The notes beneath the pieces were generated by a model. That model did no database searches. It was not told where the DNA came from and saw nothing but the letters and a program-made list of their open reading frames with translations. Positions 1-64,000 of a DNA stretch of 64,000 nucleotides are shown one piece after another. A program made the position numbers and the translations under genes. Numbering within the stretch: position 1 is the first letter of the stretch; each line of letters starts with the position of its first letter. This stretch comes from Lysobacter capsici (lineage in GTDB: Bacteria; Pseudomonadota; Gammaproteobacteria; Xanthomonadales; Xanthomonadaceae): the NCBI RefSeq assembly GCF_014779555.2, contig NZ_CP094357.1, positions 1,984,001-2,048,000 of the forward strand. The letters are read 5' to 3'.

Positions 1-1
1 C

Positions 2-502
2 CTGCTCGAACTCGATGTCCCCGAACACCGTCAGCCCGGCGAGCCGGCGTTCGACTATGTGCGCCGTGTCGCCCGCGAGAAGGCCGGCGCCGGCCTGCTC
101 AAGGTCATGGGCAATCCCAACGCGGTGGTGCTGGGTTCGGACACCGAGGTCGTGCTCGACGATGAAGTGTTCGGCAAGCCGCGCGATCCGGCCGATGCCG
201 CGGCCATGCTGCGGCGCCTGTCCGGGCGCACCCATCAGGTGATTTCGGCGGTCTCGCTGGTGTCGCCTTCGCGCGAAGCGCAGGCGGTGTCGATCTCGGA
301 CGTGACGTTCGCCGAACTCGACGAGGCCACGATCGCGCGCTACGTCGCCAGCGGCGAACCCGACGGCAAGGCCGGCGCGTATGCGATCCAGGGCGGCGCG
401 GAGGTGTTCGTGACCCGCCTGGCCGGCAGCTATTCCGGGGTGATGGGGCTGCCGCTGCACGAAACCGCGCGCCTGCTGCGCGAGTTCGGTTACGGCGCCT
501 GA
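2..502 (+). CDS. maf: Maf-family nucleotide pyrophosphatase (3' part)
   Basis: Maf/YceF-like proteins hydrolyse non-canonical or specific nucleoside triphosphates (dTTP/UTP type) to the monophosphate in the cytoplasm. The frame is open from base 2, so the start and the N-terminal substrate loop lie outside the window; about 166 residues remain. Visible family features are the acidic [15 protein letters not shown] block, the following [13 protein letters not shown] segment and the C-terminal [15 protein letters not shown] and [11 protein letters not shown] motifs. It lies just upstream of rng, the usual neighbour of maf in gammaproteobacteria. Family assignment is firm; the exact substrate is inferred from the family. 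Confidence 0.93.
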
Positions 503-614
503 CGGCACGGGCGCGGCGTGGGCGCCGTGCATGACAATACTTCGACGGCGTGGAACTTAAGGTGCCGCGCCCCCTTCCCATCCAGTACGTCTGACTTAGG
601 ACCCGCGCCGCCTC

Positions 615-2108
615 ATGACTGAAGAGATCCTGGTCAACGTCACTCCGCGCGAAACCCGCGTCGCCGTCGTCGAGAACGGCATGCTGCAGGAACTGCACAT
701 CGAGCGCGGCTGGCGCCGGGGCGTGGTCGGCAACATCTACAAGGGCAAGGTGCAGCGGGTGATGCCGGGCATGCAGGCGGCGTTCGTCGAGATCGGCCTG
801 GAGCGCGCGGCGTTCCTGCACGCGGCCGACATCGTCAAGTTCAATCAGCTCAGCGAAGGCGAGGGCGAAGGCGATGCCGCGCCGCTGCCGCCGACCCCGA
901 CTCGGCCGATCGCCGAACTGCTGCGCGAGGGCCAGGACATCATCGTGCAGGTGGTCAAGGACCCGATCGGCAGCAAGGGCGCGCGCCTGACCACCCAGCT
1001 CAGCATTCCCTCGCGCTATCTGGTGCTGCTGCCGCGCACCCGCGTGGTCGGGGTGTCGGCGCGGATCGAGGACGAGGCCGAACGCGCGCGTCTGAAGTCG
1101 CTGGTCACCACCCTGGCGCCGAGCGGCGACCATCACGGTTACATCGTGCGCACCAACGCCGAGGGCCAGCCCGAGGAAGCGCTGGCCGAGGACATCGGTT
1201 ACCTGAGCCGGGCCTGGGCCTTGATCGCCGAGAAGTCCGGCAGCTGCAAGGTCGGCGAGCGCGTCTACGAGGACCTGAGCCTGCCGCTGCGCGCGGTGCG
1301 CGACCTGATCCGCCGCGACGTGGAGAAGGTCAAGGTCGACTCGCGCGAGACCTGCGAACGCCTGCGCAGCTTCGCCGCCCAGTACATGCCGGGCCTGGCC
1401 GAGAAGATCGAGCACTACACCGGCGCGCGGCCGATCTTCGACCTGTACGGGGTCGAGGACGAGATCCAGCGCGCGCTCGACAAGGAGGTGCCGCTGAAGT
1501 CCGGCGGCTATCTGGTCATCGACCAGACCGAGGCGATGACGACCATCGACGTGAACACCGGTTCGTTCCTGGGTCAACGCAATCTGGAGGAAACCGTTTA
1601 CCGCACCAACCTCGAGGCGGCCCAGTCGGTCGCCCGGCAACTGCGGCTGCGCAACCTGGGCGGAATCATCATCATCGACTTCATCGACATGACCGACCAG
1701 GAGCACCGCCGGCAGGTGCTGCGCCAGTTGGAAAAGGCGTTGACCCGCGATCATGCCAAGACCACGGTGTACGAGTTCTCGCCGCTGGGTCTGGTCGAGA
1801 TGACCCGCAAGCGCACCACCGAGAGCCTGGAGCGCCAGCTCAGCGAGGCCTGCCACGAATGCGGCGGCCGCGGCACCTTGAAGACCCCGGAGACGGTGAC
1901 CTATGAAATCTTCCGCGACATCGTCCGCCAGGTGCGCCAGTTCGACGCCGCGCGCCTGCTGGTGATCGCCTCGCCGAAAGTGGTGGCGCGCATCACCGAC
2001 GAAGAGTCCGCGGCGGTGGCCGAGCTGGAGGAATTCCTCGGCAAGTCGATCCGTTTTCAGCCGGACGATCAGTATGCGCAGGAGCAGTTTGATGTTGTGC
2101 TGCTATAA
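615..2108 (+). CDS. rng: Ribonuclease G
   Basis: This RNase E/G-family endoribonuclease matures the 5' end of 16S rRNA and takes part in mRNA decay. The 497-residue protein begins with TEEILVNVTPRETRVAVVEN, followed by an S1-type RNA-binding region near residues 35-75. The catalytic core carries TIDVNTGSF and IIIIDFIDM, which hold the metal-binding aspartates. A CHECGGRG zinc-link motif lies near residue 413. There is no long C-terminal scaffold, so this is RNase G and not RNase E. It follows maf after about 110 bp, and yhdP follows it, as in the maf-rng-yhdP arrangement of enteric bacteria. Confidence 0.96.
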   Translation: MTEEILVNVTPRETRVAVVENGMLQELHIERGWRRGVVGNIYKGKVQRVMPGMQAAFVEIGLERAAFLHAADIVKFNQLSEGEGEGDAAPLPPTPTRPIAELLREGQDIIVQVVKDPIGSKGARLTTQLSIPSRYLVLLPRTRVVGVSARIEDEAERARLKSLVTTLAPSGDHHGYIVRTNAEGQPEEALAEDIGYLSRAWALIAEKSGSCKVGERVYEDLSLPLRAVRDLIRRDVEKVKVDSRETCERLRSFAAQYMPGLAEKIEHYTGARPIFDLYGVEDEIQRALDKEVPLKSGGYLVIDQTEAMTTIDVNTGSFLGQRNLEETVYRTNLEAAQSVARQLRLRNLGGIIIIDFIDMTDQEHRRQVLRQLEKALTRDHAKTTVYEFSPLGLVEMTRKRTTESLERQLSEACHECGGRGTLKTPETVTYEIFRDIVRQVRQFDAARLLVIASPKVVARITDEESAAVAELEEFLGKSIRFQPDDQYAQEQFDVVLL

Positions 2109-2128
2109 AAACACGCTCCTGTCGATTT

Positions 2129-2258
2129 CCCTTCTCCCGCGAGCGGGAGAAGGTGGTCCGAAGGACCGGATGAGGGCGCGCGAAAGTCTGCCTGCGTCGG
2201 TTCCTGCGATCTCGCATGCCCTCACCCCAACCCTCTCCCGCGCGCGGGAGAGGGAGCG
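2129..2258. repeat. Intergenic paired-hairpin repeat (REP-like)
   Basis: Two hairpins flank a short spacer. The first has the stem CTTCTCCCGC/GCGGGAGAAG, the second CCCTCTCCCGC/GCGGGAGAGGG. Between them is the string GGATGAGGGCGCGCG. A second, interrupted copy lies at 8251-8445. It fills the rng-yhdP gap and has no coding potential. Elements of this shape are widespread in Xanthomonadaceae intergenic regions; its function is unknown. Confidence 0.75.
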
Positions 2259-2270
2259 TAGTCGCGTCTG

Positions 2271-5200
2271 ATGCCCACCCCGCTGCGCCGCCGCTTGCGC
2301 ATGGCCCGTCGTGGCGCCTTCTATGGCGCCGCGCTCGTGCTCGTGCTGGTGGCGTTGCTGCTCGCCGCGGCCAGCCAGGTGCTGCCGCTGGCCGAAAGCC
2401 ATCCCGAGCAGGTCGCGCAGTGGCTGAGCAAGCGCGCCGGGCGGCCGGTCGCGTTCGACAAGGTCGAGACCCAGTGGACCCGGCGCGGTCCGCTGCTGCG
2501 CCTGGACGGGCTGCGGGTCGGCGAGGGCGCGCAGGCGTTCACCATCGGCGATGCCGAGATGCTGGTGTCGATCTACGCCGGTCTGCTGCCGGGGCAATCG
2601 TTTTCCGAATTGCGGCTCAAGGGCCTGGACCTGACCCTGGAGCGCGCCGACGACGGGCGCTGGAAGGTGCGCGGGCTGCCGGGGCAGACCCAGACCGACA
2701 ACAGCGATCCGCTGTCGGCGCTGGAAGGGCTGGGCGAATTGCAGGTGATCGACGGCAAGCTGGCGGTGATCGCGCCGTCGCTCGGGATCGATGCGCGCAT
2801 TCCCAAGATCGACCTGCGCCTGCGCGTGGACGGTTCGCGCCTGCGCGCGGGCGTGCGCGCCTGGCCGAGCGTCGGCGTTGCCGGAGCACCGTCTACGCCG
2901 CTGGACGCGGTGCTGGATTTCGATCGGCGCCGCGGCGACGGCCGCGCCTACGCCGGCGCGACACGCGCCGATCTGGCCGGCTGGGCGCCGCTGCTCAAGA
3001 TCGTCGGCATCCGGGTCGAATCCGGGCAGGGGCGCGCCGAAGCCTGGGCCGATCTGCGCGGGCACCGGGTCGCCGCGGTCACGGTGTCGGCCGCGTTGGA
3101 TCGGGTCGGGCTGCGCGGTGAGCGTCCGCTGCCGGTGCCGGTCAGCAGTGGCGCCGCGCCTGTAAATGCGGCGCCCGCGAACGCGACATCCGCGACCGCT
3201 GCGACGGCCACCGGCACGACTTCGAACACCGCTTCGAACACTGCTGCTGCATCCTCCGCGCCGGCCGCAACCGCGACCCCCATTCCCAGCGGCCCCGACC
3301 GGGTCGAATTCGAACACGTCGAAACCCTCGCGCACTGGCGCCTGACCGACAACGGTTGGCGCTTCGACGCGCCCAGGCTGCGCATCGGCAGCGGCGCCAA
3401 CGTGCAGACCCTCGACGGTCTGGCCGTGGCCGGCGGCGAACGTTATGCATTGCGCGCCGATCGCATCGACGCCGGCCCGCTGATCGCGGTCGCCGCGCTC
3501 AGCGATGCCGTGCCCGAACGGCTGCGGCATTGGTTCGAAACCGCCAAGCCGCGCGTGTCGCTCAGCGCGATCGCGCTCAACGGGCGCCGCGGCGGGCCGA
3601 TGTTCGCCAGCGCGCGGATCGAGGCGCTGGGCTTCGATGCGGTCGGCACCTCGCCGGGTCTGCAGGGCCTGGCCGGCACGATCGAAGCCGATGCCGACGG
3701 CTTCGCGATCCAACTCGACGAAAACTCGCCGATGCGCTTCGACTGGCCGACCGGGTTCGGCGTGGTCCACACGGTCAAGCTGCAGGGCCGCGTTGGTGGC
3801 TGGCGCGAAGGCGGCGGCTGGCGCGTGGGCACCACCTCGCTGCGCCTGCGCGGCATCGACACCGACTTCGGCCTGGTCGCGCGCGGCGGGCTGTGGTTCC
3901 AGAACGACGGCACCCGGCCGTGGATCGACATCGCCACCGATATCGACGACACCCCGATACCGGTCGCGAAGGGCTTCTGGATCCGCAATCGGATGTCGCC
4001 GAACCTGATCCATTGGCTCGACACCGCGCTGGCCGGCGGCAAGCTGCGCAATGCTCACGCGGTGGTGTCGGGCGATCTCGACGACTGGCCGTTCAACCGC
4101 AACAACGGCCTGTTCGAAGCCAGCGCGCATCTCGATGGCGCGGTGGTGAAATTCCAGCCCGAGTGGCCGGCGGTCGACAGCTTGAACGCCGACGTGCGTT
4201 TCGTCGCCGACGGTTTCAGTGTCGAAGGCGTGGGCAAGATCGCCGGGGTCGGCATTCGCCGCATCGGCGCCGGCATCGATCACTACAAGGACGGCACCCT
4301 CAGCGTCGCCGCCGACACCAGCGCCGATGCCGCGCAATTGCAGGCGCTGCTCAAGCAAAGCCCGCTGTACAAGGATCAGGCCGACACCCTCGACAACCTG
4401 CGCGCGAGCGGCGCGGCGAAAGTCGCGTTCGACATGAAACTGCCGCTGATCCATGGCAGCACCACCCAGATCACCGGCACGGTCGACCTGGACAACGCCA
4501 AGCTCGCCGATCCGCGCTGGAAGATCGCGTTCGAACAAGTGCGCGGCCGCGCCGAGTACGGGCGCGGCGGGTTCCGCGCCGAGGATCTGGCGGTGATGCA
4601 CGACGGCGCGCCGGGCAAGTTGTCGCTGCGCGCGGGCGAGAATTTCGTGCGCGATCGCGGCAACGCGTTCGAGGCCGGGCTGGATGCGATGTCCGGCGCC
4701 GACGAATTGATCGCGCGCGGGCCGGATGAGTTGGCCTGGTTGAAGTCGTATCTCGACGGGCGTTCGTTGTGGACGGTCGGGATTTCGATTCCGAAGGCGG
4801 CGCACGCGGCGGCTGGCGCCGTCGGCAAGGCTGCGGCGATAAAGCCCGGCGTATCGGCGCCGGTGCCGGCCTTGTTGCAGCTGCGGTCCAATTTGGTCGG
4901 CACCACCCTGACCCTGCCGCCGCCGTTGAACAAGGCGGCCGGCGCGGCGCTCGCGACCACCATCGAAACGCCGTTGCCGCTGGGCAGCGGCGACGTGCGC
5001 GTGGCCTTGGGCAACACCCTGGCGCTGCGCGCGCGCACCACCAACGGCAAGACCGGCGTGCGGGTGGTGCTCGGCGCCAACCGGGTCGACGACCTGCCGC
5101 CGGCCAGCGGCCTGGTCGCGACCGGCCGCGCCGACACGCTCGAAGCGATCGACTGGATCGCGATCGCGCGCGGCGGCAGCGGTTCGGGCGAAGGCGTGGC

Positions 5201-6377
5201 CTTGCAGCGCATCGACGTGACCGCGCAGAAACTGCAATTGCTCGGCGGCGTGTTTCCCAACACCCGGGTGATCGTCGCGCCGGCGCCGCAGGGCGCGACC
5301 GCGGTGCGCACCGAGGGCGCGGCGCTGGAAGGCGCGTTGCTGATTCCCGGCGACGGCGCCATCGCCGGCCGTTTCGCGCGCGTGCATTGGCGCGCGCCGG
5401 CCGGTCCGGCCGCGGCGAATCCGACCACGATTACCCCCGGCAGCAACGGCGTCCATGCGTCCACCGCGGCCGCGGCCAATACCGTGCAGGCGGCGACCAA
5501 GCCGGCGCTCGACGACAGCATCGACCCGGCCAAGATTCCGGCGCTGACCCTCGACATCGCCGACCTGCACATCGGCGACGCCGCGCTCGGCAACGCCAGC
5601 CTGCGCACCCGGCCGACGCCGGCCGGCATGCGCATCGACCAATTCACCACCCGCGCCGACAAGCAGTCGATCGACGTCAGCGGCGACTGGACCGGCCGCG
5701 GCACCGGCGCGCGCACCCATCTGAGCGCCGCGCTCGACAGCGGCGATGTCGGCGCGCTGCTCGGCGGCTTCGGCATCGGCGGCCAGGTCGGCGGCGGCAA
5801 GGGCAAGCTCAAGCTCGACGCCGGCTGGCCCGGCAGCCCGGCCGGTTTCGCCCTGGGCACCTTGGAAGGCAGCCTGGTCGTGGACCTGCGCGACGGCCGC
5901 CTGATCGAAGTCGATCCCGGCGCCGGCCGCGTGCTCGGCCTGCTCAGCGTGGCGCAGTTGCCGCGCCGGCTGACCCTGGATTTCCGCGACCTGTTCGCCA
6001 AGGGCTTCGCCTTCGACCGCGTCGCCGGCACCGTGCGCTTCGGCAACGGCAGCGCGCGCAGCGACAATCTGGTGATCGACGGCCCGGCCGCGGCGATCGC
6101 GATCCGCGGCGCCGCCGATCTGCGCGCGCAAAGCTACGACCAGACCATCGAAGTGCGGCCCAAGGCCGCCAACGTGCTTACCGCGGTCGGCGCGCTGGCC
6201 GCCGGTCCCGTCGGCGCGGCGATCGGCGCGGCCGCCAATGCGGTGCTGCAGAAGCCGCTGGGCAGCCTGGCGTCGAAAACCTATCGGGTCACCGGGCCGT
6301 GGAAAGAACCCAAGGTCGAAGTGCTGAGCCGGCAGGAGACGCGCGCGGCGAAGCCGCCAGGGCCGCCGGCGGGTTAG
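2271..6377 (+). CDS. yhdP: YhdP-family AsmA-like envelope protein
   Basis: This is a 1368-residue member of the YhdP/AsmA-like group, large periplasm-spanning proteins thought to form bridges that carry phospholipid between the inner and outer membrane. One N-terminal membrane anchor is visible (about residues 16-36, VLVLVALLLAAAS). A long region of repeated beta-strand patterns follows, with a low-complexity Ala/Thr linker near residues 300-340 and another near 1065-1085. The C-terminal DUF3971/AsmA-like block includes VDLRDGRLIEVDPGAGRVLGL and RVTGPWKEPKVEVL. The ATG at 2271 starts right after the repeat element. Placement between rng and tldD supports the call. Confidence 0.92.
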   Translation: MPTPLRRRLRMARRGAFYGAALVLVLVALLLAAASQVLPLAESHPEQVAQWLSKRAGRPVAFDKVETQWTRRGPLLRLDGLRVGEGAQAFTIGDAEMLVSIYAGLLPGQSFSELRLKGLDLTLERADDGRWKVRGLPGQTQTDNSDPLSALEGLGELQVIDGKLAVIAPSLGIDARIPKIDLRLRVDGSRLRAGVRAWPSVGVAGAPSTPLDAVLDFDRRRGDGRAYAGATRADLAGWAPLLKIVGIRVESGQGRAEAWADLRGHRVAAVTVSAALDRVGLRGERPLPVPVSSGAAPVNAAPANATSATAATATGTTSNTASNTAAASSAPAATATPIPSGPDRVEFEHVETLAHWRLTDNGWRFDAPRLRIGSGANVQTLDGLAVAGGERYALRADRIDAGPLIAVAALSDAVPERLRHWFETAKPRVSLSAIALNGRRGGPMFASARIEALGFDAVGTSPGLQGLAGTIEADADGFAIQLDENSPMRFDWPTGFGVVHTVKLQGRVGGWREGGGWRVGTTSLRLRGIDTDFGLVARGGLWFQNDGTRPWIDIATDIDDTPIPVAKGFWIRNRMSPNLIHWLDTALAGGKLRNAHAVVSGDLDDWPFNRNNGLFEASAHLDGAVVKFQPEWPAVDSLNADVRFVADGFSVEGVGKIAGVGIRRIGAGIDHYKDGTLSVAADTSADAAQLQALLKQSPLYKDQADTLDNLRASGAAKVAFDMKLPLIHGSTTQITGTVDLDNAKLADPRWKIAFEQVRGRAEYGRGGFRAEDLAVMHDGAPGKLSLRAGENFVRDRGNAFEAGLDAMSGADELIARGPDELAWLKSYLDGRSLWTVGISIPKAAHAAAGAVGKAAAIKPGVSAPVPALLQLRSNLVGTTLTLPPPLNKAAGAALATTIETPLPLGSGDVRVALGNTLALRARTTNGKTGVRVVLGANRVDDLPPASGLVATGRADTLEAIDWIAIARGGSGSGEGVALQRIDVTAQKLQLLGGVFPNTRVIVAPAPQGATAVRTEGAALEGALLIPGDGAIAGRFARVHWRAPAGPAAANPTTITPGSNGVHASTAAAANTVQAATKPALDDSIDPAKIPALTLDIADLHIGDAALGNASLRTRPTPAGMRIDQFTTRADKQSIDVSGDWTGRGTGARTHLSAALDSGDVGALLGGFGIGGQVGGGKGKLKLDAGWPGSPAGFALGTLEGSLVVDLRDGRLIEVDPGAGRVLGLLSVAQLPRRLTLDFRDLFAKGFAFDRVAGTVRFGNGSARSDNLVIDGPAAAIAIRGAADLRAQSYDQTIEVRPKAANVLTAVGALAAGPVGAAIGAAANAVLQKPLGSLASKTYRVTGPWKEPKVEVLSRQETRAAKPPGPPAG

Positions 6378-6786
6378 GCGCGGGCGGCGATATCCCGATG
6401 GGGTTTCCAGGGTTCGGGTGGTCGGCGTTGAGGCTCCCTTGCAGAAAAACTCGCGATCCCATCGCCTACGGTCACCGCGCGGCCTGAAGTCTTTTGTGAG
6501 CGGCCTTGAAGCCCGATTCGACAACTGGACGCGGGCTCGCAAGCGAAGCCCAAGCGCGAATCCGGCGCCGCCCCGCGCCTGAATCGCCCGCGAGCCCGCC
6601 GGATTGCGCAAGCCTTCGCCATTGATCGCCGGCCCGCGCGCCACTATTTCCTGAGCATGGGCGCTCGCCGCGCCGCTCCGCATGCCACGGCCGCAAGCCG
6701 CCGGAATCGGGCGCGCGGCCCACCCAAGCGCCGCCGGCCCGCCTAAGATGGGCTTTCCGAGTGTTCACCTCTTGCCTGGTTCCCAC
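6378..6786. other. Intergenic stretch, no gene seen
   Basis: About 400 bases between yhdP and tldD. Open frames here lack recognisable protein character or a convincing ribosome-binding site. The upstream extension of the tldD frame from 6682 is not conserved-looking. It presumably holds the tldD promoter, but I cannot point to clear -35 and -10 boxes. Confidence 0.5.
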
Positions 6787-8229
6787 ATGACCCTTCCCCT
6801 GCAGATCGCCGAAACCCGCCTCCTCCTGCCCGCCGGGCTGGACGCCGACGGCCTGGAACGCAGCTTCGGCACCTTGCTCGGGCCGGGCATCGATTTCGGC
6901 GACCTGTATTTCCAGCATTCGCGCCGCGAGAGCTGGACGGTCGAGGACGGCATCGTCAAGGACGGCTCGCATTCGATCGAGCAGGGCGTGGGCGTGCGCG
7001 CGATCAGCGGCGAGAAGACCGGCTTCGCCTATTCCGACGAAATCAACAGCGACGCGCTGCTCGGCGCGGCCAAGTCGGCGCGCGCGATCGCCCGCGACGG
7101 CCGCTCGCAGAACGCGCGCAGCCTGGTCCGCGGCGGCGGACGTTCGCTGTATCCCAGCGACGACCCGATCGATTCGATCGGCAACGAAAGCAAGGTCGAA
7201 GCGCTGCGCAAGCTGGACAAGCTGCTGCGCGCGGCCGATCCGCGCGTGCAGCAGGTGGTGGTGAGCCTCAGCGGCACCATGGACACCGTCCTGGTCGCGC
7301 GCAGCGACGGCGTGCTCGCCGCCGACGTGCGCCCGCTGGTGCGCTTGAACGTGCAGGTGATCGTCGAACACAACGGCCGCCGCGAAAGCGGCTACTCCGG
7401 CGGCGGCGGCCGTTACAGCTACGCCGACCTGCTCGGCGGCGACAAACCCGAACAGTTCGCGCGCGAAGCGCTGCGCCAGGCGCTGGTGAATCTCGACGCG
7501 GTCGACGCGCCGGCCGGGATCATGCCGGTGGTGCTCGGCTCGGGCTGGCCGGGCGTGCTGCTGCACGAAGCGGTCGGTCACGGCCTGGAAGGCGATTTCA
7601 ACCGCAAGGGCACCTCGACCTACGCCGGCCGCATGGGCCAGCGCGTGGCCTCGCCCGGCGTCACCATCGTCGACGACGGCACCCTGGAAGGCCGGCGCGG
7701 TTCGCTCAACGTCGACGACGAAGGCACGCCGACCAACTGCACCACCCTGATCGAGGACGGCGTGCTGGTCGGTTACATGCAGGACACCCTCAACGCGCGT
7801 CTGATGGGCATGACGCCGACCGGCAACGGTCGCCGCGAATCCTTCGCCCATCTGCCGATGCCGCGCATGACCAACACCTACATGCTGGCCGGCAAGGACG
7901 ATCCCGAAGACATGATCCGCTCGGTCAAGAAGGGCTTGTACGCGGTCAATTTCGGCGGCGGCCAGGTCGACATCACCAGCGGCAAATATGTGTTCTCGGC
8001 GACCGAGGCCTATCTGATCGAGGACGGCAAGATCACCGCGCCGGTCAAGGGCGCGACCCTGATCGGCAACGGCCCGGAGACCATGCAGAAGGTGCGCATG
8101 ATCGGCCACGATCTGGCGCTGGACGAAGGCGTGGGCGTGTGCGGCAAGGACGGGCAGAGCGTCCCGGTCGGCGTCGGCCAGCCGTCGTTGTTGATCGATG
8201 GACTGACGGTGGGCGGCACCAGCGCGTGA
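6787..8229 (+). CDS. tldD: Metalloprotease TldD
   Basis: TldD is the zinc-protease half of the TldD/PmbA (TldE) heterodimer, which degrades unfolded peptides, processes some microcins and helps remove the CcdA antitoxin. The 480-residue protein contains the HExxxH zinc motif [12 protein letters not shown] (His at about residue 260) and the family segments [10 protein letters not shown] and [17 protein letters not shown], with a conserved C-terminal [13 protein letters not shown] chose the ATG at 6787 over the upstream in-frame ATG at 6682 because [18 protein letters not shown] matches the normal N-terminus and the extra 35 residues do not. Its partner pmbA lies downstream on the same strand, with darP reversed in between. 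Confidence 0.96.
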
Positions 8230-8250
8230 TGGCGGCTGGTGCGCGAGCAT

Positions 8251-8445
8251 CCCTTCTCCCGCGAGCGGGAGAAGGTGGCCCGAAGGGCCGGATGAGGGCG
8301 CGCGCGGTCGCAGGCAACGACGCGATCCGCGACTTCCTCACCCCAACCCTGGCCCGGCCCAAACGCATGGCGTTTGGGCGTTCGCGGGCGCGCGAGCCGG
8401 TGGCTCGCAAGCGGCGCCCACTCACCCCGCGAGCGGGAGAGGGGC
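8251..8445. repeat. Composite intergenic hairpin repeat
   Basis: The left half matches the repeat at 2129-2258 (CTTCTCCCGC/GCGGGAGAAG, then GGATGAGGGCGCGCG). The right half is split. After CTCACCCCAACCCT comes about 75 bases with the inner palindrome GCCCAAACGCATGGCGTTTGGGC, and only then the closing CTCACCCCGCGAGCGGGAGAGGGG hairpin. It lies between the convergent tldD and darP. Confidence 0.65.
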
Positions 8446-8462
8446 TTCAAAAGCAATCGAAT

Positions 8463-9035
8463 TCAGTCCTGGCTGTCGTCGGCGAATTCGCCGTCGTCAT
8501 CGTCGCCCGCATCGCCCGGCCCAGCCAACACCGTGCGCAACTCGCGATACAGCTCGCGGAACGAGTGCGGCGGCTTGTTGCGCTTGCGTTCTTCCAGGGT
8601 GTTGCGCACCAGTTGGCGCAGGCGTTGCCGGTCGGCGCCGGGGTATTCGTCGAGCAATTCGGCCAGCGCCGCGTCGCCGTTGTCGAGCAGGCGTTCGCGC
8701 CAGGTCTCGATGCGGTGCATCGCGGCGATCTCGCGCCGCGCGGTCTCGCCGTTTTCGTCGAGCGCGTCGCGCAGCGCGTCCATAGCCGCATCGTCCTCGC
8801 GGCGCATCTGCTTGGCCAGGAACGCCAGCTGGCGCTTGTGGGCGACGTGCGCGGTGATGCGCTTGCAGTCGCGGATATGCGGCAGCAACGCCTCGGGCAC
8901 CGGCAGCTTGGCCAGCTGGGCCTCGGTCAGGGACACCAGTTTTTCGCCCAGGGCCAATGTTTCCAGCGCCTCGCGCCGGTTCTGGCTCCGGCTGGGGCTC
9001 AGGAATTCGCCGGTTTCCTCATCTCTGCCGCGCAT
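8463..9035 (-). CDS. darP: Ribosome biogenesis factor DarP/YjgA
   Basis: DarP (YjgA) binds late 50S ribosomal precursors and promotes correct folding around the peptidyl-transferase centre. The 190-residue, highly charged helical protein carries the family segments [45 protein letters not shown] and [18 protein letters not shown]. The C-terminus is acidic ([13 protein letters not shown]). It is transcribed against tldD and pmbA, and its start is about 130 bp from the pmbA start. Adjacency of yjgA and pmbA is common in gammaproteobacteria. Confidence 0.94.
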
Positions 9036-9166
9036 CGCAAAACACCTCGTGTACCGTCAAACTGAACAATATCGCGTCGCAACGACGCCGCTTGCGTTTC
9101 CAGCGGCGCCTGCGCGCCACCGCCAACTCGGCGGCGCCCACGCGCCGCGGCACCAAGGATAAGCCA

Positions 9167-10564
9167 TTGAACGTGTTAGCCCCCAGCTCCGGCATCGCGG
9201 CCGCCCCGGCCCACACCTTCGCCGACCCCGAAGCGCGCCTGGACGCGCTCGTGGATCTGTCGCAGCGGCTGCTCGCCGCAGCGCGCGCGCGCGGCGCCAC
9301 CCAGGCCGAAGTGTCGTGCTCGGAAGAGGCCGGCCTCAACGTCAACGTGCGCATGGGCGAGGTCGAAACGGTCGAGTCCACCCGCGACCGCGGCATCGCC
9401 ATGACCGTCTACTTCGGCCAGCGCAAGGGCAGCGCCAGCACCGCCGACCTGCGCGAGGAAAGCCTGGAGGCCACGGTCGAACAGGCCTGCGCGCTGGCGC
9501 GTTACACCGAAGACGACAGCGCCGCCGGCTTGGCCGACGCGGCCTTGATGGCGACCGACCTGCGCGATTTCGACACCTGGCATCCCTGGAACATCGACCC
9601 CGACCGCGCGATCGAACTGGCGCTGGCCTGCGAAAGCGCCGGCCGCGATTTCGACAAGCGCATCGAGAACAGCGACGGCGCCTCGGTCGGCACCGGCGCG
9701 AGCCTGGGCGTCTACGCCAATTCGCACGGCTTCGTCGGGCGCGAGCGCAGCACCCAGCACAGCCTGGGCGTCGCCTTGATCGGCGGCCGCGGCGACAGCA
9801 TGCAGCGCGACGGCTGGTATACCTCGGCGATGGCCGCCGACGAACTCGAATCGGCCGCCAGCGTCGGCCGCAAGGCCGCCGAGCGCACCGTCGCGCGCTT
9901 GGCCCCGCGGCAGATCGCGACCGGCGAATACCCGGTGCTGTACGCGGCCGAAAGCGCGCGTTCGCTGATCGGCCATCTGCTCGGCGGCATCAGCGGCGGC
10001 GCCTTGTACCGGCGCGCGAGTTTCCTGGTCGACAGCGCCGGCACCCAGTTGTTTCCGTCGTGGTTCCGCATCGACGAACAACCGTTCCTGCATCGCGGCT
10101 ACCGTTCGACCTCGTACGACGCCGAAGGCGTGGCCACCCGCGAATCGGCCTTGATCGACGCCGGCGTGTTGCAGCATTACGTGCTCAGCAGTTACTCGGC
10201 GCGCAAGCTGGGCCTGCAGACCACCGGCAACGCCGGCGGCGTGCACAACCTGCAGGTCGCGGCCAACGCCGGCGACTACGCCTCGCTGCTCAAGCAGATG
10301 GGGCGCGGCCTGGTGGTGACCGAGCTGATGGGGCAGGGCGTCAATGCGGTGACCGGCGATTACTCGCGCGGCGCGGCCGGTTTCTGGGTCGAGAACGGCG
10401 AACTGCAATACCCGGTCGACGGCATCACCATCGCCGGCAACCTGCGCGCGATGTTCTCGGCGATCGAAGCGGTCGGCACCGACGTCGACGAGCGCTCGCA
10501 TGTGCGCACCGGTTCGATCCTGATCGGGCGGATGACGGTGGCGGGCGAAAGCGCCGAGGAATAA
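9167..10564 (+). CDS. pmbA: Metalloprotease subunit PmbA (TldE)
   Basis: PmbA/TldE is the non-catalytic partner of TldD in the TldD/E protease; both act on microcin precursors and CcdA. Family segments seen are MGEVETVESTRDRGIAMTVYFG, the HGFVGRERSTQHSLG block, YRSTSYDAEGVATRES, GNAGGVHNLQV and the C-terminal RAMFSAIEAVGTDVDERSHV. It lacks the HExxxH zinc site of TldD, as expected. No ATG gives a normal N-terminus. I place the start at the TTG at 9167, with AAGGAT six bases upstream, giving 465 residues; GTG at 9173 is an alternative. The longer frame from 8957 would overlap darP on the other strand and is unlikely. Confidence 0.92.
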   Translation: MNVLAPSSGIAAAPAHTFADPEARLDALVDLSQRLLAAARARGATQAEVSCSEEAGLNVNVRMGEVETVESTRDRGIAMTVYFGQRKGSASTADLREESLEATVEQACALARYTEDDSAAGLADAALMATDLRDFDTWHPWNIDPDRAIELALACESAGRDFDKRIENSDGASVGTGASLGVYANSHGFVGRERSTQHSLGVALIGGRGDSMQRDGWYTSAMAADELESAASVGRKAAERTVARLAPRQIATGEYPVLYAAESARSLIGHLLGGISGGALYRRASFLVDSAGTQLFPSWFRIDEQPFLHRGYRSTSYDAEGVATRESALIDAGVLQHYVLSSYSARKLGLQTTGNAGGVHNLQVAANAGDYASLLKQMGRGLVVTELMGQGVNAVTGDYSRGAAGFWVENGELQYPVDGITIAGNLRAMFSAIEAVGTDVDERSHVRTGSILIGRMTVAGESAEE

Positions 10565-10886
10565 GACGCGGCGCGATGTACTGGCCGGCCGCCTGATCGC
10601 GCGGTCGCATCGCCGGATTTTCGTTGCTGCGGTCTTTGTCGGGTCTGCCGCGGCAGGCCCGTTGCGTCCGCCTTCGTCCGATCGCCGCGACGCATCGACG
10701 AGGCGATCAAACGACCCGGCATCGTCGCGGCAATACGCCGGTAACCGGCGTCGCGGTCCTGCCCATGCGCGCCGTTCCTTGACCGCGGTTGCGAATCCGC
10801 GCATCGCCGACTGAACAGGCCCCGCGGCCTGTCAACCCGAAGCATGGCCACCCGTTCTCTGGCGTAGTTCCCGCCCGGAGAGCCGG
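10565..10886. other. Intergenic stretch, no gene seen
   Basis: About 320 bases between pmbA and the DUF1800 gene. The only structure noted is a GC-rich near-palindrome at 10641-10660 (GGGTCTGCCGCGGCAGGCCC) without a following T-run. It may be a weak terminator for pmbA, but this is not secure. Confidence 0.4.
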
Positions 10887-12440
10887 ATGAGCGCAAGCAA
10901 GGCCACGGCCGCCAATCGATTCGGACTCGGCGCACGCCCCGGCGAGCTCGACCGCGCCGGCGACGGCCGCCAGATTCTGCTCGCGCAATTGCGCGAACCG
11001 CCGTCGCTGGCGGAATTCCGCGACCTGCCGGGCAGCGCCGCGACCTTGCAGCGCGAGTACGAGCAACAGCGCGCGAATCGCGCGAACCGAAGCGTTGAGG
11101 CAGCGCCGAAATCCTCCAAGCCACTCATGGCCGCGTCGTCCGAATCCATATCGGAATCGACGACGACCGCGCCCGGCATGGATGGAGCATCCGCGCGTCG
11201 CGGCCGCACCGCCGGCGCGCGCATCGCCGACGCGCCGAACGACTCCGCCGAACGCGAACCCGCAACGCCCGCCGAAGCCCTGCGCCGCGAACTGCGCCGC
11301 CAGCAACTGGCCGAATTCGCCGCGCGCTATCGCCATGCCGCGTCCACCGACGCGCCGTTCGTCGAACGCCTGACCCAATTCTGGTCGAACCATTTCGCCG
11401 TCTCCATCGACAAGGGCAACGCGCGCCTGTACGCCGGATCGATGGAGCGCGAGGCGATCCGGCCGCATGTGCTCGGCCGCTTCGAGGACCTGCTGGTGGC
11501 GGTGGAAAGCCACCCGGCGATGCTGCGCTATCTCGACAACGCGGTGTCGATCGGCGACGACTCGCGCGCGGCGCGGCGCGCGCAACGCATGAGCGGGGGC
11601 AACGGCGACAAGCCGCGGCGCGGGCTCAACGAAAACCTCGCGCGCGAGATTCTCGAACTGCACACCGTCGGCGTCGATGGCGGCTATCGCCAGGACGATG
11701 TGATCGAGCTCGCGCGCGCGATCACCGGCTGGAGCACGCCGGGCCCGCGCGACGCGCAGGAAGCCGATGCCTCGTTCGTGTTCCGCGCCAACGCCCACGA
11801 ACCCGGCGCGCGCCGCGTGCTCGGCCGCGACTATGCCGAAGGCGGGGTCGAACAGGGCCGCGCGGTGCTGGCCGATCTGGCCCGGCATCCGGCCACCGCG
11901 CGCCATCTGAGTTTCAAGCTCGCGCGCCATTTCGTCGCAGACGAGCCGCCTCCGGCGCTGGTCGAACGCATGGCCCAGGCCTATCTGCGCAGCGACGGCG
12001 ACCTGCGCGCGCTGTACCGCAGCCTGATCGAAAGCGACCAGGCGTGGTCGCCGGCCGCGCGCAAGTTCAAGACCCCCAACGATTTCGTGATCTCGGCCTT
12101 GCGCGCGGGCGAGCTGCCGGTCGGCAACGAAGCGCGCGCGCTGATCGGACTGCTCGCCAGCCTCGGCCAACCGGTGTTCACGCCGCGCTCGCCGGCCGGG
12201 TTTCCCGATACCGCGGCCGACTGGAGCAATCCCGACGGCCTGTTCAAGCGCATCCAGGCCGCGCAGTTGTTCGCCGCGCGCGTCGATGCGTATTCGTCCA
12301 CGCCTTATCAGCGCGCGTTGTCGGTGCTCGGCAGCGACGCGGTCAACGGCGATTTCGCGATCGGCCTGCGCCGCGCCGGTTCGGCCAGCGAAGGCTATGC
12401 GCTGCTGTTCGCCAGCCCCGCGTTTCAGTGGAGAAGCTGA
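10887..12440 (+). CDS. DUF1800 domain-containing protein
   Basis: This 517-residue protein belongs to the DUF1800 family, of unknown function and nearly always encoded beside a DUF1501 protein. Diagnostic segments are FGLGARPGELDRA near the N-terminus, LTQFWSNHFAVSIDKG, and NENLAREILELHTVGVDGGY followed by DVIELARAITGWS. The C-terminal RSPAGFPDTAADWSNPDGLFKR is also typical. A Ser/Ala/Arg-rich stretch near residues 75-125 looks like a lineage-specific linker. No clear signal peptide is visible at this start. The DUF1501 gene begins one base after the stop, so the two are surely co-transcribed. Confidence 0.9.
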   Translation: MSASKATAANRFGLGARPGELDRAGDGRQILLAQLREPPSLAEFRDLPGSAATLQREYEQQRANRANRSVEAAPKSSKPLMAASSESISESTTTAPGMDGASARRGRTAGARIADAPNDSAEREPATPAEALRRELRRQQLAEFAARYRHAASTDAPFVERLTQFWSNHFAVSIDKGNARLYAGSMEREAIRPHVLGRFEDLLVAVESHPAMLRYLDNAVSIGDDSRAARRAQRMSGGNGDKPRRGLNENLAREILELHTVGVDGGYRQDDVIELARAITGWSTPGPRDAQEADASFVFRANAHEPGARRVLGRDYAEGGVEQGRAVLADLARHPATARHLSFKLARHFVADEPPPALVERMAQAYLRSDGDLRALYRSLIESDQAWSPAARKFKTPNDFVISALRAGELPVGNEARALIGLLASLGQPVFTPRSPAGFPDTAADWSNPDGLFKRIQAAQLFAARVDAYSSTPYQRALSVLGSDAVNGDFAIGLRRAGSASEGYALLFASPAFQWRS

Positions 12441-12441
12441 G

Positions 12442-13578
12442 ATGGACGCGCAACGACGAGGTTTGCTCGCCGCGTTCGGCGCCAGCGCGCTGCTGACGCT
12501 GTTTCCCGGCGCGACCCGCGCCGCGACCGGGCACGACACGCGCTTTCTGCTGGTGTTGTTGCGCGGCGGCCTGGACGGCTTGCATCTGCTGCCGCCGTAC
12601 GCCGATCCGGCCTGCGCGCGCCTGCGCGGCGAGGGCGCGGTGGACGATCCGATCCGCATCGACGCGAGCTTCGGCCTGCATCCGGCGCTGCAGCAGGCAG
12701 CGATGATGTACCGCGCACGCGAGTTGCTGCCGATCGTGGCGATCGCGCCGCCGTATCGCGAACGCTCGCATTTCGACGCGCAGGATTGCCTGGAAAACGG
12801 CACCGCTTCGCCGACCGGCGCGCGCGACGGCTGGCTCGGCCGCTGCGTGCAGGCGATGCCGGGCGGCGCGGGTTTCGCGGTCGCCGCGGTGATGCCGCTG
12901 GCCTTGCGCGGCAGCGACCGCGCCAGCAATTGGTGGCCGCCGTTGCCCAAGGACGTCGATCCGCAGTTGTTGCAGCGATTGCAGCCGCTGTACGCGGCCG
13001 ATCCGCGCCTGAGCGAGACCTTCGAGCGCTCCACCCATGCCGCGACGATGGCGCGCGACGGCAAGGGCGCGTTCGCGCTGCCCGAGGCGATGCGCATCGC
13101 CGCGCAACGCATGAGCGCCGTCGACGGCCCGCGCATCGGCTTCGTCGAGGACAGCGGTTGGGATACGCACCGCAATCAGGCCCAGGTGTTGCAGCGCAAG
13201 CTGGCCGAACTCGATCAAGGCCTGGCCGCGGCGCGCGCGGGCTTCGGCGCGGCGTGGCCGCGCACGGTGATCGCGGTGGTCACCGAGTTCGGCCGCACCG
13301 CGGCGATCAACGGCACCGGCGGCACCGATCACGGCACCGGCGGCATGGCCTTGCTGTGCGGCGGCGCGGTGCGCGGCGGCCGCATCGGCGGCGATTGGCC
13401 GGGACTGGCGCCGGCGCAGCTCAACCAGGGCCGCGATCTGCGCGCGACCAGCGACCTGCGCGGGCTGTTCAAGAGCGTGCTGACCGAGCACATCGGTCTG
13501 GCCGAATCGGCGGTCGAGTCGCGGGTGTTTCCAGGCAGCCGCGCGGTCGCGCCGATGGCGGGCTGGCGGGCGGCCTAG
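12442..13578 (+). CDS. DUF1501 domain-containing exported protein
   Basis: This 378-residue DUF1501 protein is a relative of the alkaline-phosphatase/sulfatase superfamily. Recognisable blocks are LRGGLDGLHLLPPYADP, GWDTHRNQAQ and VTEFGRTAAINGTGGTDHGTGG, which carries the conserved His/Asp residues. The N-terminus MDAQRRGLLAAFGASALLTL has a twin-arginine followed by a hydrophobic stretch and an Ala-rich cleavage area, suggesting export by the Tat pathway. I use the ATG at 12442, directly after the DUF1800 stop, in place of the in-frame ATG 156 bases upstream, which would overlap DUF1800. Substrate unknown. Confidence 0.9.
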   Translation: MDAQRRGLLAAFGASALLTLFPGATRAATGHDTRFLLVLLRGGLDGLHLLPPYADPACARLRGEGAVDDPIRIDASFGLHPALQQAAMMYRARELLPIVAIAPPYRERSHFDAQDCLENGTASPTGARDGWLGRCVQAMPGGAGFAVAAVMPLALRGSDRASNWWPPLPKDVDPQLLQRLQPLYAADPRLSETFERSTHAATMARDGKGAFALPEAMRIAAQRMSAVDGPRIGFVEDSGWDTHRNQAQVLQRKLAELDQGLAAARAGFGAAWPRTVIAVVTEFGRTAAINGTGGTDHGTGGMALLCGGAVRGGRIGGDWPGLAPAQLNQGRDLRATSDLRGLFKSVLTEHIGLAESAVESRVFPGSRAVAPMAGWRAA

Positions 13579-13902
13579 CCCGCTTTGCGACGTGGGTGAC
13601 GCGAATCCTGCGGTTCGATGACCCTATATCGGCGATTCGCGCCACAAGCTGCGGCATGGCCGTCGGCACCTATTTCGCGCGTTCGATCATTTCGAGCGGC
13701 GGCGACTGTGACAGCCCGATTGCAGGCGGCATGGCCACGCCGCCGGTCACGGCCGTCTGAGCATGCCGGACACAGATAAAGTGCGGCAGCCATACCCTAT
13801 TTACCTTGACAGCATGGACGCTCACGGCCGACAGTGACGCGGTTGGGCAGCCCGGTGCTGGCCCATCGGACTCACATCACGAACAGGAAAGGGGAACAAG
13901 GA
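13579..13902. other. Intergenic stretch upstream of the DUF4870 gene
   Basis: About 320 bases. It contains TTGACA at 13806-13811 but no good -10 box at the right spacing, so a promoter is possible but not shown. The leading part of the larger frame from 13806 is not protein-like. A purine-rich run at 13880-13900 provides the ribosome-binding site for the next gene. Confidence 0.4.
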
Positions 13903-14262
13903 ATGAACGATTTGAACGAACAAGCGTCCGGCAACAGCGAGGATCGCACCCTGGCGATGATCACCCACCTCTCGGCGATCATCTTCGGCTTCATCGTCCC
14001 GCTGATCATCTGGTTGATCAACAAGGACAAGCCGGAGAAGGAATTCCTGACCGATCAGTCCAAGGAAGCGCTGAATTTCACCATCTCGCTGTTCATCGTG
14101 TACGTCGCGCTGACGGTGCTGTCGTTCGTGACCTTCGGTCTGGCCGGCCTGCTGACGCCGGTGGTGTGGCTGGTGTCGGTGGTGTTCTTCATCATCGCCG
14201 GCCTCAAGGCGAAGGACGGCGTGCGTTACCGCTATCCGCTGACCCTGCGTCTGATCGCCTGA
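13903..14262 (+). CDS. DUF4870 small membrane protein
   Basis: This 119-residue protein has three hydrophobic segments: about residues 23-43 (HLSAIIFGFIVPLIIWLIN), 60-85 and 87-105. The core motif DQSKEALNFTISLFIVYV is the hallmark of the DUF4870 (Tic20-like) family of small inner-membrane proteins, of unknown function. The ATG at 13903 is preceded by a strong purine-rich ribosome-binding region (GGAAAGGGGAACAAGGA). It is a single-gene unit, with its own terminator about 50 bases after the stop. Confidence 0.88.
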   Translation: MNDLNEQASGNSEDRTLAMITHLSAIIFGFIVPLIIWLINKDKPEKEFLTDQSKEALNFTISLFIVYVALTVLSFVTFGLAGLLTPVVWLVSVVFFIIAGLKAKDGVRYRYPLTLRLIA

Positions 14263-14313
14263 GTCGGTATTAGCTATTCGGGCCGGCCGTTCGCGGTCGG
14301 TCAGGGGAAAACG

Positions 14314-14342
14314 AAAAGGGCGGACTTCGGTCTGCCCTTTTT
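14314..14342 (+). terminator. Intrinsic terminator with UUCG loop
   Basis: The stem AAAAGGGCGGAC pairs with GTCTGCCCTTTT (one G-T pair) around a TTCG tetraloop and is followed by Ts. It lies 50 bases after the DUF4870 stop and ends that transcript. The A-run on the other side might also serve ispA from the opposite strand. Confidence 0.9.
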
Positions 14343-14522
14343 CGTGGTCGCGTCGAACGTATCGGCGGCAAATGCGCCTGCTGCAAACGTGCGGTTTCGG
14401 ACCTGTGTGGTTTCAAACGTATCGGTTCGAAACAGATTCGACGCAGGCGCGACGGCTTCCAGGCCAGCGCGCGAATCGTGGCGTCGAAGCCGCGAGGCCG
14501 GATCGGCGTCGCGGCTCAGGGC

Positions 14523-15419
14523 TCAGCGATCGCGTTCGATCGCCAGCCGTCCCAGCGCGCGCAGGGCCTCGGCGCCGGGGCCGAACGGTTCCAGCGCGGC
14601 GTCCATCGCGCGCGCCAGTTCGTCCAGGCGCGCGCGCGAGGCGTCCAGGCCGATCAGCGCCGGGAAGGTCGATTTGTCCTGGGCCGCGTCCTTGCCGGCG
14701 GTCTTGCCGAGGGTCTGGCTGTCGCCTTCGACATCGAGGATGTCGTCGCGGACCTGGAAGGCCAGCCCCAGCGCCTGCGCGTAGCGGTCCAGGGCGTCCA
14801 GCGCGGCGCCGTCGGCGTGGCCGCACAGCGCGCCCATGCGCACGCTGGCGCGGATCAGCGCGCCGGTCTTGAGCGAATGCAGATGCTCCAGCGCGGTCAC
14901 ATCGAGCTGCACGCCGGTGCCGGTGGCGTCGATGTCGAGCGCCTGGCCGCCGCACATGCCGGCCACGCCCGCGGCCTGGGCCAGGGTGCGCAGCAGGGCG
15001 ACGCGGGTGGCGTCGTCGGTGTCGGTATCGGCCAATACCGCGAACGCGAGCGATTGCAGCGCGTCGCCGGCGAGGATCGCGGTGGCTTCGTCGAAGGCCA
15101 CGTGCACGGTCGGCTGGCCGCGACGCAGCGCGTCGTCGTCCATAGCCGGCAGGTCGTCGTGGATCAGCGAATAGGCGTGGATCAGTTCGAGCGCGGTGGC
15201 CGGCGCGTCGAGCACCGCCGGCGCGACCTCGAACAGTGCGCCGGCGGCATGCACCAGCAGCGGGCGCATGCGCTTGCCGCCGAGCAGCACCGCATGGCGC
15301 ATCGCCTGGTGCAGGCGCTGCGGCGGCGCGTCGGAAGCGGGCAGTGCGTGGGTGAGGGCGCGGTCGGCGCGCTCGCGCCACTGACTCAGCCGGTCGTCCA
15401 GCCCGGCCGCATCACGCAT
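14523..15419 (-). CDS. ispA: Farnesyl/geranyl diphosphate synthase
   Basis: This trans-isoprenyl diphosphate synthase condenses IPP with DMAPP/GPP to make farnesyl diphosphate, the precursor of undecaprenyl phosphate and quinone tails. The 298-residue protein contains [10 protein letters not shown], the first aspartate-rich motif in [21 protein letters not shown] and the second in [14 protein letters not shown], plus [20 protein letters not shown]. The ATG at 15419 overlaps the xseB stop by eight bases, which fixes the start and suggests translational coupling. The usual next gene, dxs, is not present downstream. With dxr and uppS elsewhere in the window it forms part of the isoprenoid route to the cell-wall lipid carrier. 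Confidence 0.96.
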
Positions 15420-15687
15420 CGACTTCGCTGCCCGGCGGGCCGGCATTGCCGAACGCCTCGGCGCTGGCCGGTTCCTGCGGGTCGGTGAGCAGGCGCACGC
15501 GCAGCTCGGCCTCTTCCAGCGCGGACTGGCAGCGGCGGTACAGACCGACGCCGCGCTCATAGGCGGCGAGCGAATCTTCCAGGCTCATCTCGCCGTGTTC
15601 CATCTTCTCGACCAGTTGCTCCAGGGCATCGAGCGACTGCTCGAAATCGGCGACCGGCGAGGCTTCGGTGGGGGTTTTACGAGGCAT
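15412..15687 (-). CDS. xseB: Exodeoxyribonuclease VII small subunit
   Basis: XseB is the small subunit of exonuclease VII, which degrades single-stranded DNA into oligonucleotides together with XseA (not in this window). The protein is 91 residues and contains the family signature [20 protein letters not shown] followed by [20 protein letters not shown] and an acidic, Pro-rich tail. I start at the ATG at 15687; the open frame further upstream runs through a repeat and is not protein-like. The overlapping ispA gene downstream is the classic xseB-ispA arrangement. Confidence 0.95.
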
Positions 15688-15899
15688 ATGGGAAGTGTGC
15701 GGCGGGGGCGGGGCGGGGTCAATGCGGCGTGGGGACGCGGCGGGTGGGGCGCTTGGGTTGCTGTGTTTTCTTTTTGGGGGCTTGGCTTGCTTGGAGTCGC
15801 CGTTGCCGTTGGAAGGCTTCGTCTGATTGAAGTCGTCATTGCTGCCAAGGCGGTTCCGCGGAACTGCGCATGCAGGGACTTCAGCGCCATCTTTCCAGG

Positions 15900-15986
15900 C
15901 CGTCATTCCCGCGAAGGCGGGAATCCAGGGCCTTTCGTGCAAGAGCGCTTGAAGTCTCTGGATTCCCGCCTTCGCGGGAATGACGG
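15900..15986. repeat. 29-bp inverted repeat element (CGTCATTCCCGCGAAGGCGGG type)
   Basis: Two perfectly complementary 29-base arms, at 15900-15928 and 15958-15986, flank a 29-base loop. Each arm is itself partly palindromic (TCCCGCGAAGGCGGGA). A related element lies at 46123-46207, with the same loop text CTTTCGTG...GAACGCTTGAAGTC. It occupies the 430-base gap between xseB and tilS, where no gene is visible. This is a common dispersed repeat in Xanthomonadaceae genomes. Confidence 0.85.
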
Positions 15987-16121
15987 TCTTGGGGAGAACG
16001 ACGAAACGAGGCCGCTGCGGTGCTTGTCGTAATCGCGGAGCGCGACGCACGTAGGAACACCGCAGCGCGATGTGCGCAGTGACTGAGTAAGCAGCGAGCA
16101 ACCCCGCTCGCCGCGGCAGAC

Positions 16122-17426
16122 TCACCCCGCCACCAACGTCAACCGCCCCCCACACCCCCGCAACCACGCATCCATCCGCGCCGATACCGCCACATCGCCC
16201 ACCGCCAGCACTTCGCCCTGCGGCGAGCTCAGCAGCGGCAGCCGGCGCCGCTCCCACGGCGGCACGCCCAGGTCCTGCAGCACCTTGCGCAGCATGTGGC
16301 CGTGCGCGCGCCCGGGCAGCACGATGCGTTCGCCGCCGCGACGCGCATGCGCCACGCCGGGCACATCGAAGGCATCGGCGCCTTCGAGCCGCCACTCGCC
16401 GCCGTCGGGCAGGGCCAGCGGCGCGCGCCCGTCCCACGGCGTCTGCCAGTCATCGGCCAAGGGCGGCCTGTGCATCTGCGCGTGCAGCAGATCGCGCCAG
16501 GCGTGCACCACCGCGCCCTGCCAGGCGAATTCGGCTTCGGCGTCGGCGCGCGCGTCGAGCAATTGCGATTCGATCTGGATCACGCCCTGGGTCGGCAGCG
16601 GCGGCAGGCCCAGGCCGGCGATCCAGCGCCGCAGCACCCGCGCGCGCCGCGCCACCGGCAGCTTGCGCAGGGCGGAGCGCGATAACGCCTGCGGATCGAG
16701 ACTGCGCACCGCGGCCAGCGCCAGTGCGTCTTCCTCGTCGAGCAGGCGTTCGGACTCGCCGGCCAGCCGCGCCGACAGGGCGAAGCTCGCATCGGCCTGC
16801 GGCCAGCGTTCGCGCAACAAGGGCATGACCCGATTGCGCAGGAAATTGCGGTCGTAGCGATCGTCGTCGTTGCTGGGGTCGTCGATCCAGCGCAGGCCGT
16901 GGCTGTGCGCATAGGCGAGCAACGCGGCGCGCGGCACCGACAACAACGGCCGCCACAGCCGGCCTTCGCCGCAGGCTCGCCACGGCGTCATCGACGCCAG
17001 CCCGGTCGAACCCGAGCCGCGCAGCAGCCGCAGCAGCAGGGTTTCGGCCTGATCGTCGCGATGATGGGCCAGGATCAGGGTTTCGCCGGCGTCCAGTCCG
17101 GCCTCGAACGCGGCATGCCGCGCGCGCCGCGCCGCCGCTTCCGGACCGTCGCCGGCGTCGCGCGCAACCGACACCCGCGAAACGGTCAATTCCAGTTCGT
17201 TCGAACGGCAAAATTCCTCGCAATGCCGCGCCCAATCGTCGGCCTGCGCATGCAAGCCGTGATGCACATGCCACGCCCGCAGACCTTGCCGCCGCGCCCG
17301 CGGCGAAGCCGCCAGGGCATGCAGCAGCACGCTCGAATCCAGCCCGCCGCTGTAGCCCACGCACAGCGGCGTGGCCGGCAGTTCGCGCAGCGCGGCGGCG
17401 ATCGCATCGGAGTTTGATACCAACAT
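16122..17426 (-). CDS. tilS: tRNA(Ile)-lysidine synthetase
   Basis: TilS uses ATP to attach lysine to C34 of the CAU-anticodon tRNA(Ile), changing both codon and charging specificity; it is essential in most bacteria. The 434-residue protein has the PP-loop motif SGGLDSS (residues 26-32), the family blocks [19 protein letters not shown] and [21 protein letters not shown], and the DDPSNDD motif. The C-terminal TilS domain includes [19 protein letters not shown]. The ATG at 17426 is chosen because the PP-loop then falls at the normal distance from the N-terminus. It is divergent from the flavin oxidoreductase, with about 105 bases between starts. Confidence 0.95.
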
Positions 17427-17533
17427 GTCGGCATGGTGCCACGACCGCGGGACGCAGCAACCCATGGATGATGCTGCGCACGCGCGGGGCCGCCATTACC
17501 TTGACTTCTCCTTGGTAATGCAGAGAACGCGTC

Positions 17534-18595
17534 GTGTCCCGGCTTTTCGCTCCGCTGTCGCAACGCTCCTTGACCTTGCGCAACCGCCTGGTGGTTTCGC
17601 CGATGTGCCAGTACTCGGCCGTGGATGGCGTGCCGAACAACTGGCATCTGGTCCACCTGGGCAGCCGCGCGGTCGGCGGCGCCGGCCTGGTCATGACCGA
17701 GGCCTGCGCGGTCTCGCCGCAGGCGCGTATTTCCCCGGCCGACACCGGCCTGTGGAACGCCGCGCAGGCCGAGGCCTGGCATCGCATCAGTTGCTTCCTG
17801 CGCTCGCGCGAAGCCGCGGTCGGCGTGCAGCTGTCGCATGCCGGGCGCAAGGCCAGCGTCGAAGCGCCGTGGCTCGGCGGCAAGGGCGTAACCGCCGATG
17901 CCGGCGGCTGGACCCCGGTGGCGCCGTCGGCGCTCGCGTTCCGCGAGGATTCGCCGCAACCGCGCGCGCTGGAACCGATCGACATCCGCAACGTGATCGA
18001 CGATTTCGCCGCGGCCGCGCAACGCGCGCTCGATGCGTGTTTCCAGTTGGTCGAGATCCACGCCGCCCACGGCTATCTGCTGCATCAGTTCCTGTCGCCG
18101 TTGTCGAACCAACGCGAGGACCGCTACGGCGGCAGTTTCGAAAATCGCACCCGCCTGCTGCGCGAAGTGCTGGTCGCCGTGCGCGAGGTTTGGCCCGAGC
18201 GCCTGCCGTTGTGGCTGCGCATTTCCGCGACCGACTGGGCCGACGGCGGCTGGGATATCGAACAGAGCGTCGAGCTGGCGCGGATCGTCAAGGACCTCGG
18301 CGTCGACCTGATCGATGTGTCCAGCGGCGGCCTGGTGCCGCATGCGCGCATTCCGGTCGAGCCGGGCTATCAGGTGCCGTTCTCGGCGCGAATCCGTCGC
18401 GAGGCCGGCATCGCCACCGGCGCGGTCGGTCTGATCACCCGCGCCGCGCAGGCCGAGAAGATCGTCGCCGACGAAGAGGCCGACGTGGTGCTGCTCGCGC
18501 GCGAGTTGCTGCGCGATCCGTATTTTCCGCTGCGCGCCGCGCACGAGTTGGGCGCGAACGTGCATGTGCCGGAGCAGTATCAGCGGGCGTGGTGA
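17534..18595 (+). CDS. NADH:flavin oxidoreductase, old yellow enzyme family (YqjM/XenA-like)
   Basis: This 353-residue FMN-dependent TIM-barrel ene-reductase reduces activated C=C bonds of enones or nitro compounds with NAD(P)H. Motifs seen are NRLVVSPMCQYSA near the N-terminus with the YqjM-type cysteine, HLGSRAVGGAGLVMTEA, VQLSHAGRKAS, HAAHGYLLHQFLSPLSNQR with the substrate-binding His pair, DRYGGSFENRTR, and the C-terminal phosphate-binding ADVVLLARELLRDPYFP. The start is the GTG at 17534; no ATG gives a normal N-terminus and the ribosome-binding site is weak. The physiological substrate is unknown. It stands alone, divergent from tilS. Confidence 0.93.
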   Translation: MSRLFAPLSQRSLTLRNRLVVSPMCQYSAVDGVPNNWHLVHLGSRAVGGAGLVMTEACAVSPQARISPADTGLWNAAQAEAWHRISCFLRSREAAVGVQLSHAGRKASVEAPWLGGKGVTADAGGWTPVAPSALAFREDSPQPRALEPIDIRNVIDDFAAAAQRALDACFQLVEIHAAHGYLLHQFLSPLSNQREDRYGGSFENRTRLLREVLVAVREVWPERLPLWLRISATDWADGGWDIEQSVELARIVKDLGVDLIDVSSGGLVPHARIPVEPGYQVPFSARIRREAGIATGAVGLITRAAQAEKIVADEEADVVLLARELLRDPYFPLRAAHELGANVHVPEQYQRAW

Positions 18596-18655
18596 GTGCG
18601 GAGGTGTCGGGCGAGTCGGTGCATGCGCCGATCGCCGCGCAAAGACGCGACTCGC

Positions 18656-19477
18656 TCAATCGGGCTTCGGGCAGGTTCCCGGCTTCAGTCGCGCAGCCGC
18701 GGGGCAGGCCCATCGCTTCATTCGCGACAGATCGGCGTCGGGATCGCTCAGCGTGACCCGATAGCCGCGGTCGAGCATCAAGCGCAGGTGACCGTTACGG
18801 AAGTGCTCGGGCTCGCACGCCGGGTCGTAGTAACGGGGGCCTCGCGAGAACACGATCAGCGCGACCAGTTCTGCCTCGCGCAGCTCATCGGCCGGGACGC
18901 CGAAGTAGGTCTGCGCCGCCTGCTCCAGGCCCATCGCGCCTTGGCCGTAATCGGAATTGTCCAAAATCCAATCGATGACCCGCTCGGCCGGCCATTCGCG
19001 ACTCAGGCGGCTGGCGACGGCATAGGTGACCGGACGCAGCCGCTTGGGCCAGGGGCGATAGCCGTCCCGATTCCGGCCATATTTCAGGTTGGGCCCCAGT
19101 CGCGGATCGGCCTGGGCCAGGTTCAAGAACGCGATGTCGTCGGCGGCACGCGACAGCACCTCTTCGTCCGCGCCGGCGGCGCATGCGGCTTCTTGCGTGG
19201 CCCAGTCGGACCAGGCATGCGACCAGCACCGCAGCCCATGCCCCAGCTCGGTGAGCGGCAATCCGACGCTGCTGAAGCGGCGGATGCGCAGTTCGCCCTT
19301 GCCGCCCAGATCGGTCCACATCAGGGCACGCGCCTGCGCCGAGTATTGCTGACGCGGCAACGGCAAGGTTTGCGGCAGATCGTACGCGCCGTACCAATAG
19401 ATGCCCTGGAGCACGAGTACGACCGTGAGCGCGATCGCCAGGATCGCGGCGACGATCGATTTGATCAGGACGTCCAT
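18656..19477 (-). CDS. Membrane-anchored GT51 transglycosylase-like protein, probably inactive
   Basis: This 273-residue protein has one N-terminal membrane segment (about residues 5-27). Its second half resembles the peptidoglycan glycosyltransferase family 51. ERVIDWILDNSDYGQGAMGL (166-183) matches the family motif KxxILExYLN...G, AAQTYFGVPADELREAELVAL (187-207) matches the AAxxYFG motif, and SRGPRYYDP follows. The region where active enzymes carry the catalytic ED...F..H.G and GGSTITQQ motifs (about residues 95-150) shows neither. It may therefore be a decayed or repurposed relative. It runs convergent with the upstream oxidoreductase and is followed closely by accA on the same strand. Confidence 0.6.
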   Translation of the reverse strand: MDVLIKSIVAAILAIALTVVLVLQGIYWYGAYDLPQTLPLPRQQYSAQARALMWTDLGGKGELRIRRFSSVGLPLTELGHGLRCWSHAWSDWATQEAACAAGADEEVLSRAADDIAFLNLAQADPRLGPNLKYGRNRDGYRPWPKRLRPVTYAVASRLSREWPAERVIDWILDNSDYGQGAMGLEQAAQTYFGVPADELREAELVALIVFSRGPRYYDPACEPEHFRNGHLRLMLDRGYRVTLSDPDADLSRMKRWACPAAARLKPGTCPKPD

Positions 19478-19495
19478 GTCCTTGCGCGCGGTGCC

Positions 19496-20455
<960 letters not shown>

Positions 20456-20544
20456 TCGGGGGCCGTGGGCCTTGGTCGATGGACAGTCTAGCCCAGAGGG
20501 GGGGACCGTACCGAGGGGGATGGGCAGGGTGGGGCGAGGAACGA

Positions 20545-20654
20545 GTTCAGAGGAGTGAGGAGTGAGTAAAGGCGCGCGCTCGATCTCTGAACGGGTGCGC
20601 AAAAGCGGAGAGTGAGCGAAAGCACGCTTTTACTCACTCCTCACTCCTCTGAAC
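20545..20654. repeat. 26-bp inverted repeat between dnaE and accA
   Basis: The perfect 26-base arms at 20545-20570 (GTTCAGAGGAGTGAGGAGTG...) and 20629-20654 are complementary around a 58-base loop. The arms contain the internal repeat GGAGTGAGGAGTGAG. The second arm ends 11 bases from the dnaE stop. It could fold in the dnaE-accA transcript, but no T-run of terminator quality follows. Confidence 0.8.
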
Positions 20655-20665
20655 TCACTCCTGCC

Positions 20666-24184
<3,519 letters not shown>

Positions 24185-24377
24185 GCGTACCGGTTCTGCG
24201 GCCGTGCCGGAGGAGACTCAAGCCGTGATCGGCAAGCGGCGTGCGAGCCGGCTTGCAGGGTATCAGCCCGGCGGCCCGGGACAAGCCTTGACAGGTCGGG
24301 ATTGGCGCCGGGGCGGCGATTCGGGCTCGTGGCGAAAAGCCGCGGAGCGCATGGTTGCGCGGATATGGGGTTGCGCG

Positions 24378-24885
24378 GATGCCGTTGCGACGGCACGCCA
24401 AGCCGCAACGGATCAGTTCTCCTCCCAGATTGCGACGGCACATCAACCCGCAGCGAATCTGTTTCCCCCTTTGAAAAAGGGGGGAAGGGGGGATTTGCTT
24501 TTGCCCGCGCAGCCGTAGAGCCAAAGCAAATCCCCCGCGCCGCGAGAACGGTTCAGACATCAGGCAGGCGCCGGGCGCTGGCCCCCTTTGTCAAAGGGGG
24601 CGAATTGACGTGGTTTCGGGCGGGCGATGTTTCCGACGCGAGTGCAACGCATCGACGTCACATGCCGTTGCGACGGCACGCCAAGCCGCAGCGAATCTGT
24701 TCCCCCCTTTGAAAAAGGGGGGCTAGGGGGGATTTGCTTTTGCCCGCGCTGCTGCGGAGCCAAAGCAAATCCCCCGTGCTGCAACGACGGTTCAGACATC
24801 GGGCAGACGCTGGGCGCTGGCCCCCTTTATCAAAGGGGGCGAATTGACGCGATTTCGAGCGGGCGATGTTTTCGACGCGACCGCG
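24378..24885. repeat. Two tandem copies of a ~240-bp intergenic repeat
   Basis: The landmark GCGAATCTGTT(T)CCCCC occurs at about 24453 and 24691, giving a period near 238 bases. In both copies the order is the same: CCTTTGAAAAAGGGGGG, GGGGGATTTGCTTTTGCCCGCGC, its inverted partner CCAAAGCAAATCCCCC, a spacer GCGCTGGCCCCCTTT-TCAAAGGGGGCGAATTGACG, then CGGGCGATGTTTTCGACGCGA. The first copy carries an extra ~45-base insertion near its start. The element explains the 870 bases without a gene between dnaE and the DUF1232 gene. Short frames over it are repeat-derived. A diverged relative is at 36165-36337. Confidence 0.8.
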
Positions 24886-25055
24886 ACGGATCGATGTCGG
24901 CGCTCAATCCCTTCGCTTCGCGCGCGATCAACGCCTGGCGCGACAGAACCGCGGTGAGACAGCTGCATGGTTCCGCCGATACGACCGGGACGGCTGCTCT
25001 CATTAACGCGTTCCTCTTTTTTTTGAAAAAAAGCCAACGGATTCGCCCTTGCGTT

Positions 25056-25691
25056 TCACGCCACCCGAAACACCGGTTCCGGCGTGCGTCCATTGACGTA
25101 ATGGCTGTCGCTGACACGCGCCTGGTGCTGCAGCAAGGCCAGCTCGGCCAGACGATCGCGCACCCAGGCCGCGCGCTGCTGCGCCGCATCGCCAACGGGA
25201 TGTTCGATCCGCCGGTACGCGCAGAAATCGCGGAAATCCTCGGCTTCGGCGGCGAACGCCGGCCACGCCAGTTCGATCAGCAGCACGTCGTCGAGCAGGC
25301 CGAGCAAGGGCACGCGGTCGGGAATCAGGTCGTCGCCGTCGTCGACATAAGCGAACAGTCGGTCCAGGCGGCGCCGCAGGGCCGGGTCGCAATCCCAGGC
25401 CTCGTCGGCGGCCATCGCGCGCAGGTCCTGCAGGCATTGCAGGCGCTCGTCGATCGCCCGCCGCGCCTCGCTGGCGGGCAGCGCGGTCAACCAGCTGGCC
25501 AGGCGGTGCAGACGCGTGGCGTCGACGCGCGCGGCATCCGGGTTGAGTTCGTGGACCAGGGCGTCGAACGCGGCGATCGCCGCCGGGGTGATCGCCATCG
25601 CCGGTTCGAACGGCGGCAGATGCCGCGGCAGCGCGCTGTCGCGTTCGAACGGCAGCGGTTCGGGTGTGGGAGTGGGGTGAGGCATGCGCAT
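25056..25691 (-). CDS. DUF1232 (YkvA-like) domain protein
   Basis: This 211-residue protein is mostly helical. The segment RLFAYVDDGDDLIPDRVPLLG, followed by LLDDVLLIELAWPAF (about residues 112-145), fits the DUF1232/YkvA pattern DLIPD...G..DD. Family members often sit at membranes, but here no long hydrophobic span is evident and the function is unknown. The start may be the ATG at 25691 or the one at 25685; the first 30 residues are Pro-rich and poorly conserved-looking. A poly-T/poly-A stretch at 25013-25031 follows the stop and might act as a weak terminator. The gene interrupts the usual rnhB-dnaE order. Confidence 0.65.
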   Translation of the reverse strand: MRMPHPTPTPEPLPFERDSALPRHLPPFEPAMAITPAAIAAFDALVHELNPDAARVDATRLHRLASWLTALPASEARRAIDERLQCLQDLRAMAADEAWDCDPALRRRLDRLFAYVDDGDDLIPDRVPLLGLLDDVLLIELAWPAFAAEAEDFRDFCAYRRIEHPVGDAAQQRAAWVRDRLAELALLQHQARVSDSHYVNGRTPEPVFRVA

Positions 25692-25961
25692 GGAACACCT
25701 CGCGTCCGGCCGATGGATGGCGGCGGTGCGTGTCGCGGGCCGGGAGGGCGACGCGGACCGGGGCGCAGTCGAGCCGCGACTGCGATGCTGCGACTATGGG
25801 CCTGATCGAAGTGTGAGCGCGAGCGCTTGAAGTCGCTGTGACCCATGGCACGGGTAGCGCGTTCAGCCGGCCGCGGGTCGCCGCGAAGGGAACTCGGCGG
25901 CCGCGCGCGCCGCGGAACTGGCGCTCGGAACATCGGCGGCGCGCAGGCCGCGGCCCGGCGC

Positions 25962-26678
25962 TCAGAACAGCGGCAGGTTTTCCATCGCGACCCGCACCGG
26001 GGTGAAACTGCGGCGGTGATGCGGGCAGGGGCCGTGCTGGCTCAGCGCGGCCAGGTGGGCGGCGGTCGGGTAGCCCTTGTGCTGGTCGAAGCCGTAGTGC
26101 GGGAAGCGTTCGTGCAGGCTGCACATGGCGCGGTCGCGCGCGACCTTGGCCAGAATCGAGGCGGCCATGATCGACGGCTCCAGCGCGTCGCCGCCGACCA
26201 GGGCTTCGCCGCGGCAGGGCAGGCCCTTGGGCAGGTGGTTGCCGTCGACCCGGACCAGATCGGCCTGCGGCGCCAGCGCCACCACCGCGCGGCACATGCC
26301 GAGCATGGTCGCCTGGAAGATGTTGACCCGGTCGATCTCCTCGACCTCGACGAATTCGATCCGCCAGGCCAGCGCGCGTTCGAGGATCAGCGGGTACAGC
26401 GCCTCGCGCCGGGCGTGGCTGAGTTTCTTGGAATCGTCCAGGCCGTCGATCTTGCGGCGCGGGTTCAAGATCACCGCCGCGACCGAGACCGGGCCGGCCA
26501 AGGGCCCGCGTCCGGCTTCGTCGACGCCGGCGATCAGGCGCGGCTTGGCCCGCGCCGGGCGTACCGCGGCCTCGGCCGGGCGCTGCGGCTCGGCGGGCGG
26601 TGCATCCGGAGCTGGCGGCGGAAACAGGCTGTCCACGGAAGGCTCGGGTTCAAGGCGCCGGCGAGGCGGCAGCCGCAT
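25962..26678 (-). CDS. rnhB: Ribonuclease HII
   Basis: RNase HII cleaves RNA of RNA-DNA hybrids and nicks at single misincorporated ribonucleotides. The catalytic motif [16 protein letters not shown] with the DE pair lies near residue 50. The remaining metal ligands are in [11 protein letters not shown] and [13 protein letters not shown], and the C-terminal [13 protein letters not shown] is diagnostic. From the ATG at 26678 the protein is 238 residues and overlaps the lpxB end by 29 bases. A GTG at 26636 would remove the first 14 residues and avoid the overlap, so the true start is uncertain. The Pro/Ala-rich first 45 residues extend beyond E. coli RnhB. The lpxB-rnhB order is standard. Confidence 0.93.
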
Positions 26679-27894
26679 TCTCGCCGATCAGCTCGATGAT
26701 CGCGTCGGCCGCGCGCGCCGAGGCGTCGCGCTTGAGTTCCAGGTGGATGCGCTGGAATTTGGGCAGCAGCGCCGCGCTCGCGGCCGGGTCGCGCAGCCAG
26801 CGCAGGCAGGCGCCGGCCAGATTTTCCGGGGTGCAGTCGTGCTGCATCAGCTCGGGCACCAGCACCTCGCCGGCCAGCACGTTCGGCAGCGCGTAGTGAT
26901 CGACCTTGAGCATGCCCATGCGCTTGGCCATGAAATAGGTCGCGCCCGACAGCTTGTAGGCGACCACCATCGGCCGCTTGGCCAGCATCGCTTCCAGGGT
27001 GGCGGTGCCCGAGGCGAGCAGGACCACGTCGCTGGCGACCATCACCGTGCGCGCGCCGCGATCGACGATGCGCAGCGCCCGGCGCAGGCGTTCGCCGTCG
27101 GGATGGGCGGCGAGGATGCGTTCGAACGCCGCGCGCGAGGCCGCGTTGGCCATCGGCGCGACCACGCCCAGGCGCGGTTCGGCCGCGACCATCAGCGCGG
27201 CGGCGGCGATGAAGTCGCCGGCCAGACGCTCGATTTCGCCGACCCGCGAACCCGGCAGCATCGCCAGCACCGGCGCTTCGTCGTCCAGGCCGAGGTTCAT
27301 GCGTGCTTCGTCGCGGTCGGGATGGATCGGCATCGCGTCGGCGAGCGGATGGCCGATGAAACGCGCATCGACGTTGTGCCTGGCGTAGATCGGCGGCTCC
27401 ATCGGAAACAGGCACAGCACCCGGTCGGCGCTCAGGCCGATGTTCTGCGCGCGTTTCTCGCGCCAGGCCCACACCGACGGGCTGACGTAATGCACGGTGC
27501 GCACGCCGCGCTGCTTGAGCCAGCGCTCGACGCCGAGATTGAAGTCCGGCGCGTCGATGCCGATGAAGGCGTCGGGTTTCCAGTCGAGCACGCGCTGGCG
27601 CACGTCGCGGCGCAGGCGCAGCAGGCGCGGCAGATGCTTGAGCACTTCGGCCAGCCCCATCACCGCCAGTTCGCCGGCGTCGAACCAGGTGTCCATGCCG
27701 GCCGCGCGCATCTGCTCGCCGCCGATGCCGACGAATTCCGCGCCGGGATAACGGCGCTTGAGTTCCTCGATCAGGCCGGCGCCGAGCAGGTCGCCGGAGG
27801 CCTCGCCGGCGATCAGGGCGAAGCGCGGCGGCGGCGGGGGCGCGGCCGGGAAGATGTCGTCGATCGGATTGGTCGTGGTCATGGGGCTCGTCAT
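26650..27894 (-). CDS. lpxB: Lipid-A-disaccharide synthase
   Basis: LpxB condenses UDP-2,3-diacylglucosamine with lipid X to form the lipid A disaccharide at the cytoplasmic face of the inner membrane. The 414-residue protein shows [19 protein letters not shown] near residue 30, [42 protein letters not shown] and [20 protein letters not shown]. The start at 27894 makes an ATGA overlap with the upstream 164-residue gene; MTTTNP at 27882 is an alternative. The C-terminal end overlaps the possible rnhB start. Confidence 0.96.
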
Positions 27895-28385
27895 GGGGCG
27901 TAGTGACGTTCCAGTTCGGTTTGGTACTGCGCGCGATCGAACACGAATCGCAGCGGCGCGCCCGGGGGGAAGGCGCTTTGTGCCGGATTTTCGCCCGGAT
28001 GAGGGGCGAGCATGGGGCCTTGATCGTCCTCGAAGGTGATCTGCCGCCACACGACGTGATCGCCGTCGAATTCCAGCACGCAGGAAATCACGCCGCAGTA
28101 GTCGCTGCCGCAGTGGCAACGGTAGAGCACGTGGCGGCCGCTGCCGTTCTGGTTGCACGAGGGGTCGCGGCCGAGAAACAGCGCCAGGCCGCGCGCGCGC
28201 AGCGCTGGCGACTGGGCCGGATCGAGATCGCTGCCGTAGTTGCCCAGGTCGCGTTTGATCCCGAGCCAGTGCGCGAGCGGACGATCGTCGATGAAGATCT
28301 CGGTCACGTCCCAGCGATGCGGGACCTTGTCGATCAGGTCCTCGGCGACGGATTGCCCGATGCGCAGCCGATGGACCGCAGTCAT
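27891..28385 (-). CDS. Hypothetical protein with Cys cluster, between lpxA and lpxB
   Basis: I do not recognise a named family. The 164-residue soluble protein has five cysteines in a compact area: C77, then YRCHCGSDYCGVISC with C90, C92, C97 and C102. This looks like a metal or redox site. Other notable strings are GNYGSDLDPAQSPALRARGL and the aromatic-rich DGDHVVWRQITFEDD. It starts 10 bases after the lpxA stop, and its own stop overlaps the lpxB start (ATGA), so it is translated within the lipid A operon. In enteric bacteria lpxA and lpxB are adjacent, so this is an insertion relative to them. Confidence 0.85.
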   Translation of the reverse strand: MTAVHRLRIGQSVAEDLIDKVPHRWDVTEIFIDDRPLAHWLGIKRDLGNYGSDLDPAQSPALRARGLALFLGRDPSCNQNGSGRHVLYRCHCGSDYCGVISCVLEFDGDHVVWRQITFEDDQGPMLAPHPGENPAQSAFPPGAPLRFVFDRAQYQTELERHYAP

Positions 28386-28395
28386 CGCAGCGTGC

Positions 28396-29199
28396 TCAGC
28401 GCAGCAGCGGCCGGTCGCCGTTGCCGATGAAGTCCAGCAACGCGCGCACGTCCGGGCTGTCGGCGGCCATGTCCTCGAGCTTGGCGCGCGCCTCGTCCAG
28501 CGGCGCGCCGGATACGTACAAGGTGCGGTACGCGCGCTTGATCGCGCTGATGCGCTCGGCGTCGAAACCGCGGCGCTTGAGCCCTTCGCTGTTGATCCCG
28601 CGCGGCCGGCCGTAGCCGTCCTGGGCGACCATGACGAACGGCGGCACGTCGCCGTTGACCAGCGCGCCCATGCCGATGAAGGCGTGCGCGCCGATCCGGC
28701 AGAACTGATGGATGCCGGAGAAGCCGCTCATGATCACCTGATCCTCGACCACGACGTGGCCGGCCAGGGTCGAGTTGTTGGAGAACACGCAGCCGTTGCC
28801 GACCTGACAGTCGTGGGCGACATGGGTGTAGGCCAGCAGCCAGTTGCCGTTGCCGATGCGGGTGACGCTGCCGCCGTTGCCGGTGCCGCGGTTGACGGTG
28901 ACGAACTCGCGGAACACGTTGTCGTCGCCGATCTGCAACGCGGTGCGTTCGCCGGCGAACTTCTTGTCCTGCGGGTCGCCGCCGATCGCGCACTGGGCGT
29001 AGAAGCGGTTGTTGCGGCCGATCGTGGTCGGGCCGTGGACCACGCAATGCGGGCCGAACACGGTGCCGTCGCCGACTTCGACCTCCGCGCCGATGTAGAC
29101 GAACGCGCCCACCACGACGCCGTCGCCGAGTCTGGCGCCGGGTTCGACGAAAGCGGTGGGATGGACGCTCGCGTTCGTGTTCATCGAGTGGGCACTCAT
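28396..29199 (-). CDS. lpxA: UDP-N-acetylglucosamine acyltransferase
   Basis: LpxA transfers a 3-hydroxyacyl chain from ACP to the 3-OH of UDP-GlcNAc, the first step of lipid A synthesis. The 267-residue protein has the hexapeptide-repeat left-handed beta-helix, seen as recurring I/V-G-x-x patterns from residue 12. Diagnostic pieces are [30 protein letters not shown] and [13 protein letters not shown]-type text (here [10 protein letters not shown] with the catalytic His). A helical C-terminus of about 70 residues follows. Start at the ATG at 29199; a second ATG five codons in is possible. It begins five bases after the fabZ stop. Confidence 0.96.
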
Positions 29200-29203
29200 C
29201 GAA

Positions 29204-29665
29204 TCAGTCCTTGGCCTCGGCGCACATGATGTCGGCGCAGGCGGCGACCTGGCCGTCGACGCGGGCCACGCCGGTGAACATGGCCATGTTGCGGATCATG
29301 CGCTTAAGCGTGACCTCCAGCTCCAGCCGGTCGCCCGGCACGACCATGCGCGAGAACCGCGCGCCGTCGATCTTGACCAGGTAGAACGAGCGCCCGGCGG
29401 CGACGCCGCCGTGCGAAATCTGGGTCAGCAGGCCGCCGGCCTGGGCCAGCGCCTCGACCACCAGCACGCCGGGCATGACCGGGTTGCCGGGGAAATGGCC
29501 GTTGAAGAAGGGCTCGTTGCAGCTCACGTTCTTGTAGGCCAGCACGCGCTTGTGCGGCTCGAGTTCGACCACCCGGTCGATCAGCAGGAACGGATAGCGG
29601 TGCGGCAGCAGCTTCTGGATCGCCGGCACATCGAGCGGGAGTTGCAGGGTCTGGCTCATCTTCAA
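29204..29665 (-). CDS. fabZ: 3-hydroxyacyl-ACP dehydratase FabZ
   Basis: FabZ dehydrates 3-hydroxyacyl-ACP in fatty acid elongation and competes with LpxA and LpxD for 3-hydroxyacyl-ACP, which makes its place in this operon meaningful. The 153-residue hot-dog fold protein has [17 protein letters not shown], then [20 protein letters not shown] with the catalytic His, and EALAQAGG with the catalytic acidic residue. Start at 29665 (MKMSQTL), or 29659 (MSQTL). About 180 bases separate it from lpxD upstream. Confidence 0.96.
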
Positions 29666-29846
29666 TTCGTCCTATGTCGCATCTGTTGCAGCACCGCGCC
29701 GTGCATTGATTCCGGCGTCGGCGTGCGGCCCCATCGTCGGTTGCGCGCGCCGGGTCGAAGCGCGCGTATGCCTATTGTCCCGCAGATTTCCCGACGGGTG
29801 GGGCGGCACCGTATGGAGCGCCGTCCCTCAACTGTCGACCGGCCCC

Positions 29847-30875
29847 CTAGCCGGCGTCGCCGTCTTCGCGCGCGCGCGCGGTGCGCCGCGCGATCGCGTC
29901 GAGCTGTTTGAAACGCGCGGCGTTCTTGCGCCAGCTGCGGTTGTCCATCAGCGGCGTGCCCGAGGAATATTCGCCGGGCTCGCGGATCGAGCTGGTGACC
30001 AGGCTCATCGCGGTGATGGTGACCTTGTCGCAGATTTCCAGATGGCCGAGCACGCCGGCCGCGCCGCCGATCAGGCAGTAGCGGCCGATCCTGGCGCTGC
30101 CCGCGGCGGCCGAACAGCCGGCCATGGCGCTGTGGGCGCCGATGTGGACGTTGTGGCCGATCTGGATCTGGTTGTCGAGGCGGACGTCCTCTTCGAGCAC
30201 GGTGTCCTCGATCGCGCCGCGGTCGATGGTGGTGTTGGCGCCGATCTCGCAATCGTCGCCGATCGACACGCCGCCGAGCTGCGGCACCTTGAGCCAGCGG
30301 CCGGCCTCCATCGCCAGGCCGAAGCCGTCGGCGCCGAGCACCGCGCCGGGATGGATCAGCACGCGCTGGCCCAGGCGCACCCGGGTCACCAGGGTCACCC
30401 GCGCGATTAGCTCGCTGCCGGCGCCGACCACGCAGTCCTCGCCGATCACGCAGCCCGGGCCGATCATCGCGCCGGCCTCGATGCGGCTGCGCGCGCCGAT
30501 GCTGACGAACGGGCCGATGTGCGCCTCGGGCGACACCTGCGCGCTGGGATCGATCACGGCGGAGGCATGGATGCCGGGTTCGCGCACCGGCTTGGGTTCG
30601 AACAGCGCCGAGATCTTGGCGAAGGCGGCGTAGGGATCGCGCGCGATCAGCGCGGTGCCGGCATGCTCGCGGGCGTCGTCTTCGCGCATGACCACGATGC
30701 TCGCCTGGCTGGCGAGCAGTTGCGCGCGGTATTTGGGATTGGCCAGGAACGCGAGCTGGCCGGGGCCGGCCTTGGCCAGCGTGCCGACGCCGCTTACCCG
30801 CGCGTCGGCGTTGCCGTGCAGGCCGAGCGCATAGCGCTCGGCCAATTCGCCTGCTGAGTAACTGAGTTCGTCCAC
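29847..30875 (-). CDS. lpxD: UDP-3-O-acylglucosamine N-acyltransferase
   Basis: LpxD adds the N-linked 3-hydroxyacyl chain in the third step of lipid A synthesis. The 342-residue protein has an N-terminal uridine-binding domain (to about residue 100, including AFLANPKYRAQLLAS) and a hexapeptide-repeat helix. The active-site segment is QIGHNVHIGAHSAMAGCSAAAG. The start is the GTG at 30875 (VDELSYSAGELAERYAL), with AAGG eight bases upstream. The long frame continuing upstream would run through bamA antisense of frame and is not real. It follows bamA after 26 bases. Confidence 0.95.
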   Translation of the reverse strand: MDELSYSAGELAERYALGLHGNADARVSGVGTLAKAGPGQLAFLANPKYRAQLLASQASIVVMREDDAREHAGTALIARDPYAAFAKISALFEPKPVREPGIHASAVIDPSAQVSPEAHIGPFVSIGARSRIEAGAMIGPGCVIGEDCVVGAGSELIARVTLVTRVRLGQRVLIHPGAVLGADGFGLAMEAGRWLKVPQLGGVSIGDDCEIGANTTIDRGAIEDTVLEEDVRLDNQIQIGHNVHIGAHSAMAGCSAAAGSARIGRYCLIGGAAGVLGHLEICDKVTITAMSLVTSSIREPGEYSSGTPLMDNRSWRKNAARFKQLDAIARRTARAREDGDAG

Positions 30876-30901
30876 GTCGCCTTGCGGTCCGCAGACCGCG
30901 C

Positions 30902-33379
30902 TCAGAACGTACCGCCGAAGGTGAATTGCAGGCGCTCGAGTTCGTCGCCGCGGTCGAGCTTGGTGGCGCCGTCGGCGCTGTAGATCGGACCCTGCTTCTT
31001 GAACGGGAACGCGTAGCTGATCGAGATCGGGCCCATCGGCGAACGCCACATCAGCGCGATACCGGCCGAGGCGCGCAGTTCGCCGGCGTCGAAGGAATCG
31101 TAGTCCTTGTAGACGTTGCCGAAGTCGACGAACGCGGACACGCGCGCGGCCGGCGTATCGAGCAGGGTCGGGAAGTACATTTCCAGCGAGCCGGTGGTCT
31201 TGAACGCGCCGCCCAGCGGCTGGGCGAAGGTGCTGCCCACGCCCGGCGATTCGCGCGGACCCAGGGTGTTGTCGGTGAAGCCGCGCACCGAGCGCACGCC
31301 GCCGGCGTAGAAGTTCTCGAAGAACGGCAGGCCGGTGGCGGTGATCGTTTCCGGCGGAAGCGGGCCGGTGGGACCGTCGCGGTCGATCACGCGGCTGGTG
31401 TCGCTGCCGTAGCTGTCGCCGTAACCGAGTTCGGCGCGGGTGTTGAGCACCAGATGGCGCGACAGCGGCCAGAACTTGGAGAAGTTGTAGTTGATCTTGT
31501 AGTACTCGACCGTCGAGCCGGGCAGGGTCGCTTCCAGCCAGATGCGCTGCTGGGTGCCGGCGGTCGGGGTCAGCGCGTGGTTGAGGCTGTTGCGGCCCCA
31601 GCCGATCTGCGCGCGCCATGCGTGGAAGGTGCGGTGGCCCAGCGCATCGAGGTAATCGATGATGCTGGCCGGCGCGGTGCCTTCGAAGGCCAGGATTTCG
31701 TTGCTGTCGATGCCGATCAGGCCGGTCACCGAGTCGGTCTCGGTCAGCGGAATGCCGAGCACGACCTGACCGGTGCCGCTGGTGGTCGAGTACTGCGCGG
31801 TGTTGAAGTCGGAGTAGTCCAACTCGCGCCACGACAGGTTGTAGCCCAGCGACACGCCGTCGTCGGTGAAGTAGGGGTTGGTGTAGGAGAAGTCGTAGCG
31901 CGACTGGTAGTAGCTGCGCTGCGCCTGCACCGACACGCGGTTGCCGCTGCCGAGGAAGTTGTTCTGCGACAGCTGCACCTGGGTGGTGAGCTTGCCGAGC
32001 TGCGAATAGCCCAGGCCGAACACGAAGCTGCCCGAGGTGGTTTCCTTCAGGTTGTAGACGATGTCGACCTGATCGTTGGTGCCCGGGACCGGCTTGCTCT
32101 CGACGTCGACCGTCTCGAAATAGCCCAGGCCCTGCAGGCGGATCTTGGAACGGTCGATCGCGGCCTGCGAGTACCAGGTGCCTTCGAACTGGCGCATTTC
32201 GCGGCGCAAGACTTCGTCGCCGGTGCGGGTGTTGCCCTTGAACACCACCCGGCGCACGTTGACGCGCGGGCCGGGCACGACCTGCATGTTGATGCCGACG
32301 GTCTTGTTTTCGCGGTTCACGTCCGGAATCGGATTGACCTGCGCGAACGCGTAACCGACGTTGCCGAGCGCGGCGGTGATCGATTCGGAACTGACCTCGA
32401 GCAGGCGGCGCGAGAAAATCTGTTCGGGCTTGACGATGACCAGCTTCTCGACCTGGTCCTTCGGCAGCACCGTGTCGCCGGTGACCTGCACGCTGGAAAC
32501 CTTGTACTGCTCGCCCTCGGTGATGCCGGCCGACAGGAACATGTCCTGACGGTCCGGGCTGATCGAGACCTGGGTCGAGTCGATGCTGAAATCGACGTAG
32601 CCGCGGTCGAGGTAATAGGAGTTGAGCTTTTCCAGGTCGCCGGAGAGCTTCTCGCGCGAGTACTGGTCGTCGCGGCGGTACCAGCTGAGCCAGTTGTGCT
32701 CGCGCGATTCCCAGCCGTTGACGATGTCCTTCTGCTCGAACTTGTCGTTGCCGATCAGGTTGATGTGGCGGATCTTGGCCGCCTTGCCTTCCTTGACGTT
32801 GATCGTGATGTCGACGCGGTTGCGGTCGAGGCGGTTCACCGACGGGGTGATCTCGACGTTGTACTTGCCGCGGTTGTTGTACTGGCGCGCAAGATCCTGG
32901 GTGACCTTGTCGAGCGCGAGGCGGTCGAAGGTGTCGCCTTCGGCCAGGCCGATTTCCTTCAGACCCTTGAGCAGGTCCTCGGACTTGATGTCCTTGTTGC
33001 CGGTCAGGGTCAGCTTGTTGATCGCCGGACGCTCGCTGACGGTGACCACCAGGATGTTGCCCTGGCGGTCGAGCTGCACGTCTTCGAAGAAGCCGGTCTT
33101 GTACAGCGCGCGGATGGCGTCGCCGGCCTTGGCCGTGTCCATGGTGTCGCCGCGCTCGACCGGCAGGTAGGTGAACACCGTGCCGGCGGAAATGCGTTGC
33201 AGGCCGTCGATGCGGATGTCGCTGACGGTGAACGAACCCGGGCCGGGCGCGTTCGGCGCGGCGCCCCCGAGGGAGAACGGATCGGCCGACTGGGCCAACG
33301 CGGGAATCGCCGGGGCCGAGGTCATTGCCGTGGCAAGGGCGAGGGCGAGCAGGCGGCGATTAGGAATTCGCGTCATCAT
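30902..33379 (-). CDS. bamA: Outer membrane protein assembly factor BamA
   Basis: BamA is the beta-barrel core of the BAM complex that folds outer membrane proteins. The 825-residue protein starts with a signal peptide (MMTRIPNRRLLALALATAMT, cleavage likely after the ALAQ near residue 30). Five POTRA domains follow (about residues 48-440), then a 16-strand barrel. The barrel carries the family motif VRGF in GGVRSVRGFTDNTLGPRES and ends in an aromatic residue (LQFTFGGTF). ATG at 33379 or 33376. It sits between rseP and lpxD, the conserved order. Confidence 0.96.
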   Translation of the reverse strand: MMTRIPNRRLLALALATAMTSAPAIPALAQSADPFSLGGAAPNAPGPGSFTVSDIRIDGLQRISAGTVFTYLPVERGDTMDTAKAGDAIRALYKTGFFEDVQLDRQGNILVVTVSERPAINKLTLTGNKDIKSEDLLKGLKEIGLAEGDTFDRLALDKVTQDLARQYNNRGKYNVEITPSVNRLDRNRVDITINVKEGKAAKIRHINLIGNDKFEQKDIVNGWESREHNWLSWYRRDDQYSREKLSGDLEKLNSYYLDRGYVDFSIDSTQVSISPDRQDMFLSAGITEGEQYKVSSVQVTGDTVLPKDQVEKLVIVKPEQIFSRRLLEVSSESITAALGNVGYAFAQVNPIPDVNRENKTVGINMQVVPGPRVNVRRVVFKGNTRTGDEVLRREMRQFEGTWYSQAAIDRSKIRLQGLGYFETVDVESKPVPGTNDQVDIVYNLKETTSGSFVFGLGYSQLGKLTTQVQLSQNNFLGSGNRVSVQAQRSYYQSRYDFSYTNPYFTDDGVSLGYNLSWRELDYSDFNTAQYSTTSGTGQVVLGIPLTETDSVTGLIGIDSNEILAFEGTAPASIIDYLDALGHRTFHAWRAQIGWGRNSLNHALTPTAGTQQRIWLEATLPGSTVEYYKINYNFSKFWPLSRHLVLNTRAELGYGDSYGSDTSRVIDRDGPTGPLPPETITATGLPFFENFYAGGVRSVRGFTDNTLGPRESPGVGSTFAQPLGGAFKTTGSLEMYFPTLLDTPAARVSAFVDFGNVYKDYDSFDAGELRASAGIALMWRSPMGPISISYAFPFKKQGPIYSADGATKLDRGDELERLQFTFGGTF

Positions 33380-33504
33380 TACGTCCGTTGGGGGCTGGTC
33401 TGCCAGCGTGAATGCACGCGGGCATGGGGCGAAGCGGGCCGGTTAGGCGGGGTAGATTAAGGCAGGCGTTGTAGCAAAGCGTTCGTTCGAGCGTCGGGCC
33501 GGCA

Positions 33505-34869
33505 TCAGCGCACCAGGTTGTTCAAGATGTCGTTGTAGAACGCCAGGCCCATCAGGCTCGCGATCAACGCCAGGCCGACGAAATGTCCGGCCGCCATGAC
33601 GCGTTCGCTGACCGGGCTGCCTTTGACCAGCTCGATAAGGTAATACAGCAGGTGTCCGCCGTCCAAGATCGGGATCGGCAGCAGGTTCAGGATTCCCAGG
33701 CTCAGCGACAGCATCGCCAGCAGCTGCAGGTACCAGGCCGGGCCGTTGCTGGCATAGGCGTTGGCGGCGCGGCCGATGGTCACCGGGCCGGCGACGGTGT
33801 TCTGGATCGAGACCCGGCCGGTGAAGGCGCGGCCGATCATCGCGAACAGCTCGCGGGCCTGGTGGATGCTTTCGCGAAACGCCGCCGGCACCGCGTCGAT
33901 CGGGCCGTAGCGCAGGACCGCGTCGCGCTTGGGCTCGCCGATGGTGGCCGGCGGCGCCACGCCCAGGCCCCAGAATTCCTCGCCGTTTTCGCGCTTCATG
34001 CGCTTGGGCGCGATTTCCAGCGCCAAGCGGTCGCCGTTGCGGGCCACTTCGATCATCGCGTTGCCGCCGCGTTCGCCCAGGCGGCCGACGGCCGGCGCGA
34101 TGTCGTTCCAGCTGGCGATCGGGTCGCCGTCGATGGCGGTGATGCGGTCGCCCTCGGCGAGCACGCCCCAGGCCGCTTCGCCGGGGCTGACCCGGCCGAT
34201 CACCGCCGGAATCAGCTGATGGCGGCCGCTCAGGCCCATGACTTCGACCGCGCGGCGCTCGTCGAACGAGGCCGGCAGCTTGGACAGGCGCAGGTGGCGG
34301 GTCAGCTGGCTGCCGTTTTCGCTGCGCACCTGCACCGCGACGTCGTCGCGGTCGAGCGCGTGCGGGATCAGCGCCATCTGCACCTCGCTCCAGGTCGGGG
34401 TGACGCGGTCGCCGATCTGCAGCACGGTGTCGCCGCGGCGCATTCCCGATTCGGCGGCGATGCCGTTGACGCTGCCGACCACCGGCGCGAAGTCGGGGCG
34501 GCCGATCACGAACATGCCCCACAGGAACAGCACGCACAGGATCAGGTTGGCGACCGGGCCGGCGGCGGTGATGGCGATGCGCTGCCACACCGACTTGCGG
34601 TTGAACGCCTGCTGCGCGAGCGCTTCGCCGACTTCGTACTCGCGCTCGTCGAGCATCTTGACGTAGCCGCCCAGCGGAATGCGGCCGATCGCGTATTCGG
34701 TTCCGTCCTTGCCCACGCGCATCCACAGCGGCTTGCCGAAGCCGACCGAGAAGCGCAGCACCTTGACCCCGCAGCGGCGCGCGACCCAGAAGTGGCCGAA
34801 TTCGTGCAGGGTGACCAGCACGCCGAGGCTGATGATCAGCCACCACAACGAGCCCAGGATTTCGCTCAT
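33505..34869 (-). CDS. rseP: RIP metalloprotease RseP
   Basis: RseP is an intramembrane site-2 zinc protease that cleaves anti-sigma factors (RseA type) and signal-peptide remnants. The 454-residue protein has the zinc motif HEFGH at residues 22-26 in the first membrane segment, two central PDZ domains (about 110-300), and the C-terminal membrane motif NLLPIPILDGGHLLYY with the third zinc ligand. Start at 34869 (MSEILGSLWWLIISLG), seven bases after the dxr stop; the longer frame lacks family character. It links envelope-stress sensing to the adjacent bamA. Confidence 0.95.
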   Translation of the reverse strand: MSEILGSLWWLIISLGVLVTLHEFGHFWVARRCGVKVLRFSVGFGKPLWMRVGKDGTEYAIGRIPLGGYVKMLDEREYEVGEALAQQAFNRKSVWQRIAITAAGPVANLILCVLFLWGMFVIGRPDFAPVVGSVNGIAAESGMRRGDTVLQIGDRVTPTWSEVQMALIPHALDRDDVAVQVRSENGSQLTRHLRLSKLPASFDERRAVEVMGLSGRHQLIPAVIGRVSPGEAAWGVLAEGDRITAIDGDPIASWNDIAPAVGRLGERGGNAMIEVARNGDRLALEIAPKRMKRENGEEFWGLGVAPPATIGEPKRDAVLRYGPIDAVPAAFRESIHQARELFAMIGRAFTGRVSIQNTVAGPVTIGRAANAYASNGPAWYLQLLAMLSLSLGILNLLPIPILDGGHLLYYLIELVKGSPVSERVMAAGHFVGLALIASLMGLAFYNDILNNLVR

Positions 34870-34876
34870 GGCTGCC

Positions 34877-36115
34877 TCAGGCTCTTTGACCGATCGCCTG
34901 CTCGGCGTGGCGGCGGGCCAGGGCATCGGCCTCGCGCAGCGCCGCCAGCGAGCTGGCCGGGGTGGACGGGAGCGCGGCGAGGGTGTCCTCGACCAGCGCG
35001 GGTATCGCTAGGAAACCGATGCGCCGCTGAAGAAAGGCTGAAACGGCCACTTCGTTGGCGGCGTTGAGCACCGCCGGGGCGGTGCCGCCGGCGGCCAGGG
35101 CCTCGAAGGCCAGGCGCAGGCAGGGGAAGGCGTCGAGGTCGGGGCGTTCGAAATCGAGCCGGCCATGGGCCAGCAGGTCGAGCCCGGCGACCCCGGATTC
35201 GATCCGCTCCGGCCAGCCGAAGCCCACCGCCAGCGCGGTGCGCATGTCGGGCAGGCCGAGCTGGGCGAGGGTCGAGCCGTCGACGAATTCGACCAGCGAA
35301 TGGACCAGGCTTTGCGGATGCACCAGCACTTCGATGCGATCGCCGCCGACCCCGAACAGGTGGTGCGCCTCGATGACTTCCAGGCCTTTGTTCATCAGCG
35401 TGGCCGAGTCGACCGAGATCTTCGGGCCCATCGACCACTTCGGGTGCGCGACCGCCTGTTCGGGCGTGACCTGGCCCAGGTCCGAACGTGTACGGCCGCG
35501 GAACGGCCCGCCCGACGCGGTCAGCAGGATCCGCTTCAGACCGGGCTGCGAGGCCGGGTGGACGGGCTGCGCGCCGCCGGTTTGCGCGGCGCCGTGCTGC
35601 GCCACGCGCGATTGCGCCGCCGGCAGGCATTGGAAGATCGCGTTGTGTTCGCTGTCGATCGGCACGATGCAGGCGCCCGATTCGTGCGCGGTCTGCATCA
35701 GCAGTTCGCCGGCCAGGACCAGCGATTCCTTGTTGGCCAGCAGCAGGCGCTTGCCGGCGCGCGCCGCGGCCAGGGTCGAGGACAGCCCGGCCGCGCCGAC
35801 GATCGCCGCGACCACGGTGTCGCAGGCGTCGGACGACACCAGATCGACCAGGGCCTCGTCGCCGCAATGGGCCACGGTGGCAAGACCGCGTTCGCGCAGG
35901 CCGTCGCGCAATGCCGCGAAGCCGGCCGGGTCGGCGATCACCGCGTGATCGGGGCGATGGCGTTCGCACAGCGTCAGCAGCGCATCGACCTTGCCGCCGG
36001 CGGCGAGCACGGTGGCGCGCAGGGCGTCGCTGTGGCGGGCGATCACGTCCAACGCCGAGGTGCCGATGGAGCCGGTGGCGCCCAGGACGGCGACGTTGCG
36101 GGCTGGGGTGGTCAT
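34877..36115 (-). CDS. dxr: 1-deoxy-D-xylulose 5-phosphate reductoisomerase
   Basis: Dxr (IspC) converts DXP to MEP with NADPH, the committed step of the non-mevalonate isoprenoid pathway. The 412-residue protein has the NADPH motif GATGSIG (residues 12-18), [25 protein letters not shown], the flexible-loop region [10 protein letters not shown], and [20 protein letters not shown] with the metal ligands. A Gln/Ala-rich linker around residues 168-192 is somewhat longer than in E. coli. Start at the ATG at 36115. Seven bases separate it from rseP; a repeat lies between it and cdsA. Confidence 0.96.
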
Positions 36116-36164
36116 GCGGGGGCCTTGTTCGTGCTTACGACCGAGGCCGGGAACTGACGATGAG

Positions 36165-36337
36165 GAGCAAAAGCGAACTCCCCTCGGTCCCCCTTCTGCA
36201 AAGGGACGGGTCGCCGCGTATCAACCGCGCGCGGCTTATCAGAAGCACGCCAATTACTCGCTGCGTCTGCGTGGTGCAGGCTTTGCAAATACGTCCCGTC
36301 CTTTTGCAAAAGGGGGACAGGAGGATTCGCTTTTTTC
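36165..36337. repeat. Intergenic inverted repeat between cdsA and dxr
   Basis: The left arm AAAAGCGAACTCCCCTCGGT-CCCCCTTCTGCAAAGGGA (about 36169-36206) is an imperfect inverted copy of the right arm (about 36298-36336, TCCTTTTGCAAAAGGGGGAC...). It resembles the paired CCCCCTTTG-CAAAGGGGG and AAAGCGAATCC motifs of the repeat at 24378-24885. It fills the 286-base gap between cdsA and dxr; no gene is visible. Confidence 0.7.
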
Positions 36338-36401
36338 GCAACTGCGAGCGCCGCGGCGCCAGCAGTCAACGAAAAACCATCGGCTTCGACAAGGCTCATC
36401 A

Positions 36402-37274
36402 TCAAAACCCAAAAATCGCCTTGCCCAGCGCGAACACCGGCAGCGCCGCGAGCACGCCGTCGATGCGATCGAGAATGCCGCCGTGCCCCGGAATCAGATG
36501 CCCGGAATCCTTCACCCCGACATGCCGCTTGAGCAGGCTCTCGAACAGGTCGCCGACCACCGAGAACAGCATCGCCACCAGCGACACCAGCGCAACCCAC
36601 GGCAGCTGCGCGGTGGTCGCGCCGGCCAGCATCGAGAAACCCACGCCGGCCGCGACGCCGGCGATGGCGCCGCCGACCAGGCCTTCGACGGTCTTGTTGG
36701 GGCTCACCCGCGGCGCGAGCTTGAGCATGCCAAACTTGCGTCCGGCGAAATACGCGCCCGAATCGGCCGCCCACACCACCGCCAGCGCGGTCAGCAGCCA
36801 CCAATGGCCGACCGGCAGGCCGCCCAGGCCGATCGGGCCCTCGGCGTGGATCCAGGCCATCGCGCACCAGGCCGGGATCACGCTCAACGCGGCCGCGGCG
36901 AGCTTGAACATGCGCGCATAGGTGCGGTGATCGCTGGCGAAGTTAAAGCGCTGCAGCCACAGCAGCGCCAGCAGCCACCAGACCACGCCGACCAGCGAGG
37001 CGATCTTGAACAGCACCATCGACGGCGCCTGCGCCGCGCCCAGGCCGCTGGTGCGCGAGGCCCACACGATCGCCACCATCAGCGCCATGTGCACCACCAG
37101 CAGCACGGTGCGCGACAGGGTGTCCTCGATCTCGGCCAGATCGAACCATTCCCACAGCCCGATCAGGAACAGCACCGCGGTCAGCGCGATCACCCACGGC
37201 GTCGACAACAGCAGGATCGCCGCGATCGCGACAGGCGCCATGACCAGCGCGGCAAGCAGGCGGGTTCGGGTCAT
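36402..37274 (-). CDS. cdsA: Phosphatidate cytidylyltransferase
   Basis: CdsA makes CDP-diacylglycerol from phosphatidic acid and CTP, the precursor of all membrane phospholipids. The 290-residue protein has about eight hydrophobic segments, starting at the N-terminus (LLAALVMAPVAIAAILLLS). The family signature is at the C-terminal end: SLLKRHVGVKDSGHLIPGHG followed by GILDRIDG. SPNKTVEGLVGG is also typical. It overlaps uppS by four bases (ATGA), so the two are translationally coupled. Confidence 0.95.
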   Translation of the reverse strand: MTRTRLLAALVMAPVAIAAILLLSTPWVIALTAVLFLIGLWEWFDLAEIEDTLSRTVLLVVHMALMVAIVWASRTSGLGAAQAPSMVLFKIASLVGVVWWLLALLWLQRFNFASDHRTYARMFKLAAAALSVIPAWCAMAWIHAEGPIGLGGLPVGHWWLLTALAVVWAADSGAYFAGRKFGMLKLAPRVSPNKTVEGLVGGAIAGVAAGVGFSMLAGATTAQLPWVALVSLVAMLFSVVGDLFESLLKRHVGVKDSGHLIPGHGGILDRIDGVLAALPVFALGKAIFGF

Positions 37275-38041
37275 TTAACAGTCTCGTTGGGCTGGGCGAG
37301 AGCGATCTGCGCCCCGGTCAGGCCGAAGCGGCGTTCGCGGCTGGCGAAATCGTCCAGCGCGGTCTGCAGCAAGCCGGCGTCGAGCTCGGGCCACAGCGCT
37401 TCGGTGAACCACAGTTCGGTATAGGCCAGCTGCCACAGCAGGAAATTGCTGATTCGGGTGTCGCCGCCGGTACGAATGAACAGGTCCGGCGCCGGCAGCT
37501 CGGCCAGCGACATGCGCGAGGCCAGCAGGCGTTCGTCGATCGCTTCCACCGCCAAGGTGCCGGCCGCGACCTCCGCGGCCAGCGAGCGCGCGGCCTGGGC
37601 GATGTCCCAGCGGCCGCCGTAACTGGCGGCGATGCTCAGGTGCAAGACGGTGTTGTTGCGGGTCTGGCGCTCGGCCGCGGCCATGCGCTCGCGGATCTTT
37701 TCGGAAAAGCGCTCGCGTTCGCCGATGAAGCGCACCCGTACCCCGCGCCGGTCGAGTTCCTCGACCTCGCGCTCGAGCGCATTGAGGAACAGCTTCATCA
37801 GCGCGCCGACCTCGTCCTCGGGCCGGCCCCAGTTTTCGCTGGAGAACGCGAACAGGGTCAGCGCCTGGACGCCGCGCGCGATGCAGAAGTCGATACAGAC
37901 GTTGACCGCGCGCGCGCCGGCGCGGTGGCCGATGATGCGCGGCCGGCGCCGCCGTTCGGCCCAGCGGCCGTTGCCGTCCATGATGACGGCCAGGTGGCGC
38001 GGGATGCGTGCGGGCGCGGCGTTGGCGGGCTCGGAAGGCAT
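37271..38041 (-). CDS. uppS: Undecaprenyl diphosphate synthase (cis-prenyltransferase)
   Basis: UppS extends farnesyl diphosphate with IPP units in cis to undecaprenyl diphosphate, the lipid carrier for peptidoglycan and O-antigen. The 256-residue protein has VIMDGNGRWAERRRRPRIIG with the catalytic Asp, GHRAGARAVN, TLFAFSSENWGRPEDEV and the C-terminal FIRTGGDTRISNFLLWQLAY plus TELWFTEALWPE. Start at the ATG at 38041. About 170 bases separate it from frr. It consumes the product of IspA encoded elsewhere in the window. Confidence 0.96.
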   Translation of the reverse strand: MPSEPANAAPARIPRHLAVIMDGNGRWAERRRRPRIIGHRAGARAVNVCIDFCIARGVQALTLFAFSSENWGRPEDEVGALMKLFLNALEREVEELDRRGVRVRFIGERERFSEKIRERMAAAERQTRNNTVLHLSIAASYGGRWDIAQAARSLAAEVAAGTLAVEAIDERLLASRMSLAELPAPDLFIRTGGDTRISNFLLWQLAYTELWFTEALWPELDAGLLQTALDDFASRERRFGLTGAQIALAQPNETVK

Positions 38042-38212
38042 GGCGCCGATGATGAAGACCTCAGGCTGCGGATGGGACGGCGGAATCGGCGGGATTGGGG
38101 CGGGTCGGGCGGCACGGTCCGGGGGCGGGCTCGATCCAGGCAGCCCAGTGCTGGACCCGCACGCCGCGCAGAAGTTCAGTGATCCGAACTCGGCGGGCGC
38201 GGGCCCGGCGGT

Positions 38213-38770
38213 TCACACCGCCATCAGTTCCTGTTCCTTGGCCTTGACCACGCCGTCCACGTCCTTGATCGCGCTGTCGGTGATCTTCTGGATCTCGCCT
38301 TCGAAGCTGCGCAGCTCGTCTTCGGTGACCTTCTTGTCCTTGAGCAGTTCCTTGGCCTGATGGTTGGCATCGCGGCGGATGTTGCGGATCGCGACCTTGG
38401 CGTCCTCGCTCTGGGCGTGCACGACCTTGGTCAGTTCCTTGCGGCGTTCCTCGGTCAGCGCCGGCAGGTTGATGCGGATCACGGTGCCGGCGGTGTTCGG
38501 GGTCAGGCCCAGGTCGGAGGCGAGGATGGCCTTCTCGACCGCGCCGACGATCTGCTTTTCCCACGGGGTGATGGTCAGGGTGCGCGCGTCGCTGACCTGC
38601 ACGCTGGCGACCTGGCCCAGCGGCATTTCGGAGCCGTGGTAGTTCACTTTCAGATGATCGACCAGCGCGGTGGACGCGCGCCCGGTGCGGATCTTGGTCA
38701 GGTCGTGGCGAAAGGCTTCGACACTCTTGGTCATGCGGTTCTGAGAGTCTTTCTTGATGTCGTTGAGCAT
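38213..38770 (-). CDS. frr: Ribosome recycling factor
   Basis: RRF, with EF-G, splits the post-termination ribosome. The 185-residue protein begins MLNDIKKDSQNRMTKSVEAF and contains LTKIRTGRASTALVDHLKVN, MPLGQVASVQVSDARTLTI and the long C-terminal helix region including NIRRDANHQAKELLKD. Start at 38770, giving the normal length. In most gammaproteobacteria pyrH precedes frr directly; here about 4.4 kb of other genes lie between them. Confidence 0.97.
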   Translation of the reverse strand: MLNDIKKDSQNRMTKSVEAFRHDLTKIRTGRASTALVDHLKVNYHGSEMPLGQVASVQVSDARTLTITPWEKQIVGAVEKAILASDLGLTPNTAGTVIRINLPALTEERRKELTKVVHAQSEDAKVAIRNIRRDANHQAKELLKDKKVTEDELRSFEGEIQKITDSAIKDVDGVVKAKEQELMAV

Positions 38771-39056
38771 CGCCGGCTCCGTTCCAGTAGCGGTAATCGC
38801 GGGATTATATGGGCTCGGGCGGGTTTTGCGGGCCACGGGGTCCCGGCGCGGACGCCCACGGCGGCCCGGATCGGCGAAATTGACGAGCGTTCGCGGTCGT
38901 TCGAGGGGATGCGGCGCGGCACGATGCGCATCGCGAATGCAGGCGATGCGTCGCCGGGGATCACGTTTTGCGCGGAATCGTAGCGGCTGCGTTCAGGCCC
39001 GGCCGGGTGAGCGGTGCGATGGGCCGGCATTTTCGCTGCGATGCAGCATGCGGCGC
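38771..39056. other. Intergenic stretch upstream of frr
   Basis: About 285 bases between the frr start and the CDF gene stop. It must hold the frr-uppS-cdsA promoter because the usual upstream gene pyrH is displaced. I cannot identify reliable -35/-10 boxes or a terminator for the CDF gene. Confidence 0.4.
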
Positions 39057-40208
39057 TCAGGGGCGATGGGCGTGCTGGCGCGGGTGGTCGTGCGGGTGCT
39101 CGTCGTGGGGCCGGTCGTCGTGAGGATGGCCGTCGTGACCATGACCGCAGTCATGGTCACGGTGCGCTTGATGACCGAGGTCATGGTCATGCCGCGGACC
39201 ATGGCTGTAGTCATGGTCATGGTGCGCATGGCCGTGATCGTGCGAATGATCCGACCCATGCGCATCGTGCCCATGCCCCTCGTGCCCATGCGCGTGCCCG
39301 CCGTGCGGCGCGCGGTCGTGGCGATCGTGCTCGCAGGCGCGGCCGTGTTCGACCTGCAGGGTCGGGTGATTGATGCCGAAGCGACGGTCGAGTTCGCGGT
39401 TGAGGCGATCGATGAAGGCGTCGTGGTCGTGGTCGTCGGGCCGCACGATGTGCGCGGTCATGGCGATTTCGCCCGCGCCCAGCGACCAGATGTGCAGATG
39501 GTGGATCGCCTGCACCCCCGACTGCTGGCGCAACAGGGCTTCGACTTCGCCGCGGTCGATGCCGCGCGGCACCGCGTCCATCGCCGCGTTGAAGGCTTCG
39601 CGCAGCAGGCCGAAGGCGCCGACCGCGACCACCGCGCCGATCAGCAAGGCGATCGCCGGGTCCAGCCATTCCCAGCCGGTCAGCCACATGCCGGCGCCGG
39701 CCAGCACCGCGGCCAGCGACACTGCCGCGTCGGCCATCAGGTGCAGGAAAGCGCCGCGGCGGTTGAGGTCGTGATCGTGCCCGTCGCGCACCAGCCAGGC
39801 CGCGCCGAGATTGACCGCGATGCCGAGCGCGGCGACCACGATCACCGGCAGCGCGGGAATTTCCGGCGGCGCGTTGAAGCGGCGGATCGCCTCCCAGGCC
39901 AAGGCGCCGGAGAAACCCACCAGCAACAGCGAATTGGCCAGCGGCGACAGCAAGGTCGCGCGCCGCCAGCCGTAGGTGTGGCGCGCGGTCGGGGCGCGCT
40001 TGGCCAGCACCGCCGCGCCCCAGGCCAGCGCCAGGCCGAGTACGTCGCCGAAGTTGTGCAGCGCGTCCGACAGCAGCGCCAGCGAATTGGTCATGAAGCC
40101 GTAGCCGGCTTCCAGCGCGGTATAGGCCAGATTGATCAGGGTCACCGCGGCGAATGCGCGGGTGCCGCTGACGCCGTGGTGGTGGCCGTGGTGACTGTGC
40201 GAGTGCAT
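39057..40208 (-). CDS. Cation diffusion facilitator exporter with His/Asp-rich tail
   Basis: This 383-residue member of the CDF family (ZitB/CzcD-like) exports Zn2+ or related divalent cations from the cytoplasm by proton exchange. Six membrane segments are predicted. The metal-site helices carry ALHNFGDVLG (about residues 50-59) and FLHLMADAAVS (about 153-163). A cytoplasmic domain with HHLHIWSLGAGEIAMTAHIV follows. The N-terminus HSHSHHGHHHG and about 90 C-terminal residues with roughly 30 histidines and many aspartates are likely metal-binding, and the tail is long for the family. It is divergent from blaI, with two candidate BlaI operators between. Confidence 0.93.
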   Translation of the reverse strand: MHSHSHHGHHHGVSGTRAFAAVTLINLAYTALEAGYGFMTNSLALLSDALHNFGDVLGLALAWGAAVLAKRAPTARHTYGWRRATLLSPLANSLLLVGFSGALAWEAIRRFNAPPEIPALPVIVVAALGIAVNLGAAWLVRDGHDHDLNRRGAFLHLMADAAVSLAAVLAGAGMWLTGWEWLDPAIALLIGAVVAVGAFGLLREAFNAAMDAVPRGIDRGEVEALLRQQSGVQAIHHLHIWSLGAGEIAMTAHIVRPDDHDHDAFIDRLNRELDRRFGINHPTLQVEHGRACEHDRHDRAPHGGHAHGHEGHGHDAHGSDHSHDHGHAHHDHDYSHGPRHDHDLGHQAHRDHDCGHGHDGHPHDDRPHDEHPHDHPRQHAHRP

Positions 40209-40344
40209 GGGCGAATGCTGTCACGGCCGCGCCCGCGAACACTATTACAGGCCACCGCGCGACCGGTTTAAACCATGACCGGCGTCGGCGAATCCCAATG
40301 CCGGGTGTCGCCGCGCGGGCGAGGGCGGCATGACTTCAGGCACG

Positions 40345-40364
40345 TTGACTACGTTTGTAGTCAA
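40345..40364. promoter_or_regulatory. Candidate BlaI-type operator 1
   Basis: A perfect palindrome, TTGACTAC-GTTT-GTAGTCAA, 38 bases upstream of the blaI-like start. Its CTAC...GTAG core resembles the TACA/TGTA operators bound by BlaI/MecI dimers. It lies between the divergent CDF and blaI-like genes. The TTGACT could also be part of a -35 box. Confidence 0.65.
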
Positions 40365-40375
40365 AGCAACTATGA

Positions 40376-40387
40376 CTACAGCTGTAG
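40376..40387. promoter_or_regulatory. Candidate BlaI-type operator 2
   Basis: The palindrome CTACAGCTGTAG contains the TACA-TGTA core typical of BlaI/MecI sites. It begins 11 bases after operator 1 ends and 14 bases before the blaI-like start. The two adjacent sites suggest autorepression. Confidence 0.65.
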
Positions 40388-40401
40388 CCATGAGGGGCGA
40401 C

Positions 40402-40788
40402 ATGAACCGCAAATCCATCGGCGACCAGGAACTGGCGCTGCTGCAATACCTGGCCGAACAGGGCGACGCCTCGGTCGGCGAAGTCGCAAGCGGCTACGGC
40501 GAGCCGCGCGGGCTGGCGCGTTCGACCGTGCTGACCATGATGGAGCGCCTGCGCGCCAAGGCCTACCTGCGCCGGCGCAAGGTCGGCGGTGTGTACCGCT
40601 ATTCCACCGCCACCCAGCCCGACGACGTGATGCGCTCGGCGGTCGGCAAGTTCGTCGCCAACACCCTGCAGGGCTCGGTCTCGCCGTTCGTGGCGTGGAT
40701 GTCGCAGCGCGCGCAGGTCAGCGACGACGAACTGGCCGAACTGGAAAGTCTGGTCGCCGATCTGCAATCGCGGCGCAAGGAGGATTGA
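40402..40788 (+). CDS. BlaI/MecI/CopY-family transcriptional repressor
   Basis: This 128-residue winged-helix repressor has GDQELALLQYLAEQGDASVGEV at the N-terminus, GLARSTVLTMMERLRAKAYL as the recognition helix region, and RKVGGVYRYSTATQPDDVM as the wing. The C-terminal dimer helices end in DDELAELESLVADLQSRR. Start at the ATG at 40402; the upstream frame would read through the candidate operators. It is followed after one base by the BlaR1-like gene, with AAGGAGG overlapping its end. No beta-lactamase or penicillin-binding protein gene is nearby, so its inducer is unknown. Confidence 0.92.
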   Translation: MNRKSIGDQELALLQYLAEQGDASVGEVASGYGEPRGLARSTVLTMMERLRAKAYLRRRKVGGVYRYSTATQPDDVMRSAVGKFVANTLQGSVSPFVAWMSQRAQVSDDELAELESLVADLQSRRKED

Positions 40789-40789
40789 G

Positions 40790-43024
40790 ATGACTCTGGA
40801 CTGGATCGGTGATGTCCTGCTGCCGCGTTTGCTCGCGGCCGGATTGCAATCGCTGCTGGTGGTCGCGGCGGTATGGCTGCTGTGCCGTTATCTGCGTCTG
40901 AGCGCCGCGTTGCGCTGCTGGTTGTGGTGGTGCGCCGCGTTGCAGTTGTTGCTCGGCGCGTTGTGGCCCACGCCGTTGAGCCTGCCGCTGTTGCCGGCGT
41001 CGTGGGATCGGGCGAGCCAGGCCGCGAGCGTCGCGGCGGCGGCGCCGCAGTTGTCGTCGGCGGCGCAATTGCCGTTCTTCGTGACGAAGGGCGCGACGGA
41101 CGCCACGGTCGCCGCCGCAACCGCGCCCACCGCGCATTACTTGACCCCCGACTGGCTGTCGTGGCCGCTGGTGTTCGCCGCCCTGTGGCTGTCCGGATTT
41201 CTGCTGGTCGCCTTCGCCAGCGTGCGCGGCTATGCCGCCGCGTGCCGCCGCATCGCCGCATCGCGGCCGTGCGAACAACCGCAAGTGCTCTCCACTTATC
41301 GCGCGCTCGGCGCCAGCCTGGGTTTGAATCGCCTGCCGCCGCTGCGGGTGTCGACGCAGATCGATTCGCCGCAATTGATCGGCCCGCCGGCGACGGTGCT
41401 GTTGCCGCGCGAACGCCTGGCGCATCTGAGCGGCGACGAACTGGCGATGGCGCTGCATCACGAACTGGTCCACGTCCGCCGCCGCGACCTGTGGTGGGGC
41501 TGGGTGCCGGCGCTGGTCCAGCACCTGTTCTTCTTTCATCCGCTCGCGCATGTGATCGCCCGCGAGTACTCGATCGCGCGCGAAGCGGCCTGCGACGCGG
41601 CCGTGCTCGACACCCGTCGCTATGCCGCGCACGACTACGGGCGCCTGTTGCTGCGTCTTGGCGTCGCGCCGCGTCCGGCGGCCGGTGTCGCCAGCGCATC
41701 CCCCACTTACACGATTTTGAAGAGGAGACTCATCATGTTGCAGAACGCGACTCCGTCCTCGCACCTGGGCGGTTTGATCCTGACTGCCGCCATCGTCCTG
41801 GTCGGCTTGGTGCCGTATCGGGTGACCGCCGCGGCCGGCGAGCGCGCGCCGCAATCGCAATCGCGCAGCGTGTCGATCCATTCCTCGGACAAGAACGGCG
41901 AAACCCGCATTACCGAGATCAACAACGGCGGCGATCCGCAGGTCTGGGCGATCAAGGGCGATCAGTACTACAAGGTGAGCGCCGACGGCGGCTATCAGCC
42001 GGTGACCGACGCGGCGACCCGCGCGCGCTTGCGGCAACGCATGGACGAGTCGCGCCGGGCGGCGGTGGACGCGGAGAAAGCCGGGCGCGCGGCCGAGCAG
42101 GCCGGTCGCGAGGCCGAACGCGCCGGACGCGAAGCCGAGCGCCATGCGCAGGCGGCCGGTGTCGCGGCGGAGCGCGCGGCGCGCGATGCCGAACGCGCCG
42201 GGCGCGACGCAGAACGTCAGGCGCAGACGGCCAGCATCGCCGCCGAGCGCGCGGCGCGCGACGCGGGACAGCAAGCCCGGCTCGATGGCGAACAGGCCCG
42301 GCGCGATGCAGATCAGGCCAAGCGCGATGGCGAACAGGCGCGACGCGATGCCGCTCAGGCGCGCCGCGACGTCGAGCAGGCCCAGCGCGATGCCGAACAG
42401 GCCAGGCGCGACGCCAGTCAGCACGGGCTCGACAGCGCGCAGCATCGACGCGACATCGAACAGGCCCGCCGCGATGCCGCTCAGGCGCGTCGCGACGCGC
42501 TGCTCTCCGCGCCGGAAGCAGCGCAGATCCGCCGTATCGCCGAGCAAGCCCGGCGCGATGCCGGTCGCCATGCGATGAGCAAGGCCGAGATCGCGCGCAT
42601 CTCCGAACAGGCCCGGCGCGACGCGAGCCGTTACGCGATGAGCCCGGCCGAGATCGCGCGCATCTCCGAACAGGCCCGGCGCGACGCGAGCCGTTACGCG
42701 ATGAGCCCGGCCGAGATCGCGCGCATCACCGAGCAGGCCAAGCGCGACGCGAGCCGTTACGCGATGAGCCCGGCCGAGATTGCCCGCATCACCGAGCAAG
42801 CCAAGCGCGATGCGAGCCGTTACGCGATGAGCCCGGCCGAGATCGCGCGCATCACCGAGCAAGCCAAGCGCGATGCGAGCCGCTATGCGATGAGCCCGGC
42901 CGAGATCGCTCGCATTACCGAACAGGCCAAGCGCGACGCGAGCCGTTACGCGATGAGCCCGGCCGAGATCGCGCGCATCACCGAGCAGGCCAAGCGCGAA
43001 GCGCAGGTCGAGGTGTGGCGCTGA
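40790..43024 (+). CDS. BlaR1-like M56 metallopeptidase with heptad-repeat C-terminus
   Basis: This 744-residue membrane protein pairs with the BlaI-like repressor. The N-terminal half has three or four membrane segments (about residues 8-30, 40-65, 123-145) and the M56 zinc motif HHELVHVRRRDL (HELVH near residue 224), then FHPLAHVIAREYSIAREAACDAAV. Another hydrophobic span follows at about 327-345. No penicillin-binding sensor domain follows. From about residue 410 the protein is a highly charged coiled coil of seven-residue units (ARRDAEQ type), ending in seven copies of a 21-residue repeat (AMSPAEIARITEQAKRDASRY type). An internal ATG at 41735 has its own AGAGGAG site. BlaR1-like proteases normally cleave or inactivate BlaI upon signal. 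Confidence 0.88.
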   Translation: MTLDWIGDVLLPRLLAAGLQSLLVVAAVWLLCRYLRLSAALRCWLWWCAALQLLLGALWPTPLSLPLLPASWDRASQAASVAAAAPQLSSAAQLPFFVTKGATDATVAAATAPTAHYLTPDWLSWPLVFAALWLSGFLLVAFASVRGYAAACRRIAASRPCEQPQVLSTYRALGASLGLNRLPPLRVSTQIDSPQLIGPPATVLLPRERLAHLSGDELAMALHHELVHVRRRDLWWGWVPALVQHLFFFHPLAHVIAREYSIAREAACDAAVLDTRRYAAHDYGRLLLRLGVAPRPAAGVASASPTYTILKRRLIMLQNATPSSHLGGLILTAAIVLVGLVPYRVTAAAGERAPQSQSRSVSIHSSDKNGETRITEINNGGDPQVWAIKGDQYYKVSADGGYQPVTDAATRARLRQRMDESRRAAVDAEKAGRAAEQAGREAERAGREAERHAQAAGVAAERAARDAERAGRDAERQAQTASIAAERAARDAGQQARLDGEQARRDADQAKRDGEQARRDAAQARRDVEQAQRDAEQARRDASQHGLDSAQHRRDIEQARRDAAQARRDALLSAPEAAQIRRIAEQARRDAGRHAMSKAEIARISEQARRDASRYAMSPAEIARISEQARRDASRYAMSPAEIARITEQAKRDASRYAMSPAEIARITEQAKRDASRYAMSPAEIARITEQAKRDASRYAMSPAEIARITEQAKRDASRYAMSPAEIARITEQAKREAQVEVWR
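42572..43012 (+). repeat. Seven tandem 63-bp repeats inside the BlaR1-like gene
   Basis: Units begin at 42572, 42635, 42698, 42761, 42824, 42887 and 42950. Each encodes 21 residues, three heptads, of the form AMSPAEI-ARITEQA-KRDASRY. The first unit differs (SK for SP), the first two have IS for IT, and the last diverges at its end. The DNA identity is high, which points to recent expansion by slippage or recombination. Confidence 0.95.
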
Positions 43025-43134
43025 CGGTGTCGGGTGGCCGCGCGGCGACGCGATGAGCGCGCCAGCGCAATGTCGTCGAGCGCGCGAGCGTACAAGCGAC
43101 GCCACCACGACGGAATAATCGGACCTGGTAAATA

Positions 43135-43161
43135 AAAAGACCCGCCAATGGCGGGTCTTTT
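43135..43161. terminator. Bidirectional intrinsic terminator
   Basis: The stem AAAAGACCCGCC pairs perfectly with GGCGGGTCTTTT around AAT. A-runs and T-runs on both sides let it stop both the BlaR1-like transcript (+) and the pyrH transcript (-), which converge here. Confidence 0.92.
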
Positions 43162-43252
43162 CGTTCCGGCATGAGACGCAAGCGGTCGATGATCGAGCGC
43201 CGGACCGCGAAAGCGATGTTCCGGGCGATGCCCGTTCGTCGCCGCTGCGCGA

Positions 43253-43975
43253 TCAGCCGCGGCCCTGCACTAGCGTGCCGATGTTCTCGCCGCGCAGGAT
43301 CTTCAGCAGCACGCCCGGCTGGCCCATGTCGAAGATGCGCAGCGGCAGTTCGCTGTCGCGGCACAGCGCGAACGCGGCGGTGTCCATGACCTGCAGGTCG
43401 CGGGTGATCACCTCGTCGTAGCTGAGCTTGTCGAAGCGCACCGCGTCGCTGTGCTTCTTCGGGTCCTTGTCGTACACGCCGTCGACCTTGGTCGCCTTGA
43501 GCAGCAGGTCCGCGCCGATCTCGATCGCGCGCAGCGCGGCGCCCGAGTCGGTGGTGAAGAACGGGCTGCCGACGCCGGCGGCGAAGATCGCCAGACGGCC
43601 TTTTTCCAGATGACGGATGGCGCGGCGGCGGATGTAGTCCTCGCACACGTCGTTGATCTTGATCGCGCTCATCACCCGCACCTTGGCGCCGAGCTTTTCC
43701 AGCGAATCCTGCATCGCCAGCGCGTTGATCACGGTGGCCAGCATGCCCATCTGGTCGCCGGTGACCCGGTCCATGCCGCCGGCCGCCAAGCCCGCGCCGC
43801 GGAAGATGTTGCCGCCGCCGATCACCAGCGCGATTTCGGCGCCGGCCTGCTGCACTTCGATGACTTCGCGCGCGAGCCGGCCGATCACCTTGGGGTCGAT
43901 GCCGTAGTCCTCATCGCCCATCAATGCTTCGCCGGAGAGTTTCAACAGGACACGGCGATACACGAGCTGGGACAT
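43253..43975 (-). CDS. pyrH: UMP kinase
   Basis: PyrH phosphorylates UMP to UDP, is activated by GTP and feeds nucleic acid and cell-wall sugar synthesis. The 240-residue protein has the amino-acid-kinase fold motifs [58 protein letters not shown] and [20 protein letters not shown], ending [14 protein letters not shown]. Start at 43975 (MSQLVYRRV); the upstream Pro-rich extension is not family-like. It is separated from tsf by three opposite-strand genes and from frr by the CDF/BlaR1-like block, so it is transcribed alone here. Confidence 0.97.
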
Positions 43976-44313
43976 GGGCGGTCTCGGGGGAGGCGGAAAA
44001 CGTGGCGGATTGTAGCTCAAGCGCCGCGCGCGCAGGCATGCGCGAACGGGCCGCTACGCGATGGCCGGGTCGGCGCCGCACCTGTCCAGGCCGTCGCCGG
44101 GCGCGGATCGGCCGGGTGGAGCGAGGCGGGACGCCGCGGTCGCGCCGATTTGCGCCATGCGGCGGTCGGGCGCGCGCGGCGTTCGAAAACCGTGATGTAA
44201 AAGGCGGACACGGGAGGACCGGGTATGATCCGGCCGCCGGTCCAGCCACTGGAACCGCCGCCGCGCGCGCCCACCGTGAGGTCGCCGCCGCGCATTACCC
44301 AAGGAGATGGAAA
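43976..44313. other. Divergent promoter region of pyrH and the AIM24 gene
   Basis: About 340 bases between divergent starts. Frames across it are not protein-like. It must hold both promoters. The right end contains AAGGAG at 44301-44306, the ribosome-binding site of the AIM24 gene. No operator or riboswitch structure is evident. Confidence 0.45.
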
Positions 44314-45006
44314 GTGTCGATCAAGAACCTCAACGAATTCGTCGAAGCGTCCAAGCAGAAGGATCTGAGCCAGGAAGCCTTCGAACTGGAAAGCTCGCAC
44401 CTGCTGGAAGTCAAGCTCAACGGCCGCGTCTGGGCCAAGTCCGGCTCGATGGTCGCCTACCGCGGCGGCGTCAAGTTCGTCCGCCAGGGCATGCTCGAAC
44501 AGGGCCTGGGCAACCTGCTGAAGAAGGCGATCAGCGGCGAAGGCACCCAGCTGATGAAGATGGAAGGCCAGGGCCGGGTCTACATCGCCGATGCCGGCAA
44601 GAAGATCACCCTGCTGCGCCTGGCCGGCGAGTCGATCTTCGTCAACGGCAACGACGTGCTCGCCTATGAAGACGGCGTGCAATCGGACATCAAGATGATG
44701 CGCAAGGTCTCGGGCATGATGTCCGGCGGCCTGTTCAACATCAAACTCAGCGGCAGCGGCGTGGTCGCGATCACCTCGCACTACGAGCCGCTGACCCTGG
44801 CGGTGACCCCGGACCAGCCGGTGTTCACCGACCCGAACGCGACCGTCGCCTGGTCCGGCGGCCTGAGCCCGGACATCGTCACCGATATCTCGCTGGGCAC
44901 GCTGTTCGGCCGCGGCTCGGGCGAGAGCATCCAGCTCAAGTTCTCCGGCACCGGCTGGGTGGTGGTGCAGCCGTACGAAGAAGTGTATTTCCAGCAGACC
45001 AGCTGA
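44314..45006 (+). CDS. AIM24 family protein
   Basis: This 230-residue beta-rich protein of the AIM24/TIGR00266 group (DUF124) begins SIKNLNEFVEASKQKDLSQE. Typical text is LLEVKLNGRVWAKSGSMVAY, MEGQGRVYIADAGKKITLL, NIKLSGSGVVAITSHYEPL and the C-terminal SGESIQLKFSGTGWVVVQPYE. In mitochondria AIM24 supports inner-membrane organisation; the bacterial role is unknown. The start is the GTG at 44314, seven bases after AAGGAG. An ATG at 44307 is in another frame. It has no signal peptide. The two downstream secreted paralogues may share its transcript. Confidence 0.88.
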   Translation: MSIKNLNEFVEASKQKDLSQEAFELESSHLLEVKLNGRVWAKSGSMVAYRGGVKFVRQGMLEQGLGNLLKKAISGEGTQLMKMEGQGRVYIADAGKKITLLRLAGESIFVNGNDVLAYEDGVQSDIKMMRKVSGMMSGGLFNIKLSGSGVVAITSHYEPLTLAVTPDQPVFTDPNATVAWSGGLSPDIVTDISLGTLFGRGSGESIQLKFSGTGWVVVQPYEEVYFQQTS

Positions 45007-45094
45007 TCGCGACAGCGTGAACCGGCGCGCGTCGTTTCGGCGGCGCGCGCTTCGGGAGTCGTGGCCCGTGTTTGAATCTGCAAGGAGTGCACGG

Positions 45095-45490
45095 ATGAAG
45101 ACAGCGATGCGCTTGTGCCTCGGCGGCGCGTGGGTGTTGCTGGCGGCTTCGGCCGCCGCCGGACCGCCGTCCTCGACGCCGGTCGGCGACATCGGGGCGG
45201 GAAGCCCTTGCGAATCGATCGGCGAAGTTCGCGGGCTCAAGCTGGGCGGCGACGGTTTTCTCGCCGTGCGCGCCGGGCCCGGTAGCGAGCATGCGCTGCT
45301 CGACAAGCTCGGCAACGGCCGCCGGGTTTACCTGTGCCGCGGCGAGGGACGATGGGTGTCGGTGTTGTATCCCGACCCGGGTTCGAAGGACGCGCGCTGC
45401 CTCGCGGAGTCGGCCGATATCGGCAAGTATCGCGGCCCGTGCAAATCCGGCTGGGTTCATTGGAACTGGATCGGGATCATCGCCGGCTGA
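45095..45490 (+). CDS. Small secreted protein with SH3-like core, copy 1
   Basis: This 131-residue protein has a clear signal peptide (MKTAMRLCLGGAWVLLAASAAAG). The mature part holds GDGFLAVRAGPGSEHALLDKL, NGRRVYLCRGEGRWVSVLYP and GPCKSGWVHWNWIGIIAG. The LAVRAGPG...L..G..V....GRW pattern is that of bacterial SH3-type domains, often cell-wall binding. Four cysteines suggest disulfides. Start at the ATG at 45095, with AAGGAG 9 bases upstream. It is about 45% alike by eye to the next gene, so the pair arose by duplication. Confidence 0.8.
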   Translation: MKTAMRLCLGGAWVLLAASAAAGPPSSTPVGDIGAGSPCESIGEVRGLKLGGDGFLAVRAGPGSEHALLDKLGNGRRVYLCRGEGRWVSVLYPDPGSKDARCLAESADIGKYRGPCKSGWVHWNWIGIIAG

Positions 45491-45532
45491 GGCTGCGCGC
45501 GCTCGACTGCGGGCGACGACAGGAGATTGAAC

Positions 45533-45940
45533 ATGAGTAAACGCATGTGGACGGGATCGATGCTGGCCGTGGCGCTGCTTGCGCCGGTCGCGCAGGCGAG
45601 GGCGCCCGCGGCGGTGCCGGTGCGGGTCGGAGGCGACGAGGTGCTGGATGCCTGCGGTTCGCTCGCGCAGGTCACCGGTCTGAGGGCCGACGGCGACGGG
45701 TTTCTCGCGGTGCGCGCCGGGCCGGGCGCTGCGTACGCGATGCTCGACAAGCTCGGCAACGGCCGCGAGGTGTATCTGTGCGATAGCGCAGACGGCGATC
45801 GGTGGCTTGCGATCGTCTATCCCACCGCGCCCGGGATGAAGTGCGAGGTCGGCGCGCCGATCGCCCGCAAGCAGGTGTATCGGGGGCCTTGCAAGGCGGG
45901 GTGGGTCAGGTCGGCTTGGGTTGTGGTGATGGCGGGTTGA
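45533..45940 (+). CDS. Small secreted protein with SH3-like core, copy 2
   Basis: This 135-residue paralogue of the preceding gene has a signal peptide MSKRMWTGSMLAVALLAPVAQA. The shared core is GDGFLAVRAGPGAAYAMLDKL, NGREVYLCDSADGDRWLAIVY and YRGPCKAGWVRSAWVVVMAG. The cysteines line up with copy 1. Start at the ATG at 45533, seven bases after AGGAG; a TTG at 45527 is in frame but poorly spaced. It lies 42 bases after copy 1 and is probably co-transcribed. No enzyme motif is present. Confidence 0.8.
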   Translation: MSKRMWTGSMLAVALLAPVAQARAPAAVPVRVGGDEVLDACGSLAQVTGLRADGDGFLAVRAGPGAAYAMLDKLGNGREVYLCDSADGDRWLAIVYPTAPGMKCEVGAPIARKQVYRGPCKAGWVRSAWVVVMAG

Positions 45941-45964
45941 GGTTTCAGCGCTATCGCGCCAGAA

Positions 45965-46207
45965 CTTCATGCCCGCAAAGGCGGGCTCGGCTTTATTTCG
46001 GCGTAGCCGAATATTCAGCGGCTTCAGCGCCATCCCTCAAGAACGTCATTCCCGCGAAGGCGGGCGTTGCTTTACTTCGGCGAAGCCGAACATCCAGAGA
46101 CTTCAGCGCCATCTCTCAAGAACGTCATTCCCGCGAACGCGGGAATCCAGTGCCTTTCGTGCGAGAACGCTTGAAGTCACTGGATTCCCGCGTTCGCGGG
46201 AATGACG
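45965..46207. repeat. Cluster of CGTCATTCCCGCG-type repeats
   Basis: The most complete unit has 28-base arms at 46123-46150 and 46180-46207 around CTTTCGTG...AACGCTTGAAGTCA. It is preceded by two partial, diverged copies (about 45965 and 46047), each carrying CCGCG/AAAGGCGGG, CTTCGGCG-AGCCGAA and CTTCAGCGCCATC. It is related to 15900-15986. Confidence 0.8.
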
Positions 46208-46287
46208 GTAGGGAAGTGCGTTGGAACGTGGGAGTTCGTCGCTTCGGACAACTTGCGCAACCCGCAGCGATAGAGCGTCACGCTCTA

Positions 46288-46354
46288 CTCGACCCTCGAC
46301 CCTCGACCCTCGACTCCCAAACCCCAAACCCCAAACCCCAAACCCCAAACCCCG
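46288..46354. repeat. Heptamer microsatellites (TCGACCC and CAAACCC)
   Basis: Three to four copies of the 7-mer TCGACCC are followed at once by about five copies of the 7-mer CAAACCC. They lie between the dispersed repeat and the tsf terminator. The second resembles a telomere-type heptamer only by chance. No function is evident. Confidence 0.85.
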
Positions 46355-46373
46355 ATTCCCAAATCCCACCCAA

Positions 46374-46404
46374 AGAAAAAGGCCGCGAACTTCGCGGCCT
46401 TTCT
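46374..46404 (-). terminator. Intrinsic terminator of tsf
   Basis: The stem AAAGGCCGCGAA/TTCGCGGCCTTT, with an A-run on the + strand (T-run on the transcribed - strand), lies about 30 bases beyond the tsf stop. It ends the rpsB-tsf transcript. Confidence 0.9.
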
Positions 46405-46434
46405 CGTACTGCAGCTTGAAACCCGCGGAATGGC

Positions 46435-47316
46435 TTACGCCAGACCCGCCTGCTTCATGACTTCGGCGGCGAAGTCGTCGACCTGCTTCTCGATGCCTTC
46501 GCCGACCGCGATGCGCTGCATGCTGACCACGTCGGCGCCGGCGGCCTTGAGCACCTGCTCGACGGTCTGATCGGTGTTCAGCACGTACGGCTGGCCGTAC
46601 AGGGTGACTTCGTTGACGATCTTGGCGATCTTGCCGCCGATGATCTTCTCCAGGATGTCGGCCGGCTTGGACTTGTCCTTGTCGGACATCTTCGCCAGTT
46701 CGATTTCCTTTTCCTTCGCCACGAAGTCGGCTGGCACGTCGCTGGCCTTGATGTGCGGCGGGTTCATCGCCGCGACATGCATCGCCAGGCCGCGCGCCAG
46801 GTCGGCATCGCCGCCCTTGAGCTCGATCAGCACGCCGATGCGGCCGCCGTGCACATACGCGGCGACGTTGTTGGCGCTGTCGATCTGGATCAGGCGACGC
46901 ACCTGCAGGTTCTCGCCGACCTTGGCGATGACCGCGGCGCGGGTTTCTTCGACGGTCTCGCCGGAGGCCAGCTTGACCGCCTTGAGCGCCTCGGCATCGG
47001 CCGCGCCCGAGGACAGCGCGGCTTGCGCCACGGTCTCGGTGAAGGTCAGGAAGTTCGCGTCCTTGGCGACGAAGTCGGTCTCGGAGTTGATCTCGACCAG
47101 CACGGCCTTGCCGCCGTCCTGGGCGACCGCGATGCGGCCTTCGGCGGCCACGCGGCCGGCCTTCTTGTCGGCCTTGGCCAGGCCCGACTTGCGCAGCCAT
47201 TCGGCCGCGGCGTCGATGTCGCCGTTGTTTTCGACCAGCGCCTTCTTGCACTCCATCATGCCGGCGCCGGTGCGCTCGCGGAGTTCCTTGACCAGGGAAG
47301 CGGAAATATCAGCCAT
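46435..47316 (-). CDS. tsf: Translation elongation factor Ts
   Basis: EF-Ts exchanges GDP for GTP on EF-Tu. The 293-residue protein begins [20 protein letters not shown], followed by [20 protein letters not shown], and has [38 protein letters not shown] and the C-terminal [18 protein letters not shown]. Start at 47316, with GAGGT upstream. It follows rpsB after about 170 bases containing a strong inverted repeat, which may set the tsf/rpsB ratio. Confidence 0.97.
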
Positions 47317-47345
47317 TGGGGTTACCTCAGGTATACGTGTTGCCC

Positions 47346-47417
47346 CGCAGAAGCGGCGCAAGCCGCGACTGGCATCGCCGGGATGCGGCGACGATCGCGG
47401 CTTGCGCCGCTTCTGCG
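47346..47417. repeat. 22-bp perfect inverted repeat between rpsB and tsf
   Basis: The arms at 47346-47367 (CGCAGAAGCGGCGCAAGCCGCG) and 47396-47417 are perfectly complementary around a 28-base loop. The arms contain GCGGCTTGCGCCGCT, a dispersed motif also seen once at 56838. In the rpsB-tsf transcript it would form a very stable hairpin about 30 bases before the tsf start, without a T-run. Confidence 0.85.
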
Positions 47418-47489
47418 AGGTTGGATGGTGCGTATCGCAGCCGCGCACTATGACGCGGCTGCGTTACCGGGCGCTGACGACGGCCGCGA

Positions 47490-48341
47490 TTACTCGGCGG
47501 CCGGAGCCGGAGCTTCGCCGTCGGCCTTCTTGGCGGCGGCCGGAGCCGGGCCCTTCTTGGCCGGAGCGCGGCCGCGCGGGGCGCCCTTGCGGTCGTCCTT
47601 GCCGGCTTCGCCTTCGGCTTCGGCGAAATCTTCTTCGCGCACGTTGCCGACCTGCGGAGCGGCGGCCTTGCCTTCGAGCACGGCGTCGGCGGCGGCGCGG
47701 GCGTACAGCTGCACCGCGCGGATGGCGTCGTCGTTGCCCGGGATGGCGTAGTCGACCAGTTCCGGATCGTAGTTGGTGTCGACCACCGCGATCACCGGGA
47801 TGCCGAGCTTCTTGGCTTCCTTGATCGCGATGTCTTCATGACCGATGTCGATCACGAACAGCGCGTCGGGCAGACGGTTCATTTCCTTGATGCCGCCCAG
47901 CGAGGCTTCCAGCTTGTCGCGCTCGCGGCGCAGGCCCAGCACTTCGTGCTTGACCATCTTCTGGAAGGTGCCGTCGGTTTCGCCGGCTTCCAGTTCCTTC
48001 AGGCGCGAGACCGACTGCTTGACGGTGCGGAAGTTGGTCAGGGTGCCGCCGAGCCAGCGCTGGGTCATGAACGGCATGCCGCAACGCTCGGCTTCTTCGC
48101 GGATCGACTCGCGCGCCGAACGCTTGGTGCCCAGGAACAGGATGGTGCCGCGCTTCTGCGCGATCGCCGAGATGAAGTTCATCGCGTCGTTGAACAGCGG
48201 AACGGTCTTCTCGAGGTTGATGATGTGGATCTTGCCGCGGGCGCCGAAGATGTACGGACCCATCTTGGGATTCCAGTAGCGCGTCTGGTGGCCGAAATGG
48301 ACGCCGGCTTCCAGCATCTGGCGCATGGTGATCTGGGGCAT
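47490..48341 (-). CDS. rpsB: 30S ribosomal protein S2
   Basis: S2 is a late-binding small-subunit protein. The 283-residue protein has [79 protein letters not shown] and [20 protein letters not shown]. The C-terminal 45 residues (from about 238) are a Lys/Ala/Pro-rich tail not found in E. coli S2. Start at 48341. About 480 bases upstream are free of genes and should contain the promoter and the S2-responsive leader. Confidence 0.97.
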
Positions 48342-48822
48342 TGCATTACTCCGAAGGCAGTGGAACCGACGCCGCATGAGTGATGGCGTTTCGACCCGGA
48401 GCAGGGCTCCGAGGCGAGGGGTTCCGGGGTTGGGCCTCCCTGTCGCTTCCGTGTCCGAACCGCTTGTCCGGTCGTGGAGCCTGGGCTCCCGACTGATCGC
48501 GCGGCACCCCGGCACGGGCTGTGGCGGCAGGTGTGTATTCGCCGGTGACGCCCGGCGTGGGCGGCCGCGGAAGGGGTTCGAAGAACGAACGGTCCAGCCG
48601 CAAAGCCGGCGAAGTGTAGCCGGGACGGGGGTTTTGGGCAACTGGCGGGGACTTGACGGGCAGGGGCCGGCGGTCTTCGCTGGCTGAAGGCCTTTGCTGG
48701 GCGGGTGTCCAGCCCGTGTGGTCCGCTCAGCGGCGATCGAACCGCGGTGGATGAACAGCGTAGGGCCCGAGGACCGGCCCACGAAGACCTCGGGCTAGCT
48801 TCGACCGGGCCTGTCGACCGCC
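48342..48822 (-). promoter_or_regulatory. rpsB upstream region (leader/promoter)
   Basis: This stretch of about 480 bases without a gene precedes rpsB on the - strand. In proteobacteria rpsB-tsf is autoregulated by S2 through a structured leader, so such an element is expected here. The sequence is GC-rich with several possible stems, but I cannot assign the fold or the promoter boxes by eye. Confidence 0.4.
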
Positions 48823-49737
48823 CTAAGGCCGGGCAGGCAGCGAATCGTAGACCGAGCCCACGATCTGCGCGGGTTTGACCCAGTCCTGGCCCCAGATCGC
48901 GTCGAGGTCGCGGGTTGGCGCCGCCGCCAGGGTCTGCTCGCGGGTCTTGCCGGCGCGCTTGAGCCGGGCGACCCGGTCGCGAACCTCGACCAGCATGTCT
49001 CGCGCTTTCTTGAGATCGGCCCGGTCGCCGACCGGCCCGTGCCCGGCGACGATCCGGGTCCCCGCATCGGACAGCGCCAGCCCGCGATCCAGTGCCGCGA
49101 TCAGCCCATCGACGGTCCCGCCGGTGCCGGTGTCGATGATCGGGTACAGGCCGTTGAAGAAGCAGTCGCCCATGTGCAGCACGTTGGCGGCCGGGAAATG
49201 CACCAGCAGGTCGCCGTCGGTATGCGCGGCCGGCACATGGATCAGCCGCGCTTCCAGCTCGCCCAGGCGCAGGCGAGCGTCGCCGAGCACGGTCACGCTC
49301 GGGCGCCCGGCCGGCGGCAGGGCCGGCATCATCCGGTCGAGGTGCTTGAGGTAGGTGTCCTGGGCCATGCGCCGATAGGCATTTTCGTGCGCCACCACGC
49401 TGGCGCCGCGGCCGGCCAGGGCCTCGTTGCCGCCGACATGGTCGAGGTGCCAATGGGTGTTGACCACGTAGCGCAGCGGTTTGTGGCCCTGCAACGCCTG
49501 CTGCAGCGCCGGCGCGGTCTTGCCCAGCTCGCTGTCGACCAGCAGCGCGGCGTCGGCCGATTCGGCCAGCAGCACGGTGGTCGCCGGTCCCTTGAACACC
49601 GACAGGCCCGGGGCGAGTTCGACGAAGGCCGGCGCGGGCGGCGCAGGTGGCGAGGCCGCAGCCTGCGCCGCGATGGCCGGGCTCAGCAGAAACGACCCGG
49701 CCAGGCCGGCGGCGATCGCGATAGCGCGCGGATTCAT
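48823..49737 (-). CDS. Secreted metallo-beta-lactamase-fold hydrolase
   Basis: This 304-residue exported protein has a signal peptide (MNPRAIAIAAGLAGSFLLSP, cleavage near the AIAAQA). The zinc motif is VVNTHWHLDHVGGNEALAGR (HxHxDH), with further ligands in HVPAAHTDGDLLVHFP, LHMGDCFFNG and RIVAGHGPVGDRADL. The active-site pattern suggests a quinoprotein-relay or subclass B-like hydrolase, and the C-terminal DLDAIWGQDWVKPAQIVGSV is typical of periplasmic MBL hydrolases of unknown substrate. It could act on beta-lactams or lactones, but nothing here proves that. Start at 49737. It is divergent from map. Confidence 0.88.
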   Translation of the reverse strand: MNPRAIAIAAGLAGSFLLSPAIAAQAAASPPAPPAPAFVELAPGLSVFKGPATTVLLAESADAALLVDSELGKTAPALQQALQGHKPLRYVVNTHWHLDHVGGNEALAGRGASVVAHENAYRRMAQDTYLKHLDRMMPALPPAGRPSVTVLGDARLRLGELEARLIHVPAAHTDGDLLVHFPAANVLHMGDCFFNGLYPIIDTGTGGTVDGLIAALDRGLALSDAGTRIVAGHGPVGDRADLKKARDMLVEVRDRVARLKRAGKTREQTLAAAPTRDLDAIWGQDWVKPAQIVGSVYDSLPARP

Positions 49738-49836
49738 CGGATTCTCCCGGGACGGGCCGACCCAAGCCTGCCGGCCGATACGCAGCGATGCGTTCGGCGC
49801 GATGATAGGCGAACGTGAATGAGCGATAATGCGGCC

Positions 49837-50613
49837 ATGGCCATTTCCATCAAAACCCCCGAAGAGATCGAAAAGATGCGCGTCGCCGGCCGCCTGGCCG
49901 CCGAGGTGCTGCAGGTCGTCGCGCCCTACGTGAAGCCGGGCGTCAGCACCGGCGAGCTGGACCGCATCTGCAACGAGCACATCGTCAACGTGCAGAAGGC
50001 GATCCCCGCCAACGTCGGCTACAAAGGCTTTCCGAAGACCGTGTGCACCTCGGTCAACAACGTGATCTGCCACGGCATCCCCAGCGACAGCAAGATCCTC
50101 AAGGACGGCGACATCGTCAACATCGACGTCACCGTGATCAAGGACGGCTGGCACGGCGATACCAGCCGCATGTATTACGCCGGCACGCCGTCGGTCATGG
50201 CCAAGCGCCTGGTCGAGGTGACCCGCGAGGCGATGTTCCGCGCGATCCGCATCGTCAAGCCGGGCATGACCCTGGGCGACATCGGCCACGCGATCCAGAC
50301 CTACGCCGAAGCCGAGCGCTTCAGCGTGGTGCGCGATTACTGCGGCCACGGCATCGGCCGGATCTACCACGAGGATCCGCAGGTGCTGCATGTCGGCCAT
50401 CCGGGCGAGGGCCTCAAGCTGGTGCCCGGCATGACCTTCACCATCGAGCCGATGATCAACGAAGGCACCTATCGCCATAAGACCCTGCCCGACGGCTGGA
50501 CCGTGGTCACCAAGGACCGCAAGTTGTCGGCGCAGTGGGAGCACACCATCGCCGTCACCGACGACGGAGTCGAGATCCTGACCCGCGTGCCGGGCGACGA
50601 CAACGACCTATGA
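49837..50613 (+). CDS. map: Methionine aminopeptidase, type I
   Basis: MAP removes the initiator methionine from nascent proteins. The 258-residue protein begins MAISIKTPEEIEKMRVAGRL, as E. coli Map does, which is why I prefer 49837 to the in-frame ATG at 49819. Metal ligands are in VNIDVTVIKDGWHGDTSRMY (two Asp), RDYCGHGIGRIYHEDPQVL (His), MTFTIEPMINEG (Glu) and SAQWEHTIAVTDDG (Glu). NVICHGIPSD holds the active-site His. Its stop overlaps the glnD start (ATGA). The map gene divergent from the rpsB side is conserved in gammaproteobacteria. Confidence 0.97.
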   Translation: MAISIKTPEEIEKMRVAGRLAAEVLQVVAPYVKPGVSTGELDRICNEHIVNVQKAIPANVGYKGFPKTVCTSVNNVICHGIPSDSKILKDGDIVNIDVTVIKDGWHGDTSRMYYAGTPSVMAKRLVEVTREAMFRAIRIVKPGMTLGDIGHAIQTYAEAERFSVVRDYCGHGIGRIYHEDPQVLHVGHPGEGLKLVPGMTFTIEPMINEGTYRHKTLPDGWTVVTKDRKLSAQWEHTIAVTDDGVEILTRVPGDDNDL

Positions 50614-53312
50614 CCGGCCCCGTCGCCGATAACCCATCGGCGACGCCCCCGGCGCCGCCCAGCGCGGCGCTCGATCCGGCGGCCGATGCGCCGCCGCCCG
50701 GCAGCCCCGCGGCGATCCGCGCCGCGCTCGCCGCGGTCGATGCCGCGCTCGCCGAACGTTTCGACCGCGATGCCGAAGCCGACATCGATCGATTGCTGCG
50801 CGCGCGCACCGACGCGGTCGACACTCAGGTGCGCGCCGCGTGGCGCGCCTGCATCGACGACGGCGCGCCGCTGGCCTTGTTCGCGGTCGGCGGCTACGGC
50901 CGCGGCGAACTGTTTCCGCAGTCCGATATCGACCTGCTGATCCTGGCCGAGCCGCAGGCGCAGACCGCGCAGGCCGAACAGCTCGGCTGTTTCTTCGCTT
51001 CGTTGTGGGACGCTGGCCTGCCGGTCGGCCACGCGGTGCGTTCGGCCGCGCAATGCACCGAGGCCGCCGCCGACCTGACCGTGCTCACCGCGATGCTGGA
51101 AGCGCGCCCGATCGTCGCCGACGCGATCGCGCAGATGGCCTTGCAGGTGGCGGTATCGCCATCGCAGGTGTGGCCGGCGCGCGACTTCTTCATCGCCAAG
51201 CGCGACGAACTGCGCCAGCGCCACGCGCGCTACGGCGACACCGCCGACAACCTCGAGCCCAATCTCAAGGAAGGCCCGGGCGGCATGCGCGATGTGCAGA
51301 CCCTGCACTGGATGGCGCTGCGCATCATCGGCACCTCCGACCTGGAATCGCTGGTCTCGATCGGCCAACTCGGCCCGGACGAATTGACCTCGCTGGAACG
51401 CGAACGCCGCGCGCTGTCGCGCTTGCGCTTCGGCCTGCATCTGGTCGCGCGCAAGCGCGAAGAGCGCCTGCGCTTCGACTACCAGAAGCTGCTCGCCGAA
51501 CGCCTGGGCCATGTCGACAACGCCGACAACCTCGCGGTCGAACAGATGATGCAGGGCTTCTACCGCAGCGCCGCGCTGGTGCTGCGGATCGGCGAGCGCC
51601 TGCTGCAACGTTTCGAGGAACAGATCGAAGGCGAAGCGGTGCCGGTGCCGCTGTCCTCGCCGTACGACGCGTTCGAACTGCGTCGCGATTACATCGCCGC
51701 GCGCGACGCCGAGTGGCCGCGCGACGCCGCCGACGTGTTCGCGCTGTTCGCGGCCTGGGCCAGCCACGACGAAATCCGCGGCCTGCATTCGCAGACCGCG
51801 CGTACCCTGGCCGAAGCGCTGGGTAAGATTCCGAGCTTCGACCAGGCCGAACCGGCGTTGCGCGAACGTTTCCTCAAGATCCTGCGCGGCCCGCATCCGG
51901 TGCATGCGCTCGAACGCATGGCGCGCCTGGGCGTGCTCGGTCGCTGGATTCCGGCGTTCTCGAAAGTCTCCGGGCGCATGCAGTTCGATCTGTTCCATGT
52001 CTACACGGTCGACCAGCACACGCTTGCGGTGCTGCGCAATCTGGCGCGCTTCGCTTCGGGCGTGGCCGACGAGCGTTTCAGCATCGCCCACGAAGTCTGG
52101 CCGCGCCTGCGTAAACCCGAGCTGCTATTGCTGGCCGGCCTGTTCCACGACATCGCCAAGGGCCGCGGCGGCGATCATTCCGAACTCGGTGGCGAAGACG
52201 CGCGCGTGTTCGGCGCCACCATGGGCCTGAGCGAGTCCGACACCGCGCTGGTCGAGTGGCTGGTGCGCCAGCATCTGCTGATGTCGGTGACCGCGCAGAA
52301 GCAGGACATCGCCGATCCCGAGGTGATCCACCGGTTCGCCAGCAAGGTCGCCGATCGCGAACACCTCGATCACCTGTACCTGCTGACCTGCGCCGACATC
52401 GCCGGCACTTCGCCGAAGTTGTGGAACGCGTGGAAGGACCGGCTGCTCGCCGACCTGTACACCGCGACCCGGCTTGCGCTGCGGCGCGGCCTGGAGCATC
52501 CGGTGGCCGGCGCCGAACGCGCCGCGGAAACCCGCGAAGCCGCGCAGGCCATGCTGGCCGCGTTCGGCGCGCGCGACGAAGAAATCGCCGCCTTGTTCGC
52601 GCGCATGCCGGAAATCGCGTTCCAGCGCGGACGCCCCGATCAGATCGCCTGGCAGGCAGCGTCGCTGCGTGGCGTGGCCTTGGGCGACACACGCGTGCGC
52701 GCGCGACCGGTCAGCGCCCACGGCGGCGCCCATGCCGGCGCGCTGGAAGTGTTCGTGCATTCGCCCGATCGCGACGGCCTGTTCGCCGCGATCGTGGCCA
52801 CGCTCGATCGTCTCGGCCTGGCGATCCAGCAGGCGCGCGTGCTCGACGGTCCGCTCGGCGCGATCTTCGACACCTTCGAAGTGGTGCCGACCGATCCGCG
52901 TCAGCCCGCGAGCGCCGAAGAGGTCGAACGCCGACTGGAAGCCGCGCTGTCCGGATCGCTGGAACGGATCAAGCCGGCGCGCCGCGCGCAACCGCGGCAT
53001 CTGCGCCATTTCCGCATCGCGCCGCAGATCGAATTCGCCGCCTATTCCAAGCCCGATGCGCTGAGCCCGCGCAGCGTGCTGAGCCTGGTCTGCACCGACC
53101 GCCCCGGCCTGCTCGCCGACGTCGCCCAGACCTTGCGCAAACAACGCCTGCGCGTGCACGACGCGCGCATCGCCACCTTCGGCGAACGCGCCGAGGACGT
53201 GTTCCAGATCACCAGTGTCAACAGCGACGGGCACGATAGCCCGCTCGATCAAACGCAACAGCAGGCCCTGCGCGACGCGCTGCTGGCCTGCCTCGAAGGA
53301 GACAGTCGATGA
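50610..53312 (+). CDS. glnD: Bifunctional uridylyltransferase/uridylyl-removing enzyme GlnD
   Basis: GlnD senses glutamine and adds or removes UMP on PII proteins, controlling nitrogen metabolism. The 900-residue protein has a Pro/Ala-rich N-terminus. The nucleotidyltransferase motif is [20 protein letters not shown] (about residues 93-112). [20 protein letters not shown] follows, then the HD domain with [19 protein letters not shown] (about 509-527), and two C-terminal ACT domains beginning near [20 protein letters not shown] and [20 protein letters not shown]. It overlaps map at its start and dapD at its end, both as ATGA, so the three are translationally linked. Confidence 0.97.
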
Positions 53313-54202
53313 GCCCCGCAAAGAAGACCACCAAGAAGACCGCGAAGAAGAAGAGCAACGAGGCGCCGGGCATCGACGAACTCAAGTTCATGATCGACAG
53401 CGCCTTCGAGCGCCGCAGCATGCTGACCCCGGACGAGATCGAAGGCTCGACCCGACCGACCGTCGAACGCGTGATCGACGGCCTGGAGCAGGGCGAATTC
53501 CGCGTCGCCGAGCCCGACGGCAAGGGCGGCTGGAGCGTCAACGAATGGCTCAAGAAAGCCGTGCTGCTGTACTTCCGGGTCAACGAGATGCAGGTGGTCG
53601 AAGCCGACCCGGCGCCGTTCTGGGACAAGGTGCCGGCGCGTTTCGACGGCTATGGCGAAGCCGATTTCCGCAAGCTCGGCGCGCGCATCGTGCCCGGCGC
53701 GATCGCCCGCCGCGGCGCCTACATCGGCAAGGACGTGGTGCTGATGCCGAGCTTCGTCAACATCGGCGCGCACGTCGGCGAAGGCACGATGGTCGACACC
53801 TGGGCCACGGTCGGTTCGTGCGCGCAGATCGGCAAGCACTGCCACCTGTCCGGCGGCGCCGGCATCGGCGGCGTGCTCGAACCGCTGCAGGCCTCGCCGA
53901 CCATCATCGAAGACCATTGCTTCATCGGCGCGCGTTCGGAAGTGGTCGAAGGCTTCGTCGTCGGCCACCACAGCGTGATCGGAATGGGCGTGTTCCTGGG
54001 CCAGAGCACCCGCGTCTACAACCGCGCCACCGGCGAGATCAGCTACGGCTCGGTGCCGCCGTACAGCGTGGTCGTGTCCGGTCAGCTGCCGGCCAAGGAC
54101 GGATCGCATTCGCTGTACTGCGCGGTGATCGTCAAGCAGGTCGACGCGAAGACGCGTTCGAAGACCAGCATCAACGATCTGCTGCGCGGGTTGGCCGACT
54201 GA
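53309..54202 (+). CDS. dapD: 2,3,4,5-tetrahydropyridine-2,6-dicarboxylate N-succinyltransferase
   Basis: DapD adds succinyl to tetrahydrodipicolinate in the lysine/diaminopimelate pathway. The 297-residue protein has a Lys-rich N-terminal extension ([16 protein letters not shown]) not present in E. coli DapD. An alpha-helical domain is followed by hexapeptide repeats, with [39 protein letters not shown] and [37 protein letters not shown] is near the C-terminus. It starts inside the glnD stop. With dapE about 1.4 kb downstream it supplies the succinylase branch for cell-wall DAP. Confidence 0.97.
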
Positions 54203-54266
54203 GGTCGCGGCGGGCCGGATCAACGGCCCGCCGAGTTCAGCGATTCGGAAAGGACGGTGACCTCGA

Positions 54267-54725
54267 GTGATGAGCGCGAACCTTCGAACCCGGGGCGAGG
54301 TGATCTCGCAAAGTCCGTACTTGAATAAGCGCATATTCCCCGCGCTGATGCTTGTGCCCGGCGCGGTGATTTTCTTCGGCGGTTTTTCCTTGTTCGAGAT
54401 GCTCGTCGTGCTCTTGCCGCTGCTGTTCTCGGCTGGCGTGGTGTTTGTTTTTTTCAGGGGCTATGCCGACGAGGTCACGGATTTCGGCGACATGCTGCGA
54501 GTGCGTCGCGGCGACATGGTCGAGCTGATGCGCATCGAGGAGATCGCCCGCGCGCGGCGGCACTGGCGATCGATCAGCCTGCGCATCTGCCGCCGTACCC
54601 GCCTGGGTACGGACATCATTTTCTTCAGCAACTTCGCCACCAGCGCGGACCAGATCGAGCGCCGCGCCGCAGCCGGCGCAGCGAGGCCGCGTCACGACGC
54701 GGATTTGCCCAGGGCGGATCGATGA
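54267..54725 (+). CDS. Small membrane protein, paralogue A
   Basis: I do not recognise a named family. The 152-residue protein has two hydrophobic segments close together (about residues 24-42 and 43-65, VLLPLLFSAGVVFVFF). A cytoplasmic-type domain follows with YADEVTDFGDMLRVRRGDMV, IEEIARARRHWRSISLRICR and RTRLGTDIIFF. The start may be GTG at 54267 or ATG at 54270; AAGGACGG lies about 14 bases before. Its stop overlaps the start of paralogue B (ATGA). The shared DEV-D-GD-LRVRRG motif ties the two genes together as a duplicated pair. Confidence 0.75.
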   Translation: MMSANLRTRGEVISQSPYLNKRIFPALMLVPGAVIFFGGFSLFEMLVVLLPLLFSAGVVFVFFRGYADEVTDFGDMLRVRRGDMVELMRIEEIARARRHWRSISLRICRRTRLGTDIIFFSNFATSADQIERRAAAGAARPRHDADLPRADR

Positions 54726-55210
54726 TCCGAATTTCGGCCCGCATGATGGTGGTCTACAAATGGATTGCGCCGGCGATGAGTCTGCTGATTCTGGCGGCTG
54801 CTTCGTTGCAGTGGAGCAAGTCAGATGGCGCGTGGCCCTGGTATTTCTGGGTCTTCTTCGCGCTCGCCATCATCGCCGCCGCCGCGCACGGCGTGAAGAT
54901 GGGAAGGCTGGCGGACGAGGTCGTCGATCACGGCGATTACCTGCGGGTGCGGCGTGGGAGCATCGAAGAGAGCATTCCGATCGCCGACATCGAAAAAATA
55001 TCGTCGAGCCATGCGTTTCGGCCGGCCCGGGTGACATTGCTGCTGCGTCGGCCAGGGCGCTTGGGCGACCGCGTCTCGTTCATTGCGCGCGAGAACTGGC
55101 TGGGATTCTACGTCGAGAGCACGGCGGTGGTCGAACTCAGACAGCGTATCGCGCTGAAGAAAATCCATGATGAGTTCGTCGGTGCCGACGGTATGCATGG
55201 TTCCGGCTGA
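54722..55210 (+). CDS. Small membrane protein, paralogue B
   Basis: This 162-residue protein has two membrane segments (about residues 12-29 and 40-57). It then shows LADEVVDHGDYLRVRRGSIE, IADIEKISSSHAFRPARVTL and RPGRLGDRVSFIARENWLG, the same layout as paralogue A. The function is unknown; the layout of two helices plus a small soluble domain resembles PH-like membrane-associated modules, which is only an impression. ATGA overlap with paralogue A. The pair lies between dapD and the dapE unit and probably belongs to the same transcript. Confidence 0.75.
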   Translation: MIRISARMMVVYKWIAPAMSLLILAAASLQWSKSDGAWPWYFWVFFALAIIAAAAHGVKMGRLADEVVDHGDYLRVRRGSIEESIPIADIEKISSSHAFRPARVTLLLRRPGRLGDRVSFIARENWLGFYVESTAVVELRQRIALKKIHDEFVGADGMHGSG

Positions 55211-55263
55211 GCGCCGGAATCGAACACGAAATGTATCGGCTTAAAACAATAACCGAGGTCGAG

Positions 55264-55623
55264 ATGACGACGCTTTACGGCTTGAACAACTGCGACACCT
55301 GCAAGAAAGCGCGCAAGTGGCTGGACCGCTTCGAGATCGCGCACGGCTTCGTCGATTACCGCGATAACCGGCAGGCGCCGGAGACGCTGATCGAGTGGAA
55401 GAATCAGCTCGGCGGGTGGGAATCGTTGATCAACAAGTCTTCGACCACTTGGCGCACCTTGCCGCCCAATCGCAAGGAGCCGGCGTCGGATGCGGAGTGG
55501 AAGCTGTTGTTGAAGGAATACCCGCAACTGATCCGCCGGCCGGTGGTGGTGACCGACGACGGCAAGGTCAGTCAGGGCTTCAGCAACAACGGCTTCAAGC
55601 AGCGGTTCGGGATCGGCTCGTGA
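55264..55623 (+). CDS. ArsC/Spx-family thioredoxin-fold protein (YffB-like)
   Basis: This 119-residue ArsC-like protein shows [20 protein letters not shown], a CxxC in the thioredoxin-fold position, then [35 protein letters not shown] and [20 protein letters not shown] with the conserved RRP motif. It is related to arsenate reductases, but members encoded next to dapE, as in E. coli yffB-dapE, are of unclear function. Start at the ATG at 55264; the earlier ATG at 55231 gives an untypical N-terminus. It overlaps dapE by three bases (GTGA). Confidence 0.92.
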
Positions 55624-56780
55624 GCGCGGCCGGTCATGCCGATGGGCGCAGCGCGGTGCTCGCGCTGACCTGCGATCTGATCGCGCGGCCGTCGGTGACG
55701 CCGGAGGATCTGGGGTGTCAGACCTTGATCGCCGAGCGCTTGCGCCGCGCCGGATTCGCCTGCGAACACCTGCGCTACGGCGAGGTCGACAATCTGTGGG
55801 CGGTGCATGGCGACGGCGATGGGCCGACTCTGGTGCTGCTCGGCCATACCGACGTGGTGCCGTCGGGGCCGGTCGACAGTTGGGCCAGCGATCCGTACCT
55901 GCCGGAGATCCGCGACGGCGTGTTGTATGGGCGCGGCGCGGCCGACATGAAGGGCAGCGTGGCGGCGTTCGTGGTGGCGTTGGAGCAATTCGCGGCCAAG
56001 CATCCGCGCCATCGCGGTCGCGTCGCCTTGTTGCTGACTTCGGATGAGGAAGGCGATGCGATCGACGGCGTGCGCCGGGTCGCCGACACCTTCCGCGCGC
56101 GCGGCGAGCGCATCGACTGGTGCATCACCGGCGAGCCGTCCTCGACCGCGAAGCTCGGCGATCTGTTGCGGGTGGGGCGGCGCGGCACCTTGTCGGCGAC
56201 GCTCAAGGTGATCGGCGTGCAGGGCCATGTCGCCTATCCGGAAAAGGCGCGCAACCCTATCCATCAGGCCATGCCGGCGCTGTCGGAACTGGCCGGACGG
56301 CGATGGGACGATGGTTACGAAACCTTTCCGCCGACTTCGCTGCAGATCAGCAATGTCCATGCCGGGACCGGCGCCAACAATGTGATTCCGGGCGAGCTGC
56401 AGGTGTTGTTCAACCTGCGCTTCAATCCGAGCTGGAATGCCGAACGGCTCGAGCGCGAGTGCGAGGCGGTGTTGCAGGCGCACGGGCTCGAGTACGAAAT
56501 CCGTTGGTTTCGCGGTGGCGAACCGTTCTACACGCCGGAAGGTCCGCTGCGCGCGGCGGCGCGTGAGGTGCTGGCGCGGTTTGCCGGCGCGGCGCCGTTG
56601 GAGAGCACGGGCGGTGGGACTTCGGATGCGCGCTTCATCGCGCCGCTGGGAGCGCAGTGCATCGAGATCGGGCCGGTGAATGCGAGCATTCACAAGGTCG
56701 ATGAGAATGTGTCGGTGGCGGATCTTGAGGCGTTGCCGGGGTTGTATCTGGCGCTGATTGAGCGGTTGATGGTTGGTTGA
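55620..56780 (+). CDS. dapE: Succinyl-diaminopimelate desuccinylase
   Basis: DapE is a di-zinc M20 amidohydrolase that releases L,L-DAP from N-succinyl-DAP. The 386-residue protein has [40 protein letters not shown] with the first zinc His, [20 protein letters not shown] with the bridging Asp, [14 protein letters not shown] with the catalytic Glu pair, [15 protein letters not shown] and [20 protein letters not shown]. Near the C-terminus is [16 protein letters not shown]. The start is the GTG at 55620, which overlaps the ArsC-like stop. The long upstream frame from 55395 is out of step with the ArsC-like gene and not real. Confidence 0.96.
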
Positions 56781-56908
56781 TCGGTTCGCTTGTATCTCGC
56801 GTCTGCTCGAAGCCTTCGCCGTAGTTGGGTTTTCGCGGTCGCGGCTTGCGCCGCTCCTACAGGTAGGCAATGCGGCTTCTGCTTGAGCCTGAAGTCCCAG
56901 TGCACCAC

Positions 56909-57453
56909 CAGCGCTGCGAGGCTTGTAACTCGCGTTAGCAAAAGCACACCCGAAGGGCGACGCGCATGGATGCGCGTCGCGCGCCACCGGGACATGGATG
57001 TCCCGTGTGGCGCGTGCCCGCGTAAGCTCCGCGCTTGCGGGCCTTTGATTCACAAAAAAGCATTTTTCTTTGGTTACCTTTCTTTTGTTGCTTTAGACAA
57101 AAGAAAGTGACCCGCCGCTTCAGCGGCGGAAGCTTTTGATCCTGCTTGCAGCTTTAAAGGCTTTAAAGCTTATAAGCTTTGAAGCTCTAGAGCTTTTGAA
57201 GCCAAAGGCAAGATCAACAGCTTTCGTCCGCAAGCGGCCGAGTTACTTTCTTTTGTCAAAAGCGACAAAAGAAAGGTAACCAAAGAAAAACGCTTTTTTG
57301 TGAATCAAGTGCCCGCAAGTGCGGGGCTTCCGCAGGCATGCGCCACACGGGACATCCATGTCCCGGTGGCGCACGGCGTGCATCCTGCACGCCGCCCTTC
57401 GGGTGTGCTTTTGCTAACGCGAGTTCCGGGCTTCGCAGCGCTGGATGAGCTGC
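56909..57453. repeat. Long inverted repeat with ~200-bp imperfect arms
   Basis: The left arm (about 56909-57111) and right arm (about 57242-57453) are inverted copies. Shared blocks are CAGCGCTGCGA, ACTCGCGTTAGCAAAAGCAC, CCGAAGGGCG, GGGACATGGATGTCCCG, GATTCACAAAAAAGC and TTTCTTTGGTTACCTTTCTT. The 130-base centre has a small hairpin CCGCCGCT-TC-AGCGGCGG (57112-57129) and an AT-rich TTTAAAGGCTTTAAAGCTTATAAGC stretch split over 57152-57176. The whole could fold as a huge hairpin or cruciform. This repeat type is known from Lysobacter and Xanthomonas genomes. Confidence 0.85.
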
Positions 57454-57466
57454 GCGGCTTCGGACT

Positions 57467-57547
<81 letters not shown>

Positions 57548-57601
57548 TCGCAAGCATGATGCGCGCGCCCGTCGCCCGTCGCCACGACGCCTAAGCGATC
57601 G

Positions 57602-60013
57602 CTACGGCTTCAACGTCAAGGTATAACGCGCCTGCCCCGGCAAGAACGGCGTCGGCCGGCCGTGTACCCAATCGTCGTGACCCGCGCCCCAGAACGGCGA
57701 TAGCGGATGCCCGCTCTGGCCGCCGGGCATATGGATGATGCCGTCGACCTCGTGACCGGGCGAGACCACCATGCGTTCGGAGGCACCGAAATCCGGCCGC
57801 TGCACGCGCGGCATCGCGGCGTCGCCGGGGAGTTGCTCGAACGGCATGCACAGCGCGCGCTTGGCGAAGCCGGGCAGGGCCGAGGCGAGCGGGTGGCAGA
57901 TGCGCGCGGTGTTGTGCTCGCCCCACGTGTGCTTGGCCAAGGCCGCGGCGGCGTTCGCGCCGGGCGCGATGCCGAAATCGTCGAGCACGTCGCGCGCGGC
58001 GTGTTCGAGCAGGTCGTCCCACGACGCTTCGTTGCGCGGCAGCAGATTCGCCGGGCGCTGCTCCAGCAATGGCCAGACCACGCCCTCGAGCTGCTTGAAT
58101 TCGGGCATCTCGAATTGCTTGCCCAAGGCGACCTGCGCCGGCGCGGTCAGGCCGTTGGCGATACGCGTATGCACGGCGCGACGCCAGTTGCGGACCAAGC
58201 GATAACTGACCGAACCGGGTTCGGCGCGGCCTTCCCATTGCTTTGCGGCGGTGGCGAGCGCGCCCAGCGCGGTGCCGTCGCCGTTCTTGCCGGTGCGCGC
58301 GGCCTGATCCTGCAGCAGCTTCCACCAGCGCTGCAGGAACAAGGCGCGATCGTCGAGCTGGATCGCCAGCAGATCGCGTTCGTTGAAACGCTGCTTGGCG
58401 AACAGGCCGTCGCGGATCTGTCCGGCGCGCGCGCCGAGTACGTAGTTGCCGTCGCCGATGCGTTCGAGTTCCAGGCCGTCGAGAGTGCGGGTGTTCGCGG
58501 TCCACAGCCGGCCCGAGGGCGGCGCGATCAGATGCGGTGCGTCCTGGGTCTGGATCGTCCACGGGGGGCAGGTCGGCGGCGCGAGCGCTTGCCCGCGCGG
58601 GTCTGCGTTCTCGACCGCCAGGGTGGTGGCGCAATCGCCTTCGCGTTCGGGAATCGGGCCGAGCAGGCGCCAGCCGATCTTGCCGTTGCGGTCGCCGACG
58701 ACCAGGTTCTGCACCGGCAGCGCGACCTCGCGCGCGATGCTCATCGCATCGTCGACCGATTGCGCGCGGGTCAGTTCCGACAGGCCCATATTGAGCGCGC
58801 CGGGCAGGTGCGCCGACCAGCGCAGCGCCAGCGCGCTGCCGTCGGCGTTGTCGTGCATCAGCGGGCCCCAGGCGGTTTCGCGCACGAGGAATTTCCGCGC
58901 CGCGCCGCCTTTGACCGCGATGAGTTCCTCGTGCTCGATCAGGCCGGCGCAGCCGCCGGGCTTGGCCGTGCTCGCGCAACCCGGTTCCAGCGACCAGTCG
59001 GCCCAGTCGCCGTAGCTGTTGGTGAACGCCCAGGCGACCTGGCCGTTGCTGCCGACCACCAGCGCCGGCAGGCCGGGCAGGGTGAAGCCGTTGGCGTCGA
59101 TGCGGCCGCCGGGCACGCGCGCGTCGGCGTAGCGCAGGCGCGCGCGGAACCACAGGTTGGGCGCGCGCAGGCCCAGGTGCATGTCGTCGGCGACGATCGC
59201 GCGCCGGTCGGCGGTGAGGCTGCCGGCGACGGCGAAGTTGTTGCTGCCGATCTCGTCGGGAAACGGCAGTTGCAGCAGGCCGCCGGGCGCCGGCGTGGGC
59301 AGTTTGCGCAGGTCGACCTGATCGGCGCCGGGCAGGACCGCATCGCCGATCGGCGCGCCGAACAGCGGCGCATCCCAGCTGGTGCCGGCGTGGCTCAGCA
59401 ACCGGTACAGCGGCGCGGGCAGCGAATGGCCCAGTTGCCAGTCGCCGAATTCGCGCGCATTGGCGCCGTCCTGCAGGTCGAAATACATGGCGTAACCGAC
59501 CAGGGCCGAGTCGGTCACCGTCCAGGCCTCGGGCTGCGCCTGCAGCAGCAAATAAGGCCAGGGCTTGCGCGACAGCCCCCGCAGGCCGGCATTGACGCCG
59601 TCGCTATAGGCTTGCAGCAGCGCGGTCTTGTCGTTGGCGAAAGCGGCCAGTTCGCGCTGCACGCGGCTGCGCAGGCGATGCACGCGATGGCGGCGGTCGT
59701 AATCGAGCGCGCGTTCGCCGAACAGCGCCGACAACTCGCCGGCGGCGGTGCGGCGCAGCAGGTCCATTTCGAAATAGCGCTCCTGGCCGTGGACATAGCC
59801 CAGCGCGCGCATCGCATCGGTCTGGTTGGCGGCGTCGACGGTAACCACGCCGAGCGCGTCGCGCTGGATCGTCACCGGTGCCGACAGGCCGGGCAGGGCG
59901 AGCTCGCCCTGCAATTGCGGCAGGCTGCCGCGCAGCAACCACCAGGCGCCGACAGCGGCGATCGCGAACAGGCAAAGCAGCGCGAGCACACCGCGCTTGA
60001 TCCATTTGGCCAT
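57602..60013 (-). CDS. Penicillin acylase family protein
   Basis: This N-terminal-nucleophile hydrolase of the penicillin acylase (S45) family is 803 residues long. Members cleave amide bonds of penicillins, cephalosporins or acyl-homoserine lactones after self-processing into two chains. It has an N-terminal membrane anchor or signal (MAKWIKRGVLALLCLFAIAA). The alpha-chain region carries GYVHGQERYFEMDLLRRTAA. The processing site and nucleophile Ser are in IGSNNFAVAGSLTADRRAIV (Ser near residue 257). Further on are NGQVAWAFTNSYGDW and MPGGQSGHPLSPFWGAGHDDW at the end. The substrate cannot be told from sequence. Start at 60013. Confidence 0.92.
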   Translation of the reverse strand: MAKWIKRGVLALLCLFAIAAVGAWWLLRGSLPQLQGELALPGLSAPVTIQRDALGVVTVDAANQTDAMRALGYVHGQERYFEMDLLRRTAAGELSALFGERALDYDRRHRVHRLRSRVQRELAAFANDKTALLQAYSDGVNAGLRGLSRKPWPYLLLQAQPEAWTVTDSALVGYAMYFDLQDGANAREFGDWQLGHSLPAPLYRLLSHAGTSWDAPLFGAPIGDAVLPGADQVDLRKLPTPAPGGLLQLPFPDEIGSNNFAVAGSLTADRRAIVADDMHLGLRAPNLWFRARLRYADARVPGGRIDANGFTLPGLPALVVGSNGQVAWAFTNSYGDWADWSLEPGCASTAKPGGCAGLIEHEELIAVKGGAARKFLVRETAWGPLMHDNADGSALALRWSAHLPGALNMGLSELTRAQSVDDAMSIAREVALPVQNLVVGDRNGKIGWRLLGPIPEREGDCATTLAVENADPRGQALAPPTCPPWTIQTQDAPHLIAPPSGRLWTANTRTLDGLELERIGDGNYVLGARAGQIRDGLFAKQRFNERDLLAIQLDDRALFLQRWWKLLQDQAARTGKNGDGTALGALATAAKQWEGRAEPGSVSYRLVRNWRRAVHTRIANGLTAPAQVALGKQFEMPEFKQLEGVVWPLLEQRPANLLPRNEASWDDLLEHAARDVLDDFGIAPGANAAAALAKHTWGEHNTARICHPLASALPGFAKRALCMPFEQLPGDAAMPRVQRPDFGASERMVVSPGHEVDGIIHMPGGQSGHPLSPFWGAGHDDWVHGRPTPFLPGQARYTLTLKP

Positions 60014-60339
60014 GAAGGTCCTCCGTAGGGCGAGCTTAGCCGAAGTCTGCGGCGGCCCGGCGAAGCTGGGATGAAGTGGCGGGTTGGTCGAAGAACGGTT
60101 TTGCCCGGGCGGCCACGGAATCTGGCGGCCTGTCATGGAGGGGCGGCGGACGGCGGCTTTGCGGCCCGTTGCGAACGATCCGTTGCCTGAGCGAATAGCG
60201 GCGGCAGCGATAGCCCTTCCACGCCAGATGCCGCGACGCGTGGGGCGGACGGGGTGAAATGGCGGGACCGCGACGGCCGTCGCGCTGGCCCGCATCCGGG
60301 GCGCTTGCATCCGGCGCCGTCCTCAAGCAGGATCGGTCC

Positions 60340-60465
60340 ATGAGCTTGCATTCCGCCATCGCCATCGCCCGCAGCGCCGCCTTCGCCGGCCGCGCGCGCG
60401 CGGCCGCGGTACGGGGCAACAATAATAATCGCAATAACGCCAGCCTCCCGCGGGCCGGCGATTAG
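60340..60465 (+). CDS. Asparagine-rich leader peptide of asnB
   Basis: A 41-codon frame with AGGA seven bases before its ATG. Codons 27-33 (60418-60438) read Asn-Asn-Asn-Asn-Arg-Asn-Asn, six asparagine codons in seven, using both AAC and AAT. The frame ends at TAG 60463-60465, about 33 bases before a strong terminator and 165 bases before the asnB start. This is the layout of Trp/His-type leader peptides, with the end product of the downstream enzyme as the sensed residue. Codons 1-26 are Ala/Arg-rich and uninformative. The regulatory role is inferred from position and composition. Confidence 0.82.
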   Translation: MSLHSAIAIARSAAFAGRARAAAVRGNNNNRNNASLPRAGD

Positions 60466-60530
60466 CGCGCGCAACACACGCTCAATCGCTCAGGAAGCCC
60501 GCACTGCGAAGTGCGGGTTTTTTTGTTTTT
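60402..60530 (+). promoter_or_regulatory. Proposed asparagine-responsive attenuator
   Basis: Three mutually exclusive pairings can be drawn. Arm 1 (60402-60409, GGCCGCGG) pairs with arm 2 (60448-60456, CCGCGGGCC, one bulge), enclosing the Asn codons. Arm 2 (60450-60455, GCGGGC) pairs with arm 3 (60497-60502, GCCCGC). Arm 3 pairs with arm 4 in the terminator (60498-60517). A ribosome stalled on Asn codons would cover arm 1, free arm 2 and block the terminator. A ribosome reaching the stop codon would cover arm 2 and let the terminator form. Pairings were found by eye, not by energy calculation. Confidence 0.65.
60498..60530 (+). terminator. Intrinsic terminator inside the asnB leader
   Basis: The perfect 8-bp stem CCCGCACT/AGTGCGGG with a GCGA loop is followed by seven Ts, G and five Ts. 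It lies upstream of asnB and not after a long gene, so it can only act on the leader transcript. That fits an attenuator. Confidence 0.93.
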
Positions 60531-60630
60531 GGGGTGTGTGTTAGAGCAGGTGTTCGTCCTTGAACAAAAGCCCGGCCATCCATGGCTGGGGATTCAGAAA
60601 AGAGCCGTATAACCCCACCGGAGATTTTCG

Positions 60631-62316
60631 ATGTGCTCGATCCTAGGTTTGTTCGACCTGCGCCCCGGCGCCGATCTGCGGCCGCTGCGGCCGCTGGCCC
60701 TGTCCCTGTCGGCGAAGCAGCGCCATCGCGGCCCCGACTGGTCCGGCGTCAGCGTCGAGGCGCGCGCGATCCTGGTGCATGAGCGCCTGGCCATCGTCGA
60801 TCCCACCGGCGGCTCGCAGCCGCTGCGTTCGGCCGACGGCGAGCTGGCGCTGGCGGTCAACGGCGAGATCTACAACCATCGCGAACTTGAGCAGCAGCTC
60901 GCGCAACCGTATGCGTTCCAGACCAAGTCCGATTGCGAAGTCATCAACGCGCTGTACCGCGAAAGCGCCGACCTGGGCGAACTGCTCAACCGCCTCAACG
61001 GCATCTTCGCCTTTGCCCTGTGGGATGCGGCGCGCGGCCGCTACGTGATCGCGCGCGATCCGTTCGGCGTGTGTCCCTTGTACTGGGGCCACGACGCCGA
61101 CGGCCGCCTGTGGGTCGCGTCGGAAATGAAGGCGCTGGCGCGGCTGTGCGACGACGTCGCGCCGTTCCCGGCCGGGCATTACTACGACAGCGACGTCGGC
61201 GTGCCGGTGAAGTATTACCAGCGTCCGTGGCGCGACTACGCGGCGACCGAAGGCGTGGAGGTGTCCAAGCAGGAACTGCGCGAGGCGTTCGAGCGCGCGG
61301 TGCATCGGCAGATGATGAGCGACGTGCCGTACGGGGTGCTGCTGTCGGGCGGTCTGGATTCATCGCTGGTCGCGGCCTGCGCGGCGCGTTTCGCGCGTCG
61401 GCGCATCGAAGAGGACGATCAGGCCGAAGCCTGGTGGCCGCGCCTGCATTCCTTCGCGATCGGCCTGGAAGGCTCGCCCGATCTGGCCGCGGCCGAGATC
61501 GCCGCGGCCGCGCTCGGCACCGTCCATCACGGCTTCACCTACACCTTCGAAGAAGGCCTGGACGTACTGCCCGATGTGATCGCGCACATCGAAACCTACG
61601 ACGTCACCACCATCCGCGCCTCCACGCCGATGTTCCTGCTCGCGCGCCGGATCAAGGCGATGGGCGTGAAGATGGTGCTGTCGGGCGAAGGCTCGGACGA
61701 AATCTTCGGCGGCTATCTGTATTTCCACAAAGCGCCGAACGCGCGCGAGTTCCACGAAGAACTGGTGCGCAAGCTCGATGCGCTGCACAGCTTCGACTGC
61801 CTGCGCGCCAACAAGTCGATGATGGCCTGGGGCGTGGAGCCGCGGGTGCCGTTCCTGGACGTGGAGTTCATCGAAGTGGCGATGCGCATGGACGCGCAGG
61901 CCAAGATGGTCGACAAGGCCACCGGCCGGATCGAGAAAGCGGTGCTGCGCGAAGCCTTCGAAGGCTATCTGCCCGATTCGATCCTGTGGCGGCAGAAGGA
62001 GCAGTTCAGCGACGGCGTGGGCTACGGCTGGATCGACGGACTCAAGGCGCACGCCGAGGCGCAGGTTGGCGATCGCGAATTCGCCACCGCCGCCAGCCGC
62101 TTCCCGATCAACACGCCGCAGACCAAGGAGGCCTATTACTACCGCGGCCTGTTCGAGCGCCACTTCCCGGGCACCGCCTGCGCCGAGACCGTGCCCGGCG
62201 GCAAGTCGATCGCCTGTTCCTCGCCGGCGGCGATCGCCTGGGACGCGGCCTTCGCCAATGCCGCCGATCCGTCGGGCCGCGCGGTGGCGGGGGTGCATCA
62301 GGCGGCGTTGGTCTGA
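60631..62316 (+). CDS. asnB: Asparagine synthetase B (glutamine-hydrolysing)
   Basis: AsnB makes asparagine from aspartate, glutamine and ATP. The 561-residue protein begins MCSILGLFDL, with the glutaminase nucleophile Cys at position 2 after Met removal. The glutaminase domain includes KQRHRGPDWSG, VHERLAIVDPTGGSQPL and LAVNGEIYNHREL. The synthetase domain has the PP-loop LLSGGLDSSLVAA (near residue 239), MVLSGEGSDEIFGGYLYFHK, WGVEPRVPFLDVEFIEVAMR and LWRQKEQFSDGVGYGWID. Length and motifs match E. coli-type AsnB and not the diverse AsnB-like enzymes of biosynthetic clusters. ATG at 60631, with GGAG nine bases upstream. It follows an Asn leader peptide and attenuator. Confidence 0.97.
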   Translation: MCSILGLFDLRPGADLRPLRPLALSLSAKQRHRGPDWSGVSVEARAILVHERLAIVDPTGGSQPLRSADGELALAVNGEIYNHRELEQQLAQPYAFQTKSDCEVINALYRESADLGELLNRLNGIFAFALWDAARGRYVIARDPFGVCPLYWGHDADGRLWVASEMKALARLCDDVAPFPAGHYYDSDVGVPVKYYQRPWRDYAATEGVEVSKQELREAFERAVHRQMMSDVPYGVLLSGGLDSSLVAACAARFARRRIEEDDQAEAWWPRLHSFAIGLEGSPDLAAAEIAAAALGTVHHGFTYTFEEGLDVLPDVIAHIETYDVTTIRASTPMFLLARRIKAMGVKMVLSGEGSDEIFGGYLYFHKAPNAREFHEELVRKLDALHSFDCLRANKSMMAWGVEPRVPFLDVEFIEVAMRMDAQAKMVDKATGRIEKAVLREAFEGYLPDSILWRQKEQFSDGVGYGWIDGLKAHAEAQVGDREFATAASRFPINTPQTKEAYYYRGLFERHFPGTACAETVPGGKSIACSSPAAIAWDAAFANAADPSGRAVAGVHQAALV

Positions 62317-62345
62317 CTCGATTCCGCGCGGTGGCGGAGCGCGAA

Positions 62346-62378
62346 AAAACCGGATGCCGCGATCACGGCATCCGGTTT
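62346..62378. terminator. Bidirectional terminator of asnB and the small secreted gene
   Basis: The stem AACCGGATGCCG/CGGCATCCGGTT, with an A-run on the left and Ts on the right, lies about 30 bases after the asnB stop and 24 bases before the stop of the convergent small gene. Confidence 0.9.
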
Positions 62379-62401
62379 GCGGTCAGACGTTCGCCGAGCG
62401 A

Positions 62402-62869
62402 TCAAAGCCCGCAACCGATCCAGTTCTGTTGCTTGCTGCGATTGTCGACCGTGCCGTTCGGGCAAACCACGTCGATGATGGCGAATGCGTTCAGTTCGCA
62501 CGTCGAGCTGCGGCCGACGAACTTGATCGCCTCGGCCGGCGCCGGCGGATATTGATTTTCTCCTTGACGCTGAGTCGTCTCGAAGGTCCACGGATCGCTC
62601 GGGCTGTTGCGATGCCCCGCCTGCGAACGCAAGGTGTAGCGCGGAACCGGCGGACTGACGGCGTTGTTCGCAAGAACGGTGGTGTTGACCACGACGGTCG
62701 CGGTGGAGGTGGTGTTGCCGAAGTCGAAGGTGAAGCGGCCGGTGTAGGCACCGTTGCACAGCGGTACCAAGGTGTCGACATCGGGCGGCGGCGTGGCGAC
62801 GGCGGATAGCGAAGCGAGCAAACACGCGGTCAGGGTGCCGAACAGGCCGATCGAACGAATCTTGTGCAT
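62402..62869 (-). CDS. Small secreted protein with C-terminal NWIGCGL, copy 1
   Basis: No named family recognised. The 155-residue protein has a signal peptide (MHKIRSIGLFGTLTACLLAS, cleavage near SAVA). The mature part holds CNGAYTGRFTFDFGNTTSTA, a likely beta-rich region, then STCELNAFAIIDVVCPNGTV and the end KQQNWIGCGL. The four cysteines (CNG, CEL, VCP, GCGL) suggest two disulfides. Start at the ATG at 62869, with AAGGAACG upstream; the longer frame from 63223 is not protein-like before this point. It is paralogous to the gene at 63408. Confidence 0.82.
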   Translation of the reverse strand: MHKIRSIGLFGTLTACLLASLSAVATPPPDVDTLVPLCNGAYTGRFTFDFGNTTSTATVVVNTTVLANNAVSPPVPRYTLRSQAGHRNSPSDPWTFETTQRQGENQYPPAPAEAIKFVGRSSTCELNAFAIIDVVCPNGTVDNRSKQQNWIGCGL

Positions 62870-63407
62870 GGAACGTTCCTTGTCTGAGGGTTGAATCGAT
62901 GAAAGCGACGGCGTGGGCGTGGCCGGCGTCGTCGGCTCCGACACAACGCCGAAAGCGTCGGTGCGTCGGCTACGGTCGCCGACCCGTAGGCAGGCGGGGG
63001 GCTGCGCCGGCGGACGATGCGGTTTGTTGATGGCTCCTCCTTGAAGTGAGTGACTCGAGCGCGCGAAATCCTTCGTGCGCCTACGGTTACTCGCAATCCG
63101 CGGGAGCAACGGCTCATCGTCAGCAATCTCGTGGCGGACTTGCATGGCGGCAAGTTCAAGGCCACAGGCCGTGCGCGGCGTTGAGCGCGCGCAGTCGAGG
63201 TAGTCCAGTTCGGACGGGCGCAATCGATCTGCGCTGTAGTCGGTCGATCCAGGCCGCGCAATCGCGACGCCGTGGCCGGCTGGGTATTCAGCCGACCACG
63301 GTTGGACTATTCAACGCGGTAATCAACGCCGGGTATCGCATCGCAATAGCGGCCGATGCGTTATCGGGCGCGCGGCCACGCGTCAGCGCGCGCGGCCGCC
63401 GAGTCGC
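62870..63407. other. Intergenic stretch between the two secreted paralogues
   Basis: About 540 bases with no credible gene. It should hold the promoter of copy 1. I see no strong repeat, terminator or operator. The base composition is slightly less GC-extreme than in the neighbouring genes. Confidence 0.4.
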
Positions 63408-63884
63408 TTACAGGCCGCAGCCGACCCAGTTGCGCGTGAGCTGCTTGGTCTCCCAGCTGCCATCGGGGCAGTGCACGTTGACGATGGCGCTGGCGACCAA
63501 TTCGCAGCCCGCGTCCTTGAACAACATGCCGTTCGCGGTGACCGGCGAGGTCGAGAAGGCGCCGTAGACTTCGCTGCTGTGGGTGTCGCTGGTCCAGTTC
63601 GGGTTGACCGAGTTGCGCCGCATCACCGTGCTTTCGGCGACGAAATAGCTGGGGTACGGGATCGACCCGTGGACGAAGGGATGACGCACCAAGCTGGCTT
63701 CGGCGTGGGCGCTGGCGGTGGTGCCGGTCTGGCCGAAATCCAGTTGCAGTCGAGCCGAGTATCTGCCGCCGCAGGCGGACTGGTTTTCCAGGACGCTGGG
63801 CGGATCGGACGCGAACGCGGCCAACGGCAGGATCAGCGAGAGCAATCCGGCGGCGAGCGCCGAGGCGGTGTGGGTCTTGAGCAT
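63408..63884 (-). CDS. Small secreted protein with C-terminal NWVGCGL, copy 2
   Basis: This 158-residue paralogue of copy 1 has a signal peptide (MLKTHTASALAAGLLSLILP, cleavage near AAFA). It shares CGGRYSARLQLDFGQTGTTA, GCELVASAIVNVHCPDGSW and the end TRNWVGCGL, with all four cysteines in the same places. The middle region (VRHPFVHGSIPYPSYFVAES) is different from copy 1. Start at the ATG at 63884. No catalytic motif is apparent. It may be a secreted inhibitor or binding protein, but that is a guess. Confidence 0.82.
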   Translation of the reverse strand: MLKTHTASALAAGLLSLILPLAAFASDPPSVLENQSACGGRYSARLQLDFGQTGTTASAHAEASLVRHPFVHGSIPYPSYFVAESTVMRRNSVNPNWTSDTHSSEVYGAFSTSPVTANGMLFKDAGCELVASAIVNVHCPDGSWETKQLTRNWVGCGL

Positions 63885-64000
63885 GGCGAGTCTTCCTTGG
63901 ATGACGATGGACTGAAGTCCGCGCAGTCGTGTCCCCTTGAGCGTCCCATCCGGTCGGACGTACGCTCGGACTGCGCGAACGACACCGCTCAGGCGGCGTC

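Follow-up and report, generated by a model that had tools for sequence, protein, structure and literature searches.

Background

Ribosome-mediated transcription attenuators are known for the trp, his, leu, thr, phe and ilv operons. Leader-peptide attenuation is a textbook form of RNA control, yet the list of amino acids that it is known to read has stayed short. Asparagine genes elsewhere respond to the supply of asparagine by other means: the T-box controls them in Firmicutes, and AsnC controls asnA in E. coli. As for the start of such leaders, the excerpted text of a study of S. meliloti describes an attenuated RNA, rnTrpL, that begins with the ATG of trpL itself (PMC7298713).

The 5′ leader of asnB in Lysobacter capsici resembles these systems in its parts. 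It had been predicted from the letters of this DNA that an Asn leader peptide controls asnB by attenuation, and the comparison with relatives supports this, since the Asn run, the terminator and the alternative pairing co-occur. We consider, with a probability of about 0.88, that the leader acts as a ribosome-mediated transcription attenuator which reads asparagine by way of charged tRNA-Asn. The whole case is computational.

Layout of the asnB Leader Region

The window (the whole stretch of 64,000 nucleotides that was analysed) comes from a genome of 6.24 Mb in a single contig, and Lysobacter is placed in the Lysobacteraceae, Lysobacterales. The asnB product scored 849 bits against the NCBIfam asparagine synthase B model, for which the cut-off is 499, and the closest named asnB records are three Lysobacter sequences of 92–94% identity. 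The parts of the leader, their order and their spacing can be read off the DNA as follows:

60305..60310, + strand: −35-like element TTGCAT of the putative leader promoter (direct reading; peak in the start-codon alignment)
60328..60333, + strand: −10-like element CAGGAT, 17 nt past the −35-like element (best placement of a −10-like hexamer across loci)
60340..60465, + strand: Asn-rich leader peptide ORF of 41 codons and TAG, probably leaderless (ORF reading; 118 loci in four families)
60418..60438, + strand: regulatory codons AAC AAT AAT AAT CGC AAT AAC, six Asn in seven (direct reading)
60450..60455, + strand: arm 2, GCGGGC, within the leader ORF at its 3′ end; forms the 5′ side of the antiterminator (folding and arm comparison)
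60457..60490, + strand: inner hairpin of the antiterminator, which includes the leader stop codon at 60463–60465 (folding)
60497..60502, + strand: arm 3, GCCCGC, common to the antiterminator (with arm 2) and the terminator (with arm 4) (folding and arm comparison)
60492..60524, + strand: intrinsic terminator, arms 3 and 4 and then a T tract, −20.7 kcal/mol (folding; kept in relatives)
60631..62316, + strand: asnB, glutamine-hydrolysing asparagine synthase B, with its own GGAG before the ATG (NCBIfam NF006949, E 1.5e-255)

The translation of the leader ORF is MSLHSAIAIARSAAFAGRARAAAVRGNNNNRNNASLPRAGD, with Asn codons at 60418–60429 and 60433–60438; direct reading thus agrees with the original prediction of a 41-codon frame that has six Asn codons in seven and is followed by asnB. 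The terminator had been put at 60498–60530, and folding moves it slightly upstream, the hairpin itself occupying 60492–60523 in the window and the T tract coming after it. A search of Rfam had been proposed as well; at the gathering threshold no family matched anywhere in the window, with the T-box model among those searched. The segment 60300–60640 gave no match in plasmids.

Some other features of the surroundings were observed. A palindromic stretch at 60565–60615 (AGCCCGGCCATCCATGGCTGGGGATTC...), in the gap that separates the terminator from asnB, looks like an interspersed repeat; its core, GGCCATCCWTGGC, is present in 13 of the 243 fetched loci (some genomes occur twice), including upstream regions of Lysobacter and Rhodanobacter asnB. 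After asnB, two similar small proteins of secreted appearance are encoded in tandem on the minus strand (62402–62869 and 63408–63884), and similar small-protein genes seem to trail asnB in several loci of the same genus. The divergent neighbour of the attenuator, 57602–60013 on the minus strand, is a gene whose product resembles a penicillin-acylase-type amidase, and at about 57480–57560 there is a GC-rich short-period repeat that reads (GN)n or (PL)n depending on the frame.

Proposed Course of the Switch

In the model, transcription would begin at or beside the A of the leader ATG, and as a consequence the ribosome would load at the 5′ end of the RNA and trail RNA polymerase. When charged tRNA-Asn is plentiful, the ribosome would pass the Asn run and reach the stop codon at 60463–60465 with its footprint over arm 2; with arm 2 covered, arms 3 and 4 would pair, transcription would stop near 60524, and asnB would be off. 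When charged tRNA-Asn is scarce, the ribosome would be held within the Asn run, whose final codon ends 11 nt before arm 2, so that arm 2 stays free to pair with arm 3 around the inner hairpin; the terminator would then be pre-empted and asnB transcribed. Where transcription begins, that the leader is translated, that ribosomes stall on it, that transcription terminates and that asparagine governs the outcome are predictions from this arrangement. In addition, asnS, the gene of asparaginyl-tRNA synthetase, scored above its cut-off in 40 of 41 genomes (with that of the window among them), and free asparagine can therefore charge tRNA-Asn directly, as the model requires.

The Asn Run and Its Codons

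First of all, the Asn run exceeds what shuffled DNA yields. When the 420 nt ahead of asnB were shuffled 2000 times with dinucleotides preserved, no short ORF reached 6 Asn in 10 codons; the maximum was 4, against 6 in the real sequence. Over the whole set, at least 6 Asn in 10 codons are found in 60/118 real leaders versus 0/2360 shuffles (118 loci, 20 shuffles each). The pattern AAYAAYAAYNNNAAYAAY has 3 sites in the 6.24-Mb genome versus 1 for the reversed control pattern, and the sites besides the leader are at 359103, in a CAACGG-type simple repeat, and at 815985.

Moreover, in the 26 loci that share the window's leader type the Asn codons swap only between AAC and AAT, and among leaders in general the peptides diverge widely (NNNNRNNASLPRAGD, NNRPNNLNGNRNNN, NSNNRNNLRANN and others), so what is kept is the Asn content and not the peptide. 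This bears on an explanation in which the leader is a stand-alone small gene, for a small protein or an sRNA, with a terminator of its own, a separate promoter serving asnB and the adjacency being incidental. Such an explanation draws on the fact that a terminator between two ORFs usually closes the first one, and a consensus promoter scan that found none for either the leader or asnB leaves a separate asnB promoter conceivable; it sits badly with Asn richness that persists while the remaining peptide changes, and with a frame that ends 75–341 nt before asnB in 118 loci. We regard it as very improbable, all the more in the light of the arm pairing described below.

The choice of Asn codons is itself peculiar. 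AAT makes up 223 of the 496 Asn codons of the leaders (45%) versus 79 of the 667 in asnB (12%) at the same 76 loci, an odds ratio of 6.1. The excess could come from wobble decoding or from avoidance of GC-rich structure, and the heavy use of AAT in the leader is in any case a concrete and testable oddity.

Start of the Leader

In an ungapped alignment on the start codon, a TTGC-like peak appears at about −36 to −32, and the best −10-like hexamer has its last base 7 or 8 nt ahead of that codon in 91/117 loci (L069, too close to the end of its stretch, is left out), with C at −1 in 89%. From this spacing, transcription is predicted to start at the leader start codon. CAGGAT matches TATAAT at 3/6 positions; the promoter is far from consensus and was missed by the scan, and the claim about the start therefore rests on conservation.

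A Shine–Dalgarno sequence for the leader had also been proposed. In the window, its AGGA at 60329–60332 belongs to the −10-like CAGGAT, 7 nt before the ATG, and this part of the original prediction is withdrawn. An AGGAGG-like 4-mer is missing in 83 of the 118 leaders, and the other 35 have AGGA only, which in the rows listed sits inside the −10-like hexamer; asnB itself has an AGGAGG-like 4-mer in 111/118 loci. The leader is thus probably leaderless, judging by this alignment.

An RNA of this kind raises the question of a further function. If asparagine is plentiful, attenuation would yield a short RNA that begins with AUG, as is S. meliloti rnTrpL in the excerpted account (PMC7298713), and by analogy with rnTrpL/peTrpL the terminated leader RNA or its peptide might act in trans in addition to attenuation, with which such action is compatible. 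The leader peptides are unconserved beyond the Asn run and the arms, so that a trans-acting peptide common to the group is unlikely, and we hold the addition as a whole to be doubtful.

Terminator and Antiterminator Pairing

A terminator-like hairpin precedes asnB in all 118 loci with an Asn leader, 109 of them found by script and 9 by eye, and not a single Asn leader stands without one. In the comparison across genera that had been suggested for this prediction, the run, the terminator and the alternative pairing were found together in Lysobacter, Xanthomonas and Stenotrophomonas. The T tracts are imperfect in many loci.

The alternative pairing between arm 2 and arm 3 was compared over the loci. 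At every locus, arm 2 was taken at set distances from the leader stop codon and arm 3 at a set place within the terminator, and consequently neither was fitted to the other; nine loci with no hairpin or a wrong one by script (L009, L013, L014, L090, L091, L095, L104, L112 and L141) are left out of the arm counts. In this anchored register 563/654 cells pair, versus 168/545 to 303/654 when arm 2 is slid by 1–3 nt. When arms were swapped between loci, the best of 2000 swaps reached 546 cells, in a test that ignores relatedness and is inflated by it. With arm 4 omitted, arm 3 pairs with the leader arm in 106/109 minimum-energy folds; the controls give 986/2180 (45%) when the leader arm is shuffled and 367/2180 when everything 5′ of arm 3 is shuffled. 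The inner pairing of the antiterminator amounts to at least 4 bp in 104/109 loci, and the mean energy z-score, again with arm 4 omitted, is −1.5. A coding arm that pairs with a terminator arm this often, above shuffled arms, speaks further against an independent small gene ahead of asnB.

Base changes were followed within the pairing. It is kept through a change from G-C to A-T at position −14 (10 loci) and from C-G to T-A at −11 (21 loci); in the anchored register, 22/109 loci are unpaired at −11 (14 of them A-A) and 4/109 at −14. On an asnB tree of 76 loci, of which 61 are in register, the pair changes number 2 at −14 and 3 at −11, too few for a significant sign test, and at −11 arm 3 is often unchanged where arm 2 differs. 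The tree set is without L160, L176 and L187, whose asnB has no leader, and the 15/76 rows out of register were dropped from the covariation test. Against its own shuffles arm 2 reaches p ≤ 0.05 in 55/109 loci, and p is 0.18 in the window; in DNA so rich in GC any single locus is weak, and it is the set as a whole that carries the case.

For the RNA of the window, both alternative folds are predicted by the folding check that had been called for. If arm 2 is free while arm 4 has yet to be transcribed, the RNA takes the antiterminator fold (−24.7 kcal/mol); if arm 2 is covered, it takes the terminator fold. With all arms free the terminator wins, as it is also predicted to do in the untranslated leader; since free RNA containing arm 4 prefers the terminator, the choice must fall during transcription. 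As for the geometry, the stop codon follows closely on arm 2, which is inside the footprint that a terminating ribosome has. The gap from the last Asn codon to arm 2 measures 11 nt in the window; among the 109 loci, 52 have a gap of 11 nt and 27 one of 14 nt. With arm 2 in this position, a ribosome stalled on Asn would leave it free and a ribosome at the stop codon would cover it.

The Asn run might instead work through translation-dependent RNA stability or Rho-dependent termination, with no choice between hairpins. Weak T tracts at some loci would fit, as would the candidate Rho-linked leader peptides that the excerpted text of PMC1262725 describes for cysteine genes of Actinobacteria; a terminator-like hairpin at every one of the Asn-leader loci and an arm 2–arm 3 register that is fixed relative to the stop codon point the other way, and we give this mechanism little credence beside the ribosome-mediated attenuator.

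In addition to these arms, a protector arm 1 was considered, either at 60402–60409 or, as in the free fold, at 60356–60373, and was rejected as unsupported. Pairing of the region before the first Asn codon with arm 2 reaches p ≤ 0.05 in 10/113 leaders, with a median p of 0.37, and in 5/118 leaders fewer than 9 nt precede the first Asn codon, which leaves no room for a protector. Among the competing arms named in the original prediction, 60448–60456 (here 60450–60455) and 60497–60502 were about right and 60402–60409 is without comparative support. As far as the comparison goes, three arms seem enough for the switch.

Distribution among Relatives

The asnB gene was found in 20/20 genomes of the genus (the window's own included), 221/247 of the family and 90/151 of the order. 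Ninety-seven family loci were taken and L036 was left out for want of upstream DNA; all 96 with usable upstream DNA have, ahead of asnB, a short ORF in which 3 or more of 10 codons are Asn. Another 40 loci gave the leader in 7/8 for the family, 11/12 and 3/3 for two sister families, f12 and f2, and 1/5 for a further family, f7 (L130, with a terminator). For the family, an Asn-rich short frame thus stands before asnB in 103/104 loci examined, these being asnB loci among the matches listed, with lower-scoring copies outside the count (except that of G058, i.e., L138, which has no leader), so that the figure leans to close orthologues. The leader was scored absent in 9/9 loci of f9 and in the single loci of f4, f5 and f10; among the loci scored absent, L126 (f9) and L129 and L131 (f7) have 3 Asn in 10 by a looser script, with no terminator.

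Several individual cases deserve mention. The Asn leader of L130, MFAIYNTINTTNNRLLRSAGSF, comes with a strong terminator and is alone among the five f7 loci, either as a gain of its own or through loss in the others. L138 (f1) and L120 (f12), both without the leader, have asnB 65% identical to that of the window and are probably acquired copies. Among 80 named loci, the leader and the terminator arm occur together in 40, several of them from genomes already counted. The genera include Lysobacter, Xanthomonas, Stenotrophomonas, Pseudoxanthomonas, Luteimonas, Thermomonas, Arenimonas, Rhodanobacter, Dyella, Fulvimonas and Frateuria, and the species include Xanthomonas euroxanthea, X. cannabis and Stenotrophomonas maltophilia. 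L160, L176 and L187, in records labelled Holophagales, Deltaproteobacteria and Rhodococcus, have asnB 84, 80 and 74% identical to the window's and no leader; they are either transferred genes or misassigned contigs.

The remaining 37 named loci (L197–L233) cover Vibrio, Shewanella, Photobacterium, Rheinheimera, Colwellia, Ferrimonas and others, including two MAGs labelled Lysobacterales, L197 and L207. Of these loci, 5/37 reach 3 or more Asn in 10 codons versus 111/740 shuffles, which is the shuffle level. The best of them, L214 from Photobacterium with 5 Asn, has no terminator by script, and at some of the 37 a terminator-like hairpin stands without a preceding Asn frame. In the class sample, asnB of the window's type is rare (4/274 at E ≤ 1e-150; NF006949 9/274 at 1e-80).

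L210, with 4 Asn in 10, sits within this set and yet counts as a candidate. It is the same locus as L234, from a Rubrivirga-labelled MAG in which a frame containing Asn (...RNLTNANRNPV...) and a strong terminator precede asnB, and Rubrivirga belongs to the Rhodothermota. The same arrangement is present in two more genomes of the Rubrivirga class, L235 (...FNANPNPV...) and L236 (...LNVNNVNPNPAP...). In a sample of 100 genomes from that class there were ten asnB matches, of which three have a candidate Asn leader and a terminator; six of the other seven (L237–L242) do not have this arrangement, and L243 is too partial to judge. An independent origin of these candidate leaders in Rhodothermota is likely.

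Attenuation by asparagine looks like the standing control of asnB throughout the family, which has plant-associated, soil and clinical members. More than 100 natural variants of a compact three-arm switch also make a good testbed for how the position of the ribosome decides the choice of RNA structure, with no protector hairpin and a leaderless start.

Comparison with Known Systems

Among the literature matches listed, a coverage outside which most subscription papers and all bioRxiv preprints fall, no asparagine leader-peptide attenuator is described, and the word asparagine is absent from the term-searched text of two related papers (PMC1262725 and PMC8632094). What the comparison of loci points to is very probably a new amino-acid specificity of a known mechanism, broadly conserved and well supported by comparison. 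It is also somewhat more likely than not that this is the first asparagine-reading ribosome-mediated attenuator, forming a class with three arms and a leaderless start which extends over no fewer than three Lysobacterales families, Xanthomonas and Stenotrophomonas included, and that the same solution arose separately before asnB in a Rhodothermota lineage (L234/L210, L235 and L236).

Like attenuators of the trp and his type, the asnB leader has a short ORF rich in codons for the product, mutually exclusive terminator and antiterminator folds, and a place directly upstream of the biosynthetic gene. Unlike them, it would read asparagine, is probably leaderless, and has no supported 1:2 protector hairpin. 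As far as the excerpted texts go, S. meliloti trpL shares the ATG-initial RNA that is predicted for the asnB leader, but it concerns tryptophan, a peptide of 14 residues and an alphaproteobacterium, while the ilvBNC attenuator of Corynebacterium glutamicum (PMC11857589) likewise places a few control codons ahead of an antiterminator and a terminator that overlap, but it responds to branched-chain amino acids and has a proposed antiantiterminator hairpin, an element that is comparatively unsupported at asnB. The T-box and AsnC likewise connect the supply of asparagine to asparagine genes; they do so by direct binding of tRNA or by a DNA-binding protein, whereas the asnB leader would do so through the ribosome that translates its Asn codons.
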